Source: Polaribacter sp. (GTDB lineage Bacteria; Bacteroidota; Bacteroidia; Flavobacteriales; Flavobacteriaceae). From it: a stretch of 64,000 bases of DNA. The notes beneath the pieces are model-generated. The model ran no database searches. It saw only the letters and a program-made list of their open reading frames with translations, and was not told the DNA's origin. Location of the stretch: the NCBI GenBank assembly GCA_023254055.1, contig JALQYN010000052.1, positions 38,831 to 102,830 on the forward strand, in the 5' to 3' direction. The position numbers and the translations under genes are program-made. How positions within the stretch are numbered: position 1 is the first letter of the stretch; every line of letters begins with the position of its first letter. Of the stretch, positions 1 through 64,000 are shown piece by piece.

Positions 1-1
1 A

Positions 2-121
2 TTATTACTACCTTCATTACTGCTATCTTTCGAAAGAAAAATATCAAATAAAAATGTAATTAAAGAACCAACAATTAGAATTTTACCTCCAAAAGAAGCA
101 AAGACTAAAAAGGGAGAATAA
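2..121 (+). CDS. 3' end of an upstream CDS (partial, product unknown)
   Basis: Open frame from the window edge to TAA at 119-121, reading ...SFERKISNKNVIKEPTIRILPPKEAKTKKGE*. Confidence 0.35.
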   Translation, partial: LLLPSLLLSFERKISNKNVIKEPTIRILPPKEAKTKKGE

Positions 122-171
122 TTTAAACTTTTATTCACGAGAGTTTCGTTGTTAATTTTACGCTAAAAAGG

Positions 172-179
172 TATCTTTG
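172..179 (+). promoter_or_regulatory. Bacteroidetes-type -7 element TATCTTTG upstream of asnS, with TTG at 149-151 as -33
   Basis: Exact TAnnTTTG match, 20-nt spacing to TTG. Confidence 0.65.
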
Positions 180-226
180 CCTTTCATTATTGCCATAGTA
201 ATATTGTTAATTTTTATTTTAAGAAG

Positions 227-1660
227 ATGACTAGAAGTAGCGTATTAGAATTATTACAATCAGATAAAATTTTACAAGAAGTAACCGTTAATGGTTGGGT
301 TAGAACTTTTAGAAGCAATCGTTTTATTGCTTTAAATGATGGCTCTACGATTAATAATATTCAATGTGTAGTTGATTTTGAAAAAACAGACGAAGCTACA
401 ATTAAAAGAATTACAACAGGTGCGGCAGTTTGCATTAAAGGGACTTTAGTTGAAAGCCAGGGAAAAGGTCAAAATGTAGAAATTCAAGTTTCTGACATCC
501 AAATTTTAGGAGATTCTAATCCTGATGAATATCCCATTCAGCCTAAAAAACATAGTTTAGAATTTTTAAGAGAAAATGCACATTTACGTGTAAGAACAAA
601 CACTTTTAGCGCGGTTATGAGAGTTCGTTCTGCACTTTCTTTCGCGGTACATAAATACTTTCAAGAAAATGGATTTAACTATGTAAATACGCCTATTATT
701 ACTGGATCTGATGCAGAAGGCGCTGGAGAAATGTTTGGTGTTTCAACTTTTGAAACGAACAATGCTCCTGTTGATGAAAATGGCAATATTGACTATAAAC
801 AAGATTTTTTTGGAAAAGAAACCAACTTAACCGTTTCTGGTCAGTTAGAAGCGGAAACATTTGCAATGGCGCTTGGAAAAGTGTATACTTTTGGACCAAC
901 TTTTAGAGCAGAGAATTCGAATACTACTCGTCATTTAGCAGAGTTTTGGATGATTGAGCCAGAAGTTGCTTTTATGGATTTAGACGGAAACATGGATTTA
1001 GCAGAAGATTTTATTAAATCGGTTTTAGCTTATGTTTTAGAAAACTGTAAAGATGATTTGGCTTTCTTAGAGCAACGTTTAACAGATGAAGAAAAAGTAA
1101 AACCTCAGGCAGAAAGAAGTGAAATGTCGTTGTTAGAAAAATTGCGTTTTATCACCGAAAACAATTTTAAAAGAGTTAGTTATACAGAAGCTATTGATAT
1201 TTTACGCAATAGCAAACCAAATAAGAAAAAGAAGTTTCAATTTCCAATTAACGAATGGGGCGCAGATTTACAGTCTGAACACGAACGCTTCTTGGTTGAG
1301 AAACACTTTAAATGTCCAGTTATTTTATTTGATTATCCAGCTACTATAAAAGCATTTTACATGCGTTTAAATGAAGATGGAAAAACAGTTAGAGCCATGG
1401 ATGTTCTTTTTCCTGGAATTGGAGAAATTGTTGGAGGATCTCAAAGAGAAGAGCGCTTAGATGTTTTGAAAGAAAAAATGGCTGCTTTAGATATTGATGA
1501 AAAAGAATTATGGTGGTATTTAGATCTTCGTAAATATGGAACTGCTGTACATTCTGGATTTGGATTAGGTTTTGAAAGATTGGTTCAGTTTGCAACAGGA
1601 ATGGGTAATATTAGAGATGTAATTCCTTTTCCAAGATCACCTCAAAATGCTGAATTTTAA
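227..1660 (+). CDS. asnS: Asparaginyl-tRNA synthetase
   Basis: Full-length class II aaRS; OB-fold N-terminus ([11 protein letters not shown]), [35 protein letters not shown]-terminus. Confidence 0.97.
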
Positions 1661-1680
1661 TAGTATTAGATATAAAATAA

Positions 1681-3138
1681 ATGCTAAAACAAAGTTTAAA
1701 TTTTAAGCTACTACAAAAATTATCTCCTCAACAAATACAGTTGATGAAGTTAATTCAGTTGCCTACACAAGCTTTTGAAGAGCGTTTAAAACAAGAAATA
1801 GAGGAAAACCCTGCATTAGATACAGGCAAAGAAGAGGCTGAAAACTTTGAAGATTCTTTAGAAAACGAATATGAAGATGATGGGAATGAAAAAATAGATG
1901 CAGAAGACATCAATATTGATGAATACTTGAGTGACGATGAAGTTCCAAGCTACAAAACTCAAGCAAACAATTATTCTTCAGATGATGAAGACAGGAATAT
2001 GCCGTATGCCGCAGGTACAAGTTTTCATCAATCACTACAAAACCAATTAAACACGTTTCGCATCAATGAAGAAGAAAGAATTATTGCCGAATTCTTAGTT
2101 GGAAGTATAGATGATAGTGGATATATAAGAAGAGATATATTAGATTTAGTTGATGACTTAGCATTTACTCAAAATGTTTTTACAACAGAAGAGAAAGTAC
2201 TTGAATTGCTGACTAATGTTGTTCAAAAGTTAGATCCGATTGGTGTTGGGGCAAGAGATTTAAAAGAGTGTTTAGTGATTCAACTAAAAACAAAATCTGC
2301 ACAAAAAATTAGAGCTCTAGCTATTGATATTTTAGAAAACTCTTTTGATCATTTTGTAAAAAAACATTACACAAAATTAATGGAGAAGTTTGATATTTCT
2401 GAAGATGAATTAAAAGAAGTTATCAAAGAAATTAGCAAATTAAATCCAAAACCAGGTAGTTCTTATGCTGGTAATAATAAAATAGCAGAACAAATTATTC
2501 CAGATTTTTCAATTAAAATTATAGATGGAAATTTAGATTTGACTCTAAACTCTAGAAATGCACCCGAATTACATGTTTCTAGAGAATACAATAATATGCT
2601 TAAAGGCTATCAAGAATCTAAAGAGAAAACAAAATCTCAGAAAGATGCGGTGATGTTTATCAAACAAAAACTTGATGCAGCAAAGTGGTTTATTGATGCC
2701 ATTAGACAACGGCAACAAACATTGTTGGTTACAATGAACTGCATCATGCATTATCAATACGACTATTTTTTAACTGGTGATGAGCGTAAGTTAAAACCTA
2801 TGATTTTAAAAGATATTGCAGATCAGATTCACATGGATATTTCTACCGTTTCTAGGGTTGCTAATAGCAAATATGTCTCTACACCTTACGGAACTAAATT
2901 GATCAAAGAATTCTTTTCTGAGTCTATGAAAAATGATCAAGGTGAAGATGTTTCTACTAGAGAAATTAAAAAGATATTAGAAACTGTTATTGGAGAAGAA
3001 GACAAAAGAAAACCGTTAACCGATGATAAACTGTCTTTGGTTTTAAAGGAAAAAGGGTATCCAATAGCCAGAAGAACTGTTGCAAAATATAGAGAGCAAT
3101 TAGACATTCCTGTGGCTAGATTACGGAAAGAAATTTAA
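1681..3138 (+). CDS. rpoN: RNA polymerase sigma-54 factor
   Basis: N-terminal Q-rich activator region, DIADQIHMDISTVSRVANSKYVSTPYGTKLIKEFFS, RpoN box ARRTVAKYREQL. Confidence 0.96.
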   Translation: MLKQSLNFKLLQKLSPQQIQLMKLIQLPTQAFEERLKQEIEENPALDTGKEEAENFEDSLENEYEDDGNEKIDAEDINIDEYLSDDEVPSYKTQANNYSSDDEDRNMPYAAGTSFHQSLQNQLNTFRINEEERIIAEFLVGSIDDSGYIRRDILDLVDDLAFTQNVFTTEEKVLELLTNVVQKLDPIGVGARDLKECLVIQLKTKSAQKIRALAIDILENSFDHFVKKHYTKLMEKFDISEDELKEVIKEISKLNPKPGSSYAGNNKIAEQIIPDFSIKIIDGNLDLTLNSRNAPELHVSREYNNMLKGYQESKEKTKSQKDAVMFIKQKLDAAKWFIDAIRQRQQTLLVTMNCIMHYQYDYFLTGDERKLKPMILKDIADQIHMDISTVSRVANSKYVSTPYGTKLIKEFFSESMKNDQGEDVSTREIKKILETVIGEEDKRKPLTDDKLSLVLKEKGYPIARRTVAKYREQLDIPVARLRKEI

Positions 3139-3141
3139 TTT

Positions 3142-3741
3142 TTGAAGTTTCACAAATTCATATCAGTACTTTTACACCCAATTGTAATACCAACAATTGG
3201 CATCTTATTATTTCTTTCAATTACCCCAAATGAAATTAAAAAAGAACGTCAATATTTATTGATTAGCATTGTCTTTTTTTCAACGTATATCATCCCGTTA
3301 ATATCACTAATCATTTTAAAAACATTGGGTGTTATTAAAAGTTTTCAAGTAGAAAGCATTAAAGAACGGAAAACGCCACTTTTTATAATGCTAATCATTT
3401 TTTATGTCTTAGGAAAACTACTTATCAACATTCCAGATTTTAGAGAGCTTGGAATTCTTTTTTACGGAACAAACATTTCTCTGGCGTTGGTATATTTATT
3501 ATTCTTTTTTCAAATAAAATCTAGCTTACATATATTATCAATGAGTAGTACTTTAGGTTTTTTTCTGCTATTTGCAAACAGCTACTCTATTTCAATATTA
3601 CCAATAGGAAGTATCCTAATTATTTTAACTGGAATTTTAGCGAGTGCAAGATTACATTTAAAGGCACATAATCAAAAAGAAATCTATTTCGGTTTCTTTA
3701 TCGGCTTAATAGGACAATTTTTAGGGTTTATTCTACTATAA
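3142..3741 (+). CDS. Multi-pass membrane protein, uncharacterised (TTG start)
   Basis: ORF with several TM segments immediately downstream of rpoN. Confidence 0.7.
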   Translation: MKFHKFISVLLHPIVIPTIGILLFLSITPNEIKKERQYLLISIVFFSTYIIPLISLIILKTLGVIKSFQVESIKERKTPLFIMLIIFYVLGKLLINIPDFRELGILFYGTNISLALVYLLFFFQIKSSLHILSMSSTLGFFLLFANSYSISILPIGSILIILTGILASARLHLKAHNQKEIYFGFFIGLIGQFLGFILL

Positions 3742-4410
3742 AATATAGAAAATCAATCCTAGTTTTAGGACTTTTGTATTGATTGGGTTTGTTCCTAAAG
3801 AAGATGCTTTAAACAACGGAGTTAGGCCATAATACAAACTAAAATTAAAAGTAGAATAGCCAGCAGCTAAAGTTAACCCGTATTGGATTTTATTAAATCT
3901 TTCAATATTAGTATATGTGTTTAGCACATTATTAGTCGTGTAGTCAATTGTGTTTTTTAAATTATAACTAATTTTAAAACCCGTATACACTCTCCAAAAC
4001 TTGTATTTATTTGCAGTGGATGTTCTCCACCTAAATTCTAAAGGAAACTCTAAAGAATGTACTTTAAGTTCACTTGTATTCACAATACTAGGATCTACAT
4101 CTATAACAACTGTATTGTTTAGTGTGGTAATTTTATATCCATGCTTAAAAGAATCATAGGCATAGCCGACTCCAATACCTACAGCAATTTTTCCACTTTT
4201 AACTAACGAGATATCTTTAATATAGCCTGTATTCAATCCATAAGAAAAACCACTACCAATTACAGCATTGGGTTGATTAACAAATTGATTATAGCTAACA
4301 CTAAAATACAATTGATCTTCTAAATATTTATCTCCTAAATTTAATGAATCTTTTTGTGCATAAAGGCTAAAAGATAATATTGTAAATAATATAGAGAGTT
4401 GTTTTTTCAT
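3736..4410 (-). CDS. Outer membrane beta-barrel protein with signal peptide
   Basis: MKKQLSILFTILSFSLYAQ signal peptide; alternating beta-strand pattern. Confidence 0.7.
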   Translation of the reverse strand: MKKQLSILFTILSFSLYAQKDSLNLGDKYLEDQLYFSVSYNQFVNQPNAVIGSGFSYGLNTGYIKDISLVKSGKIAVGIGVGYAYDSFKHGYKITTLNNTVVIDVDPSIVNTSELKVHSLEFPLEFRWRTSTANKYKFWRVYTGFKISYNLKNTIDYTTNNVLNTYTNIERFNKIQYGLTLAAGYSTFNFSLYYGLTPLFKASSLGTNPINTKVLKLGLIFYIL

Positions 4411-4456
4411 AAATAAATTTAGCTAAACATATAACGTTAAATATACATATTTTGTA

Positions 4457-4492
4457 TAAAAAAAGGGCAATCAAATTGATTGCCCTTTTTTT
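4457..4492. terminator. Rho-independent terminator between the exbD operon and the beta-barrel gene
   Basis: aaaagggcaatcaaattgattgcccttttttt; A/T tracts on both sides. Confidence 0.8.
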
Positions 4493-4510
4493 ATATTCTA
4501 TAGAAATATC

Positions 4511-4978
4511 TTATTCTTGAATTTCTGAAGATTTACGACTTGATAAGCTCAATTTTAAAGCTCCAACATCTCTAAGTTTAAGTTTAATATCTGTAATTGT
4601 ACCAACACTAGACTTAATATCTGCTTTAATAGAAGTAGTCATAAAAGGTACTTCTGCTTCAGATCTTTGAGATCTTTCATTCAAAATAAAAGCTGTTACA
4701 TCATCTGGAGTTGCAATCTTATCATTCAATTGAATTTTATCTCCAGTTCCTAATCTTTTATCTTTCGCTTTACCAACATAAATAGTACTAACCAAACTTT
4801 TATGCTCTAGTTTCTTTACTTCTGTTGCATTAGGAAGTTGTGGGTTTTCAATTTTTAAATCTGTTTCTCTCATAGTTGTTGTAACCATAAAGAAAAACAA
4901 TAACATAAAAACAATATCTGGTAAAGATGCCGTATTTACAGCTGGCATTTCTTTTTTCTTCTTTCCGAATTTAGACAT
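4511..4978 (-). CDS. exbD: Biopolymer transporter ExbD
   Basis: Single N-terminal TM: ASLPDIVFMLLFFFMVTTTM. Confidence 0.9.
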   Translation of the reverse strand: MSKFGKKKKEMPAVNTASLPDIVFMLLFFFMVTTTMRETDLKIENPQLPNATEVKKLEHKSLVSTIYVGKAKDKRLGTGDKIQLNDKIATPDDVTAFILNERSQRSEAEVPFMTTSIKADIKSSVGTITDIKLKLRDVGALKLSLSSRKSSEIQE

Positions 4979-4993
4979 ATTATTTATTGTTTT

Positions 4994-5620
4994 TTAATTA
5001 ACAGATGTTGGTTCTGCATCAGAAATAATTTGAGGATAACTAGTTCTTATAAACTCAACCTTTTCCTTTAATTTTTCATTAGTTTTATCATTCTTAAAGT
5101 CTTCTTCAAGCTGATCGAAAGAAACATTATATTTCTCTAAAGCTAATCTATTTCTTAACTCAGTATAAGCTTTTAACAACTCGTTTTGTACTTTAATATA
5201 CATTCCATATTCCGTTCCTCTATCACTTTGTACAGAAATAATAGCTTTATTTGGGTGGTCTGAAGAAGCAGCGCTTCTTGCGCCTTTACAGTAATCACAA
5301 GGACCTGTAGAGACACCATTTTCTACTTTTCCTTCACCTCCACCGTTGTCAATAAATGCTTTAGCCGCTTCTTTAAGCTCTCCTAACTTCATAGTTTCAC
5401 CTTCAACAAGCATTTCATTATTTCTATTAATGTTTACTTCGAATATGTTTTTTTCCTTAATTACAGGTGGCACATAATCTTTAGGTGGTTTTTCAGATAA
5501 TTTTTTTGAAATACCTGAATCCACATCCATAGTAGTTGTTACTAGGAAAAAGATTAATAACAAGAAGGCGATATCCGCCATAGAACCTGCATTAATTTCT
5601 GGGGTTTCTCTTCTTGCCAT
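4994..5620 (-). CDS. exbD: Biopolymer transporter ExbD, with Cys-containing insertion
   Basis: AGSMADIAFLLLIFFLVTTTMD; periplasmic CDYCKGAR motif. Confidence 0.9.
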   Translation of the reverse strand: MARRETPEINAGSMADIAFLLLIFFLVTTTMDVDSGISKKLSEKPPKDYVPPVIKEKNIFEVNINRNNEMLVEGETMKLGELKEAAKAFIDNGGGEGKVENGVSTGPCDYCKGARSAASSDHPNKAIISVQSDRGTEYGMYIKVQNELLKAYTELRNRLALEKYNVSFDQLEEDFKNDKTNEKLKEKVEFIRTSYPQIISDAEPTSVN

Positions 5621-5623
5621 ATC

Positions 5624-6091
5624 TTAAGATTTAACTAATCCTTTTAATAAATCGTACACAAAGAATGCTCCGGCAATAATACCTAAAAACATACTATACC
5701 ATATTCCAGTACTCACCCATTGGTTAATAGAAGAACCTGCTTCACCACCTTCTAGGACTTTACCTTGAGGATCAGTAACTGCTAAACTATCTCCAGTAAA
5801 ATAAGCTATAACCAAAATAACACCTAAAGCTACTAGACCAAATAAAGTCTTTTTTAAGCTATCTGGGTTTTTAATTAAATTACCAACAGACATTATAACT
5901 GAAATTCCTATTGCTAAATACAATAAACTTGTAGAGAAAACAATAATAGGAGAAATAACACTATTCTGTACTTCCATATCTGTTTCTATTGCAGTAGAAT
6001 CTTCCATAAAGATTCTAATGAATAGAATGGCACCTATTAAAGCTATAACAGCAATAAAAATATTTAAAATTTTTGATATATTATTTTTCAT
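5624..6091 (-). CDS. Uncharacterised membrane protein in the exbBD operon
   Basis: Four or so TM segments, tightly packed between exbB and exbD. Confidence 0.75.
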   Translation of the reverse strand: MKNNISKILNIFIAVIALIGAILFIRIFMEDSTAIETDMEVQNSVISPIIVFSTSLLYLAIGISVIMSVGNLIKNPDSLKKTLFGLVALGVILVIAYFTGDSLAVTDPQGKVLEGGEAGSSINQWVSTGIWYSMFLGIIAGAFFVYDLLKGLVKS

Positions 6092-6099
6092 AATAATGA

Positions 6100-6819
6100 T
6101 TATTTTTTATATTTCACTAATAAGTCAATTAAAGAGATAGAAGCATCTTCCATGCTGTTTACAATACTATCAACTTTAGAAACAATATAGTTATAAAAAA
6201 TCTGTAAAATAATTGCTACTACTAATCCAAATACAGTTGTTAAAAGTGCTATTTTAATACCACCTGCTACAACTCCTGGAGAGATATCATTTGCTACTGC
6301 AATTCTATCAAATGCTTCAATCATACCAATTACAGTTCCCATGAAACCTAACATCGGTGCTAAAGCAATAAATAAAGACAACCATGAAACGTTTTTCTCT
6401 AACAATCCCATTTGAACTCCTCCGTATCCAACAACCGCTTTTTCTGCAGCTTCAACGCCTTCGTCCATTCTATCTAATCCTTGATAGAAAATAGAAGCAA
6501 CAGGTCCTTTTGAGTTTCTACAAACTTCTTTAGCAGCTTCTACACCACCTGAACTTAATGCTTCATCTACACTTGCAACTAATTTTTTAGTATTTGTTGT
6601 TGCCATGTTTAAATAAATAATTCTTTCGATAGCAATTGCCAACCCTAAAATTAAGGCTACTAATACAATTCCCATAAATTGAGGATCTCCTTCAATAAAA
6701 CGTTTCTTTAATTCTTGGTGGAAAGTTTGTGATTGAGCTGCTTCTTGAGCGAAAGTTGATTGAATAGCTCCAAAAAACATGAATCCTGCTACTGTTAGGA
6801 TGTTTGATACTTTTTTCAT
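6100..6819 (-). CDS. exbB: MotA/TolQ/ExbB proton channel family protein
   Basis: WLSLFIALAPMLGFMGTVIGMIEAFDRIA and GGIKIALLTTVFGLVVAIILQ. Confidence 0.93.
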   Translation of the reverse strand: MKKVSNILTVAGFMFFGAIQSTFAQEAAQSQTFHQELKKRFIEGDPQFMGIVLVALILGLAIAIERIIYLNMATTNTKKLVASVDEALSSGGVEAAKEVCRNSKGPVASIFYQGLDRMDEGVEAAEKAVVGYGGVQMGLLEKNVSWLSLFIALAPMLGFMGTVIGMIEAFDRIAVANDISPGVVAGGIKIALLTTVFGLVVAIILQIFYNYIVSKVDSIVNSMEDASISLIDLLVKYKK

Positions 6820-7092
6820 CTTTGTTATAAATTAATTTTTAATAGTTAACGGGTTAAAGATATTGATTTTAATTCCAAATCAACAAAAAATGTCTTTTCT
6901 AATTTTTAAAATTAAATTAATAAAAATCAAATTTTATCGTTTTGAGAGTGCCAATTAACAAAAAATTGTTGAGTCTCTAAAAAAAAACAGCAAATTTTTA
7001 TGGTTAAAAAGCAAAATTTAACTCAATTGAGTGCTAATTTAATAAGGATGCGTGTTTTACGCTATCAAATTTGTATAAAAATTCGTTTTTTC

Positions 7093-8124
7093 TTAAAAAT
7101 CCAATTCTCCTCTTAACGGTTTTTCAAACACTTTTTTAAACTCTGCATTTGATATTTTCTCTCCTAATAGGTACATTAATTTTGCAACGGCAGATTCTGT
7201 TGTAATATCTTTTCCATCTATAACTTGAATTCTTTTCAATGCTACACTTGTTTCATAATGGCCTAAAATAACACTTCCACCTACACATTGTGTAACGTTT
7301 ACAATTTGTATGCCGTTTTTTATAGCTTCCTCTAAAAGGTTGATAAACCATGGATATGTGGGAGCGTTTCCAGAACCATAGGTTTCTAAAACAATGCCTT
7401 TTAAATTTTTAATATTTAGAATGCTTTTTATAACTTCTTCTGTAATCCCAGGGAATAATTTTAACACCACTATATTATTATCTAATGATTTTCGAACAAT
7501 TAGCGTTGAATTTTTGGTTGCTGGTTTTAAAAGCAATTCATAATTAAAATGTAAATGAACGCCACTTTCTGCTAAGGGTGGATAATTTAATGAAGCAAAA
7601 GCCTCAAATTGTTCTGCATTCACTTTAGTAGTTCTATTTGCTCGGTATAATTTATACTCAAAATACAAACAAACTTCAGAAATTACGGGTTTATCATCTT
7701 TTGTAGCACAAGCAATTTCAATAGAAGTAATTAAATTTTCTTTTGCATCGGTTCTTAAGTGTCCGATTGGCAATTGCGAACCTGTAAATATTACTGGTTT
7801 TGCTAAGTTTTCTAACATAAAACTAATTGCAGATGATGTATAGGCCATCGTATCTGAACCTGTTAGGACAACAAATCCATCGAATTCAGAATACTTACTC
7901 TCAATAACTTCTGCAATAGTTACATAATATGCTGTATTCATATTAGAAGAGTCTATTGGCTCTTTAAAAGAATAGGTGTCTATCGTACAGTGTAACTGAA
8001 TTAATTCTGGAACTCTATCTAAAAGTTGTTCGAAATTAAATGCTTTTAAGGCATTGGTTTCGTAATCTTTTACCATTCCAATGGTTCCTCCAGTATATAT
8101 TAGTAATATTCTTGGCTTTGTCAT
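7093..8124 (-). CDS. ansA: Type I asparaginase
   Basis: ILLIYTGGTIGM; DGFVVLTGSDTMAYTSSAISFMLENLAKPVIFTGSQ. Confidence 0.93.
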   Translation of the reverse strand: MTKPRILLIYTGGTIGMVKDYETNALKAFNFEQLLDRVPELIQLHCTIDTYSFKEPIDSSNMNTAYYVTIAEVIESKYSEFDGFVVLTGSDTMAYTSSAISFMLENLAKPVIFTGSQLPIGHLRTDAKENLITSIEIACATKDDKPVISEVCLYFEYKLYRANRTTKVNAEQFEAFASLNYPPLAESGVHLHFNYELLLKPATKNSTLIVRKSLDNNIVVLKLFPGITEEVIKSILNIKNLKGIVLETYGSGNAPTYPWFINLLEEAIKNGIQIVNVTQCVGGSVILGHYETSVALKRIQVIDGKDITTESAVAKLMYLLGEKISNAEFKKVFEKPLRGELDF

Positions 8125-8179
8125 TTTGATGTCTATAATCGTTGGGTAAATTTATCATTTATAATTGAAATACGCATAC

Positions 8180-8213
8180 AAAAAAACGCTTTCAGAAATT
8201 GAAAGCGTTTTTT
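8180..8213. terminator. Rho-independent terminator downstream of lepA
   Basis: aaaaaacgctttcagaaattgaaagcgtttttt. Confidence 0.75.
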
Positions 8214-8232
8214 AAATTTTACAAAAATGGGA

Positions 8233-10029
8233 TTAATCATTCAGTTTTAAGACAGCCATAAAAGCTTCTTGTGGAATTTCTACATTCCCAACCTGACGCA
8301 TTCTCTTTTTTCCTTTTTTCTGTTTTTCTAACAACTTACGTTTACGAGAAATATCTCCTCCATAACATTTTGCTGTTACATCTTTACGTAAGGCTTTCGT
8401 AGTTTCTCTTGCTATAATTTTTGCACCAATTGCAGCTTGAATTGGAATATCAAATTGTTGTCTCGGAATTAATTCTTTTAACTTTTCAGTGATTTTTTTT
8501 CCGATTGAATAGGCATTGTCTGCATGTAATAATGCAGAAAGTGCATCAACTGGCTGCCCATTTAATAAAATATCTACGCGAACTAGTTTAGAAGATCTCA
8601 TTCCGATTGGATGATAATCAAAAGATGCGTATCCTTTAGAAACTGTTTTTAAACGATCGTAAAAATCGAACACAATTTCTGCTAATGGCATATCAAAAGT
8701 CAACTCAACTCTTTGCGTCGTTAAATAGGTCTGATTGGTTATTTCTCCACGTTTTTCGATACACAAACTCATTACTTGTCCAACAAAATCTGACTTTGTA
8801 ATGATAGATGCTTTGATATAAGGCTCTTCTACTCTATTTAATTTTGATGGATCTGGTAAATCTGTTGGATTGTTTAAAACAATGATCTCATCCGGATTTT
8901 TATTTGTGTAAGCATGATACGAAACGTTTGGAACCGTTGTAATAACTGTCATGTTAAACTCACGTTCTAAACGTTCTTGAATACTTTCCATGTGCAACAT
9001 CCCTAAGAATCCACAACGAAATCCAAACCCTAAAGCAGCAGAGCTTTCTGGAACAAAAACTAAGGATGCATCATTGAGTTGTAATTTTTCCATAGAATAA
9101 CGCAACTCTTCATAATCTTCAGTGTCTACAGGATAAATCCCTGCAAAAACCATTGGTTTTACATCTTCAAAACCATCTATAATTTCTTGTGTTGGGTTTA
9201 CTGCATCGGTAATTGTATCTCCAACTTTTACTTCTTTTGCTGTTTTTATTCCTGTAATTAAATACCCAACATCTCCTGTTTTTACAGATTGTTTTACAAC
9301 CTGACTTAGTTTTAACGTACCCACTTCATCCGCAAAATATTCTTTGTTGGTTGCCATGAATTTGATGCGCTGTCCTTTTTTTATCTCTCCATTTAAAACT
9401 CTAAAATAGGTTTCTATTCCTCTATAAGAGTTGTAAACTGAATCAAAAATTAAGGCTTGTAGCGGTGCATCTGGATTTCCTTTCGGAGCAGGAATTTTTT
9501 CTATAATAGCCTCTAAAATATTGTCAACTCCAAAACCTGTTTTTCCACTTGCATGGATAACGTCTTCAGCATCACAACCTAATAAATCTACAATATCGTC
9601 TGTTACTTCTTCTGGATTTGCAGAAGGTAAATCAACTTTGTTTAAAACAGGAATGATCTCTAAATCGTTGTCTAAGGCTAAATATAAGTTTGATATGGTT
9701 TGAGCTTGTATACTTTGCGCTGCATCTACAATCAATAATGCCCCTTCACAAGCGGCTATTGAGCGAGAAACTTCGTACGAAAAATCTACGTGACCAGGAG
9801 TGTCAATAAGATTTAAAATATATTGCTCTCCTTTATACGTATAATCCATTTGGATGGCGTGCGACTTAATGGTTATACCACGTTCACGCTCTAAATCCAT
9901 ATTGTCTAATAATTGATCTTTCTTTTCACGATCGGTTACAGAGCCTGTAAAATCTAACAATCTATCTGCCAACGTACTTTTACCGTGATCAATATGTGCG
10001 ATGATGCAAAAGTTTCTAATATTCTTCAT
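8233..10029 (-). CDS. lepA: Elongation factor 4 (LepA)
   Basis: [51 protein letters not shown]. Confidence 0.97.
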
Positions 10030-10083
10030 TAATGTTTGATTTCTTAAGTGTGCAAATATATACTATTTACTAATGGAAATATC

Positions 10084-10120
10084 TAATCTTGCCATTCTGC
10101 AATAAACAAATTGGTGTCAT
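10084..10120. repeat. 37-bp direct repeat copy A (vestigial gene 3' end)
   Basis: taatcttgccattctgcaataaacaaattggtgtcat; 35/37 identical to 10151-10187. Confidence 0.85.
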
Positions 10121-10149
10121 CTTTTGAATATTTCACAATGCCAATCCTT

Positions 10150-11256
10150 TTAGTCTTGCCATTCTGCAATAAACAAATTAGTGTCATGTCCACCACCATT
10201 ATTTCTATTTGATGAAAAAATTAACTTTTTACCATCATTAGAAAAAACCGGAAAAGCATCAAATGTTTCTCCATGTGTTACTCTTTCTAAGTTTTTCCCA
10301 TCTAAATCAATCATATATAAGTTAAAAGGAAAGCCTCTTTCTGCTTCAAAATTTGAAGAAAATAATATCTTTTCCCCTGAAGGGTGAAAAAACGGACTCC
10401 AGTTTGCATTTCCTAAATCTGTTAATTGACGTAAATCAGAACCATCTGCATTACAGATGTACAATTCCATTTCTGTTGGTTGTACCAAGCCTTCTTTTAA
10501 CAAATCTTTGTATTCTTTAATTTCAGCTTCCGTTTTTGGTCTAGAAGAACGGAAAATCAATTTTGTTCCATCTGGCGAGAAAAAAGCACCTCCGTCATAG
10601 CCTAACTGATTTGTAATTTGCTTTACATCAGAACCATCAATATTCATCGTAAACAACTCTAAATCTCCAGTTCTCATCGAAGTAAATACAATTTTATCTC
10701 CTTTTGGAGAAACGGTTGCTTCGGCATCATAACCAGGTTCGTTTGTCAATTGCTTGGTAATATTACCTTTTAAGTCTGAAACAAAAATATCATAGCTTTC
10801 ATAAATTGGCCACACATATTTTCCTTCTCTACGCAATGGTGCTGGCGGACATTCTTTTCCTCCTAAATGTGTAGATCCATAAACATATTCTTTGTTTCCT
10901 GGCAAAAAATATGCACACGTTGTTCTTCCAAATCCAGTACTAATCATTGGTGGTTTTGTGTCTTCAAATGTTTCTCCAACATTCATTAAAAACATTTGAT
11001 CACATTCTACTCCCCATTCTTTATTGTTCGATTGAAAAATGATTTGTTTATCATCAAAACTCCAATAAGCTTCAGCATTATCTCCACCAAACGTAATTTG
11101 CTGCATGGTTTTAAAATGAACCTCTTCAGGATAAATTAAAGTGGTATCCCATTTTTTTGTCGCCCCAGATTTTGCATCCGATTTATCTTTTTTATCTGTT
11201 TTACACGAAACGATGAATAGTGTAAAAATCATCAAATAAATTCCTCTTAATTTCAT
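10150..11256 (-). CDS. TolB-like/PD40 beta-propeller lipoprotein
   Basis: Lipobox-like MIFTLFIVSCKTD; repeated SPKGDKIVFTSMRTGDLELFTMNIDG units. Confidence 0.88.
   Translation of the reverse strand: MKLRGIYLMIFTLFIVSCKTDKKDKSDAKSGATKKWDTTLIYPEEVHFKTMQQITFGGDNAEAYWSFDDKQIIFQSNNKEWGVECDQMFLMNVGETFEDTKPPMISTGFGRTTCAYFLPGNKEYVYGSTHLGGKECPPAPLRREGKYVWPIYESYDIFVSDLKGNITKQLTNEPGYDAEATVSPKGDKIVFTSMRTGDLELFTMNIDGSDVKQITNQLGYDGGAFFSPDGTKLIFRSSRPKTEAEIKEYKDLLKEGLVQPTEMELYICNADGSDLRQLTDLGNANWSPFFHPSGEKILFSSNFEAERGFPFNLYMIDLDGKNLERVTHGETFDAFPVFSNDGKKLIFSSNRNNGGGHDTNLFIAEWQD
10151..10187. repeat. 37-bp direct repeat copy B (real C-terminus of the PD40 gene)
   Basis: tagtcttgccattctgcaataaacaaattagtgtcat. 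Confidence 0.85.
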
Positions 11257-11322
11257 TATGTACTTTTTTAATTTTACAACTAAGATTTATTAGTTATTTT
11301 TGGCAAAAATAATACATATACC

Positions 11323-12543
11323 ATGAAAAATTTAATAATTTTAATCTTTTTATCTCTCCTTGTTTCTTGTGCTAAAGAATACAAACCTGAAAACAAGATT
11401 AAAGAAGATGTTTCTTTCTTAGCGGATGACAAGTTAGAAGGAAGACAAACAGGAACTCCTGGAGGAGAAAAAGCTTCTGAGTACATAAAAAACAGATTTG
11501 AAAGCCTTGGTTTAACTCCAAAGGGAACCGATGGTTTTTATCAATCCTTTTCTTTCAAACCAAAAACACATCCACATGAAGAAGTAAAATTTACTGAAAA
11601 TTCTGACGGAACAATTACCGGAAGAAACGTTGTTGGATTTATAGATAACAAAGCAAAAAACACTGTAATTATCGGTGCGCATTTTGATCATTTAGGTTAT
11701 GGTGGCGATGGCTCTTTATATAGAGATTCTATCAAAGCAATTCATAACGGTGCAGACGACAACGCCAGTGGTGTAGCACTACTCTTAAATTTAGCAAGTA
11801 AATTAAAAAATACAAACACCAATAACAACTATGTATTTATTGCTTTTTCTGGTGAAGAAATGGGCTTGTTAGGTTCTAATTATTTTGTTAAAAATCCAAC
11901 ATTCAACATCAAGGAGGTGTCTTATATGATTAATATGGACATGGTTGGAAGACTAAAAGATAGTGCTTTGGCTGTTTACGGAACAGGAACTTCACCTATT
12001 TTTAAGCAAACATTAAAATCTCACAACAACGATTTTAAATTGATCATGAAAGAATCTGGAGTTGGCCCAAGTGACCATACAAGTTTTTACTTGGCAGACC
12101 TGCCAGTATTGCATTTCTTTACAGGGCAACATAGAGATTATCACAAGCCAAGTGATGATACAGAAACCTTAAATTATGAAGGAATGGAAAGCATTTCAAA
12201 CTATATTTTTAACATCATTTCTGATTTAAATGATAACGGAAAATTAGCCTTTAGAAAAACCAAAAACGAAAGTGAAGAAACGCCACGTTATAAAGTTAGC
12301 ATGGGAGTAATTCCTGATTATATGTTTGATGGAAAAGGAATGAAAATTGATGGTGTAAGCGAAGGAAAACCAGCGATAAAAGCAGGGGTTAAAAAAGGCG
12401 ATATTCTTGTACAATTTGATGGCGAAAAAATCACTGACATGATGGGCTATATGAAAGCACTTGCTAAAACTAAAAAAGGTGATAAAAAACCAATTGTCGT
12501 AAATAGAAGTGGTAAAGAAGTTACATTAACTATTGAGTTCTAA
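11323..12543 (+). CDS. M28 family metallopeptidase with C-terminal PDZ domain, lipoprotein
   Basis: VIIGAHFDHLGYGG, NGADDNASGVALLL, FSGEEMGLLGS; PDZ GVSEGKPAIKAGVKKGDILVQFDG. Confidence 0.92.
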   Translation: MKNLIILIFLSLLVSCAKEYKPENKIKEDVSFLADDKLEGRQTGTPGGEKASEYIKNRFESLGLTPKGTDGFYQSFSFKPKTHPHEEVKFTENSDGTITGRNVVGFIDNKAKNTVIIGAHFDHLGYGGDGSLYRDSIKAIHNGADDNASGVALLLNLASKLKNTNTNNNYVFIAFSGEEMGLLGSNYFVKNPTFNIKEVSYMINMDMVGRLKDSALAVYGTGTSPIFKQTLKSHNNDFKLIMKESGVGPSDHTSFYLADLPVLHFFTGQHRDYHKPSDDTETLNYEGMESISNYIFNIISDLNDNGKLAFRKTKNESEETPRYKVSMGVIPDYMFDGKGMKIDGVSEGKPAIKAGVKKGDILVQFDGEKITDMMGYMKALAKTKKGDKKPIVVNRSGKEVTLTIEF

Positions 12544-12565
12544 ACGCATTTCAAAACAATACACT

Positions 12566-12602
12566 AGACCTGTTAGATTCATTTCTAACAGGTCTTTTTT
12601 TT
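12566..12602 (+). terminator. Rho-independent terminator
   Basis: agacctgttagattcatttctaacaggtctttttttt. Confidence 0.85.
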
Positions 12603-12615
12603 AAGATAAAATAAG

Positions 12616-12623
12616 TATTTTTG
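12616..12623 (+). promoter_or_regulatory. -7 element TATTTTTG, 4 nt before dusB ATG
   Basis: TAnnTTTG match. Confidence 0.5.
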
Positions 12624-12627
12624 CGCC

Positions 12628-13629
12628 ATGGTTAAAATTGGAGACATAGAATTACCAGATTTTCCGTTGTTGTTAGCACCAATGGAAGATGTTAGTGATC
12701 CACCGTTTAGAGCTTTGTGTAAAGAAAACGGAGCCGATGTGGTGTATACCGAATTTATTTCTTCAGAAGGATTGATTCGTGACGCTGCAAAAAGTGTCAT
12801 GAAATTAGACATCTACGAAAAAGAGCGTCCAGTTGGAATTCAAATTTTTGGAGCCAATTTAGAATCGATGTTAAAAACGGTAGAGATTGTTGAAAAATCG
12901 AATCCAGATATTATTGATATCAATTTTGGCTGTCCTGTAAAAAAAGTAGTTTCTAAAGGCGCTGGTGCAGGAATTTTAAAAGACATCGACTTAATGGTTT
13001 CGTTAACCGAAGCCATGGTAAAACATACCAATTTACCAATTACTGTAAAAACACGTTTGGGTTGGGATGAAGATTCTATTAGAATTGTAGAAGTTGCAGA
13101 ACGCTTGCAAGATGTGGGTTGTAAAGCAATTTCTATTCATGGTAGAACAAGAGCACAAATGTATAAAGGAGATGCCAATTGGAAACCCATTGCAGAGGTA
13201 AAAAACAACCAACGCATGCACATTCCTGTTTTTGGAAATGGCGATGTTACAACTCCAGAAAGAGCTATGGAAATGCGAGATGTATATGGTTTAGATGGTG
13301 CTATGATTGGTAGAGCCTCTATTGGTTCTCCTTGGTTTTTTAACCAAGTAAAACACTTTTTTAAAACTGGTGAACACTTAGCTTCTCCAACAATTGCAGA
13401 ACGTGTAGAAATTGCACGCAGACATTTACAAATGGCCATTGACTGGAAAGGTGAAACCTTGGGAGTTTTAGAAACCAGAAGACATTATACAAATTACTTC
13501 AAAGGAATTCCGCATTTTAAAGAACACCGAATGAAAATGGTAACTTCTGATGATGCAAAAGATGTTTTTGCAGCTTTTGATGAAGTGTTTGAAAAATTTG
13601 GTGATGCTGTAATTCCTGATTTTAGTTAA
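12628..13629 (+). CDS. dusB: tRNA-dihydrouridine synthase
   Basis: LLAPMEDVSDPPFRALCKENGADVVYTEF; DINFGCPVKKVVSKGAGAG. Confidence 0.95.
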   Translation: MVKIGDIELPDFPLLLAPMEDVSDPPFRALCKENGADVVYTEFISSEGLIRDAAKSVMKLDIYEKERPVGIQIFGANLESMLKTVEIVEKSNPDIIDINFGCPVKKVVSKGAGAGILKDIDLMVSLTEAMVKHTNLPITVKTRLGWDEDSIRIVEVAERLQDVGCKAISIHGRTRAQMYKGDANWKPIAEVKNNQRMHIPVFGNGDVTTPERAMEMRDVYGLDGAMIGRASIGSPWFFNQVKHFFKTGEHLASPTIAERVEIARRHLQMAIDWKGETLGVLETRRHYTNYFKGIPHFKEHRMKMVTSDDAKDVFAAFDEVFEKFGDAVIPDFS

Positions 13630-14835
13630 TTACTTCTCTATAAAACTTGCAGAAATTCTGCTACTTGCAATTTTTGAAGCGATAAATCCTAAAATACTAA
13701 TTGTAATTGCAACAATAAATAGATTCATAAAACTAAATTCTACTGGGTAGGGGATGGATTGTGTGATCATAAAAAAGGCAAACTGCTTTTGTAATAAAAT
13801 TAAGATTGTACCCATAAGCAATCCGATAAACAATCCAAAAACAGTTAATAAAAATCCTTGCAACACAAAAATTCTTTTTATTTCTTTTATGGTAACTCCT
13901 AAATTAAAAAGTGTTTTTAAATTTTGCTTTTTATCTATAATCATCATAATAATGGCACCGATTACATTAAACAATGCAATGATAATAATGAGCGTAAATA
14001 TCAAATAAGAAATCAATCTTTCTGTATTTAAAACTTTATAAGTAATGGCATTAAATTGTGTTTTTGTAGCTACTTTAAAGTTGTTTCCTAATACTTTTTG
14101 AAAGTTTTTAGCAAAAGCTTCTGGGTTGACATTTTCTTGTAATCGCAACTCAATTGAAGACACTTGATTCTCTTCATAACTCAATAATTTTTGTGCCAAT
14201 GTTAAATTTACAAACACATATTTATTTGCAAATTCTTCCAAACCTGTATACACTCCTGAAATTTGAACATCGGCAGAATTAAACGCAGAAGATGCACTTA
14301 AAATCAATCCTGTACCTGCTTTAGGAACTTTAATTTGCAAAGGCTCACCAAAATTTAAAATACTTAAAGATAATTTGTCTGAAATTCCGAAACCAATAAC
14401 CGCCGTATTGATAAAATCAGGATCTATCCATTGACCAACATGTAAGGTAGAATCTATTCTTGTAATCGACATGTAATTATCACTAACCCCTTTTACATAC
14501 GCAATTTGATCTCTCTGTTTGTATTGTAAAAAAGCCCGTTCTTCAACTACAGGTGCAAATGCTTTAATTTCTGTAGTAGATTTTAAAAGCGATGTTATAG
14601 CATCAGAAATAAAAAACGATTTTCCTTTAACCGCTGTAATTTTTATATCAGGATCAGAATAATCCAACATATTATTAGTGAAAGATTTAAAACCAGAAAA
14701 TCCTGAAAGGATAATAAACAACGCCAATGAACCGACAATTACACCAAAAGACGCAATAATCGTAATAATGTTAATGGTATTGTTTCCGCTTTTAGCGAAC
14801 ACATATCTTTTAGCTATGTAAAAAGGAAAATTCAC
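13630..14835 (-). CDS. FtsX-like/LolC-LolE type ABC transporter permease
   Basis: FYIAKRYVFAKSGNNTINIITIIASFGVIVGSLALFIILSGFSGFK. Confidence 0.88.
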   Translation of the reverse strand: MNFPFYIAKRYVFAKSGNNTINIITIIASFGVIVGSLALFIILSGFSGFKSFTNNMLDYSDPDIKITAVKGKSFFISDAITSLLKSTTEIKAFAPVVEERAFLQYKQRDQIAYVKGVSDNYMSITRIDSTLHVGQWIDPDFINTAVIGFGISDKLSLSILNFGEPLQIKVPKAGTGLILSASSAFNSADVQISGVYTGLEEFANKYVFVNLTLAQKLLSYEENQVSSIELRLQENVNPEAFAKNFQKVLGNNFKVATKTQFNAITYKVLNTERLISYLIFTLIIIIALFNVIGAIIMMIIDKKQNLKTLFNLGVTIKEIKRIFVLQGFLLTVFGLFIGLLMGTILILLQKQFAFFMITQSIPYPVEFSFMNLFIVAITISILGFIASKIASSRISASFIEK

Positions 14836-14892
14836 AATTGTTGTATCAAGTCAATACAAACTAAGGGCAAAAAAAGTTGTGAAGCAAACAAA

Positions 14893-15288
14893 TTAACGTT
14901 TTTGACGTCTTGGCAATACTTCTGGATTTTTAATAGGATTTGCATCCTCACCCTTTAAAGATTTATCAATTTCTTCGATATAATCTAAAGAATCATCTCC
15001 AAAAAAAGATAATTCTGGCATTCTTCGCAGTTGATTTCTTGTGCGTTTTGCCATTTCATGTCGAATTAAAAAAGTATTCGACTGAATTCCTTTGACCAAT
15101 TCATCTCTTTTTTCTGATGGAAAAATACTCAAATACACTTTTGCAATACTCAAATCTGTAGTCACAGTAACTTTAGAAACCGAAATAATAGTTCCTTGCA
15201 TTCCTTCTTGTGCCGCTTTCTGAAGCACATCAACCAAGTCTTTTTGAATTACTCCAGCAATTTTTTTCTGTCTATTTGTTTGTTCCAT
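14893..15288 (-). CDS. rbfA: 30S ribosome-binding factor RbfA
   Basis: RQKKIAGVIQKDLVDVLQ..., LRRMPELSFFGDDSLDYIEEID. Confidence 0.93.
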   Translation of the reverse strand: MEQTNRQKKIAGVIQKDLVDVLQKAAQEGMQGTIISVSKVTVTTDLSIAKVYLSIFPSEKRDELVKGIQSNTFLIRHEMAKRTRNQLRRMPELSFFGDDSLDYIEEIDKSLKGEDANPIKNPEVLPRRQKR

Positions 15289-15342
15289 GCGGCAAATTTA
15301 CGCATAATTCTAAAAAGAATGTTTATTTTTGACGGATAGAAA

Positions 15343-15753
15343 ATGGATCTAATGGACAAAATTGAACATATTGGGATTGCCGTAAAAAGTATAGAAAAAT
15401 CTAACGCGTTATTTGCGGCTCTTTTTGGAAAAGCACATTATAAAGTTGAAGAAGTAGAAAGCGAAGGTGTAAAAACGTCTTTTTTTGATGTGGGACCTAA
15501 TAAAATTGAGTTGTTAGAAGCTACAAACCCTGAGAGTCCAATTGCAAAATTTATCGAGAAGAAAGGCGAAGGAATTCATCATATTGCCTTTGCTGTAAAA
15601 GACATAAAAGCAGAAATAGCTCGTTTGAAAGGTGAAGGTTTTATCGTTTTAAATTCAGAACCAAAATTAGGAGCAGACAATAAATTGGTTGCTTTTTTAC
15701 ATCCAAAATCCACCAACGGTGTTTTGATAGAATTGTGTGAAGAACGCTCTTAA
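15343..15753 (+). CDS. mce: Methylmalonyl-CoA epimerase
   Basis: KIEHIGIAVKSIEKSNALF...GEGIHHIAFAVKDI glyoxalase fold. Confidence 0.93.
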   Translation: MDLMDKIEHIGIAVKSIEKSNALFAALFGKAHYKVEEVESEGVKTSFFDVGPNKIELLEATNPESPIAKFIEKKGEGIHHIAFAVKDIKAEIARLKGEGFIVLNSEPKLGADNKLVAFLHPKSTNGVLIELCEERS

Positions 15754-15835
15754 TTTTAACAAAAATACTGCAAAATATTGGCTTAATACTGCTCGTTAAT
15801 TTTTGTATCTTGCGAGCTAGAATTCAAGATTATCT

Positions 15836-16714
15836 ATGTCTACATCTTTTGACAAATATCAAAAACGAAGATTACGCTCTTCTTACTTTTCTGTAATTGT
15901 AAGTATTTCGTTGGTCTTGTTTATGGTTGGTGTATTAGGTTTGATATTATTAAAGTCTACAAGCGTTGCCAATCAAGTGAAAGAAAAAACAGCAATGACC
16001 TTGTTTTTAAAAGACAATGTGACTAAAAAAAATATCGAAGATTTAAGAGCTTCTCTATCAAAGGAAAAATTTACTAAAGAAATTGTATACATCTCAAAGG
16101 AAGAAGCTGCTAAATTTCATAGTAAAGATTTAGGAGAAGATTTTGTACAATTTCTAGGTACAAACCCATTAAAAAACGGTATTGATTTATATGTAAAAGC
16201 TGAATTTGTAACACCAGAAAAAATGGCTGAAATCGAAAAGCGATTTCAAAAAAACGCCTTTGTTTTAGAAGTTTCTTATGACAAACCACTGATTCAGTTT
16301 TTAACAAAAAACATTCAAAAAATAAGTTTTTGGTTGTTAGTTGTTAGTGCATTTTTTGCGCTGATCTCTATTTTATTAATTAACAGCGCTTTGCGCTTAT
16401 CAGTATATTCTAAACGATTTAATATTAAAACCATGCAAATGGTTGGTGCTACAAAAAGTTTTATCAGAAAACCTTTTCTTTTACAAGGAATAAAATTAGG
16501 AATAATTGGCTCTTTCATTTCATTAATTGGCTTAGGAGCTGTTATATATTACACAAATAAGTATTTACCAGCATTAGAATTGTTAAACGATTATGCATTG
16601 TTAAGCTACTTATTTGGCGGCGTTTTAGTGATTGCTTTTTTAATTACTTGGTTAAGTACTTATTTTGCAACACAACGTTTTTTAAATTTACAAACAGACG
16701 AATTATACTATTAA
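15836..16714 (+). CDS. ftsX: Cell division permease FtsX
   Basis: RLRSSYFSVIVSISLVLFMVGVLGLILL; NIKTMQMVGATKSFIRKPFLLQG. Confidence 0.93.
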   Translation: MSTSFDKYQKRRLRSSYFSVIVSISLVLFMVGVLGLILLKSTSVANQVKEKTAMTLFLKDNVTKKNIEDLRASLSKEKFTKEIVYISKEEAAKFHSKDLGEDFVQFLGTNPLKNGIDLYVKAEFVTPEKMAEIEKRFQKNAFVLEVSYDKPLIQFLTKNIQKISFWLLVVSAFFALISILLINSALRLSVYSKRFNIKTMQMVGATKSFIRKPFLLQGIKLGIIGSFISLIGLGAVIYYTNKYLPALELLNDYALLSYLFGGVLVIAFLITWLSTYFATQRFLNLQTDELYY

Positions 16715-16715
16715 T

Positions 16716-16961
16716 ATGAGTAAAAAAGAAAACAATACAAGACCAGAGTTTCTTTTTGGGAAAAGAAATTATATCATTATGCTAATAGGTGCTGTTTTTA
16801 TTGCCTTAGGATTTATCTTTATGGCTGGCGGTGGAAGCGACGATCCGAACGTTTTCAATCCAGAGATTTACAACTGGAGAAGAATTCGTTTAGCACCAAC
16901 CTTAGTCATTATTGGGCTAGGAATTGAGATTTATGCAATTTTAGCAAAACCTAAAAAGTAA
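16716..16961 (+). CDS. DUF3098 family membrane protein
   Basis: Short 2-TM protein between ftsX and uppP, conserved context in Bacteroidetes. Confidence 0.85.
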
Positions 16962-16963
16962 GC

Positions 16964-17773
16964 ATGAATTTACTTGACGCTATTATTCTAGCAATTATTG
17001 AAGGGCTTACAGAATACTTACCTGTTTCATCAACAGGGCACATGATTATTGCTTCTTCTTTTATGAAAATAGCAACCGATGATTTTACCAAATTATTCAC
17101 CATCGTTATTCAATTAGGGGCAATTTTATCTGTTGTTGTTCTATATTGGAAACGCTTTTTTCAAAGTTTCGATTTTTATCTCAAACTACTCGTAGCCTTT
17201 ATTCCGGCAGTTATCTTAGGATTGTTATTAAATGATGTCATAGACGAATTATTAGAAAGTCCTGTTACCGTTGCGGTTTCTTTAATTATTGGTGGATTTA
17301 TTTTATTAAAAGTTGATGAGTGGTTTAAAGCAAACGAAGAATTTGATTCTAAAAACCCAACTGCACATACAGAAATAAGTTATGCAACTGCATTAAAGAT
17401 CGGATTTTTTCAATGTTTGGCTATGATTCCAGGGACCTCTAGGAGTGGTGCAACAATTGTGGGTGGAATGACCCAAAAAATCAATAGAAAAACTGCTGCA
17501 GAATTCTCTTTTTTCTTAGCTGTACCAACCATGTTTGGCGCAACACTTAAAAAAGGATACGATTATTACAAAGCTGGTTTCGAGCTAAATTCAGATCAAG
17601 TTAATTATTTAATTGTTGGGAATATTATTGCCTTTATTGTAGCCCTAATTGCTATTAAATCATTTATTGATTATTTAACAAAACACGGATTTAAAATTTT
17701 TGGTTATTACAGAATTGTTTTAGGGATTAGCCTTTTAATAATTCATTTTTTTATCTACAGATTAACCATTTAA
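16964..17773 (+). CDS. uppP: Undecaprenyl-diphosphate phosphatase
   Basis: [35 protein letters not shown]. Confidence 0.96.
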
Positions 17774-17780
17774 AAATCAC

Positions 17781-18476
17781 ATGTTAACGGCTGACGATTA
17801 CAAAAACGGACAAATCTTATTGATTGACAAGCCACTTAAATGGACTTCTTTTCAAGCTGTAAATAAAATCCGCTGGCACATCAGACAACGTTTCAATATC
17901 AAAAAAATTAAAGTGGGTCATGCTGGAACTTTAGATCCGTTGGCAACTGGATTACTAATTATTTGTACGGGTAAACAAACCAAAAACATCAACGAATACC
18001 AAGGTCAGGTTAAAGAATACACCGGAACAATTACCATTGGCGCAACAACGCCGAGTTACGATTTGGAAACCGAAATAAACGAAACTTTTCCTATAGCACA
18101 TATAACAGATGATTTAATTCATAGCACAACCAAACAATTTATGGGTGCAATTCAACAACAACCTCCTATTTTTTCTGCAATCAAAAAAGACGGAAAACGC
18201 TTGTATGAATTGGCTAGAAAAGGAGAAACTACCGAAATTCCGACTAGAGAAATTACTATAACTGAGTTTGAAATTACCAACATTGAGTTACCAAAAATAG
18301 ATTTTAGAGTTGTGTGTAGTAAAGGAACGTACATTCGTTCATTGGCTTTTGATTTCGGAAAAGCATTACATTCTGGCGCACATCTATCTACATTGCGACG
18401 TACAAAAATTGGTGAGTTTTCTGTAGAAAAAGCAGTTTCTATTGATGCTTTTATTGAAAATTTAGAAATGGATTAG
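17781..18476 (+). CDS. truB: tRNA pseudouridine(55) synthase
   Basis: KVGHAGTLDPLATGLLIICTGKQTK; CSKGTYIRSLAFDFG. Confidence 0.96.
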   Translation: MLTADDYKNGQILLIDKPLKWTSFQAVNKIRWHIRQRFNIKKIKVGHAGTLDPLATGLLIICTGKQTKNINEYQGQVKEYTGTITIGATTPSYDLETEINETFPIAHITDDLIHSTTKQFMGAIQQQPPIFSAIKKDGKRLYELARKGETTEIPTREITITEFEITNIELPKIDFRVVCSKGTYIRSLAFDFGKALHSGAHLSTLRRTKIGEFSVEKAVSIDAFIENLEMD

Positions 18477-18477
18477 T

Positions 18478-18963
18478 CTATTTTAAAAAACGCCCATACC
18501 AACTTTCAGAAATGGGTACTTCCCAATAGTTTTCAAACTCTTCTTTTGTGGTTACTAAATTGTCAAACACAATAGATTTTCCGGTAACGGCTTTGTTTTT
18601 AAGTAGCTTTTTAAAGTCTTTCAACTCTTTGTATTGAACAAACTCGCCTTGTTTAAAACAGACATTCATTTTGTCTAATAATTCAACTTCATATTCTTGT
18701 TGTAGTTGTAATATAAACATGACAGAAGCATCAATATCAGCATTTAATAAAGAGGAACCAGATGCATCAGCAAACAATACAATAAACCGATTGTATAACA
18801 ATTGATACGATACTCTAAAAGTATCATCATTAGTTTTCCAACTTTCTAAAAAGGTTTTTATTTTTTCGTGAATTCCATCAATTTCTGTATCGTAAAATTT
18901 TCTATTGGAAGGATAAATCCAAACTTTGGCTGTTTCAGGAAGTGATGTATAATCTACTAGCAT
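18478..18963 (-). CDS. Conserved hypothetical Bacteroidetes protein
   Basis: 161-aa ORF with promoter TATCTTTG at 18982-18989 on the minus strand. Confidence 0.75.
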   Translation of the reverse strand: MLVDYTSLPETAKVWIYPSNRKFYDTEIDGIHEKIKTFLESWKTNDDTFRVSYQLLYNRFIVLFADASGSSLLNADIDASVMFILQLQQEYEVELLDKMNVCFKQGEFVQYKELKDFKKLLKNKAVTGKSIVFDNLVTTKEEFENYWEVPISESWYGRFLK

Positions 18964-18995
18964 TTTCGAGTTTTATTATTGCAAAGATAGCACAA

Positions 18996-19035
18996 AAGAA
19001 AAGTCCGTTTACAAAATTGCAAACGGACTTTTCTT
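18996..19035. terminator. Bidirectional hairpin (15-bp perfect stem)
   Basis: AAGAAAAGTCCGTTT acaaaattgc AAACGGACTTTTCTT. Confidence 0.75.
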
Positions 19036-19049
19036 ATGAATATTTCCAA

Positions 19050-19169
19050 TGTCAGTTCGAGTATTTTTTTGTCAAATTGAGCTTAGTTAAAAAAATGTAT
19101 CGAGAACGAATTAAAAATTCTCGATACAAATTTTTCTTATTTAAATCGAAAAATTCACTCGAATTGACA
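19050..19169. repeat. Nested inverted-repeat (REP/MITE-like) intergenic element
   Basis: Outer arms TGTCAGTTCGAGT/ACTCGAATTGACA; inner arms TGTATCGAGAA/TTCTCGATACA. Confidence 0.65.
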
Positions 19170-19179
19170 GTACTATATT

Positions 19180-19773
19180 TTATTTTTTTAAAAAGGAAAC
19201 TAAATCTTCTTGTATACTTTCACCTTTATTTTTATTGTACCAAACTTGTAAATCACGTTTAAAATCGGCATCTAACCCTCCATGTTTCACTTTATAATCG
19301 TTTACCATTTTTGTTGCAATAGAGGGTCTTGGGCCCCAAGACGAAACTACTTCATTCTCTTCGTTTAATACAACCAATTTCGGAATTGATTTGCTTCCGT
19401 TGGTTAAAAATTGATTCATCAAATCTTCATTTTCATCTCGCAAAACAACTTTTAAATCGACCTTATCACTCTCTAAACTCATTTTATTAATTACAGGTGA
19501 AATTTGAGCGGCATCTCCACACCAGCCTTCTGTAATTAATAACCATGTTTGTTTTTCTTTTGTGTTTTTTAGCGCTTCTATTGTAGAATTTGTCAGCTTT
19601 GTTTTTTTATCTAAACGATTCATTCTAGCATCGTTCAAAGTACTATAATGTAATAAATCCTCTGATTGATTTGGTCCAGTAGATTTACCTTCTTCTAATA
19701 AATCACTAACTTTTTTTCTATATGCTTCGTACGACAAACTTTTTGCCAAACTGTCTTTAATTATCGTGTTCAT
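19180..19773 (-). CDS. Thioredoxin family protein
   Basis: WLLITEGWCGDAAQISPVINKMS. Confidence 0.88.
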   Translation of the reverse strand: MNTIIKDSLAKSLSYEAYRKKVSDLLEEGKSTGPNQSEDLLHYSTLNDARMNRLDKKTKLTNSTIEALKNTKEKQTWLLITEGWCGDAAQISPVINKMSLESDKVDLKVVLRDENEDLMNQFLTNGSKSIPKLVVLNEENEVVSSWGPRPSIATKMVNDYKVKHGGLDADFKRDLQVWYNKNKGESIQEDLVSFLKK

Positions 19774-19874
19774 AGATTCTATAAATTTTACTTTTTAGAC
19801 GTGTAAAAATAGAAATCTTACAGCTCTAAATGTGTAACACAAGTAACACAGAGAATCAATAATAAATTAAAGAA

Positions 19875-20813
19875 TTATTGTAAGTTTTTAAGCATTTCTT
19901 TGGTCATCAACTCTAAATCAAATTGATGATTCCAACTCCAATCTTGTCTTGCTTGTGAGTCGTCAATTACTTGTGGCCAACTATCAGCAATTTGTTGTCT
20001 AAAATCGGTTTTGTACGAAATTTTAAATTCTGGAATGTGTTTTTTTATTTCTGCAGCAATTTCTTCTGGGGTAAAACTTATGGCAGCTAAATTATAAGAA
20101 GTTCTGGTTTTAATATTTGCCGCATCAGTTTGCATAATTTTAATGGTCGCATCTATAGCATCTTTCATAAACATCATCGGCAAACGCGTATTTTCTGATA
20201 AAAAACATTCATATGATTTGTTTTCTAATGCTTTAAAATAAATGTCTACAGCATAATCTGTAGTTCCTCCTCCAGGTTTGGTTTTCCAACTTATAATGCC
20301 TGGATACCGAATACTTCTAACATCTACACTATATCTGTTGTAATAATAATTACACCAATGTTCGCCTGCCAATTTACTTATTCCGTAAACGGTTGTTGGT
20401 TCCATAATGGTTTGTTGGGGGGTGTTTATTTTTGGTGATGTTGGTCCGAAAGAGGCAATAGAACTAGGCCAATATACTTGTTTAATGTGCTTGTCTTTGG
20501 CTAATTCTAAAACTCCAAGTAAAGAGTTCATGTTTAATTCCCACGCTTTTTGAGGATATTTTTCTGCTGTGGCAGAAAGCATTGCTGCCATTAAATAAAC
20601 CTGAGTAACCTTATATTTTTGAACAATTTTTAAAATTCCTTCCGTATCTGTTGCGTCCAAAATCTCGAAGGGTCCAGAACTTGTAACATCCTCATTTCCT
20701 TCTCTTATATCTGTAGCAACAACATGATCGTTTCCGTAAGTTTCTCTCAGTTTTTGTGTAAGCTCAGATCCAATTTGCCCGCAAGCCCCAATAATTAAAA
20801 TGGTGTCACTCAT
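19875..20813 (-). CDS. NAD-dependent epimerase/dehydratase, GalE-like L-threonine dehydrogenase type
   Basis: ILIIGACGQIGSELTQKLR; PTTVYGISKLAGEHWCNYYYNRYSVDVRSIRYPGIIS. Confidence 0.88.
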   Translation of the reverse strand: MSDTILIIGACGQIGSELTQKLRETYGNDHVVATDIREGNEDVTSSGPFEILDATDTEGILKIVQKYKVTQVYLMAAMLSATAEKYPQKAWELNMNSLLGVLELAKDKHIKQVYWPSSIASFGPTSPKINTPQQTIMEPTTVYGISKLAGEHWCNYYYNRYSVDVRSIRYPGIISWKTKPGGGTTDYAVDIYFKALENKSYECFLSENTRLPMMFMKDAIDATIKIMQTDAANIKTRTSYNLAAISFTPEEIAAEIKKHIPEFKISYKTDFRQQIADSWPQVIDDSQARQDWSWNHQFDLELMTKEMLKNLQ

Positions 20814-20944
20814 TCTTTATAATTCAAAAATATGAAAACAAAAGTACATAATTAAAGTTTCCTTCAAAATGAAAAAATGACATTATATGTTAAAGTGAAA
20901 AAAATAAATTAAAAAAATGTATTTTTACAACTATTTATTTAGAC

Positions 20945-21451
20945 ATGCGTAAGTTTTCTATTCTCTTTTTTTTATTTTTTTGGTCTTGTCAAAACGGCAA
21001 TAATACAGCCGTGCAAGATACTAAGATTAAAAAATCTGAAATGAACATTGTAAAAAAGCATACTTCTGCTTTGGCTTTAGAATCTATTTCGAAAAGTAAA
21101 GTTGCTAATTGGAAAGAATATCAAATAGTAACAGAAAATCTAAAACAGTTTTCTGTTATTTCGGCCAACGAAGCTTTAAATAATGCCCTGAAATTATCTG
21201 AAGAAGTTAAGTTTTTAAAAGATAGTATTCGACCAAAAGAATTGCTGAATTTGTCTTTTAGAACACGGGTAAATGTATTAGAAAATGAAGCTTTACGATT
21301 AAAAGACATGACCTTTATCTCTTCAATATCTGCAAGTGAAGTGCATGCTCAGGTAAATAAAATAATTGCTGCTTTTTCAGCAACAAATTCAAAAATAAAC
21401 ACAACTTATTCTCAATTAAAAGTAGAGCAAGATATAGACAATATCAATTAA
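20945..21451 (+). CDS. Uncharacterised lipoprotein
   Basis: Signal peptide with Cys: MRKFSILFFLFFWSCQNGN. Confidence 0.7.
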   Translation: MRKFSILFFLFFWSCQNGNNTAVQDTKIKKSEMNIVKKHTSALALESISKSKVANWKEYQIVTENLKQFSVISANEALNNALKLSEEVKFLKDSIRPKELLNLSFRTRVNVLENEALRLKDMTFISSISASEVHAQVNKIIAAFSATNSKINTTYSQLKVEQDIDNIN

Positions 21452-21473
21452 ACACCATTTAAGTACACTCATT

Positions 21474-21596
21474 ATGAAAAAAATTACTCTTTATTTTTTA
21501 TTTTTTATTCCCTTTTTCGCTTTTTCACAAACGTATCAAAATAATGCTCCTTGGATGTCAGATGCTAGTTTAAAAAGAAAGGAAAAATTACATTGA
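21474..21596 (+). CDS. Out-of-frame signal peptide ORF of the T9SS protein (40 aa)
   Basis: MKKITLYFLFFIPFFAFSQTYQNNAPWMSDASLKRKEKLH*; continues into 21593-24940 if one A is added at 21583-21587. Confidence 0.75.
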   Translation: MKKITLYFLFFIPFFAFSQTYQNNAPWMSDASLKRKEKLH

Positions 21597-24500
21597 ATGA
21601 TATTTCAGCTGCTGCAGAAAGATACTTTTCTACGATTGATAGAAATAAAAAAGGTAGTGGATACAAACCTTTTAAAAGATGGGAATATCAAAATGGTTTT
21701 TATACAAATCCTGACGGGACCTTAAAAACTACTGCACAGAAAATAGATGCTTGGCAACAAAAAAATCAAATGAATGCCTCTGAAAAAAACAATGCAAACG
21801 ATACAAGTAATTGGACATCTTTAGGCCCATATTCTCACACAAATACAGCTTCTTGGTCTTCTGGTCAAGGAAGGGTGAATGTGGTTGCAGTAGACCCTAG
21901 TAATTCAAATACGTACTATGTGGGTGCTCCAGCTGGAGGGATATGGAAATCTACAGATGCAGGCGTTAATTGGCAGCCTTTAAATGACTTTTTACCTCAA
22001 ATTGGTGTTTCTGGAATTGCAATTCATCCAACAAATTCTAATATTATTTACATTGCCACAGGTGATGATGACGCTAGTGATTCTGCTTCTATAGGTGTAA
22101 TGAAATCTATTGATGGTGGAGTAACATGGAATAGTACTGGAGCAATGACTGGAAATCCCAGCTCTATGAACGATATTTATATTGATCCAACAAACACTGA
22201 TACTGTTATCGTAGCAACAAGTTCTGGTGTGCACAAAAGTACTGATGGTGGTGCAACTTGGACAAGGACTTTAACAGCTAATGTTAGAGATTTAAAAAGA
22301 AAACCTGGCTCTTCAACAGTTTTTTACGCTGCATCTAGTGGTGAAACTAAAAGTAACGGCAATTCCACTAGAGTATATCAATCTTTTGATGGAGGAAACA
22401 CTTTTAGCACGGTTAATATAACTGGCTTAACCAATTCAAGAAGAATTGCCTTAGCAGTTACACCTGCAAATGATAAAGTTGTATATTTTGTAAGTTGGAA
22501 TGGAAGTTCTACAAAAAATGGTTTTAACGGTATTTATAAATCTACAACTAGTGGTTTTAGCTATACGAAAACAGCTGAAACAGATGATATTTTTGGAGGA
22601 TCACAATCTTGGTATGACTTAGCCATTGCTGTTTCAGATACTGATGAAAACACCGTATATGTTGGTGTTTTAAATATTTGGAAGTCTACTGATGGAGGAG
22701 ATAATTTTACGGCTATAAATAGCTGGAGTGCTCCACAATCAGCCTCTTATACCCATGCAGACATTCATTTTTTAGATTTTATCGGTGGTAAATTCTTTGC
22801 TGGCACAGATGGTGGGGTATATGTTTCTACAGACCTTGGGACAAGTTTTACCGACTTAACTAAGAACTTAGCGATAAGTCAGTTTTATAGAATTTCTGTA
22901 GCAAATCAAAATTCTGGAAATATAGTGGGTGGTTTACAAGACAATGGCGGGTACGCTCTTAAAAATAATGGGTGGAGTGTGTATTTTGGTGCAGATGGAA
23001 TGGATTGTGTTATAAATCCTCTTGATTCAGATAATTATTTTGGTTTTATACAATATGGAGGTTCTTTATATGAAAGTAGAGATGGTGGATTAACAAGAAC
23101 TTCTAGTGTTAGCGCTCCTACTGCTGAAACAGGAACAGATGATAGTGGTGGAGAATGGGTAACACCTTTGGTAGCTGACAGAAAAGGAAATCTATATGCT
23201 GGTTATGGTAGTTTATACAAATTGGTAAGTGGAGCTTGGTCTAAAGTTTCAACTCATGATTTTGGAGGTGATATAGATCATATTGAAATTGACCCTAATA
23301 ATGAAAATAATATTTATGTTTCAAATGATGGAAATTTATTTAAAAGTAATGATGCAGGGGTAACGTTTACAAAAATCCCTACTGGTTTTGGAATTATTAA
23401 CTCCATAGAAGTTAGTCATAATGATGGTAATGTTGCCTGGATTGTATCTAATGGAGCAGTTACTAAAACTACAAACTTAAATGATGCAAATCCAAAATTT
23501 ACAAACATCACTGGTAATTTACCTTCTAATGACAACAAAATTGTGTTAAGACATCATGCAGGAAATAAAGACAACAGAGTTTATTTAGGCACCACTGTTG
23601 GTGTATATTACATTGATGATACATTAACAAATTGGGTAACTTTTGATAACAATTTACCCAATACTACCGTTAGAGATCTAGAAATCAATGAGAAAGACGC
23701 AAAATTAGTTGTTGCCACTTACGGAAGAGGTGTTTGGGTTTCTGACATTCCTAATTCTTTCCCTGCTAATGAAGTAAAATTGGTTTCAATTGATTCTCCT
23801 ATAAACAACTCTAGAGGATGTGGTTCTCTTGCTCCAACTATTACAATTCAAAATAAAGGAACAAATGCAATAACTGCGGTTACTGTAAATTACAATGTTG
23901 ATGGTGGTACAAATGCTGTTTACAATTGGACAGGTAATTTAGTGTCAAATGCAACTACTCAAATTAACATTCCTGCTTTTACTGCAACAGAAGGAAATCA
24001 TACTTTAAATGTAGAAACGGTTATAAATAATGATACCTATACTGCAAACAATTCTAACAGTACGTCCTTTTCTATAAACGGTTCTACTGCAACACCAACA
24101 ACTATAAATACGTTTGAATCTGCAAGTGATAATTTAGTGACAGAAACTTCTGGTTCTGGTGGAGGATTGCTTGGTTTATGGCAAAGAGGAACACCAGTAA
24201 AAACGCTTTTAACAAATGTTGGCTCGGGAACTTCTGCCTATGCAACAGGTTTAAATGGAAATTACCCTAATAAAGCTACTGGTTATTTATACACTAAATG
24301 TTACGACTTAACTTTAGTAACAAATCCTGTGTTGAGTTTTAAAATGGCTTTCGACATTGAAAAAGATTGGGATTATATGAACGTTGAATATACAATAGAC
24401 CAAGGGAAAACTTGGATAATACTTGGTGCCTCAACAGATGCAAATTGGTACAATAGTAATTCAACTGCAAATGGCTTACCTGGTAAACAGTGGACTGGTG

Positions 24501-24940
24501 AAGGAGAAAATGCGAATCCTCTAGGAGGCACAAATGCAACTTTACATGATTATAGCTTTGATTTGGCTGCTTTTACAAACGAAGCTAATATAATTTTTAG
24601 ATTTAAATTTTTAGCAGACGACCTTTCTAATGAAGATGGAGCCATTATAGATGATCTAGTAATTACGGGAGTATTGCCTGTTGAAGAATTTAATGAAATT
24701 GAAGGCTTGTCTATTTCGCCTAACCCATCAACTAGTTTATTTAATATCAATTGGTCGCAAGGAAGCAATTTTTCTATTTCTGTTTTTGATTTAACCGGAA
24801 AACTTATTTTACAAGAAAAAAGAGTTTCTTCTGCAGTGAAGCAGTTTGAGTTAGATATGACTAAATATACTAGAGGAATTTACATTGCAAAAATTAAAGT
24901 TGATGATTCTTTAAGTACTAAAAAATTAATTTTAAAATAA
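21593..24940 (+). CDS. T9SS type A sorting-domain protein with VPS10/BNR-like beta-propeller repeats; frameshifted relative to its signal peptide
   Basis: Repeated STDGGVTWNSTG/KSTDGGATW units; C-terminal SISPNPSTSLFNINW...RGIYIAKIKVDDSLSTKKLILK. Confidence 0.9.
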   Translation: MNDISAAAERYFSTIDRNKKGSGYKPFKRWEYQNGFYTNPDGTLKTTAQKIDAWQQKNQMNASEKNNANDTSNWTSLGPYSHTNTASWSSGQGRVNVVAVDPSNSNTYYVGAPAGGIWKSTDAGVNWQPLNDFLPQIGVSGIAIHPTNSNIIYIATGDDDASDSASIGVMKSIDGGVTWNSTGAMTGNPSSMNDIYIDPTNTDTVIVATSSGVHKSTDGGATWTRTLTANVRDLKRKPGSSTVFYAASSGETKSNGNSTRVYQSFDGGNTFSTVNITGLTNSRRIALAVTPANDKVVYFVSWNGSSTKNGFNGIYKSTTSGFSYTKTAETDDIFGGSQSWYDLAIAVSDTDENTVYVGVLNIWKSTDGGDNFTAINSWSAPQSASYTHADIHFLDFIGGKFFAGTDGGVYVSTDLGTSFTDLTKNLAISQFYRISVANQNSGNIVGGLQDNGGYALKNNGWSVYFGADGMDCVINPLDSDNYFGFIQYGGSLYESRDGGLTRTSSVSAPTAETGTDDSGGEWVTPLVADRKGNLYAGYGSLYKLVSGAWSKVSTHDFGGDIDHIEIDPNNENNIYVSNDGNLFKSNDAGVTFTKIPTGFGIINSIEVSHNDGNVAWIVSNGAVTKTTNLNDANPKFTNITGNLPSNDNKIVLRHHAGNKDNRVYLGTTVGVYYIDDTLTNWVTFDNNLPNTTVRDLEINEKDAKLVVATYGRGVWVSDIPNSFPANEVKLVSIDSPINNSRGCGSLAPTITIQNKGTNAITAVTVNYNVDGGTNAVYNWTGNLVSNATTQINIPAFTATEGNHTLNVETVINNDTYTANNSNSTSFSINGSTATPTTINTFESASDNLVTETSGSGGGLLGLWQRGTPVKTLLTNVGSGTSAYATGLNGNYPNKATGYLYTKCYDLTLVTNPVLSFKMAFDIEKDWDYMNVEYTIDQGKTWIILGASTDANWYNSNSTANGLPGKQWTGEGENANPLGGTNATLHDYSFDLAAFTNEANIIFRFKFLADDLSNEDGAIIDDLVITGVLPVEEFNEIEGLSISPNPSTSLFNINWSQGSNFSISVFDLTGKLILQEKRVSSAVKQFELDMTKYTRGIYIAKIKVDDSLSTKKLILK

Positions 24941-24945
24941 TTTTA

Positions 24946-24976
24946 ATATAGCCTCTTTTTAAGAGGCTATTTTTTT
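24946..24976 (+). terminator. Rho-independent terminator
   Basis: atatagcctctttttaagaggctattttttttc. Confidence 0.8.
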
Positions 24977-25446
24977 TCTATTACATTTTCTAGCGTTGAA
25001 AAAATAAGATCAAATTCGTAGCCCAATCTTATTAAATAGTCTGTCAGTTTCTTTTTCCGTTTGTAAAAATCGGTTTCTTTTAGTTGTGCATTTCTTTTAG
25101 TAGCAATGGCATGTATGGTGTCTAAATACTCTTTTTCATCAATTTCTTTTAGAGCTGTTTTTATATTGTATTCAGAAATATCTCTGAATTTCAATTCTCT
25201 AACAATTCTTTGTTTGCCCCATTTTTTTATCCTGAATTTTCCTCTGGCAAAACTTTTAGAAAAACGCTCTTCATTTAAAAAGTTATGCTCTAATAAATGT
25301 AGTATGATTTGATTTTTAGCTTCTTCAATTAATACAAACTCTTTGAGTTTCGTTTCTATTTCTTTATGACATCGATCTTGATAGACACAATATCTTTCTA
25401 ATTTTCTTTTAATCTCTTCTATTGAAAAATACTTTTGTTCTGTCAT
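24967..25446 (-). CDS. recX: Regulatory protein RecX
   Basis: RYCVYQDRCHKEIETKLKEF; FARGKFRIKKWGKQRIVRELKFRDIS. Confidence 0.9.
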   Translation of the reverse strand: MTEQKYFSIEEIKRKLERYCVYQDRCHKEIETKLKEFVLIEEAKNQIILHLLEHNFLNEERFSKSFARGKFRIKKWGKQRIVRELKFRDISEYNIKTALKEIDEKEYLDTIHAIATKRNAQLKETDFYKRKKKLTDYLIRLGYEFDLIFSTLENVIEKK

Positions 25447-25492
25447 ATAAATAGAAACACTGAGGCATTCAAAATTAACTAATTTATAATTA

Positions 25493-25522
25493 AAAAAGGC
25501 TGAGGAAAAACCTCAGCCTTAA
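25493..25522 (-). terminator. Rho-independent terminator of the RND efflux operon
   Basis: aaaaaaggctgaggaaaaacctcagcctt. Confidence 0.75.
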
Positions 25523-25539
25523 TCAACTATTAAAACGAA

Positions 25540-28500
25540 CTATGATGCTGTTTTTAAACGCAACCACATTTTAAATCTTGTGATTAAGTAAAATAATACT
25601 GGTACAACTATTAAAGTCAAGAAAGTGGCTACAAATAATCCGTATATAACAGTCCATGCTAATGGACCCCAGAATACAACATTGTCTCCTCCAAAATAGA
25701 TATGTGGATTCAACTCACTTGCCAATGTAAAGAAGTTTATATTTAAACCTATGGCAAGTGGAATCAATCCTAAAATGGTTGTAATTGCCGTTAATAAAAC
25801 AGGTCGTAAACGTGCTCTTCCTGCTTTTACAATACTATTAAAAAGTTGCTCTTTATCTAGATAATCATTTTCATCTAATTGCAATTCTTCTTTCTTTCTG
25901 TCAATTAATAATTGTGCATAATCTAACAACACAACTCCGTTGTTTACCACAATACCCGCTAAAGAAATGATTCCCATCATCGTCATCATAATAACAAAGG
26001 ATGCTCCTGAGATTACCAAACCTCCAAAGACTCCAATAAAACTTAAAAAGATGGCCAACATAATAATCCCTGGTTTAGACACCGAGTTGAATTGGAAAAT
26101 TAAAATAAAGAAAATCAATGCTAATCCAGTAAAGAAGGCACCAACTAAAAAGTTCATTTGCTTGTTTTGCTCTTCTATTTGCCCAGTGTAATCAATCTTA
26201 ATTCCTTTAGGCAAGTCTTTAAAACTCTTCATTTCTTCTTGAATTTTACGAACTACCGCACTCGCATCAGTTTCTCCAGGCGCTAAAGCAGAATATACAG
26301 TTACCACTCTTTTTACCGATTTGTGCTTGATGGCGCTAAAACCTGAGTTGTTTTTTTGCGTAGCAACAGCAGACACCGGAATTTCCTTGACCTTACCAGA
26401 AGCCATGTCTCTAAAAGTAATATTCTGATTAAAAACAGCACTTTTATTATATCTATCTTCTTTCTTAAAACGAACATAAATATCATAATCTTCACCATTT
26501 TCTTTATAAATACCAGCTTTATTTCCAAAAATAGAGGCTCTTAATTGTTGTCCAACTTGCCCCGTAGTTACACCTAATTCACCTGCTTTTTTTCTATCAA
26601 CCAATACTTGCATTCCTGGCTTATCTCTGTTTACATCAATCTTTAATTCGTCAATTCCAGAAATACTTTTGGTATTGATAAAGTCTCGCATTCTTTGCGC
26701 TGTATGAATTAACTCTGCATAATCATCTCCTTCAATTTCTATGTTAATTGGTGATCCAACAGGTGGACCATTAGCATCTTTTTCAACAGAAATTAAAACT
26801 CCAGGGTAAATTCCTACCAAAGCAGTTTGTACTTTTTGACGTAACAATTCACTATCTAAACCTCTTCTAAATTTATACTCCCTCATAGAAGCGGTAATTT
26901 TCCCTTTGTGTGGCATTTCTGCAGCAGAACCCATGTCTGTTTGTGGGTTTCCTGCTCCTTCACCCACTTGTGAAACAACACTTTCTATCATAAAGTTGTA
27001 GTCTCCATCCATATAGGTGTCACTATATAAAACGCCTGCTACTTTTTCTTCAATCAATTTTGTAATTGAATTGGTTTTTTCAATATCTGTTCCTTCTGGA
27101 TACTCGATATAGACAATAATCTGATTTGGTTTATTGTCTGGGAAAAACTCAACTTTTGTTCTTTGAGTTCCTAAAGACCATCCAAACATGATAAAAGCTG
27201 CTATTAGCAATCCAAAAGTACTAACAACTAACGCATAAGGCATTTTACCAGTTAATGCACTTTTTAATCTTCTTTCGTACCAAGATTCTAGTTTTGGCAA
27301 CACATTGTTTTGAAAAGCATTTGCCCAACGTCTTAAGAACAATCTGTATATCCATAACAAGATTGTGGTAAAAATCATCAACGTTCCTAAAGATCGATAT
27401 GCGCCTCCTGTTAATAATACCAAGATTCCTAAACCTACCATAACACTGGTCAAGATAATAATTCTTTTGAGTGGCATGTCTTTATCTTCTACACTCATAA
27501 ATTGAGAAACCAATACTGAGTTAAAGAAAATAGCAACAAATAAGGAAGATCCTAAAACGGTTGATAAAGTAATTGGCAATAGAATCATAAAATCTCCCAT
27601 AATCCCGGGCCATAAGCCTAACGGAATAAATGCTGCAACCGTTGTAGCGGTAGAAATGATAATAGGAAATGCAATTTCTCCAATTCCTTTTTTAGCTGCT
27701 TCTACTCTACTCATGCCTTCTTGGTCCATTAATCGATATACATTCTCGACCACTACAATTCCGTTATCAACCAACATTCCGAGTCCCATAATTAGACCAA
27801 AAAGAATCATGGTATTCATGGTATACCCTAACATGTTTAAAATCATTAATGACATAAACATGGACATTGGAATTGCAAAACCTACAAATACTGCATTTTT
27901 AAATCCTAAGAAAAACATTAAAACAGTTACCACTAAAATAACTCCGAAAATAATGTTGTTCACCAAATCATCTACTTGACCAATGGTTTTTGAAGATTGA
28001 TCATTGGTGATGGTAATTTTCAAATCTTTTGGAAAGTGGTTTGCAATGGCATTGTCTACAATTACTCTAATTTGTTCTGCAGCGGCTACCATGTTTTTAC
28101 CTGCACGTTTTTTAACATCTAACATCACTACATCTGCTCCTTTTTCTCTAGCATAGGTAGTTTTCTCTTTATCTTTAAATGAAATGCTCGCTACATCTTT
28201 TAAGTAAATTGGATTGTTAAACTCAGATTTAATTACAAAGTTTCCTAAATCTGATGGCTGCTCTATTTCTCCAATAATTCGAATTGTTCTTCGTTGACCA
28301 CTTGTAATAAAGTTTCCTGCAGACATGGTAACATTTCCATTACTTATTGCGCTAGTAATGTCGTTAAAACTGACTTTTGAAGCCATCATTTTATAAACAT
28401 CTACTGCAACTTCTACCTCTTTATCTTGTGCTCCACGAATATCTGCTTTTTTAATTTCAGCTAAATCTTCAATTTCATCTTGTAAATATTCTGCAAACTC

Positions 28501-29010
28501 TTTTAGTTTATAAACTGGGTAATCTCCAGAAATATTAATGTTTAAAATGGGCATTTCTTCAGACATGCTCAATTCAAAAACATTAGGCTCTATTTTAGCT
28601 CCATTAAAAGTTGGCCAATCTTCACTCGATGTTTCTGTAGCAATCTCGTCTTTTACTTTTTGCTTGGCTTGATCTACAGTAATGTTTTCATCAAACTCTA
28701 CAACCACCATAGAATAATCTTCTTGTGAAGTTGATGTAACTTCTACAACATTACTTACCGTTTTTAATTTATCTTCTAACGGGTCTGTAATGAGCTTTTC
28801 TATATCTTCTGCAGTGTTTCCAGGAAAAACGGTACTAACATAAATCTTGGTTTCTTTTACTTCTGGAAAACTCTCTCTAGCCATTGAAAAATAGGCAGAA
28901 ATACCATAGAAAAAGATAACAGCCATAATAACATAAATGGTTGTTTTGTTATGAATTGCCCAAGACGATAATTTAAACTCTTTATCTACTTGTTTTTTTT
29001 GTTTTGTCAT
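25540..29010 (-). CDS. RND family efflux transporter permease
   Basis: 1156 aa; TVFPGNTAEDIEKLITDPLE, GLIMGLGMLVDNGIVVVENVYR, GIISLAGIVVNNGVVLLDYAQ. Confidence 0.95.
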   Translation of the reverse strand: MTKQKKQVDKEFKLSSWAIHNKTTIYVIMAVIFFYGISAYFSMARESFPEVKETKIYVSTVFPGNTAEDIEKLITDPLEDKLKTVSNVVEVTSTSQEDYSMVVVEFDENITVDQAKQKVKDEIATETSSEDWPTFNGAKIEPNVFELSMSEEMPILNINISGDYPVYKLKEFAEYLQDEIEDLAEIKKADIRGAQDKEVEVAVDVYKMMASKVSFNDITSAISNGNVTMSAGNFITSGQRRTIRIIGEIEQPSDLGNFVIKSEFNNPIYLKDVASISFKDKEKTTYAREKGADVVMLDVKKRAGKNMVAAAEQIRVIVDNAIANHFPKDLKITITNDQSSKTIGQVDDLVNNIIFGVILVVTVLMFFLGFKNAVFVGFAIPMSMFMSLMILNMLGYTMNTMILFGLIMGLGMLVDNGIVVVENVYRLMDQEGMSRVEAAKKGIGEIAFPIIISTATTVAAFIPLGLWPGIMGDFMILLPITLSTVLGSSLFVAIFFNSVLVSQFMSVEDKDMPLKRIIILTSVMVGLGILVLLTGGAYRSLGTLMIFTTILLWIYRLFLRRWANAFQNNVLPKLESWYERRLKSALTGKMPYALVVSTFGLLIAAFIMFGWSLGTQRTKVEFFPDNKPNQIIVYIEYPEGTDIEKTNSITKLIEEKVAGVLYSDTYMDGDYNFMIESVVSQVGEGAGNPQTDMGSAAEMPHKGKITASMREYKFRRGLDSELLRQKVQTALVGIYPGVLISVEKDANGPPVGSPINIEIEGDDYAELIHTAQRMRDFINTKSISGIDELKIDVNRDKPGMQVLVDRKKAGELGVTTGQVGQQLRASIFGNKAGIYKENGEDYDIYVRFKKEDRYNKSAVFNQNITFRDMASGKVKEIPVSAVATQKNNSGFSAIKHKSVKRVVTVYSALAPGETDASAVVRKIQEEMKSFKDLPKGIKIDYTGQIEEQNKQMNFLVGAFFTGLALIFFILIFQFNSVSKPGIIMLAIFLSFIGVFGGLVISGASFVIMMTMMGIISLAGIVVNNGVVLLDYAQLLIDRKKEELQLDENDYLDKEQLFNSIVKAGRARLRPVLLTAITTILGLIPLAIGLNINFFTLASELNPHIYFGGDNVVFWGPLAWTVIYGLFVATFLTLIVVPVLFYLITRFKMWLRLKTAS

Positions 29011-29020
29011 CGTAAACTAT

Positions 29021-30193
29021 TTATTGATTGATAACTTTTACGGTTTGACCGTTGTTTACACTACGAGCACCTTCTTTAATAACTTCTGTTCCAGGTTCTA
29101 GATTAGCTATAACTTCAATAATATCTCCTTGAGTTTTACCCGTCTTAATGATTACTTTTTTAGCAACAGCTTCATTATTTGCGTCTTTGTTTATTACAAC
29201 ATAAATAAATTGCTCTCCTTGGGCATTTTCTGAAATAATACTTTGCGGAATTAAAATTGCTTTGGTGTTTGTGTAATCGTTTATTTGAAGTTTAGCCGTT
29301 AAGTTTGGTTTAACATTTCCGTTTATATTTGTAACAGGAACCTCAATTTTAAAAGATCTGTTTGTTGGATTGATAAAACTACCAACTTGTCTAACAGAGC
29401 TTACTAACGTTTCTCCTAATACTGGAAATTCTACTTTTACTTTTTTGTTTTTTGTAACATTTACAATGTATCTTTCTGGAACCTCAGTAGAAATATACAT
29501 GTTGTTTAAATTGATGATTCTAAAAATTTCTGCGCCTGGCCCAGGTGCAACAACTGTTCCTTCTTCTTTAATAACTGCGTCTATAACTCCGTCAAAAGGA
29601 GCAATTATTGTTGTTTTTTCAATTTGAGATTTTAATTGCTCAACCGATTTTTGTTGCGCAAAATAGTTGGTTTTTGATTGTAAATATTGCATCTCTGAAC
29701 CAATTTTTTGATCCCACAATCTTTTTTGACGCTCATAAACTGTTTTAGCTAATTCTACTTGAGTTTCTAATTGTGATAATTGTTGACTCATGCCGCCATC
29801 GTTTATTTTTGCTAAAATGGCTCCTTTTTTTACAGATTGACCCTCCTTTACATAAACATCTTCTAGAATACCTGGCATTTCTGGATAAATCAATAAATTT
29901 TGTTTGGTCTCTACATTTCCTTGCAATTCTAAATAATGTGTAAAAACTTCTTCTTTAGCTTTAAAAGTAGTTATTAATGGTACTTTTTTATTGGTATCTA
30001 AAGCGTCAATTTTTTCGTTAAGCATTTTTAATTGATCAGAATATCCTTGCTGAACTGCCTCTATTTCTACTTTTTTTGCCTTGATTATAGAAATATCGTT
30101 TGTGGCAATAATTTCTTCAATTGTTTGTCCCTTTTTTTCTCCACAAGAGATCAAAAGAATGCTTGCTATTAATACTGTATAAATTGTTTTCAT
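29021..30193 (-). CDS. RND efflux periplasmic adaptor subunit
   Basis: Lipoprotein signal; EGQSVKKGAILAKIND, IIAPFDGVIDAVIKEEGTVV. Confidence 0.93.
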   Translation of the reverse strand: MKTIYTVLIASILLISCGEKKGQTIEEIIATNDISIIKAKKVEIEAVQQGYSDQLKMLNEKIDALDTNKKVPLITTFKAKEEVFTHYLELQGNVETKQNLLIYPEMPGILEDVYVKEGQSVKKGAILAKINDGGMSQQLSQLETQVELAKTVYERQKRLWDQKIGSEMQYLQSKTNYFAQQKSVEQLKSQIEKTTIIAPFDGVIDAVIKEEGTVVAPGPGAEIFRIINLNNMYISTEVPERYIVNVTKNKKVKVEFPVLGETLVSSVRQVGSFINPTNRSFKIEVPVTNINGNVKPNLTAKLQINDYTNTKAILIPQSIISENAQGEQFIYVVINKDANNEAVAKKVIIKTGKTQGDIIEVIANLEPGTEVIKEGARSVNNGQTVKVINQ

Positions 30194-30203
30194 GCCTGAT
30201 TGA

Positions 30204-31547
30204 TTATTTTAATGGGATGTTTAATGCGTTTTCTAATGCTGTTTTTTTTGCGATTACATCTAGCATTGATTGAATATAATTTTGTTGTTGAGTGTATAAT
30301 TGGTTTTGCGCTTGAGACAATTCAAAACTTGTAGATACGCCTTCAAAGAATTTTATTTGTTGCTTTTTTTCTATTCTTTGAGCTAATTCTAAATTTTGCT
30401 TTGCAGATTGATATTGTTCAATACTAAACTTATAATCGCTTTTTGCAGCGGCAGCTTTTAAGTTTAATTGTTCTCTAATTTCTAACAGTTGTATTTCTGC
30501 ATTGTCTAACTCAAATTTTGCTTGTCTTGTTTTTGCTCTTCTGTTAAAACTACTAAAAATTGGAATGTCTAAACTAACACCTAATAAAGAGGAATTATAC
30601 CATGTTTGATCTCTTCTAAAAAAGTCGAAAGAATTTGCATTTCCGGCATAACCATAATTAACAAATGCTCTTAAAGAAGGCAGTGCTTTAGATTTCTCTA
30701 GAAGAACCAATAATCTATTTCCTTCTTTATTGTTTTCTGCAATTTTATAATCTATATGATTTGCTACATTAAATGTTTTAGCTAAAAGACTTAAGTCAAT
30801 ATTTTCTAATATTAGAGAATCTAAATTATCTTTTAGAGCAATTTTTTCATCGATTAAATTTCCCATAGTTATATTTAGCATTTTATACCCAATATCTCTT
30901 AATCTTATGGTTTTATTTAATTGACTTTTTACAGTTGTTAAAGTAATTTTTAATTGCTCAACATCTTCTTCTTCAGTTAAACCATTCTTGTAAATTTTCT
31001 CAGTATCTGAGAGTGTTTTTTCTAAGATCTTTAAATTACTTCTAAGAATTTCAATACTTTTTTCTGCTATCAATACATTTCCGTATGCATTTATAACCGC
31101 TTCTCTAATACTTAATTCTGTTTTTTCTTTTGCTTGTTTTGAGATGTTTAAATATGTTTTTGCAGATTGTAATCCAACAATATAAGATCCATCAAAAATT
31201 AATTGATTTAAGGTAATTGCCGCATTTACATTTTGCTTTGTTCCAAAAGTAACAGGAATAAAGGTTCCTGCTGGTCCACCCGTAATTTCTGCTGGCAATA
31301 ATGATATTTGTTGTTTTAACCATTGTTGGTAATCTACTTTTGCGCTAATTTTTGGCAAACCAATAGTTGTAGTTTCCCATTGCTTTTCTTTTGCAGCTAG
31401 CACATTGTTATTTGCTTTTTTTGCGTTATAGTTATTTTTTATGGCAAAATCTATGGCTTCATTTAAAGAAAACTCTTTCGTTTTTTCTTGTGAAAAACCA
31501 AGTGCGATAAAGCATAAACTAAAAATTAGTATTAATTTATTTTGCAT
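30204..31547 (-). CDS. TolC family outer membrane protein
   Basis: Signal peptide; coiled-coil OEP repeats; operon with MFP and RND. Confidence 0.92.
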   Translation of the reverse strand: MQNKLILIFSLCFIALGFSQEKTKEFSLNEAIDFAIKNNYNAKKANNNVLAAKEKQWETTTIGLPKISAKVDYQQWLKQQISLLPAEITGGPAGTFIPVTFGTKQNVNAAITLNQLIFDGSYIVGLQSAKTYLNISKQAKEKTELSIREAVINAYGNVLIAEKSIEILRSNLKILEKTLSDTEKIYKNGLTEEEDVEQLKITLTTVKSQLNKTIRLRDIGYKMLNITMGNLIDEKIALKDNLDSLILENIDLSLLAKTFNVANHIDYKIAENNKEGNRLLVLLEKSKALPSLRAFVNYGYAGNANSFDFFRRDQTWYNSSLLGVSLDIPIFSSFNRRAKTRQAKFELDNAEIQLLEIREQLNLKAAAAKSDYKFSIEQYQSAKQNLELAQRIEKKQQIKFFEGVSTSFELSQAQNQLYTQQQNYIQSMLDVIAKKTALENALNIPLK

Positions 31548-32157
31548 TTTTTTTTGATTGATTGTTTGTTATAATTTCATTTAATTTAATAATTCCTTTT
31601 TCTGTACAAATCCCTCTTAAGTGATATTCTAAGTAGAAATTCAAAATTTTATTCATAGAAAATTGTTTTAGCGGAAATAACTCTACGTCTTTTAATCCAA
31701 CCATGCCATGAAAATAAATTCTTGAGATAAAATCCAAATCAATTGTGTCTCTATAAAAACCTAAAGCTACTCCACGTTTTAAATTCTGAATAACGCAATC
31801 TTGCATAATGTCAAATTGTTTGCTTTTTATAGTTGCGTATATTTTAGGATAATACTTTTGCAATTGATACTGTGGAGATGCTTTTTCGTCCTTTAAGTAC
31901 TCCATAGAAAAACGTTTTATTTCATAGAGTTCATCAATTGGATTCTCTTCTCTGCTACAAATGATATTAATTCCAGTACAAATATTTTCAAAAACCGAAT
32001 CAGTTACTTCTTTTACCAAATCTGTTTTATTACTAAAATGAGTGTAAATTGTTTTTTTAGAAACACCTAATTCATTTGCAATATCATCCATTGTAACGCT
32101 TTTAAACCCTAGGGTTAAAAACATTTCAACTGATTTATGTAATATTTTACCTTTCAT
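31537..32157 (-). CDS. TetR/AcrR family transcriptional regulator
   Basis: TMDDIANELGVSKKTIYTHFSNKTDLV; start taken at MKGKILHKSVEMF rather than the ORF-track start 32196. Confidence 0.92.
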   Translation of the reverse strand: MKGKILHKSVEMFLTLGFKSVTMDDIANELGVSKKTIYTHFSNKTDLVKEVTDSVFENICTGINIICSREENPIDELYEIKRFSMEYLKDEKASPQYQLQKYYPKIYATIKSKQFDIMQDCVIQNLKRGVALGFYRDTIDLDFISRIYFHGMVGLKDVELFPLKQFSMNKILNFYLEYHLRGICTEKGIIKLNEIITNNQSKKNAK

Positions 32158-32166
32158 AATAGGGCG

Positions 32167-32174
32167 CAAATATA
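32167..32174 (-). promoter_or_regulatory. -7 element TATATTTG of the tetR-efflux operon (TTG -33 at 32194-32196)
   Basis: TTG-N19-TAnnTTTG exact. Confidence 0.65.
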
Positions 32175-32179
32175 CAACA

Positions 32180-32207
32180 GGAAACTTTAAAAACAATAAA
32201 AGTTTCC
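32180..32207. promoter_or_regulatory. Candidate TetR operator (9-bp perfect palindrome)
   Basis: GGAAACTTT-N10-AAAGTTTCC overlapping the -33 region. Confidence 0.6.
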
Positions 32208-32257
32208 AAAGTTTTTACAATTATTTAACATTGGAGTAGAGAATGCAAAATCTTTGT

Positions 32258-32265
32258 TACATTTG
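32258..32265 (+). promoter_or_regulatory. -7 element TACATTTG of the polyprenyl synthetase gene
   Basis: TAnnTTTG match inside the ORF-track N-terminal extension. Confidence 0.5.
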
Positions 32266-32283
32266 CTCTTTAAAATTATCACT

Positions 32284-33255
32284 TTGGATTTATCAAAATT
32301 TCAACAAGAATTTTTATCCTATAAAGAGGAACAAAACCTAACAAAAGAGCCTAATAATCTCTACGAACCTATACGCTACATATTAAGTTTAGGAGGAAAA
32401 AAAATTCGCCCTGTTTTAACTTTAATGGCGGCAAGTTTATTTTCTTCTGATTATAAAAAAGCCCTTCCGGCTGCTTATGCAATTGAAATGTTTCATAATT
32501 TCACACTGGTTCATGATGACATTATGGATGATGCGCCCCTTAGAAGAGGCCAGCAAACTGTACATGAAAAATGGAATATTAATTCTGGAATATTATCTGG
32601 TGATGCGATGTTAATTTTAGCCTATCAATATTTTGAGAATTATCCGCCTATCGTTTTTCAAAAACTTGCTAAATTATTTAGTAAAACGGCTATTGAAGTT
32701 TGTGACGGACAACAACTAGATGTCGATTTTGAAACAAGAAATGACGTTTCTATTGAAGAATATATTAAAATGATTTCTCTTAAAACATCTGTTTTAATTG
32801 GAGCCGCATTAAAAATGGGAGCAATTGTAGCTGAATCTAGTGAAAAAGACGCAGCTATTTTATACGAGTTTGGATTGAACTTAGGAATTGCATTTCAATT
32901 ACAAGATGATTATTTAGACACCTTCGGAAACCCTGAAACTTTCGGAAAACAAGTTGGCGGAGATATTATTGAAAACAAAAAAACATACTTGTTTTTAAAA
33001 GCATTAGAATTAGCTTCTCCAGAAGATAAAACGTTGTTAAATAACCTTTATGAATCTAAGTTAGAAGACAATGACAAAAAAATAAAACAGGTTAAAGAGG
33101 TTTTTAATAAATATCAAATCCCTGTTTTTATAAAAGGCCAAATAAACGATTATAGTCAAAAAGCATTTTCGGTTTTAGAAAGCATAAACATTTCTGATAC
33201 AGCGAAAAATGGATTGCTGCAGTTTGGCAAAGCATTAATGACACGTAACGTGTAA
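32284..33255 (+). CDS. Polyprenyl (octaprenyl-type) diphosphate synthase
   Basis: GGKKIRPVLTLMAA, LVHDDIMDDAPLRRG, FQLQDDYLD; start taken at TTG (MDLSKFQQEF), ORF track begins 32254. Confidence 0.92.
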   Translation: MDLSKFQQEFLSYKEEQNLTKEPNNLYEPIRYILSLGGKKIRPVLTLMAASLFSSDYKKALPAAYAIEMFHNFTLVHDDIMDDAPLRRGQQTVHEKWNINSGILSGDAMLILAYQYFENYPPIVFQKLAKLFSKTAIEVCDGQQLDVDFETRNDVSIEEYIKMISLKTSVLIGAALKMGAIVAESSEKDAAILYEFGLNLGIAFQLQDDYLDTFGNPETFGKQVGGDIIENKKTYLFLKALELASPEDKTLLNNLYESKLEDNDKKIKQVKEVFNKYQIPVFIKGQINDYSQKAFSVLESINISDTAKNGLLQFGKALMTRNV

Positions 33256-33317
33256 AGAAAATATATTTTTAGTTTGGTGTAATTCAAAAAAGATAGTAGT
33301 TTTGCCAAACTTTAGTG

Positions 33318-33391
33318 GGACCCATAGCTCAGTTGGTTAGAGCACCTGACTCATAATCAGGGGGTCGAAGGTTCGAGCCCTTCTGGGTCCA
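33318..33391 (+). tRNA. tRNA with CAU anticodon (elongator Met or Ile2)
   Basis: Cloverleaf GGACCCA-TA-GCTC...CCTGA-CTCATAA-TCAGG-GGGTC-GAAGG-TTCGAGC-CCTTC-TGGGTCC-A; CCA not encoded. Confidence 0.93.
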
Positions 33392-33422
33392 CTTTTTTAT
33401 AATAGAATTAAGATTTTATCCT

Positions 33423-33430
33423 TATCTTTG
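33423..33430 (+). promoter_or_regulatory. -7 element TATCTTTG of the PID-CTERM gene
   Basis: Exact TAnnTTTG. Confidence 0.6.
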
Positions 33431-33481
33431 TAGTAGTTATTTGTATTGCTACAAATAACACAAACTTAATTTGTTTCAAAA

Positions 33482-33667
33482 GTGAAAAACAAAACTAAAA
33501 TAGTGTTATTAATTGCTGTACTTCTTTGTACAACGATTTCTTTTGGACAAATAGTTCCACCTCCTATTCCACCACCACCACCACCAGGATTGCCAATCGA
33601 TGGAGGGGTTTTGTTCCTTTTAATTTCTGGAGTTTTTTTAGGTATCTATAAACTAAAGAAGAATTAG
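33482..33667 (+). CDS. Small PID-CTERM-type sorting-signal protein (61 aa, GTG start)
   Basis: Signal peptide, polyproline segment, then LPIDGGVLFLLISGVFLGIYKLKKN (PIDGG + TM + basic tail). Confidence 0.75.
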   Translation: MKNKTKIVLLIAVLLCTTISFGQIVPPPIPPPPPPGLPIDGGVLFLLISGVFLGIYKLKKN

Positions 33668-34254
33668 TTTTTTAACGCATTTAGTTTTACAACATATTTT
33701 CCTAATACATCAAACTCTAAGTTTACTTTGTCTCCTTTTTTTAATTGATTAAACGTTGTGTGTTCTTTAGTAAACGGAATTATAGCAACACTAAATTCAT
33801 ATTCTTTAGAATTAACAACCGTTAAGCTAACTCCGTTAACTGTTATTGATCCTTTTTCTATCGTTAAGTTATTGCTTTGTGGATCATACGTAAACGTAAA
33901 TACGGTGCTTCCGTTTTGTTCAATAATAGAAGAGCAAACACCTGTTTCATCTACATGCCCTTGCACTATATGTCCGTCTAATCGATCACCAAGTTTCATT
34001 GCTCGCTCAAGGTTTATTTTTTCTCCAACACCTAAACTACCTAAGGCTGTTTTAGCTATGGTTTCTTTAATCGCTGTAACTGTATATTCATCATTTTGTA
34101 TATCAACAACGGTTAAACAAACCCCATTATGAGCCACACTTTGATCTACTTTCAACTCGTTTGTAAAACTGCTCTTAACGGTTAAGTGGATATTGTCTTT
34201 TTCTTTAGCTATTTTTCTTACTTCTCCTAAGCTCTCAATAATTCCAGTAAACAT
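33664..34254 (-). CDS. ribE: Riboflavin synthase alpha chain
   Basis: MFTGIIESLGEV; duplicated lumazine-binding domains (GVCLTVV / GVSLTVV). Confidence 0.95.
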   Translation of the reverse strand: MFTGIIESLGEVRKIAKEKDNIHLTVKSSFTNELKVDQSVAHNGVCLTVVDIQNDEYTVTAIKETIAKTALGSLGVGEKINLERAMKLGDRLDGHIVQGHVDETGVCSSIIEQNGSTVFTFTYDPQSNNLTIEKGSITVNGVSLTVVNSKEYEFSVAIIPFTKEHTTFNQLKKGDKVNLEFDVLGKYVVKLNALKN

Positions 34255-34315
34255 AGATTCTAAATTTTATTTAGTTATTTTTGCATGAATCAAAACTAAT
34301 AATATTGAATCATAA

Positions 34316-35353
34316 ATGATGGATAAATTAGAAAAAATAGTTGTGGGAATCTCAATTGGAGATTTAAATGGAATCGGAATTGAAATCATTTTAAAAACTT
34401 TTGAAGACAAAAGGATGTTAGATTTTTGTACTCCAGTAATTTTTGGCTCTACAAGAAGTATTACATATCACAAAAAACTTTTAAATTCAGAAACGCAAAT
34501 TCACGGCATCACATCGATAGAACAATTGGTACATAACAAAGTAAATTTACTAAACATTTGGAAAGAAGACGTTGAGTTTGAAATTGGAAATGCTACCAAA
34601 ATTTCTGGTCAATATGCCTTTAAATCTTTAGCATCTGCTGTTAAAAATTTAAAAGAAAGCAGTATTGATGTTTTACTAACTGCGCCTATAAATAAAGACA
34701 CAATACAATCAGAAAATTTTAATTTTCCCGGACATACAGAGTACTTAGAAAATGAATTAGAAGGCGAAAGTTTAATGATTTTAATTGCTGATAGTTTAAG
34801 AGTTGGATTGATAACAGGCCACATTCCTATTTCTAAAATTTCTGAAACAATCACTCCTGAATTGATTAAACAGAAAGTTGAAATTATGCACACCTCTCTG
34901 ATCCAAGATTTCGGAATTAGCAAACCAAAAATTGCAATCCTTGGATTAAATCCACATTGCGGAGATAAAGGTGTTATTGGTAAAGAAGATGATGAAATTA
35001 TTAGACCAACCGTTAACGAAATAAAGGAAACCGGTAAATTGGTTTTTGGTCCTTATGCTGCAGATGGTTTTTTTGGATCGAACACCTACAAACAGTTTGA
35101 TGGAGTTTTAGCAATGTATCACGATCAAGGGTTAGCGCCGTTTAAAGCATTGTCTTTTGGAAATGGTGTGAATTATACCGCAGGGCTATCAAAAATAAGA
35201 ACTTCTCCAGATCATGGAACTGCATTTGAAATTGCTGGAAAAAACGAAGCGAATCATACTTCTTTTAAGGAAGCTCTTTTTACAGCAATCGAAATTTATA
35301 GAAAAAGAGAAGAGTATACGAACTTAACGGTTAATGTCCTTGAAGTGAAATAA
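34316..35353 (+). CDS. pdxA: 4-hydroxythreonine-4-phosphate dehydrogenase
   Basis: VGISIGDLNGIGIEIILK; APINKDTIQ; GLNPHCGDKG; YHDQGLAPFKAL. Confidence 0.95.
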   Translation: MMDKLEKIVVGISIGDLNGIGIEIILKTFEDKRMLDFCTPVIFGSTRSITYHKKLLNSETQIHGITSIEQLVHNKVNLLNIWKEDVEFEIGNATKISGQYAFKSLASAVKNLKESSIDVLLTAPINKDTIQSENFNFPGHTEYLENELEGESLMILIADSLRVGLITGHIPISKISETITPELIKQKVEIMHTSLIQDFGISKPKIAILGLNPHCGDKGVIGKEDDEIIRPTVNEIKETGKLVFGPYAADGFFGSNTYKQFDGVLAMYHDQGLAPFKALSFGNGVNYTAGLSKIRTSPDHGTAFEIAGKNEANHTSFKEALFTAIEIYRKREEYTNLTVNVLEVK

Positions 35354-35405
35354 ATAAGGTAAATTTCTTTTTTAAAGATTCTTTATTTAATAAAACAATT
35401 TTTTA

Positions 35406-35413
35406 TATCTTTG
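35406..35413 (+). promoter_or_regulatory. -7 element TATCTTTG upstream of DUF177-rpmF
   Basis: TAnnTTTG match. Confidence 0.5.
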
Positions 35414-35435
35414 CACGCTCAAATTGATTTTGTAG

Positions 35436-35972
35436 ATGAAAGACTTGAAACAATTTAATATCCAATATATAGGGTTAAAGGAAGAGAGTCATTTATTTGA
35501 ATATCAAATTGGAAAATCGTTCTTTGACGCTTTTAATTTTGACGAATTTTTTGACGCAAACATTTCGGTTGCTTTAACACTAGATAAGAAAAGTACGCTT
35601 TTAAACTTATCTTTTAAAGCACAAGGTACTATAAATGTAACCTGCGATGTTAGTGGAGAACCTTTTGATCAAGAGATTGAAACCGCACTGCAATTAATTG
35701 TAAAATTTGGAGAAGAATACAATGATGATAATGAAGAAATATTAATTCTTCCCTATTCAGAATTTCAATTAAACGTTGCTCAATACATTTATGAAATGAT
35801 TGTATTATCGGCTCCAACAAAAAGAGTTCATCCTAAAGTTTTAGATGGCTCAATGGAATCAGAAGCATTAAAGAAACTAGAAAAATTAAGAGTAAAAGAA
35901 CAAAAAACTACAGAAAATGTAGACCCAAGATGGGATAAATTAAAAAGTTTAATAACAGAAAAAAAGACATAA
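35436..35972 (+). CDS. YceD/DUF177 family protein
   Basis: Conserved position 5' of rpm[27 protein letters not shown]. Confidence 0.88.
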
Positions 35973-35973
35973 A

Positions 35974-36168
35974 ATGGCACATCCAAAGAGAAAAATATCA
36001 AAAACTAGAAGAGATAAGAGAAGAACTCATTACAAAGCTAGCGTTCCTCAAATTGCCGTAGACCCAACAACTGGTGAAGCTCATTTATATCATAGAGCAC
36101 ATTGGCATGAAGGAAAATTATACTACAGAGGTCAAGTTGTACTAGAATCTGCTACTGCAGAAGCTTAA
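35974..36168 (+). CDS. rpmF: 50S ribosomal protein L32
   Basis: [22 protein letters not shown]. Confidence 0.97.
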
Positions 36169-36190
36169 TACATTTTACATAAAGCATATA

Positions 36191-36219
36191 AAACTCTCTA
36201 TTTTTGAGAGTTTTTTTTG
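36191..36219 (+). terminator. Rho-independent terminator after rpmF
   Basis: aactctctatttttgagagttttttttg. Confidence 0.75.
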
Positions 36220-36333
36220 TTTTTTAACCAATTCCTAATGATTTTTGATGCTTTTTACTCAAAAATGTAAAAAAAATTTCATTTCTTTGGATATTGCTTT
36301 AAAAAGCTTCCTACTAATAATTAAGGTAAAAAT

Positions 36334-37335
36334 ATGACAAAAATAACTGCAGCAATTACAGCAGTAGGAAAATATGTTCCCGACTATATTCTAACCAACA
36401 AAGAGCTAGAAACTATGGTTGATACCAATGATGAATGGATAACATCAAGAACCGGTATAAAAGAAAGGAGAATATTAAAAGAAGAAGGAAAAGGAACTTC
36501 TTACATGGCAATTAAAGCCGCAGAAAACCTACTTAAAAAATCCAACAAAAACCCTTTAGACATTGACTTGGTAATTGTAGCAACAGCTACTCCTGATTTA
36601 CCCGTAGCGTCTACAGCTGCATATGTTGCTACAGAAATAGGTGCAACAAATGCGTTTTCATATGATTTACAAGCAGCATGTTCAAGCTTTTTATATGGCA
36701 TGTCTACAGCTTCAAGTTATATAGAGTCTGGTCGATACAAAAACATATTGCTTATTGGAGCAGATAAAATGTCTTCAATTATAGATTATACAGATAGAGC
36801 AACTTGCATTATTTTTGGTGATGGTGCTGGAGCTGTTTTATTTGAACCAAATAATGAAGGTCTTGGGTTACAAGATGAATATCATAGAAGTGACGGAAAC
36901 GGAAGAGAGTTCCTGAAAATTGATGCGGGTGGTTCAATATTACCTACTTCAGAAGAAACCTTAAAGAACAAACAGCATTCTGTACACCAAGAAGGAAGAA
37001 CCGTATTTAAATTTGCGGTTTCTAATATGGCAGATGTGGCAGAAAAAATGCTAACTAGAAACAACTTGGTAAAAGAAGACATTCAATGGTTGGCACCGCA
37101 TCAAGCAAACAATAGAATTATTGAAGCCACTGCAAATAGAGTTGGCTTAGAAAGCGATAAAGTAATGGTTAATATTCACAAGTATGGAAATACAACTTCT
37201 GGTACTTTACCGTTATTATTAGCAGATTACGAAAATCAATTAAAAAAAGGAGATAATATAATTTTTGCCGCTTTTGGAGGTGGTTTCACTTGGGGAGCTA
37301 TCTATTTAAAATGGGCATATAACACACAAAATTAA
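36334..37335 (+). CDS. fabH: 3-oxoacyl-ACP synthase III
   Basis: TNDEWITSRTGIKERR; DLQAACSSFLYG; PHQANNRIIEA; GNTTSGTLPLLL. Confidence 0.95.
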   Translation: MTKITAAITAVGKYVPDYILTNKELETMVDTNDEWITSRTGIKERRILKEEGKGTSYMAIKAAENLLKKSNKNPLDIDLVIVATATPDLPVASTAAYVATEIGATNAFSYDLQAACSSFLYGMSTASSYIESGRYKNILLIGADKMSSIIDYTDRATCIIFGDGAGAVLFEPNNEGLGLQDEYHRSDGNGREFLKIDAGGSILPTSEETLKNKQHSVHQEGRTVFKFAVSNMADVAEKMLTRNNLVKEDIQWLAPHQANNRIIEATANRVGLESDKVMVNIHKYGNTTSGTLPLLLADYENQLKKGDNIIFAAFGGGFTWGAIYLKWAYNTQN

Positions 37336-37354
37336 CAACTAAAAATTAAGAATA

Positions 37355-37831
37355 ATGGATATCAAAGAAATTCAAAATCTTATAAAATTTGTAGCAAAAT
37401 CTGGTGCAAGTGAAGTAAAGCTAGAAATGGAAGATGTAAAAATCACCATTAAAACAGGTTCTTCAAAAACAGAAACAACTATTGTACAAGCAAACCCAAT
37501 GACGCAAATGCCTGTTCAGGCAGCTGCTCCTGTTGCTACTGAAGCTGCTGCTCCTGTAACACCAGCTGCAAGCACAGATGAAAACTCAAACTATTTAACA
37601 ATTAAGTCTCCAATCATTGGAACTTTTTACAGAAAGCCTTCTCCAGACAAACCATCTTTTGTAGAAGTAGGAGATACTATCAATTCTGGTGACACCGTTT
37701 GTGTGATAGAAGCAATGAAATTATTTAACGAAATTGAGTCTGAAATTTCAGGTAAAATCGTTAAAGTATTGGTTGACGATTCTTCACCTGTAGAATTTGA
37801 TCAACCTTTATTCTTAGTAGACCCATCATAA
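37355..37831 (+). CDS. accB: Biotin carboxyl carrier protein of acetyl-CoA carboxylase
   Basis: Ala/Pro linker; CVIEAMKLFNEIESE biotinyl motif. Confidence 0.96.
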   Translation: MDIKEIQNLIKFVAKSGASEVKLEMEDVKITIKTGSSKTETTIVQANPMTQMPVQAAAPVATEAAAPVTPAASTDENSNYLTIKSPIIGTFYRKPSPDKPSFVEVGDTINSGDTVCVIEAMKLFNEIESEISGKIVKVLVDDSSPVEFDQPLFLVDPS

Positions 37832-37898
37832 TTTAATATCGATTGAATAAATTGTTTTATCAATTCTAATTCAGTTGAACATTACTAATAAAAAAAGT

Positions 37899-39239
37899 AT
37901 GTTTAAAAAAGTATTAATAGCAAATAGAGGTGAAATTGCATTGCGTGTAATTAGAACTTGTAAAGAAATGGGAATCAAAACCGTTGCAGTATACTCTACT
38001 GCAGATTCTGAAAGTTTACATGTTAAGTTTGCAGACGAGGCAGTTTGTATCGGTCCTCCACCAAGTAATGAATCTTATTTAAAAATGTCAAATATTATAG
38101 CTGCTGCAGAAATTACAAATGCAGATGCTATACATCCTGGATATGGATTTTTATCCGAGAATGCTAAGTTTTCAAACTTATGTGCCGAACACGGAATTAA
38201 ATTTATTGGTGCTACAGGTGATATGATTGATAAAATGGGAGATAAAGCTTCTGCCAAAGCAACAATGATTGCAGCTGGTGTTCCATGTATTCCGGGTTCT
38301 GAAGGAATTATCGAAGATTTTGATGAATGTGAAAAATTAGCTCATGAATTTGGTTTTCCTGTAATGCTAAAAGCTACTGCTGGTGGTGGTGGAAAAGGAA
38401 TGCGTGCCGTTTGGAAAGATGAAGATTTACAAGATGCTTGGGATTCTGCAAGACAAGAAGCAAAAGCTGCTTTTGGTAATGACGGAATGTATTTAGAAAA
38501 ATTAATTGAAGAACCAAGACATATCGAGATTCAGATTGTTGGAGATTCATACGGAAAAGCTTGTCATTTATCAGAAAGAGATTGTTCTGTGCAACGTCGT
38601 CATCAAAAGTTAACTGAAGAAACTCCTTCTCCATTTATGACAGACGAATTGCGTTTAGCTATGGGTGATGCTGCAGTTAAAGCCTCGGAATATATAAAAT
38701 ACGAAGGTGCTGGTACTGTTGAGTTTTTAGTTGATAAGCACAGAAATTTCTACTTTATGGAAATGAATACGCGTATTCAAGTAGAACATCCAATTACAGA
38801 ACAAGTTATTGACTTCGATTTAATTCGTGAACAAATTCTAGTTGCAGCAGGAGTTCCTGTTTCTGGTAAAAATTATCTTCCAAAAATGCACTCTATTGAA
38901 TGTAGAATAAATGCTGAAGACCCATACAACAACTTTAGACCAGCGCCAGGAAAAATTACAACTTTTCATGCACCTGGAGGGCACGGAGTTAGAATCGACA
39001 CACATGTTTACGCAGGATATTCTATTCCGCCAAACTACGATTCTATGATTGCTAAATTAATTGTAACTGCTCAAACAAGAGAAGAAGCTATTAATAAAAT
39101 GAAAAGAGCTTTAGATGAATTTGTAATTGAAGGTGTAAAAACAACCATTCCATTTCATAGACAATTAATGGTGCATCCAGACTATATTTCAGGAAATTAC
39201 ACTACAAAATTCATGGAAAATTTCGAAATGAAACTGTAA
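37899..39239 (+). CDS. accC: Biotin carboxylase subunit of acetyl-CoA carboxylase
   Basis: [35 protein letters not shown]; start refined from ORF-track 37875. Confidence 0.96.
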
Positions 39240-39272
39240 ATCAAGTATTTAGTTTAATAGTTAAATAAAAAG

Positions 39273-39306
39273 TTAGGATATAGTTATATATCCTAATTTT
39301 TTTTAT
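39273..39306 (+). terminator. Rho-independent terminator of the acc operon
   Basis: TTAGGATATAgttaTATATCCTAA followed by T-run. Confidence 0.75.
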
Positions 39307-39346
39307 ATTTACACATAATAAAATCAACTAAATACATCCTTAAGCT

Positions 39347-39808
39347 ATGATTAATAAAGTAAAAATCGATGGTATTGATAAAATCATCATAAAAAACCTA
39401 GTTAATGATGCTCGAACACCTATTTTAACTATTGCTAAAGAAGTTGGAATTTCTGGTGCTGCTATTCATCAAAGATTAAAAAAATTGGAAGCTTCTAAGT
39501 TAATAGTAGGTTCTAAAATGATACTAAATCCCAAAGCACTAGGCTATACAACTACTGCTTTTGTAGGTGTTTTCTTAGATTCGGCTAGTATGTACTCATC
39601 TGCCATCAAAAAATTAGAAGAAATACCAGAAATAGTAGAAAGTCATTACACAACAGGTAATTATGCTATTTTTATTAAAATATTATGTAAAAATAATCAA
39701 GATTTAATGCATTTGTTAAATCAAGATATTCAAAAAATAAAAGGAGTTGCTAGAACTGAAACCTTTATTTCACTGGATCAACAAATAGATAGACAGATAA
39801 CTATTTGA
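39347..39808 (+). CDS. Lrp/AsnC family transcriptional regulator
   Basis: DKIIIKNLVNDARTPILTIAKEVGISGAAIHQRLKKLE. Confidence 0.92.
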   Translation: MINKVKIDGIDKIIIKNLVNDARTPILTIAKEVGISGAAIHQRLKKLEASKLIVGSKMILNPKALGYTTTAFVGVFLDSASMYSSAIKKLEEIPEIVESHYTTGNYAIFIKILCKNNQDLMHLLNQDIQKIKGVARTETFISLDQQIDRQITI

Positions 39809-39826
39809 TTTTTAGCACATATAAAT

Positions 39827-39859
39827 AAAAAAGCCTTAACTAAATGTTAAGGCTTTTTT
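39827..39859. terminator. Bidirectional-type terminator between the lrp gene and tRNA-Asn
   Basis: aaaaaagccttaactaaatgttaaggctttttt. Confidence 0.85.
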
Positions 39860-39860
39860 G

Positions 39861-39934
39861 CTCCTCCTCTAGGGCTCGAACCTAGGACCCTCTGATTAAC
39901 AGTCAGATGCTCTAACCAACTGAGCTAAGGAGGA
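39861..39934 (-). tRNA. tRNA-Asn (GUU)
   Basis: Reverse complement TCCTCCTTAGCTCAGTTGGTTAGAGCATCTGACTGTTAATCAGAGGGTCCTAGGTTCGAGCCCTAGAGGAGGAG folds as a cloverleaf. Confidence 0.96.
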
Positions 39935-40067
39935 GTTTGCAAGACTAAAAGTTTTGCGAGTGCAAATATAAATCTTTTTAAAAAACCGCCAAATTTTTTT
40001 CAAGAAAAAAGAAAGAAATATTCATTCAATAAATTAAAAAAAGAAAGCTCATTTTTAGCAAAAGTTG

Positions 40068-40075
40068 TATTTTTG
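40068..40075 (+). promoter_or_regulatory. -7 element TATTTTTG of sucA
   Basis: TAnnTTTG, inside the ORF-track N-terminal extension. Confidence 0.55.
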
Positions 40076-40115
40076 TGTCAGTTATTTTATTATACCAAAA
40101 GTATTAAATAAATAT

Positions 40116-42848
40116 ATGGACAAGTTTTCGTTCTTAAACGCAGTACACACAGGTTTTATAGGAGATTTATATGATCAATATTTAATAAATCCAGATGCTG
40201 TTGAACCAAGTTGGAGGAGTTTTTTTCAAGGTTATGATTTAGCTAATGAAAATTACTCATTAACAGATGATGATGAATTTTACGTAGAAGTTCCTGAAGA
40301 TGTTAAAAAAGAATTTTTAGTAATCGATTTAATAAACGGTTATAGAACTCGTGGGCATTTATTTACCAAAACAAATCCTGTTAGAGAACGAAGAAAATAT
40401 GCTCCTACACTTGCTATTGAAAACTTCGGTTTGTCTCAAAGTGATTTAAATACTGTTTTTAATGCTAGTGAAATTTTAGGTATTGGCCCAAGAGCTTTGT
40501 CTGAAATTATAGAACATTTAGAAAATATTTATTGTGATTCTATTGGTGCAGAATACATGTACTTAAGAAATCCAGAAGAATTAAAATGGTGGCAAAATCG
40601 TTTAAACAAAAACGATAATTCACCTAATTATTCTGTAGACACAAAAAAATACATCCTTCAGAAAGTAAATCAAGCTGTTGGATTTGAAAGCTTTTTACAA
40701 ACTAAATATGTTGGACAAAAACGTTTTTCTTTAGAAGGAGGAGAAGCATTAATCCCTGGTTTAAGTGTTTTGTTAAGAGATGCTTCAGAAAACTATGGCA
40801 TTAAAGAATGTGTTCTTGGAATGGCACATCGTGGTCGATTAAACACACTTGTAAACATCTTTAAAAAACCTGTTAGAGAATTATTTAACGAGTTTGAAGG
40901 AAAAGATTTTGAAGATGAAAATTTAGATGGTGATGTTAAATATCATTTAGGCTTAACATTAAGTAAAACGTATAAAAAAGGACAAAGCATTAAAATGAAT
41001 TTAGTGCCAAATCCATCACATTTAGAAACTGTAGGTGCGGTTGCTGAAGGGATTGCTCGTGCTAAAATCGATAAAAAATACAAAGGAGACAACTCTAGGA
41101 TATTACCAATTATCATTCACGGAGATGCAGCTATTGCAGGACAAGGAATTGTCTATGAAGTTACACAAATGTCTCAGCTAAATGGATATAAAACCGGCGG
41201 AACTATACATGTTGTAGTAAACAATCAAGTTGGTTTTACCACCAATTACTTAGATGCCAGATCAAGCACCTATTGTACAGATGTTGCAAAAGTTACCTTA
41301 TCTCCTGTATTACATGTAAATGCAGATGACGTTGAAGCTGTTTGTCATGCAATGCAAATTGCTATAGAATTTAGAATGAAATTTAAAAGAGATATTTTTA
41401 TAGATCTTTTAGGATATAGAAAATATGGGCATAACGAGGGTGACGAACCTCGTTTTACCCAACCAAACTTATACAGAGCAATTGCCAAGCACAAAAATGT
41501 AAAAGATATTTATGCAGAACAATTACTAAACGAAGGAACCATTACAAAAGAATACTTAACTCAAATTACAAATGAGTTTAAAGCAATGTTAGAGTCTGAG
41601 TTTGATAGAGCAAAAGAAGATTCTACCTCGAAAGTTAGAGAGTTTATGAAAACTACGTGGAAAGATTTTCCGCGTCAAGGAGTAGAATCAATGTTGGCTT
41701 CTGTTGATACAAAATATCCTACAGAAAAATTAAAAAACATCGCCAAGATCGTTTCTACAGTTCCAGAAAATGTAAAGTTTGTAAGAAAAGCAGAACGTAT
41801 TTTACAAGGAAGAGAAAAAATGGTTTTCGAATCTAATCAATTAGATTGGGGAATGGCAGAAACATTGGCTTACGGTTCTTTATTAGAAGAAGGATTTAAC
41901 GTTCGTATTTCTGGTCAGGATGTAGAACGGGGTACTTTTTCGCACAGACATGCTATTTTACGTGATGAGAATTCTGAAGAAAGAATTAATCTTTTAAATA
42001 CTAATTCAGAGAATAAGGGGAATATGACCATTTACAATTCTCATTTATCAGAATATGGTGTTTTAGGGTTTGATTATGGATACGCAATGGCATTTCCAAA
42101 TTGTTTAACCATTTGGGAAGCACAGTTTGGAGATTTCTCTAACGGTGCACAAATTATGTTTGATCAATACATTTCTGCTTCAGAAGATAAATGGAAATTA
42201 CAAAACGGAATCGTAATATTATTGCCACATGGGTATGAAGGACAAGGTTCTGAACATTCATCGGCAAGAATAGAACGTTATTTACAATTATGTGCCATAG
42301 ACAATATGATTGTTGCCAACTGTACAACTCCAGCAAACATGTATCACATCTTGCGTAGACAAATGAAGCGCAATTACAGAAAACCATTGATTGTATTTAC
42401 ACCAAAAAGTTTATTACGTCACCCAAAAGCGATAAATCCGATTGAAGATTTGGCAAACGGAAGTTTTCAAGAAGTAATAGACGATCATTTGGTTGACAAA
42501 TCAACAATTAAAAAAGTAGTATTTTGTATGGGTAAATTCTATTACGATTTACTCGAAGAACGCGAAAAATTAGAAAGAAACGATATTGCTCTTGTAAGAA
42601 TAGAACAATTATTTCCATTACACGAAGAGCAGTTATTAAGTATTATTGATACGTACCCAAATGCAGAGCGTTTTGTTTGGGCACAAGAAGAACCAAAGAA
42701 TATGGGAGCATGGAGTTATATGTTAGAACGTTTCCCTAAATTACGACTAGAAGTTGCTTCAAGAGAATACCATGCAGCTCCAGCAGCAGGTTCTAGCACA
42801 CGTTTTAAAAAGAGACATCAAAAAGTTTTAGACATCGTTTTTGATTAA
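40116..42848 (+). CDS. sucA: 2-oxoglutarate dehydrogenase E1 component
   Basis: MDKFSFLNAVHTGFIGDLYDQYL; GMAHRGRLNTLVNI; HGDAAIAGQGIVYE; start refined from 40065. Confidence 0.96.
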   Translation: MDKFSFLNAVHTGFIGDLYDQYLINPDAVEPSWRSFFQGYDLANENYSLTDDDEFYVEVPEDVKKEFLVIDLINGYRTRGHLFTKTNPVRERRKYAPTLAIENFGLSQSDLNTVFNASEILGIGPRALSEIIEHLENIYCDSIGAEYMYLRNPEELKWWQNRLNKNDNSPNYSVDTKKYILQKVNQAVGFESFLQTKYVGQKRFSLEGGEALIPGLSVLLRDASENYGIKECVLGMAHRGRLNTLVNIFKKPVRELFNEFEGKDFEDENLDGDVKYHLGLTLSKTYKKGQSIKMNLVPNPSHLETVGAVAEGIARAKIDKKYKGDNSRILPIIIHGDAAIAGQGIVYEVTQMSQLNGYKTGGTIHVVVNNQVGFTTNYLDARSSTYCTDVAKVTLSPVLHVNADDVEAVCHAMQIAIEFRMKFKRDIFIDLLGYRKYGHNEGDEPRFTQPNLYRAIAKHKNVKDIYAEQLLNEGTITKEYLTQITNEFKAMLESEFDRAKEDSTSKVREFMKTTWKDFPRQGVESMLASVDTKYPTEKLKNIAKIVSTVPENVKFVRKAERILQGREKMVFESNQLDWGMAETLAYGSLLEEGFNVRISGQDVERGTFSHRHAILRDENSEERINLLNTNSENKGNMTIYNSHLSEYGVLGFDYGYAMAFPNCLTIWEAQFGDFSNGAQIMFDQYISASEDKWKLQNGIVILLPHGYEGQGSEHSSARIERYLQLCAIDNMIVANCTTPANMYHILRRQMKRNYRKPLIVFTPKSLLRHPKAINPIEDLANGSFQEVIDDHLVDKSTIKKVVFCMGKFYYDLLEEREKLERNDIALVRIEQLFPLHEEQLLSIIDTYPNAERFVWAQEEPKNMGAWSYMLERFPKLRLEVASREYHAAPAAGSSTRFKKRHQKVLDIVFD

Positions 42849-42889
42849 AAAAATAAAGAAATTCAGATAAAATATAAAATTCAGTACTG

Positions 42890-44098
42890 ATGATTTTAGA
42901 AATGAAAGTTCCTTCTCCAGGAGAATCGATTACAGAAGTAGAAATAGCAACTTGGTTAGTTGAAGATGGAGATTATGTAGAAAAAGACCAGCCGATTGCA
43001 GAAGTAGATTCTGACAAAGCAACCTTAGAGTTACCAGCTGAAGAAAGCGGAATTATAACCTTAAAAGCTGAAGAAGGCGATGCCGTTGCAGTGGGTGCGG
43101 TAGTTTGTTTAATTGATATGGATGCGGCAAAACCTGAAGGAAATGATGCTCCAAAAACAGCAACAAAACAAGCTCCAAAAGAAGAAGCTAGTACTCCAAA
43201 ACAAGAGGCTGCAACCTATGCTGCAGGAACAGCTTCTCCGGCTGCTAAAAAAATCTTAGCAGAAAAAGGAATTGAAGCAGCGTCTATAAGCGGAACTGGA
43301 AAAGCAGGTAGAATTACAAAAAACGATGCAGAAAATGCGGTGCCAAGTATGGGTACAATGCCTGCAGACGGAACAAGAAATACAGAACGCAAAAAACTAT
43401 CTATGTTGCGTAGAAAAGTTGCGGAACGTTTGGTTTCTGTTAAGAACGAAACAGCCATGTTAACTACGTTTAATGAAGTAAACATGCAACCTATTTTCGA
43501 TTTACGTTCTCAGTATAAAGAAGAATTTAAAGAAAAACACGGTGTTGGTCTAGGCTTTATGTCTTTCTTTACATTAGCAGTTGTAAGAGCTTTACAATTA
43601 TATCCTGATGTAAATTCTATGATTGATGGAGACTTTCAAGTAAAACACGATTTTCAAGATATTTCAATTGCAGTTTCTGGCCCTAAAGGATTGATGGTTC
43701 CAGTAATTAGAAATGCAGAAAAATTAAGTTTTAGAGGTGTAGAAGACGATGTAAAACGTTTGGCAATTAGAGCTCGTGATGGGCAAATAACCATTGACGA
43801 AATGACTGGTGGAACATTTACCATTACCAATGGTGGCGTATTTGGTTCTATGCTGTCTACTCCAATTATAAACCCTCCACAAAGTGGAATTTTAGGAATG
43901 CACAACATTGTAAACAGACCTATGGCTGTTGACGGAAAAGTAGTCATACAACCAATTATGTATGTTGCCTTGTCTTACGATCACAGAATTATTGATGGTA
44001 GAGAATCTGTAGGTTTCTTAGTTGCGGTTAAAGAGGCATTAGAAAACCCAATAGAATTATTGATGGATAATGACGTTAAAAAAGCTTTAGAATTATAA
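42890..44098 (+). CDS. sucB: Dihydrolipoyllysine succinyltransferase (2-OGDH E2)
   Basis: Lipoyl [34 protein letters not shown]. Confidence 0.96.
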
Positions 44099-44330
44099 CA
44101 TTCTAGCACCTATTACAAAATAAAAATCCTGCACTCTGTGTGGGATTTTTTGTTTGCCAAATTAATTTAGCTTGTTTCTAATCTTAAAAAAGATAACTTC
44201 GCTATCTACTGATTTAAAACCTTAAAATGTTTGATGTCATAAAAGAAAGCAAAACTTAAAAAATTCCGAATCCTTTTTAACTTGTTTCTATACTCCTTTT
44301 TCGGTAACTTGGTTCACTTTTGAGTTTTCC

Positions 44331-45515
44331 ATGAATGTTTCTAAACATGTACTTCCTATAATTGTAATTTCACAATTCTTCTGCACCTCTTTGTGGTTTG
44401 CAGGAAACGGAATTATGAGTGAGCTGACAACGAGTTTCGGACTTGAACAAAGAGCTTTAGGACATTTGACATCCATGGTTCAATTTGGGTTTATCATAGG
44501 TACATTTATCTTTGCACTTTTATCTGTAGCAGATCGATTTTCGCCTTCTAAAGTTTTTTTTGTTTGTGCCTTGCTGGGTGCAGCATTTAACATAAGTATT
44601 ATCTGGAAAGGCAATACCTACGCAAGCATTCTAATCTTTCGCTTTTTTACAGGTTTTTTCCTCGCAGGGATTTATCCTGTCGGAATGAAAATAGCTGCTG
44701 ACTATTTTGAAAAAGGACTTGGAAAGTCGTTAGGTTTTTTAGTAGGTGCCCTTGTACTCGGAACAGCGCTCCCCCATTTGTTAAAAGACCTTAAAGGTGA
44801 ACTTCCTTGGGAGTTTGTATTGTTGATTACTTCTTCTTTTGCAGTGATAGGTGGTGTTTTGATGATTAGCACTATACCTGATGGACCTCATCGAAAACCT
44901 AGTCAGAAATTAAATCTTTTAGCAATCCCAAAAATCTTTAAAGGAAAGCGTTTCCGTGCTGCTGCTTTTGGGTATTTTGGCCATATGTGGGAGTTGTATG
45001 CTTTCTGGGCATTTGTTCCGGTAATACTGCTTTACTATGCTGAAATGCATCCTAACGTTTCTTTTAATATTCCTTTGCTATCATTCTTCGTTATTGGAGT
45101 TGGCAGTGTTGCTTGTGTTTTAGGAGGTTATTTAGCGCAAAAAATAGGCGTTAAGCAAGTAGCATTCATTTCGTTATTGTTATCCTGTTTCTGTTGCCTT
45201 ATCTCTCCACTACTCTTTCTAGTAGAATCAGAAGTAGTATTCATTGCTTTTCTTCTTTTTTGGGGCATGGTGGTTATTGCAGATTCTCCACTCTTCTCAA
45301 CCCTAGTGGCACAAAATGCCCCTTCAGAATTAAAAGGTACTGCTTTGACAATTGTAAATTCTATTGGTTTTGCAATAACAATAATGAGCATTCAATTTAT
45401 AAATGAATTAAAAGAATTCACAAACTCAAGCAACATCTTTATCCTTTTAGCTTTAGGTCCTATATTGGGTTTAATAGCCTTGTGGAAAGAGAGAACCACA
45501 GCTACCAAAACCTAA
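44331..45515 (+). CDS. MFS transporter
   Basis: 12-TM pattern, FRFFTGFFLAGIYPVGMKIAADYF. Confidence 0.88.
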   Translation: MNVSKHVLPIIVISQFFCTSLWFAGNGIMSELTTSFGLEQRALGHLTSMVQFGFIIGTFIFALLSVADRFSPSKVFFVCALLGAAFNISIIWKGNTYASILIFRFFTGFFLAGIYPVGMKIAADYFEKGLGKSLGFLVGALVLGTALPHLLKDLKGELPWEFVLLITSSFAVIGGVLMISTIPDGPHRKPSQKLNLLAIPKIFKGKRFRAAAFGYFGHMWELYAFWAFVPVILLYYAEMHPNVSFNIPLLSFFVIGVGSVACVLGGYLAQKIGVKQVAFISLLLSCFCCLISPLLFLVESEVVFIAFLLFWGMVVIADSPLFSTLVAQNAPSELKGTALTIVNSIGFAITIMSIQFINELKEFTNSSNIFILLALGPILGLIALWKERTTATKT

Positions 45516-45611
45516 ACTACTTTAACATACAGTTTAAAAAAATCCAACTACTTTATTTGTATTTTTTTATGCAGTTAAATTGATTGTTTATCTTGCAACA
45601 AAAAAGCTACA

Positions 45612-48017
45612 ATGCCAAAAAACCCTGAATTAGAACTTGCCTTACAGTTTATAGAAAAAACAGATCGAAATCTGTTTATCACCGGAAAAGCAGGTACAGG
45701 AAAAACTACTTTTTTACATCAAATTAAAAACGAGTCTTTGAAAAGAATGGTGGTGGTTGCTCCTACGGGTGTGGCAGCCATTAATGCCAAAGGTGTTACC
45801 ATACATTCGTTTTTTCAAATGCCTTTTGGCCCTATTTTACCAAATCAGATTGCCAATACATCCAATGCGCAACGGAAGTTCTCTAAAACAAAAATTGACA
45901 TCATCAAATCTTTAGATTTAATCATTATTGATGAAATAAGCATGGTTAGAGCAGATTTGTTAGACGGAATTGACCAAGTGATGCGCAGATATAAAAATAG
46001 AAATAAAGTGTTTGGTGGTGCTCAAGTATTGATGATTGGAGATTTGCAACAATTAGCACCTGTAGTAAAACAAAATGAATGGAGTTTATTGCAACAACAT
46101 TACAATACCGTTTATTTTTTTAGTTCAAAAGCCTATCAGGAAGCCAATGTGGTTTCTATAGAATTGAAACACATTTATCGTCAGAAGAATGAAAAATTTA
46201 TTGAAATTTTAAATGAAATTAGAAACGATACTTTATCCTCTGCTTCTGCAAAAACGTTAAACGAACGTTACAACCCAACCTTTTCTCCTAAAAAAGAAGA
46301 TGGATATATTACCTTAACAACACATAATAACAGAGCCAATTTAATTAACGATTCTGAGCTGAATCAACTCAAAACTAAAAGCTACTTTTTTAAAGCAGAT
46401 GTCTCTGGGAAATTCAACGAAAACTCGTATCCAAATGATGAAAAACTGGAATTAAAAGTGGGTGCTCAAGTGATGTTTATTAAAAATGATTCTTCCCAAG
46501 AAAAAAGATATTACAACGGAAAAATAGGAATCATCACAGACATCTCTCGAGAAAATGTTACAGTACAATGTGCGAATGAAATAGATGAAATTGTAACAGA
46601 AAAAGAGACTTGGGAGAATATCAATTACTCCATCAATGAAGAAACCAAAGAAATCAAAGAAGATGTTACAGGCTCGTTTTCTCAAATTCCGTTACGTTTA
46701 GCTTGGGCAATTACCATTCATAAAAGTCAGGGGTTAACCTTTGAAAAAGCAGTAATTGATGCCGAAGCTTCGTTTGCACACGGACAAACTTATGTGGCAT
46801 TGAGCAGATGTACCTCTTTAGAAGGCTTGGTGCTGAAAACACCCATTTCTGAAAATGCCATTATAAATGATAGAACCGTTGGGGTTTTTAATGATAGTGT
46901 AGAAGAAAATCATCCTGATGAACACATTTTAAACGAATCTGAAAAACAATTTCAACTCAATTTAATTTCTGAATTGTTTGATTATCAGCATTTTTTATAT
47001 CCAGTTTCTAGATTAATAGACATTTATTACAAACATAAAAGTAGCATAAAAGGAGATGTTATTGAGCAACTACAAGCCATAAAAGATGAAGGAGTTGTAG
47101 CGCTGATGAAAGTTGCAAACGGATTTAAAAATCAATTAACTACAATTTCTGAAGACGGAATTCTCCCAGAAAACAGCTCACAAATTCAAGAGCGATTTAC
47201 AAAAGGGGTAGATTATTTTTTAACACATACCATAAAAAATATCGTTCAGCCATTCTCAAAAATTTCTTTTTCTTCTGATAACAAAGCCGTAAAAAAAGAT
47301 TTTGACAAGCAGTATGAGGCACTCCAAGAAATACTAGCTGTAAAAGTGTTCGCTCTTCAAAAAATGACGGATGGTTTTAAAACAAAAGCCTATTTAAAAG
47401 TAAGAGCCGATGCTGTTTTACAAGATGTAGAGAAACCTAAAAAGAAAAAAGTTGCTTCTAAACGCGACCCTATAATAGCATTAAAATTAAGAGAGCTTAG
47501 AGATGACATTGCCAAAGCAGAAAACATTCCGCATTTTCAAATCTTTACACAAGAAACGTTGTATTTGACGTGTGATGAATTGCCTAGAACAGAAAAAGAG
47601 CTCTTAAAAATTAACGGAATGGGGAAAATTCGCGTTCAAAAATATGGGGAAGAAATTTTAGATTTAATTAATGCTTATTGTAAAGAGAATGGCATCAATC
47701 ATTTAAATCAACAAAAAAGAGAAGATAAAAAACCCACAAAACAGGTTACTTTTGAACTATTCAAAAGCGGATTGTCTGTAAAAGATATTGCCAAGGAACG
47801 CAGTTTAACAACTGGAACTGTTGAAAGTCATTTGGCAAGTTATATTCCGTCTGGAGATGTAAATATTCTAGAGTTAATAGAATTAAAGCGTTATAAAAAA
47901 CTCATGACTGCTATTGAGAATACTGAATTTAAAAACTTAACAGAACTCAAAGAAAAAGTAGACAAGAGTTTTACTTTTATGGAGTTAAGAATGGTTTTAC
48001 TCTCAAGAGAAGTTTAA
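45612..48017 (+). CDS. PIF1-like helicase with HRDC and RecQ-type C-terminal helix-turn-helix
   Basis: ITGKAGTGKTTFLHQ, VVVAPTGVAAINAKGVTIHSFF, IIDEISMVRADLLD; C-terminal HRDC-like and HTH_40-like segments. Confidence 0.9.
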   Translation: MPKNPELELALQFIEKTDRNLFITGKAGTGKTTFLHQIKNESLKRMVVVAPTGVAAINAKGVTIHSFFQMPFGPILPNQIANTSNAQRKFSKTKIDIIKSLDLIIIDEISMVRADLLDGIDQVMRRYKNRNKVFGGAQVLMIGDLQQLAPVVKQNEWSLLQQHYNTVYFFSSKAYQEANVVSIELKHIYRQKNEKFIEILNEIRNDTLSSASAKTLNERYNPTFSPKKEDGYITLTTHNNRANLINDSELNQLKTKSYFFKADVSGKFNENSYPNDEKLELKVGAQVMFIKNDSSQEKRYYNGKIGIITDISRENVTVQCANEIDEIVTEKETWENINYSINEETKEIKEDVTGSFSQIPLRLAWAITIHKSQGLTFEKAVIDAEASFAHGQTYVALSRCTSLEGLVLKTPISENAIINDRTVGVFNDSVEENHPDEHILNESEKQFQLNLISELFDYQHFLYPVSRLIDIYYKHKSSIKGDVIEQLQAIKDEGVVALMKVANGFKNQLTTISEDGILPENSSQIQERFTKGVDYFLTHTIKNIVQPFSKISFSSDNKAVKKDFDKQYEALQEILAVKVFALQKMTDGFKTKAYLKVRADAVLQDVEKPKKKKVASKRDPIIALKLRELRDDIAKAENIPHFQIFTQETLYLTCDELPRTEKELLKINGMGKIRVQKYGEEILDLINAYCKENGINHLNQQKREDKKPTKQVTFELFKSGLSVKDIAKERSLTTGTVESHLASYIPSGDVNILELIELKRYKKLMTAIENTEFKNLTELKEKVDKSFTFMELRMVLLSREV

Positions 48018-48029
48018 AATTATATTCAA

Positions 48030-48063
48030 TAAAAAAAACCGAGTAAAATATACTCGGTTTTTT
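48030..48063. terminator. Bidirectional terminator between convergent genes
   Basis: aaaaaaaccgagtaaaatatactcggtttttta. Confidence 0.85.
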
Positions 48064-48083
48064 AAAAAGCTTTTAAACTTTTA

Positions 48084-50351
48084 TTATTCTTCTATTTCTG
48101 CTCCTACTATAGATATGTGAAACTCTTGATATGTTTCCAATAAGCTCATTATAGCAGTTAGCAAGTCTTTTGTTTCTAACAATATACTAAAGTATAAGGT
48201 AGTGTTCTTAGGACTTGTTTCTTCTGTTCTAATTCTTGCTACTTGATTTTCAATTGATTTAGAAACATCATCTAACAATTCTTGTTTTGCTTCTAAAATA
48301 TCGTCTAATTTTTGGAAATTTCTAGTTTCAAAAACAGTGCTAATTTTTTCTAATAAAGCGTGTAATTCTTTATCAATAATTGTCAACTCTTTCAATTGTC
48401 CCTTTTTAAGGTTCTTATGATTGTTGTTAACGTGTTTAAAACTAGATTTAGAAATATAGCCAATAGATTGAGCAACATCTTGTAAATACCCAAGAACTAA
48501 AAGATAAAATCTACTTGCATGTAAAGACGTTTCATCTAATGATTTGATAAAATAGAAAACACCGTCTTTTAAACTTTCAATTTCATCATTTAATTTCCCG
48601 ACGTGTTTGTCTGTTTTACGCAGCTTATTTAAATCATGCGTTGCTAAATCGGCCACAACATTGCTATACAACTTGTTCACTCTATTTGCAACCTCTGCAA
48701 TATGATCTGAACTTTCTTCAATTACCCCATTGATGGTAATTAATTCGGCTCTCTCAATATACATTTGTTCTTTCTTTTCTTTGTTTCTTTTTGTGTGTCT
48801 AATTGAGTTTCTTGCAATCAATACGAATACTACTAAAAGTAAAATACCAACCATTACAATTCCTCCTAAGTTGATTAAATAAGCAACTGTTGCCGCTGCA
48901 ACAAAGGCAACTAAAGCTGTCATAAACCAACCACCAATAACGTTTAACACTCCAGCAACTCTATATACAGCACTTTCTCTTCCCCATGCTCTATCGGCTA
49001 ATGATGTTCCCATTGCAACCATAAAAGTTACATAGGTTGTAGATAAAGGTAATTTTAATGAAGTACCTACAGAAATTAAGATCCCTGCAACGATAAGGTT
49101 CACAGAAGCTCTGATCATATCAAAAGCAGGCATTTCATAGGTTTTATCTTTTGATAAAGGAATTACTGGTTTTTGAAATTTAGAATCTACAAATGCTAAC
49201 ATTTTCTTTGGAAATAAGATACTAATTCCTTTATTTAAGCCCATTGCTCCTCTAACAACAACTCTAGACATTGGGTTGGGTTGAAATTTTTCGTGCCCTT
49301 CTCCTTGACGAGATAAGTTGATTCCTGTTTCAATAACTGTTTTTGCTTTTTTAGAAGTCCAAATAGTCACTACCATTACAGCACCTGCAATTAATAACAT
49401 CCATACATTAGACGGAACTTTTTTCCCTAAAACACCCATTGAAAAAGCGTCAGCTGCAAGTCCAGACGCTTGCCATGCTTCATAAGAATTCCATGCTGCA
49501 ATTGGCACACCAATAAAGTTTACCAAATCGTTTCCAGCAAAAGCCAAGGCTAAAGAAAAAGTACCTATTCCAATAATTATTTTTAAAACATTTACTTTAA
49601 ATACTGAAATTAATACTTGAGATATTAATGACCAAAAGGCAAAACCAATCAATAAAATAAGAGCTAAATTTCCTTCTATTAGGTGTTTTACTTCACTATA
49701 ATATGGTGTTCCTTTTAATCCTTTAATTATAATAAAATACGTAATTGCTGTAATTGCAAATCCTCCAAACAATGCATTGATATAACTAGGTCTTTTTTCA
49801 ATATGAAAAGAATAGATCATTCTTGAAAAAAACTGAACTATTGCTCCCACAGAAAATGCGACGACCACAGAAAGTAAAATACCAAAGATGATAAACATTG
49901 CTGTTTCTGTATTGATATACTTTCCTAAACTTGCTGCTGTTTCTCCACTATCTGAAGTATATATTTTTATCAAAGCCATAGCAACTGCTGCTCCTAACAA
50001 TTCGAAAACAATCGAAACTGTTGTAGAAGTTGGCATCCCTAACGAATTAAATACATCCAATAATAAAATATCTGTAATCATTACCGCCATAAAGATGTAC
50101 ATGATTTCATTGAAGTAGAATTCGCTCGGAACAAAAATTCCTTTTCTCGCAACTTCCATCATTCCGCTTGAGGTAACAGAACCTACAAAAACTCCTAAAC
50201 TGGCAATAATTAAAATTTTCTTAACTGATAGGGCTTTTGAGCCAATAGCAGAGTTTAAAAAGTTAACGGCATCGTTACTTACCCCAACTACTAAATCGAT
50301 AATTGCTAAAACTGTTAAAGCAATCAGCATTAAAATGTATGGATTTTCCAT
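48084..50351 (-). CDS. PiT family inorganic phosphate transporter with C-terminal PhoU-like domain
   Basis: GVSNDAVNFLNSAIGSKALS and AFAGNDLVNFIGVPIAA signatures; about 230-aa helical cytoplasmic tail. Confidence 0.92.
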   Translation of the reverse strand: MENPYILMLIALTVLAIIDLVVGVSNDAVNFLNSAIGSKALSVKKILIIASLGVFVGSVTSSGMMEVARKGIFVPSEFYFNEIMYIFMAVMITDILLLDVFNSLGMPTSTTVSIVFELLGAAVAMALIKIYTSDSGETAASLGKYINTETAMFIIFGILLSVVVAFSVGAIVQFFSRMIYSFHIEKRPSYINALFGGFAITAITYFIIIKGLKGTPYYSEVKHLIEGNLALILLIGFAFWSLISQVLISVFKVNVLKIIIGIGTFSLALAFAGNDLVNFIGVPIAAWNSYEAWQASGLAADAFSMGVLGKKVPSNVWMLLIAGAVMVVTIWTSKKAKTVIETGINLSRQGEGHEKFQPNPMSRVVVRGAMGLNKGISILFPKKMLAFVDSKFQKPVIPLSKDKTYEMPAFDMIRASVNLIVAGILISVGTSLKLPLSTTYVTFMVAMGTSLADRAWGRESAVYRVAGVLNVIGGWFMTALVAFVAAATVAYLINLGGIVMVGILLLVVFVLIARNSIRHTKRNKEKKEQMYIERAELITINGVIEESSDHIAEVANRVNKLYSNVVADLATHDLNKLRKTDKHVGKLNDEIESLKDGVFYFIKSLDETSLHASRFYLLVLGYLQDVAQSIGYISKSSFKHVNNNHKNLKKGQLKELTIIDKELHALLEKISTVFETRNFQKLDDILEAKQELLDDVSKSIENQVARIRTEETSPKNTTLYFSILLETKDLLTAIMSLLETYQEFHISIVGAEIEE

Positions 50352-50431
50352 ATGTATCTCTTTTATTTTTTGTTTACAAATTTATATACATCGTAACTAC
50401 CCAATGTTACGCTTATGTTATTTTTTATCAT

Positions 50432-51631
50432 TTAAAAATGAATATCTACTTGTAATCTGTACATTAGTTGGTTGGTTTTGTTTACCACATCTAAATAACT
50501 AACATCAGATTGAACTTTTAATTTATGACCAACAATGTATTTAGACAACCCAATTGTATATTGATTTTCTGCTCCTTTACTTAAAAATTGATCATAGGTG
50601 ACATTTGTATATCTACCCGAAAGTTCCCAATTATTCTTAAATAAATAACCACTCATTAAATTTAAACTATTTCCTGTTAACACTTTGTCACCGGTTAAAG
50701 AATTGTCAGAATTTTTAGCTAAAGGATCTGCAGCGTCTCTAAAAGCGTATTCTCCCATAAAAGAAAACCCTTTGTATTTTAACATGGTATCAACAAATAA
50801 TGTAGTGATGTTGGTTTGATAAAAACCAGTGTCATTAGTCATATAAGAGCCTTGGTTACTTCTGTTTTTTACTGCATTGTTATTTAAATCATAACTAGCA
50901 GCAAAAGCCCATTTTAAATTTTCTTCTCTTTTTAAATCACCTCCACTATAATCTCCTTTACTGGTAAAATCACCGAAAGGTAAAAGCTCAACTCTAGTTG
51001 TATATTGTAATCCACCTAAATTTCCTGTTGTAACGTTTCTACCTTCACCTTGAGCAATAGAAAAAGCTTCTTTGATTATAAAGTTATCAGAAACATTAAA
51101 ATGATGTCTTAATTGTACACCCATATCTCTGTCTATATTAAATCTGCTGTTTAATAAAGATCTATCAACCAATTGCATGTTTGCAGAAGAAATAACCCTT
51201 TCTCTATTTCCAGGTAGTTTTGTTTGACCCACCCATAAAACAAAATTTTCATGAAAATTCCATTTAAGAACTGCATCTAAAATATATCTTGGGGCATTAC
51301 TTGTATAAACTGAAGCTCCAGAAATATCTCTATTAGAAAGCCCTAATTCTATCTTATATTTTAATTTTGGTGAAAAAGCGAAACCGCTAAATTTTAATCT
51401 GGCTCTTCTAACCAACATTGAAGTTTCTTGGTCAGATAAGCCGCTACCGTTAGAGCTCCAAGTTGAAGTTCCTAAAAATTGCATTCTTGCTCCAATATTC
51501 ATTGACCAAGAATTGTCTTTTCCTTTTAAATCAAAAAGACCTTTTCCAAATTTTGGTGCATTTGATTCTTGCGCACTTAACGTTTTGATAAACAGCACTA
51601 AAAAAACTGCTGTAGTTAAATAAGTTTTCAT
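50432..51631 (-). CDS. Phosphate-selective porin O/P family outer membrane protein
   Basis: Signal peptide, FGKGLFDLKGKDNSWSMNIGARMQFLG, beta-barrel pattern. Confidence 0.88.
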   Translation of the reverse strand: MKTYLTTAVFLVLFIKTLSAQESNAPKFGKGLFDLKGKDNSWSMNIGARMQFLGTSTWSSNGSGLSDQETSMLVRRARLKFSGFAFSPKLKYKIELGLSNRDISGASVYTSNAPRYILDAVLKWNFHENFVLWVGQTKLPGNRERVISSANMQLVDRSLLNSRFNIDRDMGVQLRHHFNVSDNFIIKEAFSIAQGEGRNVTTGNLGGLQYTTRVELLPFGDFTSKGDYSGGDLKREENLKWAFAASYDLNNNAVKNRSNQGSYMTNDTGFYQTNITTLFVDTMLKYKGFSFMGEYAFRDAADPLAKNSDNSLTGDKVLTGNSLNLMSGYLFKNNWELSGRYTNVTYDQFLSKGAENQYTIGLSKYIVGHKLKVQSDVSYLDVVNKTNQLMYRLQVDIHF

Positions 51632-51665
51632 CTAAGTAATAGTTTTTGTCGCTACAAATAACCAG

Positions 51666-51698
51666 CCTTAATGTTAACTTAATGTTACTTTATTGTTA
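51666..51698 (-). promoter_or_regulatory. Candidate Pho box: three tandem 11-bp repeats
   Basis: Plus strand CCTTAATGTTA / ACTTAATGTTA / CTTTATTGTTA. Confidence 0.65.
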
Positions 51699-51708
51699 TT
51701 TTAGCAAC

Positions 51709-51737
51709 AAAAAAAGCTGCCTTCATATGAAGGCAGC
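51709..51737 (-). terminator. Perfect 22-nt palindrome followed by U7 on the minus strand
   Basis: GCTGCCTTCATATGAAGGCAGC then TTTTTTT (minus strand). Confidence 0.85.
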
Positions 51738-51795
51738 AGGATGTACTCATTAATAAAGTCGACAAAAACTAAATACTTAATGAAATACACTAACT
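51709..51795 (-). ncRNA. Candidate about 85-nt small RNA upstream of the porin gene (5' end approximate)
   Basis: TAACTTTG -7 element at 51799-51806 (minus), intrinsic terminator at 51709-51737, no ORF; contains UAGUUUUUGUCG complementary to the porin leader. Confidence 0.45.
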
Positions 51796-51959
51796 AATCA
51801 AAGTTATACTGCAAATATGTACTAGTCATATTATTTGAACGTATATGAAATATTAAATAATTATAAACAATGAAGGCTTAACGTTACTTTTTCATTAAGA
51901 AAGTTAAAATGTAAACCCATCATCTTTGATTAAACAGCTAAAAACACCTTTGCTATTTT

Positions 51960-54005
51960 ATGTCTATCAAAAAAAAATCTAATCACTTAATTTCAGAAAC
52001 AAGTCCCTATTTATTACAGCACGCCTACAATCCTGTAGACTGGTTTGCCTGGAGTTCAGAAACTTTAGCAAAAGCAAAAAAAGAAAATAAGCTGTTGCTT
52101 GTTTCTATTGGGTATTCTTCTTGTCATTGGTGCCATGTGATGGAAAAAGAAAGTTTCGAGAATGATGACGTTGCATCTGTAATGAATCATCATTATATAA
52201 ATATAAAAGTAGACCGAGAAGAGAGACCTGATATTGATCAAATTTATATGAATGCGGTTCAATTGATGACAGGAGCTGGTGGCTGGCCGTTAAATTGTAT
52301 TGCTTTACCAGATGGACGACCTGTTTGGGGTGGCACTTATTTTAAGAAAGAAGAATGGACAACAATCTTAAATCAGATTGGAGACTTGTATCAAAAAAAT
52401 CCGGAAAAAGTTATTGAGTACGCCGAAAAGCTAACAGAAGGAATTCAACAATCTAGTCTCATAACTTTGAATACAGAAAAAACCGTTTTCACAAAAGAAT
52501 ATGTAAACGAAACTGTAAAAAAATGGAGCATCTATTTTGATGAAGAATTGGGTGGATTTAACAAAGCTCCGAAATTTCCAATGCCAAATAATTATCATTT
52601 CTTGTTAAGACATGCCTCTCAAAACAAGAATGAGTCACTTTTAAAATATGTTAATACAACGCTAACAAAAATGGCACAAGGCGGTATTTTTGATCATGTT
52701 GGAGGTGGGTTTTCTAGATATGCTGTAGATACAAAATGGCATATTCCTCATTTCGAAAAAATGCTTTATGATAATGGTCAGTTGGTAAGTTTATTTGCTG
52801 ATGCCTTTTTAATTACAAAAAACCTATTGTATAAAGAAACGGTATATGGCACACTAAAGTTTATAGAACGTGAAATGTTAGATGCTTCAGGTGGATTTTA
52901 TACAGCCATAGATGCAGATAGTTTAAATGATAAAAGTGAATTACAAGAAGGTGCTTATTATGTTTGGAGAAAAGAAGAGTTACAAATTCTTTTAAAGAAT
53001 GATTTTGATATGTTTTCTGATTACTACAATATAAATTCATACGGTTTTTGGGAGCACGGTTTGTATCATTTAACCAAAAATAACTCTGATGAAAATTTTG
53101 CAAAAAATCATGGAATATCTATTTCAGAAATAAAAAAGAAAGTTGCTCTGTGGAAATCTATTTTATTAAAAGAAAGAGAGAAAAGAACATATCCAAGATT
53201 AGACGATAAAATACTAACCTCTTGGAATGGCATGATGTTAAAGGGATATGTAGATGCCTATCGTGTTTTTAATGATCAACATTTTTTAGATGTAGCCATA
53301 AAAAATGCGCATTTTTTAGAAATGCAAATGCTTAAAGAAGATGGAACTTTATATAGAAATTATAAAAACGGACAAGCCTCAATAAACGGATACTTAGAAG
53401 ATTATGGAACGGTTATTGATGCTTTCATTTCTTTATACGAAGTAACTTTAGATGAAAAATGGTTGATGCTTTCGAAAAATCTAACAGATACTTGTTTTGA
53501 CTATTTTTTTAATTCATCGACGAGTATGTTTTATTTTACATCAAATAAAGATTTAGAATTAATTGTTAGAAAAACTGAAACAGAAGACAATGTAATGCCT
53601 TCTTCTAATTCGATGATGGCTAAGAATTTATTTAAACTAGGTCATTTTTTTGAAAATGAACACTACATAAACACTAGCAAACAGATGTTGAGCAATATGA
53701 CTAGTACAATTCAGAATTTTGGCTCTGCATATTCTAATTGGCTAGATTTATATAGTAATTTTTCAGAAAACTATTTTGAAATTGCTATAAGTGGTGAGAA
53801 CGCAAAAGAAAAACTTCTAGAACTTAATCAAAAGTATATTCCCAATAAATTAATTTGCGGAAGTGAAACAAAAAGTAATTTGCCTTTATTAAAGAATAGA
53901 TACGTAAAAAATAAAACACAACTATATGTCTGTGTAAATAAAATATGTAATTTGCCTACAGAAAAAACAAACGTTGCAATGAATCAGATAATTGAAAAAG
54001 TATGA
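51960..54005 (+). CDS. Thioredoxin domain-containing protein (DUF255/YyaL family)
   Basis: [59 protein letters not shown]. Confidence 0.95.
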
Positions 54006-54364
54006 CAATAGCAATTACATTTCTTGTTGCATTAGTTGCATTAGAACATTTTTATTTTTTAATATTAGAAATGTTTTTATGGACAAAGCCCAGAGGCATC
54101 AAAACCTTTGGATTAAAATCTAAAGAGTTTGCAGAAGAAACAAAAGTTTTGGCTGCTAATCAAGGTTTGTACAATGGTTTTTTAAGTGCTGGATTGATTT
54201 GGTCTGTACTAACAAAAGATGTAAACGTTAGCTTATTTTTTTTAAGTTGTGTAATTATTGCAGGTGTTTATGGTGCTTATTCAACAAAAAAGATAAGACT
54301 CTTTTATATTCAATCAATTCCATCTATTTTAGCAGTTATATTAATACTCATAAATTTAAATTAA
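54002..54364 (+). CDS. DUF1304 family membrane protein
   Basis: [36 protein letters not shown]. Confidence 0.88.
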
Positions 54365-54365
54365 C

Positions 54366-55172
54366 ATGGAAAAGTATTTAGAGATCGCTGGGAATTTTTT
54401 AATGACCTATGGACCAAACATCTTAACAGCATTATTAATTTTACTAATTGGTTTATTTGTTATTAACCTGCTTGTAAAAGTGTCTAAAAAAATAATGACA
54501 AAAAGTAATGTAGATCTTACATTGCAAAAATTTTTAAGCGATTTATTAAGCTGGATATTAAAAGCATTATTAATAATTACAGTAATTTCTAAACTTGGAG
54601 TGCCAACCACCTCTTTTGTTGCCATTATTGGAGCTGCTGGTTTGGCTGTTGGTCTAGCTCTACAAGGTTCTTTAGCAAATTTTGCAGGTGGAGCTTTAAT
54701 CATGATTTTTAAACCATTTAAAATTGGTGATTTTATTACAGCTCAGGGAGAATCTGGTACTGTAAAAAGTATAGAAATTTTTACAACCAAATTGAATACA
54801 GTAGACAATAAAGAAATTATCATTCCTAACGGAGCATTATCTAACAGTAATATTGTTAATTTTTCTACAGAAGAAAATCGTAGAGTTGACTTAAAATTTG
54901 GAGTTTCTTATGACGCTGATATTAAAGAAACCAAAAATGTACTTACATCAATTGTAAACAATCATCCATTAATTTTAAAAGATCCTGCTCCAGCAATATT
55001 ACTTACTGAATTAGGAGATAGTTCTATTAATTTTGCGGTACGTTCTTGGGTGAAATCAAGCGATTATTGGACCGTTTATACACAAGTTTTAGAACAAACA
55101 AAAGAAGCATTAGATAAAGCGAATATAGAAATTCCTTATCCACATCAAGTAGTCATTAGAAAAAACACATAA
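54366..55172 (+). CDS. Small-conductance mechanosensitive channel (MscS family)
   Basis: TTSFVAIIGAAGLAVGLALQGSLANFAGGALIMIFKPFKIGDFI. Confidence 0.95.
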   Translation: MEKYLEIAGNFLMTYGPNILTALLILLIGLFVINLLVKVSKKIMTKSNVDLTLQKFLSDLLSWILKALLIITVISKLGVPTTSFVAIIGAAGLAVGLALQGSLANFAGGALIMIFKPFKIGDFITAQGESGTVKSIEIFTTKLNTVDNKEIIIPNGALSNSNIVNFSTEENRRVDLKFGVSYDADIKETKNVLTSIVNNHPLILKDPAPAILLTELGDSSINFAVRSWVKSSDYWTVYTQVLEQTKEALDKANIEIPYPHQVVIRKNT

Positions 55173-55176
55173 AAAA

Positions 55177-55866
55177 ATGAAAAACTTAAAATACACAATT
55201 ACAGTATTATTTTTATCAATAGGATTTTTTGTTAATGCTCAAAACGAAGCAAATTTTGCATTAGAAGGAGGAAACTCGTTTTTAACGATCAAACAAAAAT
55301 TTGATGGTAAAATAAAGGGAAGTTTATTTATCAACGAAAACTTTGAAAGCGTTAAAATTGACGACATCCCAATTCAATATCCTGCAAGATATAATGGGTA
55401 TACCGATAATTTTGAGGTTAAGCATCTGGGTAAAGTAAAGTATATTGTACCTTCTTTAGAAAGTAAAGTACAAGTACATTTTACAAACTCAAATAAAACT
55501 TATAAAATCTATAAGTATCTATACAAAGGAGATTTAAAAGCTGGTTTTTTTGTGATATTAAGTAAAGGAAAAAACTACGATTTTACTTTAAAAGAAAAAA
55601 TAGTGTATGTAGAAGAACAAAAACCTAAAACTCCTTATGAAAAATATAAAAACCCAGAATTAAAAAGAGTAAAAGACACTTACTATTTAAGATTAAAAGG
55701 GTCTGATGCACTAAGTGAAATTAGACTTAGAAAAAAAGACGTTATTAAGTTTTTTGGAAACGACTCAAAAATGGTTTCTTCTATAATTAAAAAGAACAAA
55801 TTAAATGTCAAAAAAGAAGAAGACATGATTCAGTTATTAAAACTATATGATAATCAAACACGATAA
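55177..55866 (+). CDS. Uncharacterised secreted protein, paralog 1
   Basis: Signal peptide ...GFFVNAQ; similar layout to 55908-56579. Confidence 0.75.
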   Translation: MKNLKYTITVLFLSIGFFVNAQNEANFALEGGNSFLTIKQKFDGKIKGSLFINENFESVKIDDIPIQYPARYNGYTDNFEVKHLGKVKYIVPSLESKVQVHFTNSNKTYKIYKYLYKGDLKAGFFVILSKGKNYDFTLKEKIVYVEEQKPKTPYEKYKNPELKRVKDTYYLRLKGSDALSEIRLRKKDVIKFFGNDSKMVSSIIKKNKLNVKKEEDMIQLLKLYDNQTR

Positions 55867-55907
55867 TTATTAATCAATAAAATTGCTATTAACATAAAAC
55901 AGAAATT

Positions 55908-56579
55908 ATGAAATCTATTCTATTAACAATGTTGTTTATTTCTACAGTTGCTTTTTCACAAGTAAATCAAATAAACAATTTACGAGATGTATATACCTTA
56001 AAATCTGACATAGACAGAAGTCTTGATCAATTTGGCCCAGATGTAAAAGGTTCGCCTTTTATTCATTCAGAATACCAAAATATTAAAATTAAAGGTGTTG
56101 CAATGAAAGGAAAATACAATGCAAATCAAGATTATATTGAAGTAGACAATAAAGGAGAAATTATTTTCTTTGTACCTTCTATGGAGCATAGATATGATGT
56201 GCTATTTACCGATGAAAACATCACTTACAGAGCTTTTGAGTATGAAAATTTAAAATTTGGTTTTTATAAAATTTTAGCAAAAAACGATAAAGCTTTTTTA
56301 CTAAGTAAACAGTTTATAAAATTTTACCCAGAAGTAAAACCAAAAAGTAATTTCGAAACGCTAAAACCAGCTAAATTTGAAAGAAAAAAAGATGTTTATT
56401 ATATAAAGCTAAGCGATCAAGATATTGTTATTGAATTGCCAACTAGAAAAAGTAAGTTTTTAGACGTTTTTAATTCTAAATCTAATGCTGTTAAGAGTTT
56501 TATCAAAAAAGAAAGATTGGGGATAAAGAAAGAAGAAGATTTAATTAAAATTTTTAATTTTTATGCTTCATTAAAATAA
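55908..56579 (+). CDS. Uncharacterised secreted protein, paralog 2
   Basis: Signal peptide ...STVAFSQ; shared KGSxFI.E....KI, G.....FVPS.E, L.VKKEEDMIQLL / LGIKKEEDLIKIF. Confidence 0.75.
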   Translation: MKSILLTMLFISTVAFSQVNQINNLRDVYTLKSDIDRSLDQFGPDVKGSPFIHSEYQNIKIKGVAMKGKYNANQDYIEVDNKGEIIFFVPSMEHRYDVLFTDENITYRAFEYENLKFGFYKILAKNDKAFLLSKQFIKFYPEVKPKSNFETLKPAKFERKKDVYYIKLSDQDIVIELPTRKSKFLDVFNSKSNAVKSFIKKERLGIKKEEDLIKIFNFYASLK

Positions 56580-57257
56580 TTAAATTTTCTTTTTCTGAGG
56601 AACAACAATAAAATCCTTTAAGTAAAAAGGTTCAAAATAAGCGACATCTTCGATGTCGTTTTTTTTATACTTATCATACGATAAAATACTCATTTCTTTT
56701 GCTGAAGGATACTTAGAATCTACAAATACTGCATTGGAATGCGTAATTGAGGTTTTGCATTTTTCTGCACCATCACCTAAAAAATAAACTTTTGAAGCTG
56801 CTAAATAATTTAAAAAAGACATTTCATTTATTACTTCTGCTTTAATTTCTCTTATTTGAATATTTTCAGAATCAAAAACAGCTGAATATACCTCCATTCT
56901 TCGAGCATCAAGCATGGGTACAACAAGTGCGTTTTCAGTTGAAATTGATAACGCAAGAGATTGTAATGTGTGTATTGAAATTAAAGGTATGTTTAATGCA
57001 AAACACAACCCTTTAGCCGCAGAAACTCCAATTCTTAATCCAGTGTAAGAACCTGGTCCCTTACTCACAGCAATTGCATTTAGTTGTTCGGAAGTAATAT
57101 TAGCTTCACGAATCACATCGTTTATAAAAGGATGTAGAACTTCTGCATGTGAATAATTGCCATTGTTTAATTCTTTAATAGCAACTATTTCTCCGTTTTT
57201 AGAAATACAAACAGAACAGTTTTTTGTTGAAGTCTCAATATTTAAAATATAAGCCAA
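56580..57257 (-). CDS. tsaB: tRNA threonylcarbamoyladenosine biosynthesis protein TsaB
   Basis: AYILNIETSTKNCSV; AVSKGPGSYTGLRIGVSAAKGLC; TTG start after the TATCTTTG element at 57273-57280 (minus); ORF track begins 57302. Confidence 0.93.
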   Translation of the reverse strand: MAYILNIETSTKNCSVCISKNGEIVAIKELNNGNYSHAEVLHPFINDVIREANITSEQLNAIAVSKGPGSYTGLRIGVSAAKGLCFALNIPLISIHTLQSLALSISTENALVVPMLDARRMEVYSAVFDSENIQIREIKAEVINEMSFLNYLAASKVYFLGDGAEKCKTSITHSNAVFVDSKYPSAKEMSILSYDKYKKNDIEDVAYFEPFYLKDFIVVPQKKKI

Positions 57258-57395
57258 TAGAATCGTTTTTGGCAAAGATACATTAAGCATCAAAAAAAAC
57301 ATATAGTTTATTATTATTCCTTAATATTGAAATAAAATTTTGAAAGAACGTTTAGCATTGCTACTTTTACCATTGAAATACAATAAAATACACTT

Positions 57396-58592
57396 TTGAA
57401 AAGTAATTTAAAATACTTTATTGGTCTCTTTATTATACTGTTAAGCAGTTTTGTGCTTAGTACAAATACGAAAAAACCAGAGCCGAAAATAGTGCTTAAA
57501 GAAGCTATTGTAGATTCTACAAATAATACTAAAACAGAGGTTGTTTTAAAAAAATTCTCGAAGAAAGAAACCAAGAAAGTAACTCATAAATTAGATTCTC
57601 TACTAAAAAGAATAAATAAAAGACATGATTTTCATGGTTCTATTTTAGTTGCAAAAAAAGGAAAGTTGGTATATCAAAATCAAATTGGATATGCAGATTT
57701 TAGAAAAAAAAGTGATTTAAGCGAAGCCTCTATTTATCAATTAGCATCTGTAAGTAAACAATTTACAGCTGCATCCATAATGATATTAAAGGAAAGAAAT
57801 CAATTAAAATTAACGGATACAATAACCACCTATTTCCCAAAATTTCCTTTTAAGAATATTACAATTCAACATTTATTAAATCACACTTCTGGATTACCAA
57901 ATTATTTTTGGGTTGCAGAAAATGAATGGAAGAAAAACAAAGCTCCTACAAATATTGAAATGATGGAATTTTTAGAAACAAGTAAAGTTTCTAAGTTTTC
58001 ATGGCCTGGAAGAAAATTTGATTATTCAAACACTGGGTATTTCGTTTTAGCTTCACTTATAGAAAAAATATCTGAAATGAGTTATTCAGAATTCTTGGAT
58101 GCTAACATTTTTAAGCCCTTAAAAATGAATGATTCTTTTGCTTTTAGTTTTCAAAATGACACACTAAGATCAAATCAATTAATTGGCTATAGATTGTATC
58201 GTGGTTGGAGGCACAGAACAATTCCAAATACAATTAACGACGCAATTGTTGGTGATAAGAATATTTACGCCACAAGTAAAGATTTACTTAAGTGGGTAAA
58301 TGGACTTAATAGTGGAAAAATTATCTCTAAAGAGTCATTAGAGCTAATGTACGCTAAAGGAAAAACCAAGTATGGAAGAAAAATACCTTACGGTTTTGGT
58401 TTTCGAATTAATGAAAAAAATGATGAGAAAATCGTGTATCATTTTGGAAAGTGGAATGGGTTTAGCACTGGTATAACGCAATATCAAGAAGATGATTTAG
58501 TTGTTATTATATTAGAACATACTAGTTACCGATCTATGGATTATTTAAATAAACAGATTAAAAAAATTGTTGAAGAAAATTTCGACTCTTAA
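57396..58592 (+). CDS. Serine hydrolase (beta-lactamase class C family)
   Basis: LASVSKQFTAASIMIL (SxxK), YSNTGYFVLA (YxN). Confidence 0.9.
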   Translation: MKSNLKYFIGLFIILLSSFVLSTNTKKPEPKIVLKEAIVDSTNNTKTEVVLKKFSKKETKKVTHKLDSLLKRINKRHDFHGSILVAKKGKLVYQNQIGYADFRKKSDLSEASIYQLASVSKQFTAASIMILKERNQLKLTDTITTYFPKFPFKNITIQHLLNHTSGLPNYFWVAENEWKKNKAPTNIEMMEFLETSKVSKFSWPGRKFDYSNTGYFVLASLIEKISEMSYSEFLDANIFKPLKMNDSFAFSFQNDTLRSNQLIGYRLYRGWRHRTIPNTINDAIVGDKNIYATSKDLLKWVNGLNSGKIISKESLELMYAKGKTKYGRKIPYGFGFRINEKNDEKIVYHFGKWNGFSTGITQYQEDDLVVIILEHTSYRSMDYLNKQIKKIVEENFDS

Positions 58593-58665
58593 CATCAGAA
58601 AATAATTTCATAAAAAATCCCTAAGAAATTTCTTAGGGATTTTTTTATCTTTTATTAAATCATAC

Positions 58666-60000
58666 TTACTCTATAACTGATTCTCCGAAATAAAATTTCA
58701 ACACTTTTGACTTAAATACATAATCGTACTTTGCTCTAATTAATGTTGATTCTGCATTTACCAACCTGTTTCTTACCTGATCGAACTCAAATAATGTAAT
58801 GGCTTCATAGTTATATCTCTGTTGTGCATTTTTAAATGCTTCTTGCTGTGCTTGTAATGATAATCTAGCTGCTTCATAACTTTTTAAGGCTGCTTTTGCA
58901 TCTAAAAAGGCTCTCTGAATTGTTTGTTGTAAACGCAATTTTTCGCTTTCAAAAGTTAACTCAGATTTTTCTTTACTTATAATCGCTTTGTTTAGGTTTA
59001 CTTTATTCTGAAATCTATTGAAAATAGGAATACTTAATGATAAGCCTAATCCATATCCAAAGTTATCATTTAACTGCTTAAAGAAATAATCATTTCGTTG
59101 CCCTTGAAAAATAGTAAATCGATGACTATAATTAGTTCCTGCGCTTGCAGAAGCAGTTACCGTTGGTAAAAAACCACTTTTAGCAATTGCAATACCTAAT
59201 TCGCCTTTTTCAATACCAACCTTTGCATTTAATATTTCTGGCCTTGTTTCAACTGCTTTTTTATATACTGCGTCTGGACTTTTAAATAATAAGGAAGCAG
59301 AAGGTGCTCCTACATCAATTTTTTCTACATCAAAATTGTCAGGATCTACTTGTAATAATTGAGCAAGACCTAATAAAGCGATGTTTAAAGTATTTTCTAA
59401 AGAAACAACGTTTTGTATATCGTTTGCGTATGCAGATTGGGCATTTAATAATTCTCCTTTAGGTTTAGAGCCTGCATCTACTTGACTTTTAGAAATCTCG
59501 ATTTGCTTTTTACTTATTTCTGCTTGAACTTTTGCAACCGATAAATTCTCTTTTGCAAATAAAATATTTAAATAAGAATTAACTACATTTAAAGAAATAT
59601 CATCTTTAATTTTTTGTAAATTCAATTGGCTTCCAACAGCATTTAATTTTGCGTCCTTATAAGAATTTAACAATCTAAATCCGTTAAAAACGGTAATCCC
59701 ACTTCGTAAACTATAAGAAGAACTAAAACTAGTAGAAGATATTCTACCATTACTTACTGGATCAATAGTAGATCCAAAATTTAAATTGGCTCCAGATGAT
59801 GCGTTTAAATTTGGTAAAAAATTTCCTTTAGCTCCGGCAACACTTTCGTTAAAATTTTCTAAATCTAACTCGCTTTGTTTAATGCTGATATTATTTTTTA
59901 ATGCATATTCGACAGCTTCTTTTAAATTCCATTTCTTTTGTGAAACTCCAGAAAATGAAAATGCAATTAGTGCAACACCTATTAAAATTTTAGTTTTCAT
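58666..60000 (-). CDS. TolC family outer membrane protein (no MFP/RND partner adjacent)
   Basis: WNLKEAVEYALKNNISIKQSELDLEN...; OEP repeats. Confidence 0.92.
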   Translation of the reverse strand: MKTKILIGVALIAFSFSGVSQKKWNLKEAVEYALKNNISIKQSELDLENFNESVAGAKGNFLPNLNASSGANLNFGSTIDPVSNGRISSTSFSSSYSLRSGITVFNGFRLLNSYKDAKLNAVGSQLNLQKIKDDISLNVVNSYLNILFAKENLSVAKVQAEISKKQIEISKSQVDAGSKPKGELLNAQSAYANDIQNVVSLENTLNIALLGLAQLLQVDPDNFDVEKIDVGAPSASLLFKSPDAVYKKAVETRPEILNAKVGIEKGELGIAIAKSGFLPTVTASASAGTNYSHRFTIFQGQRNDYFFKQLNDNFGYGLGLSLSIPIFNRFQNKVNLNKAIISKEKSELTFESEKLRLQQTIQRAFLDAKAALKSYEAARLSLQAQQEAFKNAQQRYNYEAITLFEFDQVRNRLVNAESTLIRAKYDYVFKSKVLKFYFGESVIE

Positions 60001-60227
60001 GTATTTTTTATTATGCTTTATATTTCAGTTCAGTTATAGACACAAATAGTGAGCCTAAATAAAAAAATTTATAACAATTTGTTTATCAGTAAGTTAGTGT
60101 TAACGTGCGTTTTTATAACTGTTTGATTTCGAACACGTGTGGATAAAACCAGACATTTTTTGTACTCTTCATCGCTAATATGACGAACAAAAGTAGAATA
60201 TGTTACAGGTTTTTTGTTTTTAAAGAA

Positions 60228-60443
60228 CTAACTTTTAATTCTTTTCTTATATCTGAATAAAACATAAGCTAAAAGAGCAACAAGAATATAAGGAAAAGCC
60301 ATTAAATAAGTAATTCCAGAATTGATTCCTTCTGCCATTTCTTGCCCACCATTTTCTACAACGGCTTTACACATTGCACATTGTGCTTTTGTATCAATTG
60401 TAAATAAGAGAACCAGAACAATTATACTTTTTTTCATAATCAA
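60228..60443 (-). CDS. Small membrane protein with CAMC motif, oxidase-cluster associated
   Basis: TKAQCAMCKAVVENGGQEMAEGINSGITYLMAFPYILVALLAY. Confidence 0.75.
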   Translation of the reverse strand: MIMKKSIIVLVLLFTIDTKAQCAMCKAVVENGGQEMAEGINSGITYLMAFPYILVALLAYVLFRYKKRIKS

Positions 60444-60985
60444 CTATAATAAGGAGAAATCATTAAATAAACTAACACCCCGGTAATTGCAACATACAAC
60501 CATAATGGAAATGTAATTTTTGCAATTTTTTTATGCTCAGAAAATTTCCCAAGTTTTGCTCTTACAAAGGTGAATAATACAAAAGGGATAACAGCTATTG
60601 ACAATAAAATATGAGAAATTAAAATGAAATAATACACATATTTTATTACTCCTTCACCTCCAAATATTGTAGATTCAGAAGTCATATGATAGGCTATATA
60701 CATTAATAAAAACAACACCGAACAAAAAATAGCAGTTGTATTTAATTGCTCATGTAATTTTTTGTTTCCGTTTTTAATTGCAATAACAGCAAAAATTAAA
60801 AGCAATGCTGTAATTCCGTTTATTGTTGCATATATAGGTGGTAAAAACGTAAGAGGTTCTACATCAAAACCTAACTTTTTTAAATTTACACCAAACAAAA
60901 GCGCTACAGCTAAAGGAATAATTATAGATAAAGCTGTAATTATTCTGTTGTATTTTTTTTCTTGATTCGCTAACTCTTTACTCAT
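60440..60985 (-). CDS. DUF420 family membrane protein
   Basis: Multi-TM with HMTSESTIFGGEGVIKYVYYFILISHILLS; next to a SCO gene. Confidence 0.85.
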   Translation of the reverse strand: MSKELANQEKKYNRIITALSIIIPLAVALLFGVNLKKLGFDVEPLTFLPPIYATINGITALLLIFAVIAIKNGNKKLHEQLNTTAIFCSVLFLLMYIAYHMTSESTIFGGEGVIKYVYYFILISHILLSIAVIPFVLFTFVRAKLGKFSEHKKIAKITFPLWLYVAITGVLVYLMISPYYS

Positions 60986-61622
60986 TTAACAAAATATTTA
61001 TGTCTTCTTTTAATTCTTTAATTTGATCTTGAAAACCATTTTCTTCTAAGGCTCTATAATACATGATTGGATTTCCATAATCGTCTCTTCTAGATCGAAT
61101 ATTGCCCTCTTTATCTACCAATGCAAACAAACCTGAATGTTCGAACCCACCATGTTCTTCTTCTCCATTACCAGCATATAGCTTAAATCCTTTGTTGGAT
61201 AAATCATAGACATAGTCTTGACTTTTACCTGTTAACATCTGCCAATTTTTACTGGTAATGTTGTGGTCTTTTCTATATTGGCTCAATACTTTTGGAGTAT
61301 CAATATCTGGAGTGATTGAAAAAGATGCAATACCGAAATTCGGATTTCCATAAAACTCATTTTGAATTGTAATCATTTTTCTATTCATAATCGGACAAAT
61401 AGATGGACATGTTGTAAAGAAGAATTCTACGACAAACACTTTTCCTTCAAAGTTTTTATTGGTAATTGTATTTCCGTTTTGATTAACGAATTCAAAATCA
61501 GGTACTTTATTGAATGTAACCAAATCTGATTTTTGAAATTTTTGAACCACTTTTGGAATCACATAAATTCCGAAAATTAATATGATAAAAGAAATACCTA
61601 TATATGAATATTTTTTTTTCAT
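60978..61622 (-). CDS. SCO family copper chaperone
   Basis: VVEFFFTTCPSICPIMNRKM; SITPDIDTPKVLSQY. Confidence 0.93.
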   Translation of the reverse strand: MKKKYSYIGISFIILIFGIYVIPKVVQKFQKSDLVTFNKVPDFEFVNQNGNTITNKNFEGKVFVVEFFFTTCPSICPIMNRKMITIQNEFYGNPNFGIASFSITPDIDTPKVLSQYRKDHNITSKNWQMLTGKSQDYVYDLSNKGFKLYAGNGEEEHGGFEHSGLFALVDKEGNIRSRRDDYGNPIMYYRALEENGFQDQIKELKEDINILLNE

Positions 61623-61628
61623 TGTACT

Positions 61629-62276
61629 TTATATTTTACGTTTAAATCGCTTTTCTTTTTCAATCGATTTTTTTAATTGGTAGTATATAATTTCAATATC
61701 TTTTTTCATCTTATTCTTAAGGTCATTTACAGAATTCATATTATAACCATATAATCTACCATTTTCTGTATCTTCATCATCTTTTCTTCCTCTCAAGCGT
61801 AATTCTCTATCGATAATAAAAACATATTCTGAGCTTAAATCTTGTTTAATGGTGTAGGGCGAATCTAAACTTTTAAATAGGCTTTTAATCTCATCCTCAT
61901 TCATAAAAACAAACTTCCAGTTTTCTATATCTGTATAGGTTTTTAGTTTCATTTTTAAAGATTCAACTTGTATTTCTGTTCCTTTTGGAGCAATTAAAAC
62001 AGATTGAAAATAAAGGCTTTTACGATATCTTTTATAAATAACTTCGTTTAAATTAAAAAGGCCTCCTTTATTTTTATCAATATCAGTCCCTAAAAAACTC
62101 ACCACAGAAAAATGATTTTGAAAAGAAACTGATCCACTTACATTTTCTACTTTTTCTGTAAGAATTGGCAAATTTGCATGATGATAAATTCCTAATGAAA
62201 GGAAAATATAAAAGATCAATGGTCCTAAAAATAGGGCCGATAATACTAGTGCTTTTTTGATTTTATTTTTCTTCAT
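61629..62276 (-). CDS. Uncharacterised single-TM protein of the oxidase cluster
   Basis: Located between SCO and subunit IV genes; one N-terminal TM. Confidence 0.7.
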   Translation of the reverse strand: MKKNKIKKALVLSALFLGPLIFYIFLSLGIYHHANLPILTEKVENVSGSVSFQNHFSVVSFLGTDIDKNKGGLFNLNEVIYKRYRKSLYFQSVLIAPKGTEIQVESLKMKLKTYTDIENWKFVFMNEDEIKSLFKSLDSPYTIKQDLSSEYVFIIDRELRLRGRKDDEDTENGRLYGYNMNSVNDLKNKMKKDIEIIYYQLKKSIEKEKRFKRKI

Positions 62277-62326
62277 GATGCAAAAAAAAAGGTGGTAAAA
62301 ACCACCTTAATATATTTTAATACAAA

Positions 62327-62674
62327 TTAGTAATTCCATTTTGTTAAAGGAGACATTACATCAAATAAATATCCTCCTTCTATTAACAACAAAGTAACTA
62401 AATAGATGATTAGAAATACAGCAGTCCAAACTACAGCTCTTCTAAACCATTTTTTTTCACCTTCCATGTGCATAAAAGCCCATGTAATTCCATATGCTTT
62501 TGCTAATGTTAAAATAATAAATATCCAGTTAAGTGGGCTTGTACCTAAAAAACTTGTTAAATGTAAAACTTCTGGTTTTATAATACCGAAAACAACTTCT
62601 ACAATTGTTATTATAGATAGTATTCCAAAAACCATCCATATTCTTTTTGTATTAGATTCGTGTGCGTGTGCCAT
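62327..62674 (-). CDS. Cytochrome c oxidase subunit IV family protein
   Basis: Three TM segments; HLTSFLGTSPLNWIFIILTLAKAYGITWAFMHME. Confidence 0.88.
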   Translation of the reverse strand: MAHAHESNTKRIWMVFGILSIITIVEVVFGIIKPEVLHLTSFLGTSPLNWIFIILTLAKAYGITWAFMHMEGEKKWFRRAVVWTAVFLIIYLVTLLLIEGGYLFDVMSPLTKWNY

Positions 62675-62694
62675 TTTTTATTATCTTTTTACAA

Positions 62695-63675
62695 TTAAAC
62701 TAAGTAGAAGAATGTGAATACAAATACCCAAACTAAATCTACAAAGTGCCAATATAACCCTACTTTTTCTACCATTTCATAATGTCCTCTTTTTTCGTAA
62801 GTACCCAGTAAAACATTAAAAAATATGATAATATTAATAAGTACTCCTGAGAATACGTGAAATCCGTGAAATCCAGTAATGAAGAAAAAGAAATCTGCAA
62901 AAATCGGATTCCCATATTCATTGACATGAAGATTAGCACCTTCTACAACTTGTTTTGCATTTAATAAATACCTTTCTCCTTCCTCTCTAGAAAGAATCTG
63001 TTTCTTTTTTGTTGAAAGATCAATCTTTTCTACTCTTATTAATACAGAAGGATCATTCTTATAAGAATTTACTACTTCGTTTACAGAATAACTAGGTAAT
63101 GTTCCTTCGCTTTCATTCCATAATCCATTTTTTCTTGTATGTTGAACTCTTTCTTCGTGTCCTTCAACTACAAAATCAGACAATGCAATTTGATGTCCAT
63201 CTTTTACAAATTGTAAAATTTTACCATCTGTTGTCTGAACCGCACCGTAAGAACCTCCAATAAAGTTTTTCCATTCCCAAGCTTGAGAACCTAAGAAGAT
63301 TAAACCTCCAATAATTGTAAACAACATATACCACGCTACTTTCTTTTTCTTCATTTGATGACCAGCATCAACGGCTAACACCATTGTTACAGAAGAAAAG
63401 ATTAAGATAAATGTCATTAATGCTACATAGTACATTGGTGCATGTACTCCATGTAAAAACGGAAAGTGAGTAAAAACTTCATCGGCAATTGGCCAAGAGT
63501 CTATAAATTTAAATCTTGTTAAACCGTAAGCGGCTAAAAATCCAGAAAAAGTTAATGCATCTGATACGATAAAAAACCACATCATCATTTTTCCGTAACT
63601 AGCTCCAAAAGGTCTATTTCCACCACCGTTCCAGGTAGTTTTGTCTTCAGAATTTACAGCAATAGTTGCTCCCAT
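62695..63675 (-). CDS. Cytochrome c oxidase subunit III with large internal insertion
   Basis: GKMMMWFFIVSDALTFSGFLAAYGL; FFFITGFHGFHVFSGVLIN; WHFVDLVWVFVFTFFYLV. Confidence 0.92.
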   Translation of the reverse strand: MGATIAVNSEDKTTWNGGGNRPFGASYGKMMMWFFIVSDALTFSGFLAAYGLTRFKFIDSWPIADEVFTHFPFLHGVHAPMYYVALMTFILIFSSVTMVLAVDAGHQMKKKKVAWYMLFTIIGGLIFLGSQAWEWKNFIGGSYGAVQTTDGKILQFVKDGHQIALSDFVVEGHEERVQHTRKNGLWNESEGTLPSYSVNEVVNSYKNDPSVLIRVEKIDLSTKKKQILSREEGERYLLNAKQVVEGANLHVNEYGNPIFADFFFFITGFHGFHVFSGVLINIIIFFNVLLGTYEKRGHYEMVEKVGLYWHFVDLVWVFVFTFFYLV

Positions 63676-63729
63676 AAATGTCTATGTTAATTATTTTTTA
63701 AATAGTTTGTCAAAATTACATAATTTTCA

Positions 63730-64000
63730 TCATCTAATAAAATAGAAAAAGAAAAATAGATAGATCCAAAGTACTCCAACAAAGTGCCAAAAAATTGCAC
63801 CTAGCTCAAAACCAAGCATTTCTGCGGAATTATACTTAGATTTAAAATGATTATAAATTACTACTAATAGCACAATTAACCCTGCAATTAGGTGTAAAAC
63901 GTGCATAAAAGTAATTCCAATAATAAAAGAGGTAGATACAGTACTGTTTGGACCTGTGAAAAACAACCCAACATTTCTTAATTGAACAAAACCTTCGTAT
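63730..64000 (-). CDS. Heme-copper oxidase subunit III (partial, cut by the window edge)
   Basis: Frame stays open to the edge: YEGFVQLRNVGLFFTGPNSTVSTSFIIGITFMHVLHLIAGLIVL...WHFVGVLWIYLFFFFYFIR. Confidence 0.9.
   Translation of the reverse strand, partial: YEGFVQLRNVGLFFTGPNSTVSTSFIIGITFMHVLHLIAGLIVLLVVIYNHFKSKYNSAEMLGFELGAIFWHFVGVLWIYLFFFFYFIR

Follow-up and report, generated by a model that had tools for sequence, protein, structure and literature searches.

A candidate small RNA of Flavobacteriaceae, encoded upstream of a porin gene and predicted to pair with the 5' end of the porin mRNA

Small RNAs (sRNAs) that repress porins are exemplified in enterobacteria by MicF/ompF, MicC/ompC, and MicA/ompA, in which the RNA is encoded apart from its target and makes use of Hfq. 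The antisense RNAs of plasmids and transposons, such as CopA, RNA-OUT, and Sok, are transcribed from the strand opposite their target. To our knowledge, hardly any sRNA-target pair is known in the Flavobacteriaceae. In Flavobacterium psychrophilum, the structured sRNA Rfp18 has been tied to metalloprotease mRNAs via its third stem-loop (PMC9723704), and sRNAs of Bacteroides act by base pairing in Bacteroidota (e.g. PMC7366714, PMC11697453).

The locus described here lies in a window of 64,000 nt of Polaribacter sp. DNA, which is the whole stretch analysed, and the host genome is a 2.25-Mb assembly that is 85.5% complete. Judged from sequence features, the minus-strand segment 51709-51807 is an sRNA gene with its own structure, and it very probably represents a previously undescribed, dedicated RNA switch on phosphate uptake (Table 1). 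Like MicF, MicC, and MicA, it would be a short RNA with a rho-independent terminator pairing at the translation start region of a porin mRNA, but it is encoded directly upstream of one evident target and would pair with the 5'-terminal nucleotides of that target. With CopA, RNA-OUT, and Sok it shares one dedicated target and the predicted recognition of an mRNA start by a loop, whereas its gene is on the same strand as the target and upstream of it, and the complementarity spans 11-14 nt. It resembles Rfp18 as a flavobacterial structured sRNA with predicted mRNA pairing and differs from it, by description rather than by sequence comparison, in pairing through the second hairpin with a porin leader. 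The Bacteroides sRNAs belong to another class of the phylum and apparently have other targets (PMC7366714, PMC11697453).

Table 1. Coordinates of the features of the locus in the window.
Feature	Coordinates	Strand	Basis or remark
PiT-type phosphate transporter gene (PHO4), 755 aa	48084..50351	-	Pfam PF01384, E 1.1e-27
Porin gene (Porin_O_P), 399 aa, predicted sRNA target	50432..51631	-	Pfam PF07396, E 2.8e-09
Predicted 5' UTR of porin mRNA, start G51650	51632..51650	-	Predicted from -7 box position; complementarity stops there
Target site GACAAAAACUA in porin leader	51640..51650	-	Kept or lost together with the sRNA
-7 element GTTATTTG of porin promoter	51655..51662	-	GTTcTTTGCAG conserved right before the leader, 164 loci
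Pho-box-like direct repeat GTAACATTAAGTTAACAT of porin promoter	51671..51688	-	7-4-7 repeat at fixed position in 141/164 porin promoters; genome pattern search
Predicted sRNA gene, ~99 nt, three hairpins	51709..51807	-	Fold z-score, matches of covariance models R2/R3, covariation; 5' end predicted
Hairpin SL3 and U7, intrinsic terminator of sRNA	51709..51737	-	Perfect 22-nt palindrome and T7; CUGCC...GGCAG and U-run conserved
Hairpin SL2 of sRNA, anti-leader sequence in top loop and inner stem	51741..51790	-	Predicted fold; outer helix covaries
sRNA pairing region UAGUUUUUGUC	51761..51771	-	Nearly invariant; complementary to and covarying with leader
Hairpin SL1 of sRNA	51791..51806	-	Predicted fold; all 5 helix pairs changed on both sides across genus
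-7 element of sRNA promoter, CATATTTG	51812..51819	-	TTTG conserved there in alignment of relatives; fits flavobacterial consensus
Degenerate 11-bp-phased TTAA-type direct repeats (Pho-box-like) upstream of sRNA promoter	51839..51867	-	Consensus of 125 sRNA promoters; weak in window copy
Divergent DUF255/thioredoxin-like gene	51960-54005	+	Other flank of 328-bp intergenic region

The sRNA unit is bounded by a conserved -7 box and an intrinsic terminator, which was read from the sequence as the palindrome GCTGCCTTCATATGAAGGCAGC (51716-51737) and a T7 run after it (51709-51715). Because this minus-strand terminator is flanked by the porin gene and the divergent DUF255/thioredoxin-like gene, it can serve only a transcript starting within the 328-bp intergenic region. 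The flavobacterial -7 consensus TAnnTTTG is placed at -12 to -5 (PMC9723704). The preliminary description had assigned the sRNA promoter to TAACTTTG (51799-51806) and given the RNA a length of ~85 nt. The former sequence is present, but it is unconserved in relatives, in which an ATTTG ten bases upstream is conserved instead, so that the box was moved to CATATTTG. With the known flavobacterial spacing, the start is then predicted near 51807, and the length therefore becomes ~99 nt. The predicted fold had a z-score of -5.57, and none of 200 shuffles was as stable (51709-51809). No convincing open reading frame was found in any frame of the unit; a small peptide was rejected, since one frame is open at the end without a conserved start and the remaining frames hold stops. 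A search of Rfam 15 in E-value mode with the window sequence and six family loci gave no match over the RNA.

Porin orthologues of the same genus were gathered porin-first, blind to the RNA, from Polaribacter and close relatives as judged from named records. Their loci carried TAGTTTTTGTC followed by G or A, a CTGCC..GGCAG terminator with T-run, and the leader GACAAAAACTA, in the same order in most of them. RNAalifold on a plain MAFFT alignment recovered the terminator alone because the stems shift between sequences. Covariance model R2 was therefore built from 18 sequences (a gap-poor subset), and 75 loci were realigned with it. Among 71 distinct genus sequences in this alignment, 93.5% of cells pair, against a shuffled mean of 82.0, and 20 of 28 helix pairs changed on both sides. 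Cells with two-sided change numbered 171, compared with 40.4 +/- 4.9 after shuffling, and none of 500 shuffles reached 171; these covariation counts are inflated, as the R2 alignment was fitted to the structure. When the partner columns were slid by one to three positions, pairing fell to 55% or less. By eye, SL1 alternates between unrelated perfect stems (AAUC/GAUU, ACCUC/GAGGU, and GUCUUAAGAC). In loci outside the genus of the window (L191-L262), SL1 frequently takes the form of a perfect palindrome (GTCTTAAGAC or GTGTTTAAACAC, for example) close to the predicted start and ~50 nt upstream of the seed, where it could double as a DNA operator.

The complementarity between the RNA and the porin leader consists of TAGTTTTTGTCG (51760-51771) and its exact complement CGACAAAAACTA (51640-51651), which ends 8 nt before the ATG at 51631. 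The palindrome, the U7 tract, and this 12-nt complement had all been noted in the preliminary description and were found again at the same positions. When the 328-bp intergenic region was shuffled 2000 times with its dinucleotides preserved, a 12-nt perfect inverted repeat appeared somewhere in 1.7% of the shuffles, and one with an arm within the final 35 nt in 0.15%. The exact 12-mer occurs only twice in the 2.25-Mb genome, as the sRNA arm and as the leader arm. An insertion element as the origin of the inverted repeat was rejected, each arm being single-copy in the genome and the repeat standing in the same place in ~160 porin loci. The duplex of the predicted sRNA with the 5' end of the porin mRNA was computed at -28.9 kcal/mol, a value matched by 3 of 500 shuffled sRNAs, and the porin ranked first of the 54 ORF starts in the window for duplex energy. 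A second helix between leader ACUUA and sRNA UAAGU, which had been proposed earlier, was present in the computed duplex, which in the window runs on through UAAGUA:UACUUA into the AUG (AUGAAA).

Comparison of porin loci showed that the sRNA complementarity to the translation initiation region is maintained by compensatory change. Covariation of the two arms across relatives, which the preliminary description had put forward as a check, was thus found. At position 2, the pairs were U-A in 146 loci, A-U in 7, C-G in 2, and U-G in 5, with four mismatches, and the position 1 pairs also vary (U-A and G-C). Longer exchanges were seen as well: CAG pairs with CUG in L318, AAG with CUU in L320, L363, L372, L380, L387, and L388, UUUG with CAAA in L328, and GAC with GUC in L100, and the lengths of the U/A runs are 4/4 in L038, L049, and L073 and 6/6 in L378. 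Over 198 porin loci scored by an automatic rule, 158 had both the sRNA and the leader site, 31 neither, 8 the leader only, and 1 the sRNA only (p 1e-27). The rule missed RNAs that the model found in L104, L106, and L363, which are at least three of the eight leader-only loci; it also missed the RNA in L108, and the leader-only locus L330 is one whose sRNA copy is displaced (L401). With a porin tree (N-terminal ~135 residues, FastTree), ten independent pairs differing in the sRNA were compared; in an average of 7.7 of them the leader had changed in the same direction as the sRNA, and in 0 it had changed in the opposite direction (p 0.008). Single positions offer too few independent pairs for significance alone, and at positions 1-4 and in run length, opposite-way changes almost never occurred. 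Sequence comparison thus shows the RNA gene, its structure, the pairing with its co-evolution, and the linkage to one target. A chance inverted repeat, or elements acting as DNA alone such as protein binding sites, would find some room in an AT-rich region in which such a repeat arises somewhere with a 1.7% chance; being contradicted by RNA-type helix covariation, the conserved terminator, and arms co-changing in many genera, this explanation is extremely improbable.

The position of the complementarity relative to the predicted start of the porin mRNA bears on how the two arms would meet. The porin consensus GTTcTTTGCAGCGACAAAAACTAAtA and the -7 spacing put +1 at the G of GACAAAAACTA, and the pairing would therefore involve the eleven nucleotides at the 5' end of the mRNA; from this start, GACAAAAACUA fills half of the predicted ~19-nt leader. 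By eye, the base at -1 (C/U/A) showed no covariation with the RNA base opposite (G/A), as expected if it is untranscribed. The preliminary description had proposed an sRNA, with an attenuated leader as the alternative. In the latter case, a transcript from the upstream promoter would stop at the hairpin or read through, with the upstream arm folding on the leader, an arrangement suggested by the shared strand, the terminator between the arms, and the constant short distance in most genomes. However, the conserved porin promoter sits between terminator and leader, the complementarity ends at the predicted porin start with a -1 base that does not covary, and in one locus (L401, G473:C1:1370900-1375400) the sRNA gene and its terminator are found 3.1 kb away from the porin, whose leader site (L330) is kept, with opposite-strand carbonic-anhydrase-like and SulP-like genes in between, named from sequence by eye. 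In this single case, the separation means that the sRNA must act in trans, if it acts at all. Of the two earlier options, the sRNA is supported by arm covariation, conserved structure, co-occurrence, and co-loss, and the cis-acting attenuator appears highly unlikely.

Both promoters carry repeats upstream of the -7 box. The lag-11 self-match was 0.461 for the sRNA promoters versus ~0.31 after shuffling, and 0.439 for the porin promoters versus ~0.30, and, taken as groups, both sets of promoters have a pair of 7-bp half sites spaced by 11 bp ahead of the -7 box. Such 7-4-7 repeats at 11-bp spacing are typical of OmpR/PhoB-type regulators. As both promoters share the 11-bp-phased repeats, one regulator would switch on both, and by analogy this common regulator is probably PhoB. 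Among nine sites of the porin-type repeat examined in this genome, none preceded a classical pho gene and one preceded a TonB-dependent receptor gene. An exact porin-type repeat, TTAACATTAAATTAACAT, was observed before the TTTTTGCAG promoter of a TonB-dependent receptor gene (L392, G000:C71:58067-58084), and this receptor is a possible member of the same regulon.

Taken together, we hold with considerable confidence that the locus encodes an sRNA with its own promoter and terminator that pairs via hairpin 2 with the 5' end of the porin mRNA and serves as a trans-acting translation brake switched on together with the porin. The sRNA would be transcribed from its own promoter and ended by its own terminator, and UAGUUUUUGUC in hairpin 2 would bind the porin mRNA at its first eleven nucleotides, GACAAAAACUA; the sRNA would act in trans, on mRNA that initiates at the separate promoter of the porin. 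Ribosomes would then find their landing site covered by the duplex as far as the start codon, which would prevent translation of the porin. The leader, ~19 nt long and A-rich, has no Shine-Dalgarno sequence, so the most straightforward consequence would be that initiation is occluded, and repression of translation by the sRNA is likely on this model. The PiT gene starts 80 nt downstream of the porin gene, and the two possibly share one transcript, in which case coupled PiT translation may be blocked too; PiT is also found downstream of a porin or porin-like gene in L256, L407, L409, and L416. With one regulator, probably PhoB, switching on porin and brake together, the circuit would be an incoherent feed-forward loop. 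A trans-acting RNA might instead activate or protect the porin mRNA, the 5'-end duplex shielding it from decay; pairing from the extreme 5' end of the mRNA, as predicted, would suit such a role, and co-expression with the target fits it equally. This is quite unlikely, given that the window duplex covers most of the A-rich leader up to the AUG, which would normally block initiation, and that the porin mRNA, folded on its own, is predicted to leave its 5' 15 nt unpaired, so that there is no strong inhibitory structure over the leader to open.

Genome searches showed how closely the brake candidate follows the porin. Model R2 found one sRNA copy each in 75 of 148 genus genomes; all copies adjoin the porin except one (G081), and in G140 the neighbour is a porin pseudogene (L108) whose leader site has decayed while the sRNA persists. 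Model R3 found the sRNA in 162 of 351 Flavobacteriaceae genomes and in 125 of 237 genera, and among the genomes with a listed porin position, 103 of 109 matches lie directly upstream of the porin on the same strand. Across the 351 family genomes, 137 had both sRNA and porin, 25 the RNA only, 47 the porin only, and 142 neither (Fisher p 1e-30, a value that overstates independence because the genomes are related). A pattern scan of public genomes found carriers including Lacinutrix, Winogradskyella, Algibacter, Gelidibacter, Psychroserpens, Maribacter, Eudoraea, Muriicola, Arenibacter, Tenacibaculum, Bizionia, and others. There was no match outside the Flavobacteriaceae in the order sample, and none in the heavily sampled genus g148, which we tentatively take to be Flavobacterium.

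The link between sRNA and porin is not absolute, because a few loci keep the leader or the sRNA alone. The leader is kept without a recognised adjacent sRNA in L036, L294, L317, L319, and L324, and the sRNA without an intact adjacent porin in L199, L403, and Bizionia echini (L253). The latter loci would agree with a wider sRNA regulon in which the porin is merely the oldest, neighbouring target. Against it, a scan of 251 family genomes for the promoter-plus-leader pattern typically gave a single match per genome, located at the porin; the remaining matches are irregularly spaced, resembling by eye the chance hits of a reversed-pattern control, and the exact promoter-plus-leader search of these genomes revealed no conserved additional targets. 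With just two exact 12-mer copies in the window's genome and porin-less genomes mostly without the sRNA, the wider regulon is rather unlikely. Second copies with intact sRNA structure, downstream of which neither a leader site nor a porin was recognisable, were observed in G293 and Gelidibacter salicanalis (L199/L185 and L239).

In several rearranged loci, the gene under the leader has changed. Another Porin_O_P protein stands under it in Mariniflexile (L256), L405, L407, and L415, and in L413 the gene encodes a protein that matches no Pfam family, taken as barrel-like from its relative in L404, with a phosphate-binding-protein-like gene (PF12849) downstream. The porin is gone in Bizionia echini (L253/L187), where PiT comes next after the sRNA. 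L403 and L410 have likewise lost the porin and kept sRNA and PiT, the leader site being found in neither; there the sRNA either has another role or is decaying. G312 contains two sRNA-leader units (L162, L264), one before an intact porin and the other before a truncated porin-like start, after which an HD-domain-like protein is encoded. A trans-acting RNA directed at the leader explains the displaced sRNA of L401 and the swapped porin genes under the same leader better than a cis attenuator does. Whether sRNA and leader form a portable control cassette is, in our judgement, evenly balanced; this would be a dedicated, Hfq-independent antisense brake under the same phosphate regulator as its target. 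Its leader site would have outlasted at least two replacements of the channel gene, involving a non-orthologous Porin_O_P and a different barrel-like protein, next to a PiT or phosphate-binding-protein gene.

By its working principle, a base-pairing sRNA on a porin mRNA is of a known kind. What sets this RNA apart is the same-strand linkage with one co-evolving target, the predicted use of a hairpin loop to recognise 5'-terminal mRNA nucleotides, the retention of the leader through gene exchange, and an apparent lack of Hfq, which a PF17209 search did not find in the window's genome (85.5% complete). An earlier description of this RNA was not found in the open-access literature. The RNA has been conserved across roughly half of the genera sampled, and only one target is obvious, with arms that covary between the two, which makes sRNA control without Hfq and Shine-Dalgarno sequences directly testable. 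It also provides a new RNA family for annotation. Flavobacteriaceae play an important part in breaking down algal matter in the sea, and the RNA would offer a handle on how phosphate uptake across the outer membrane is tuned in these bacteria.
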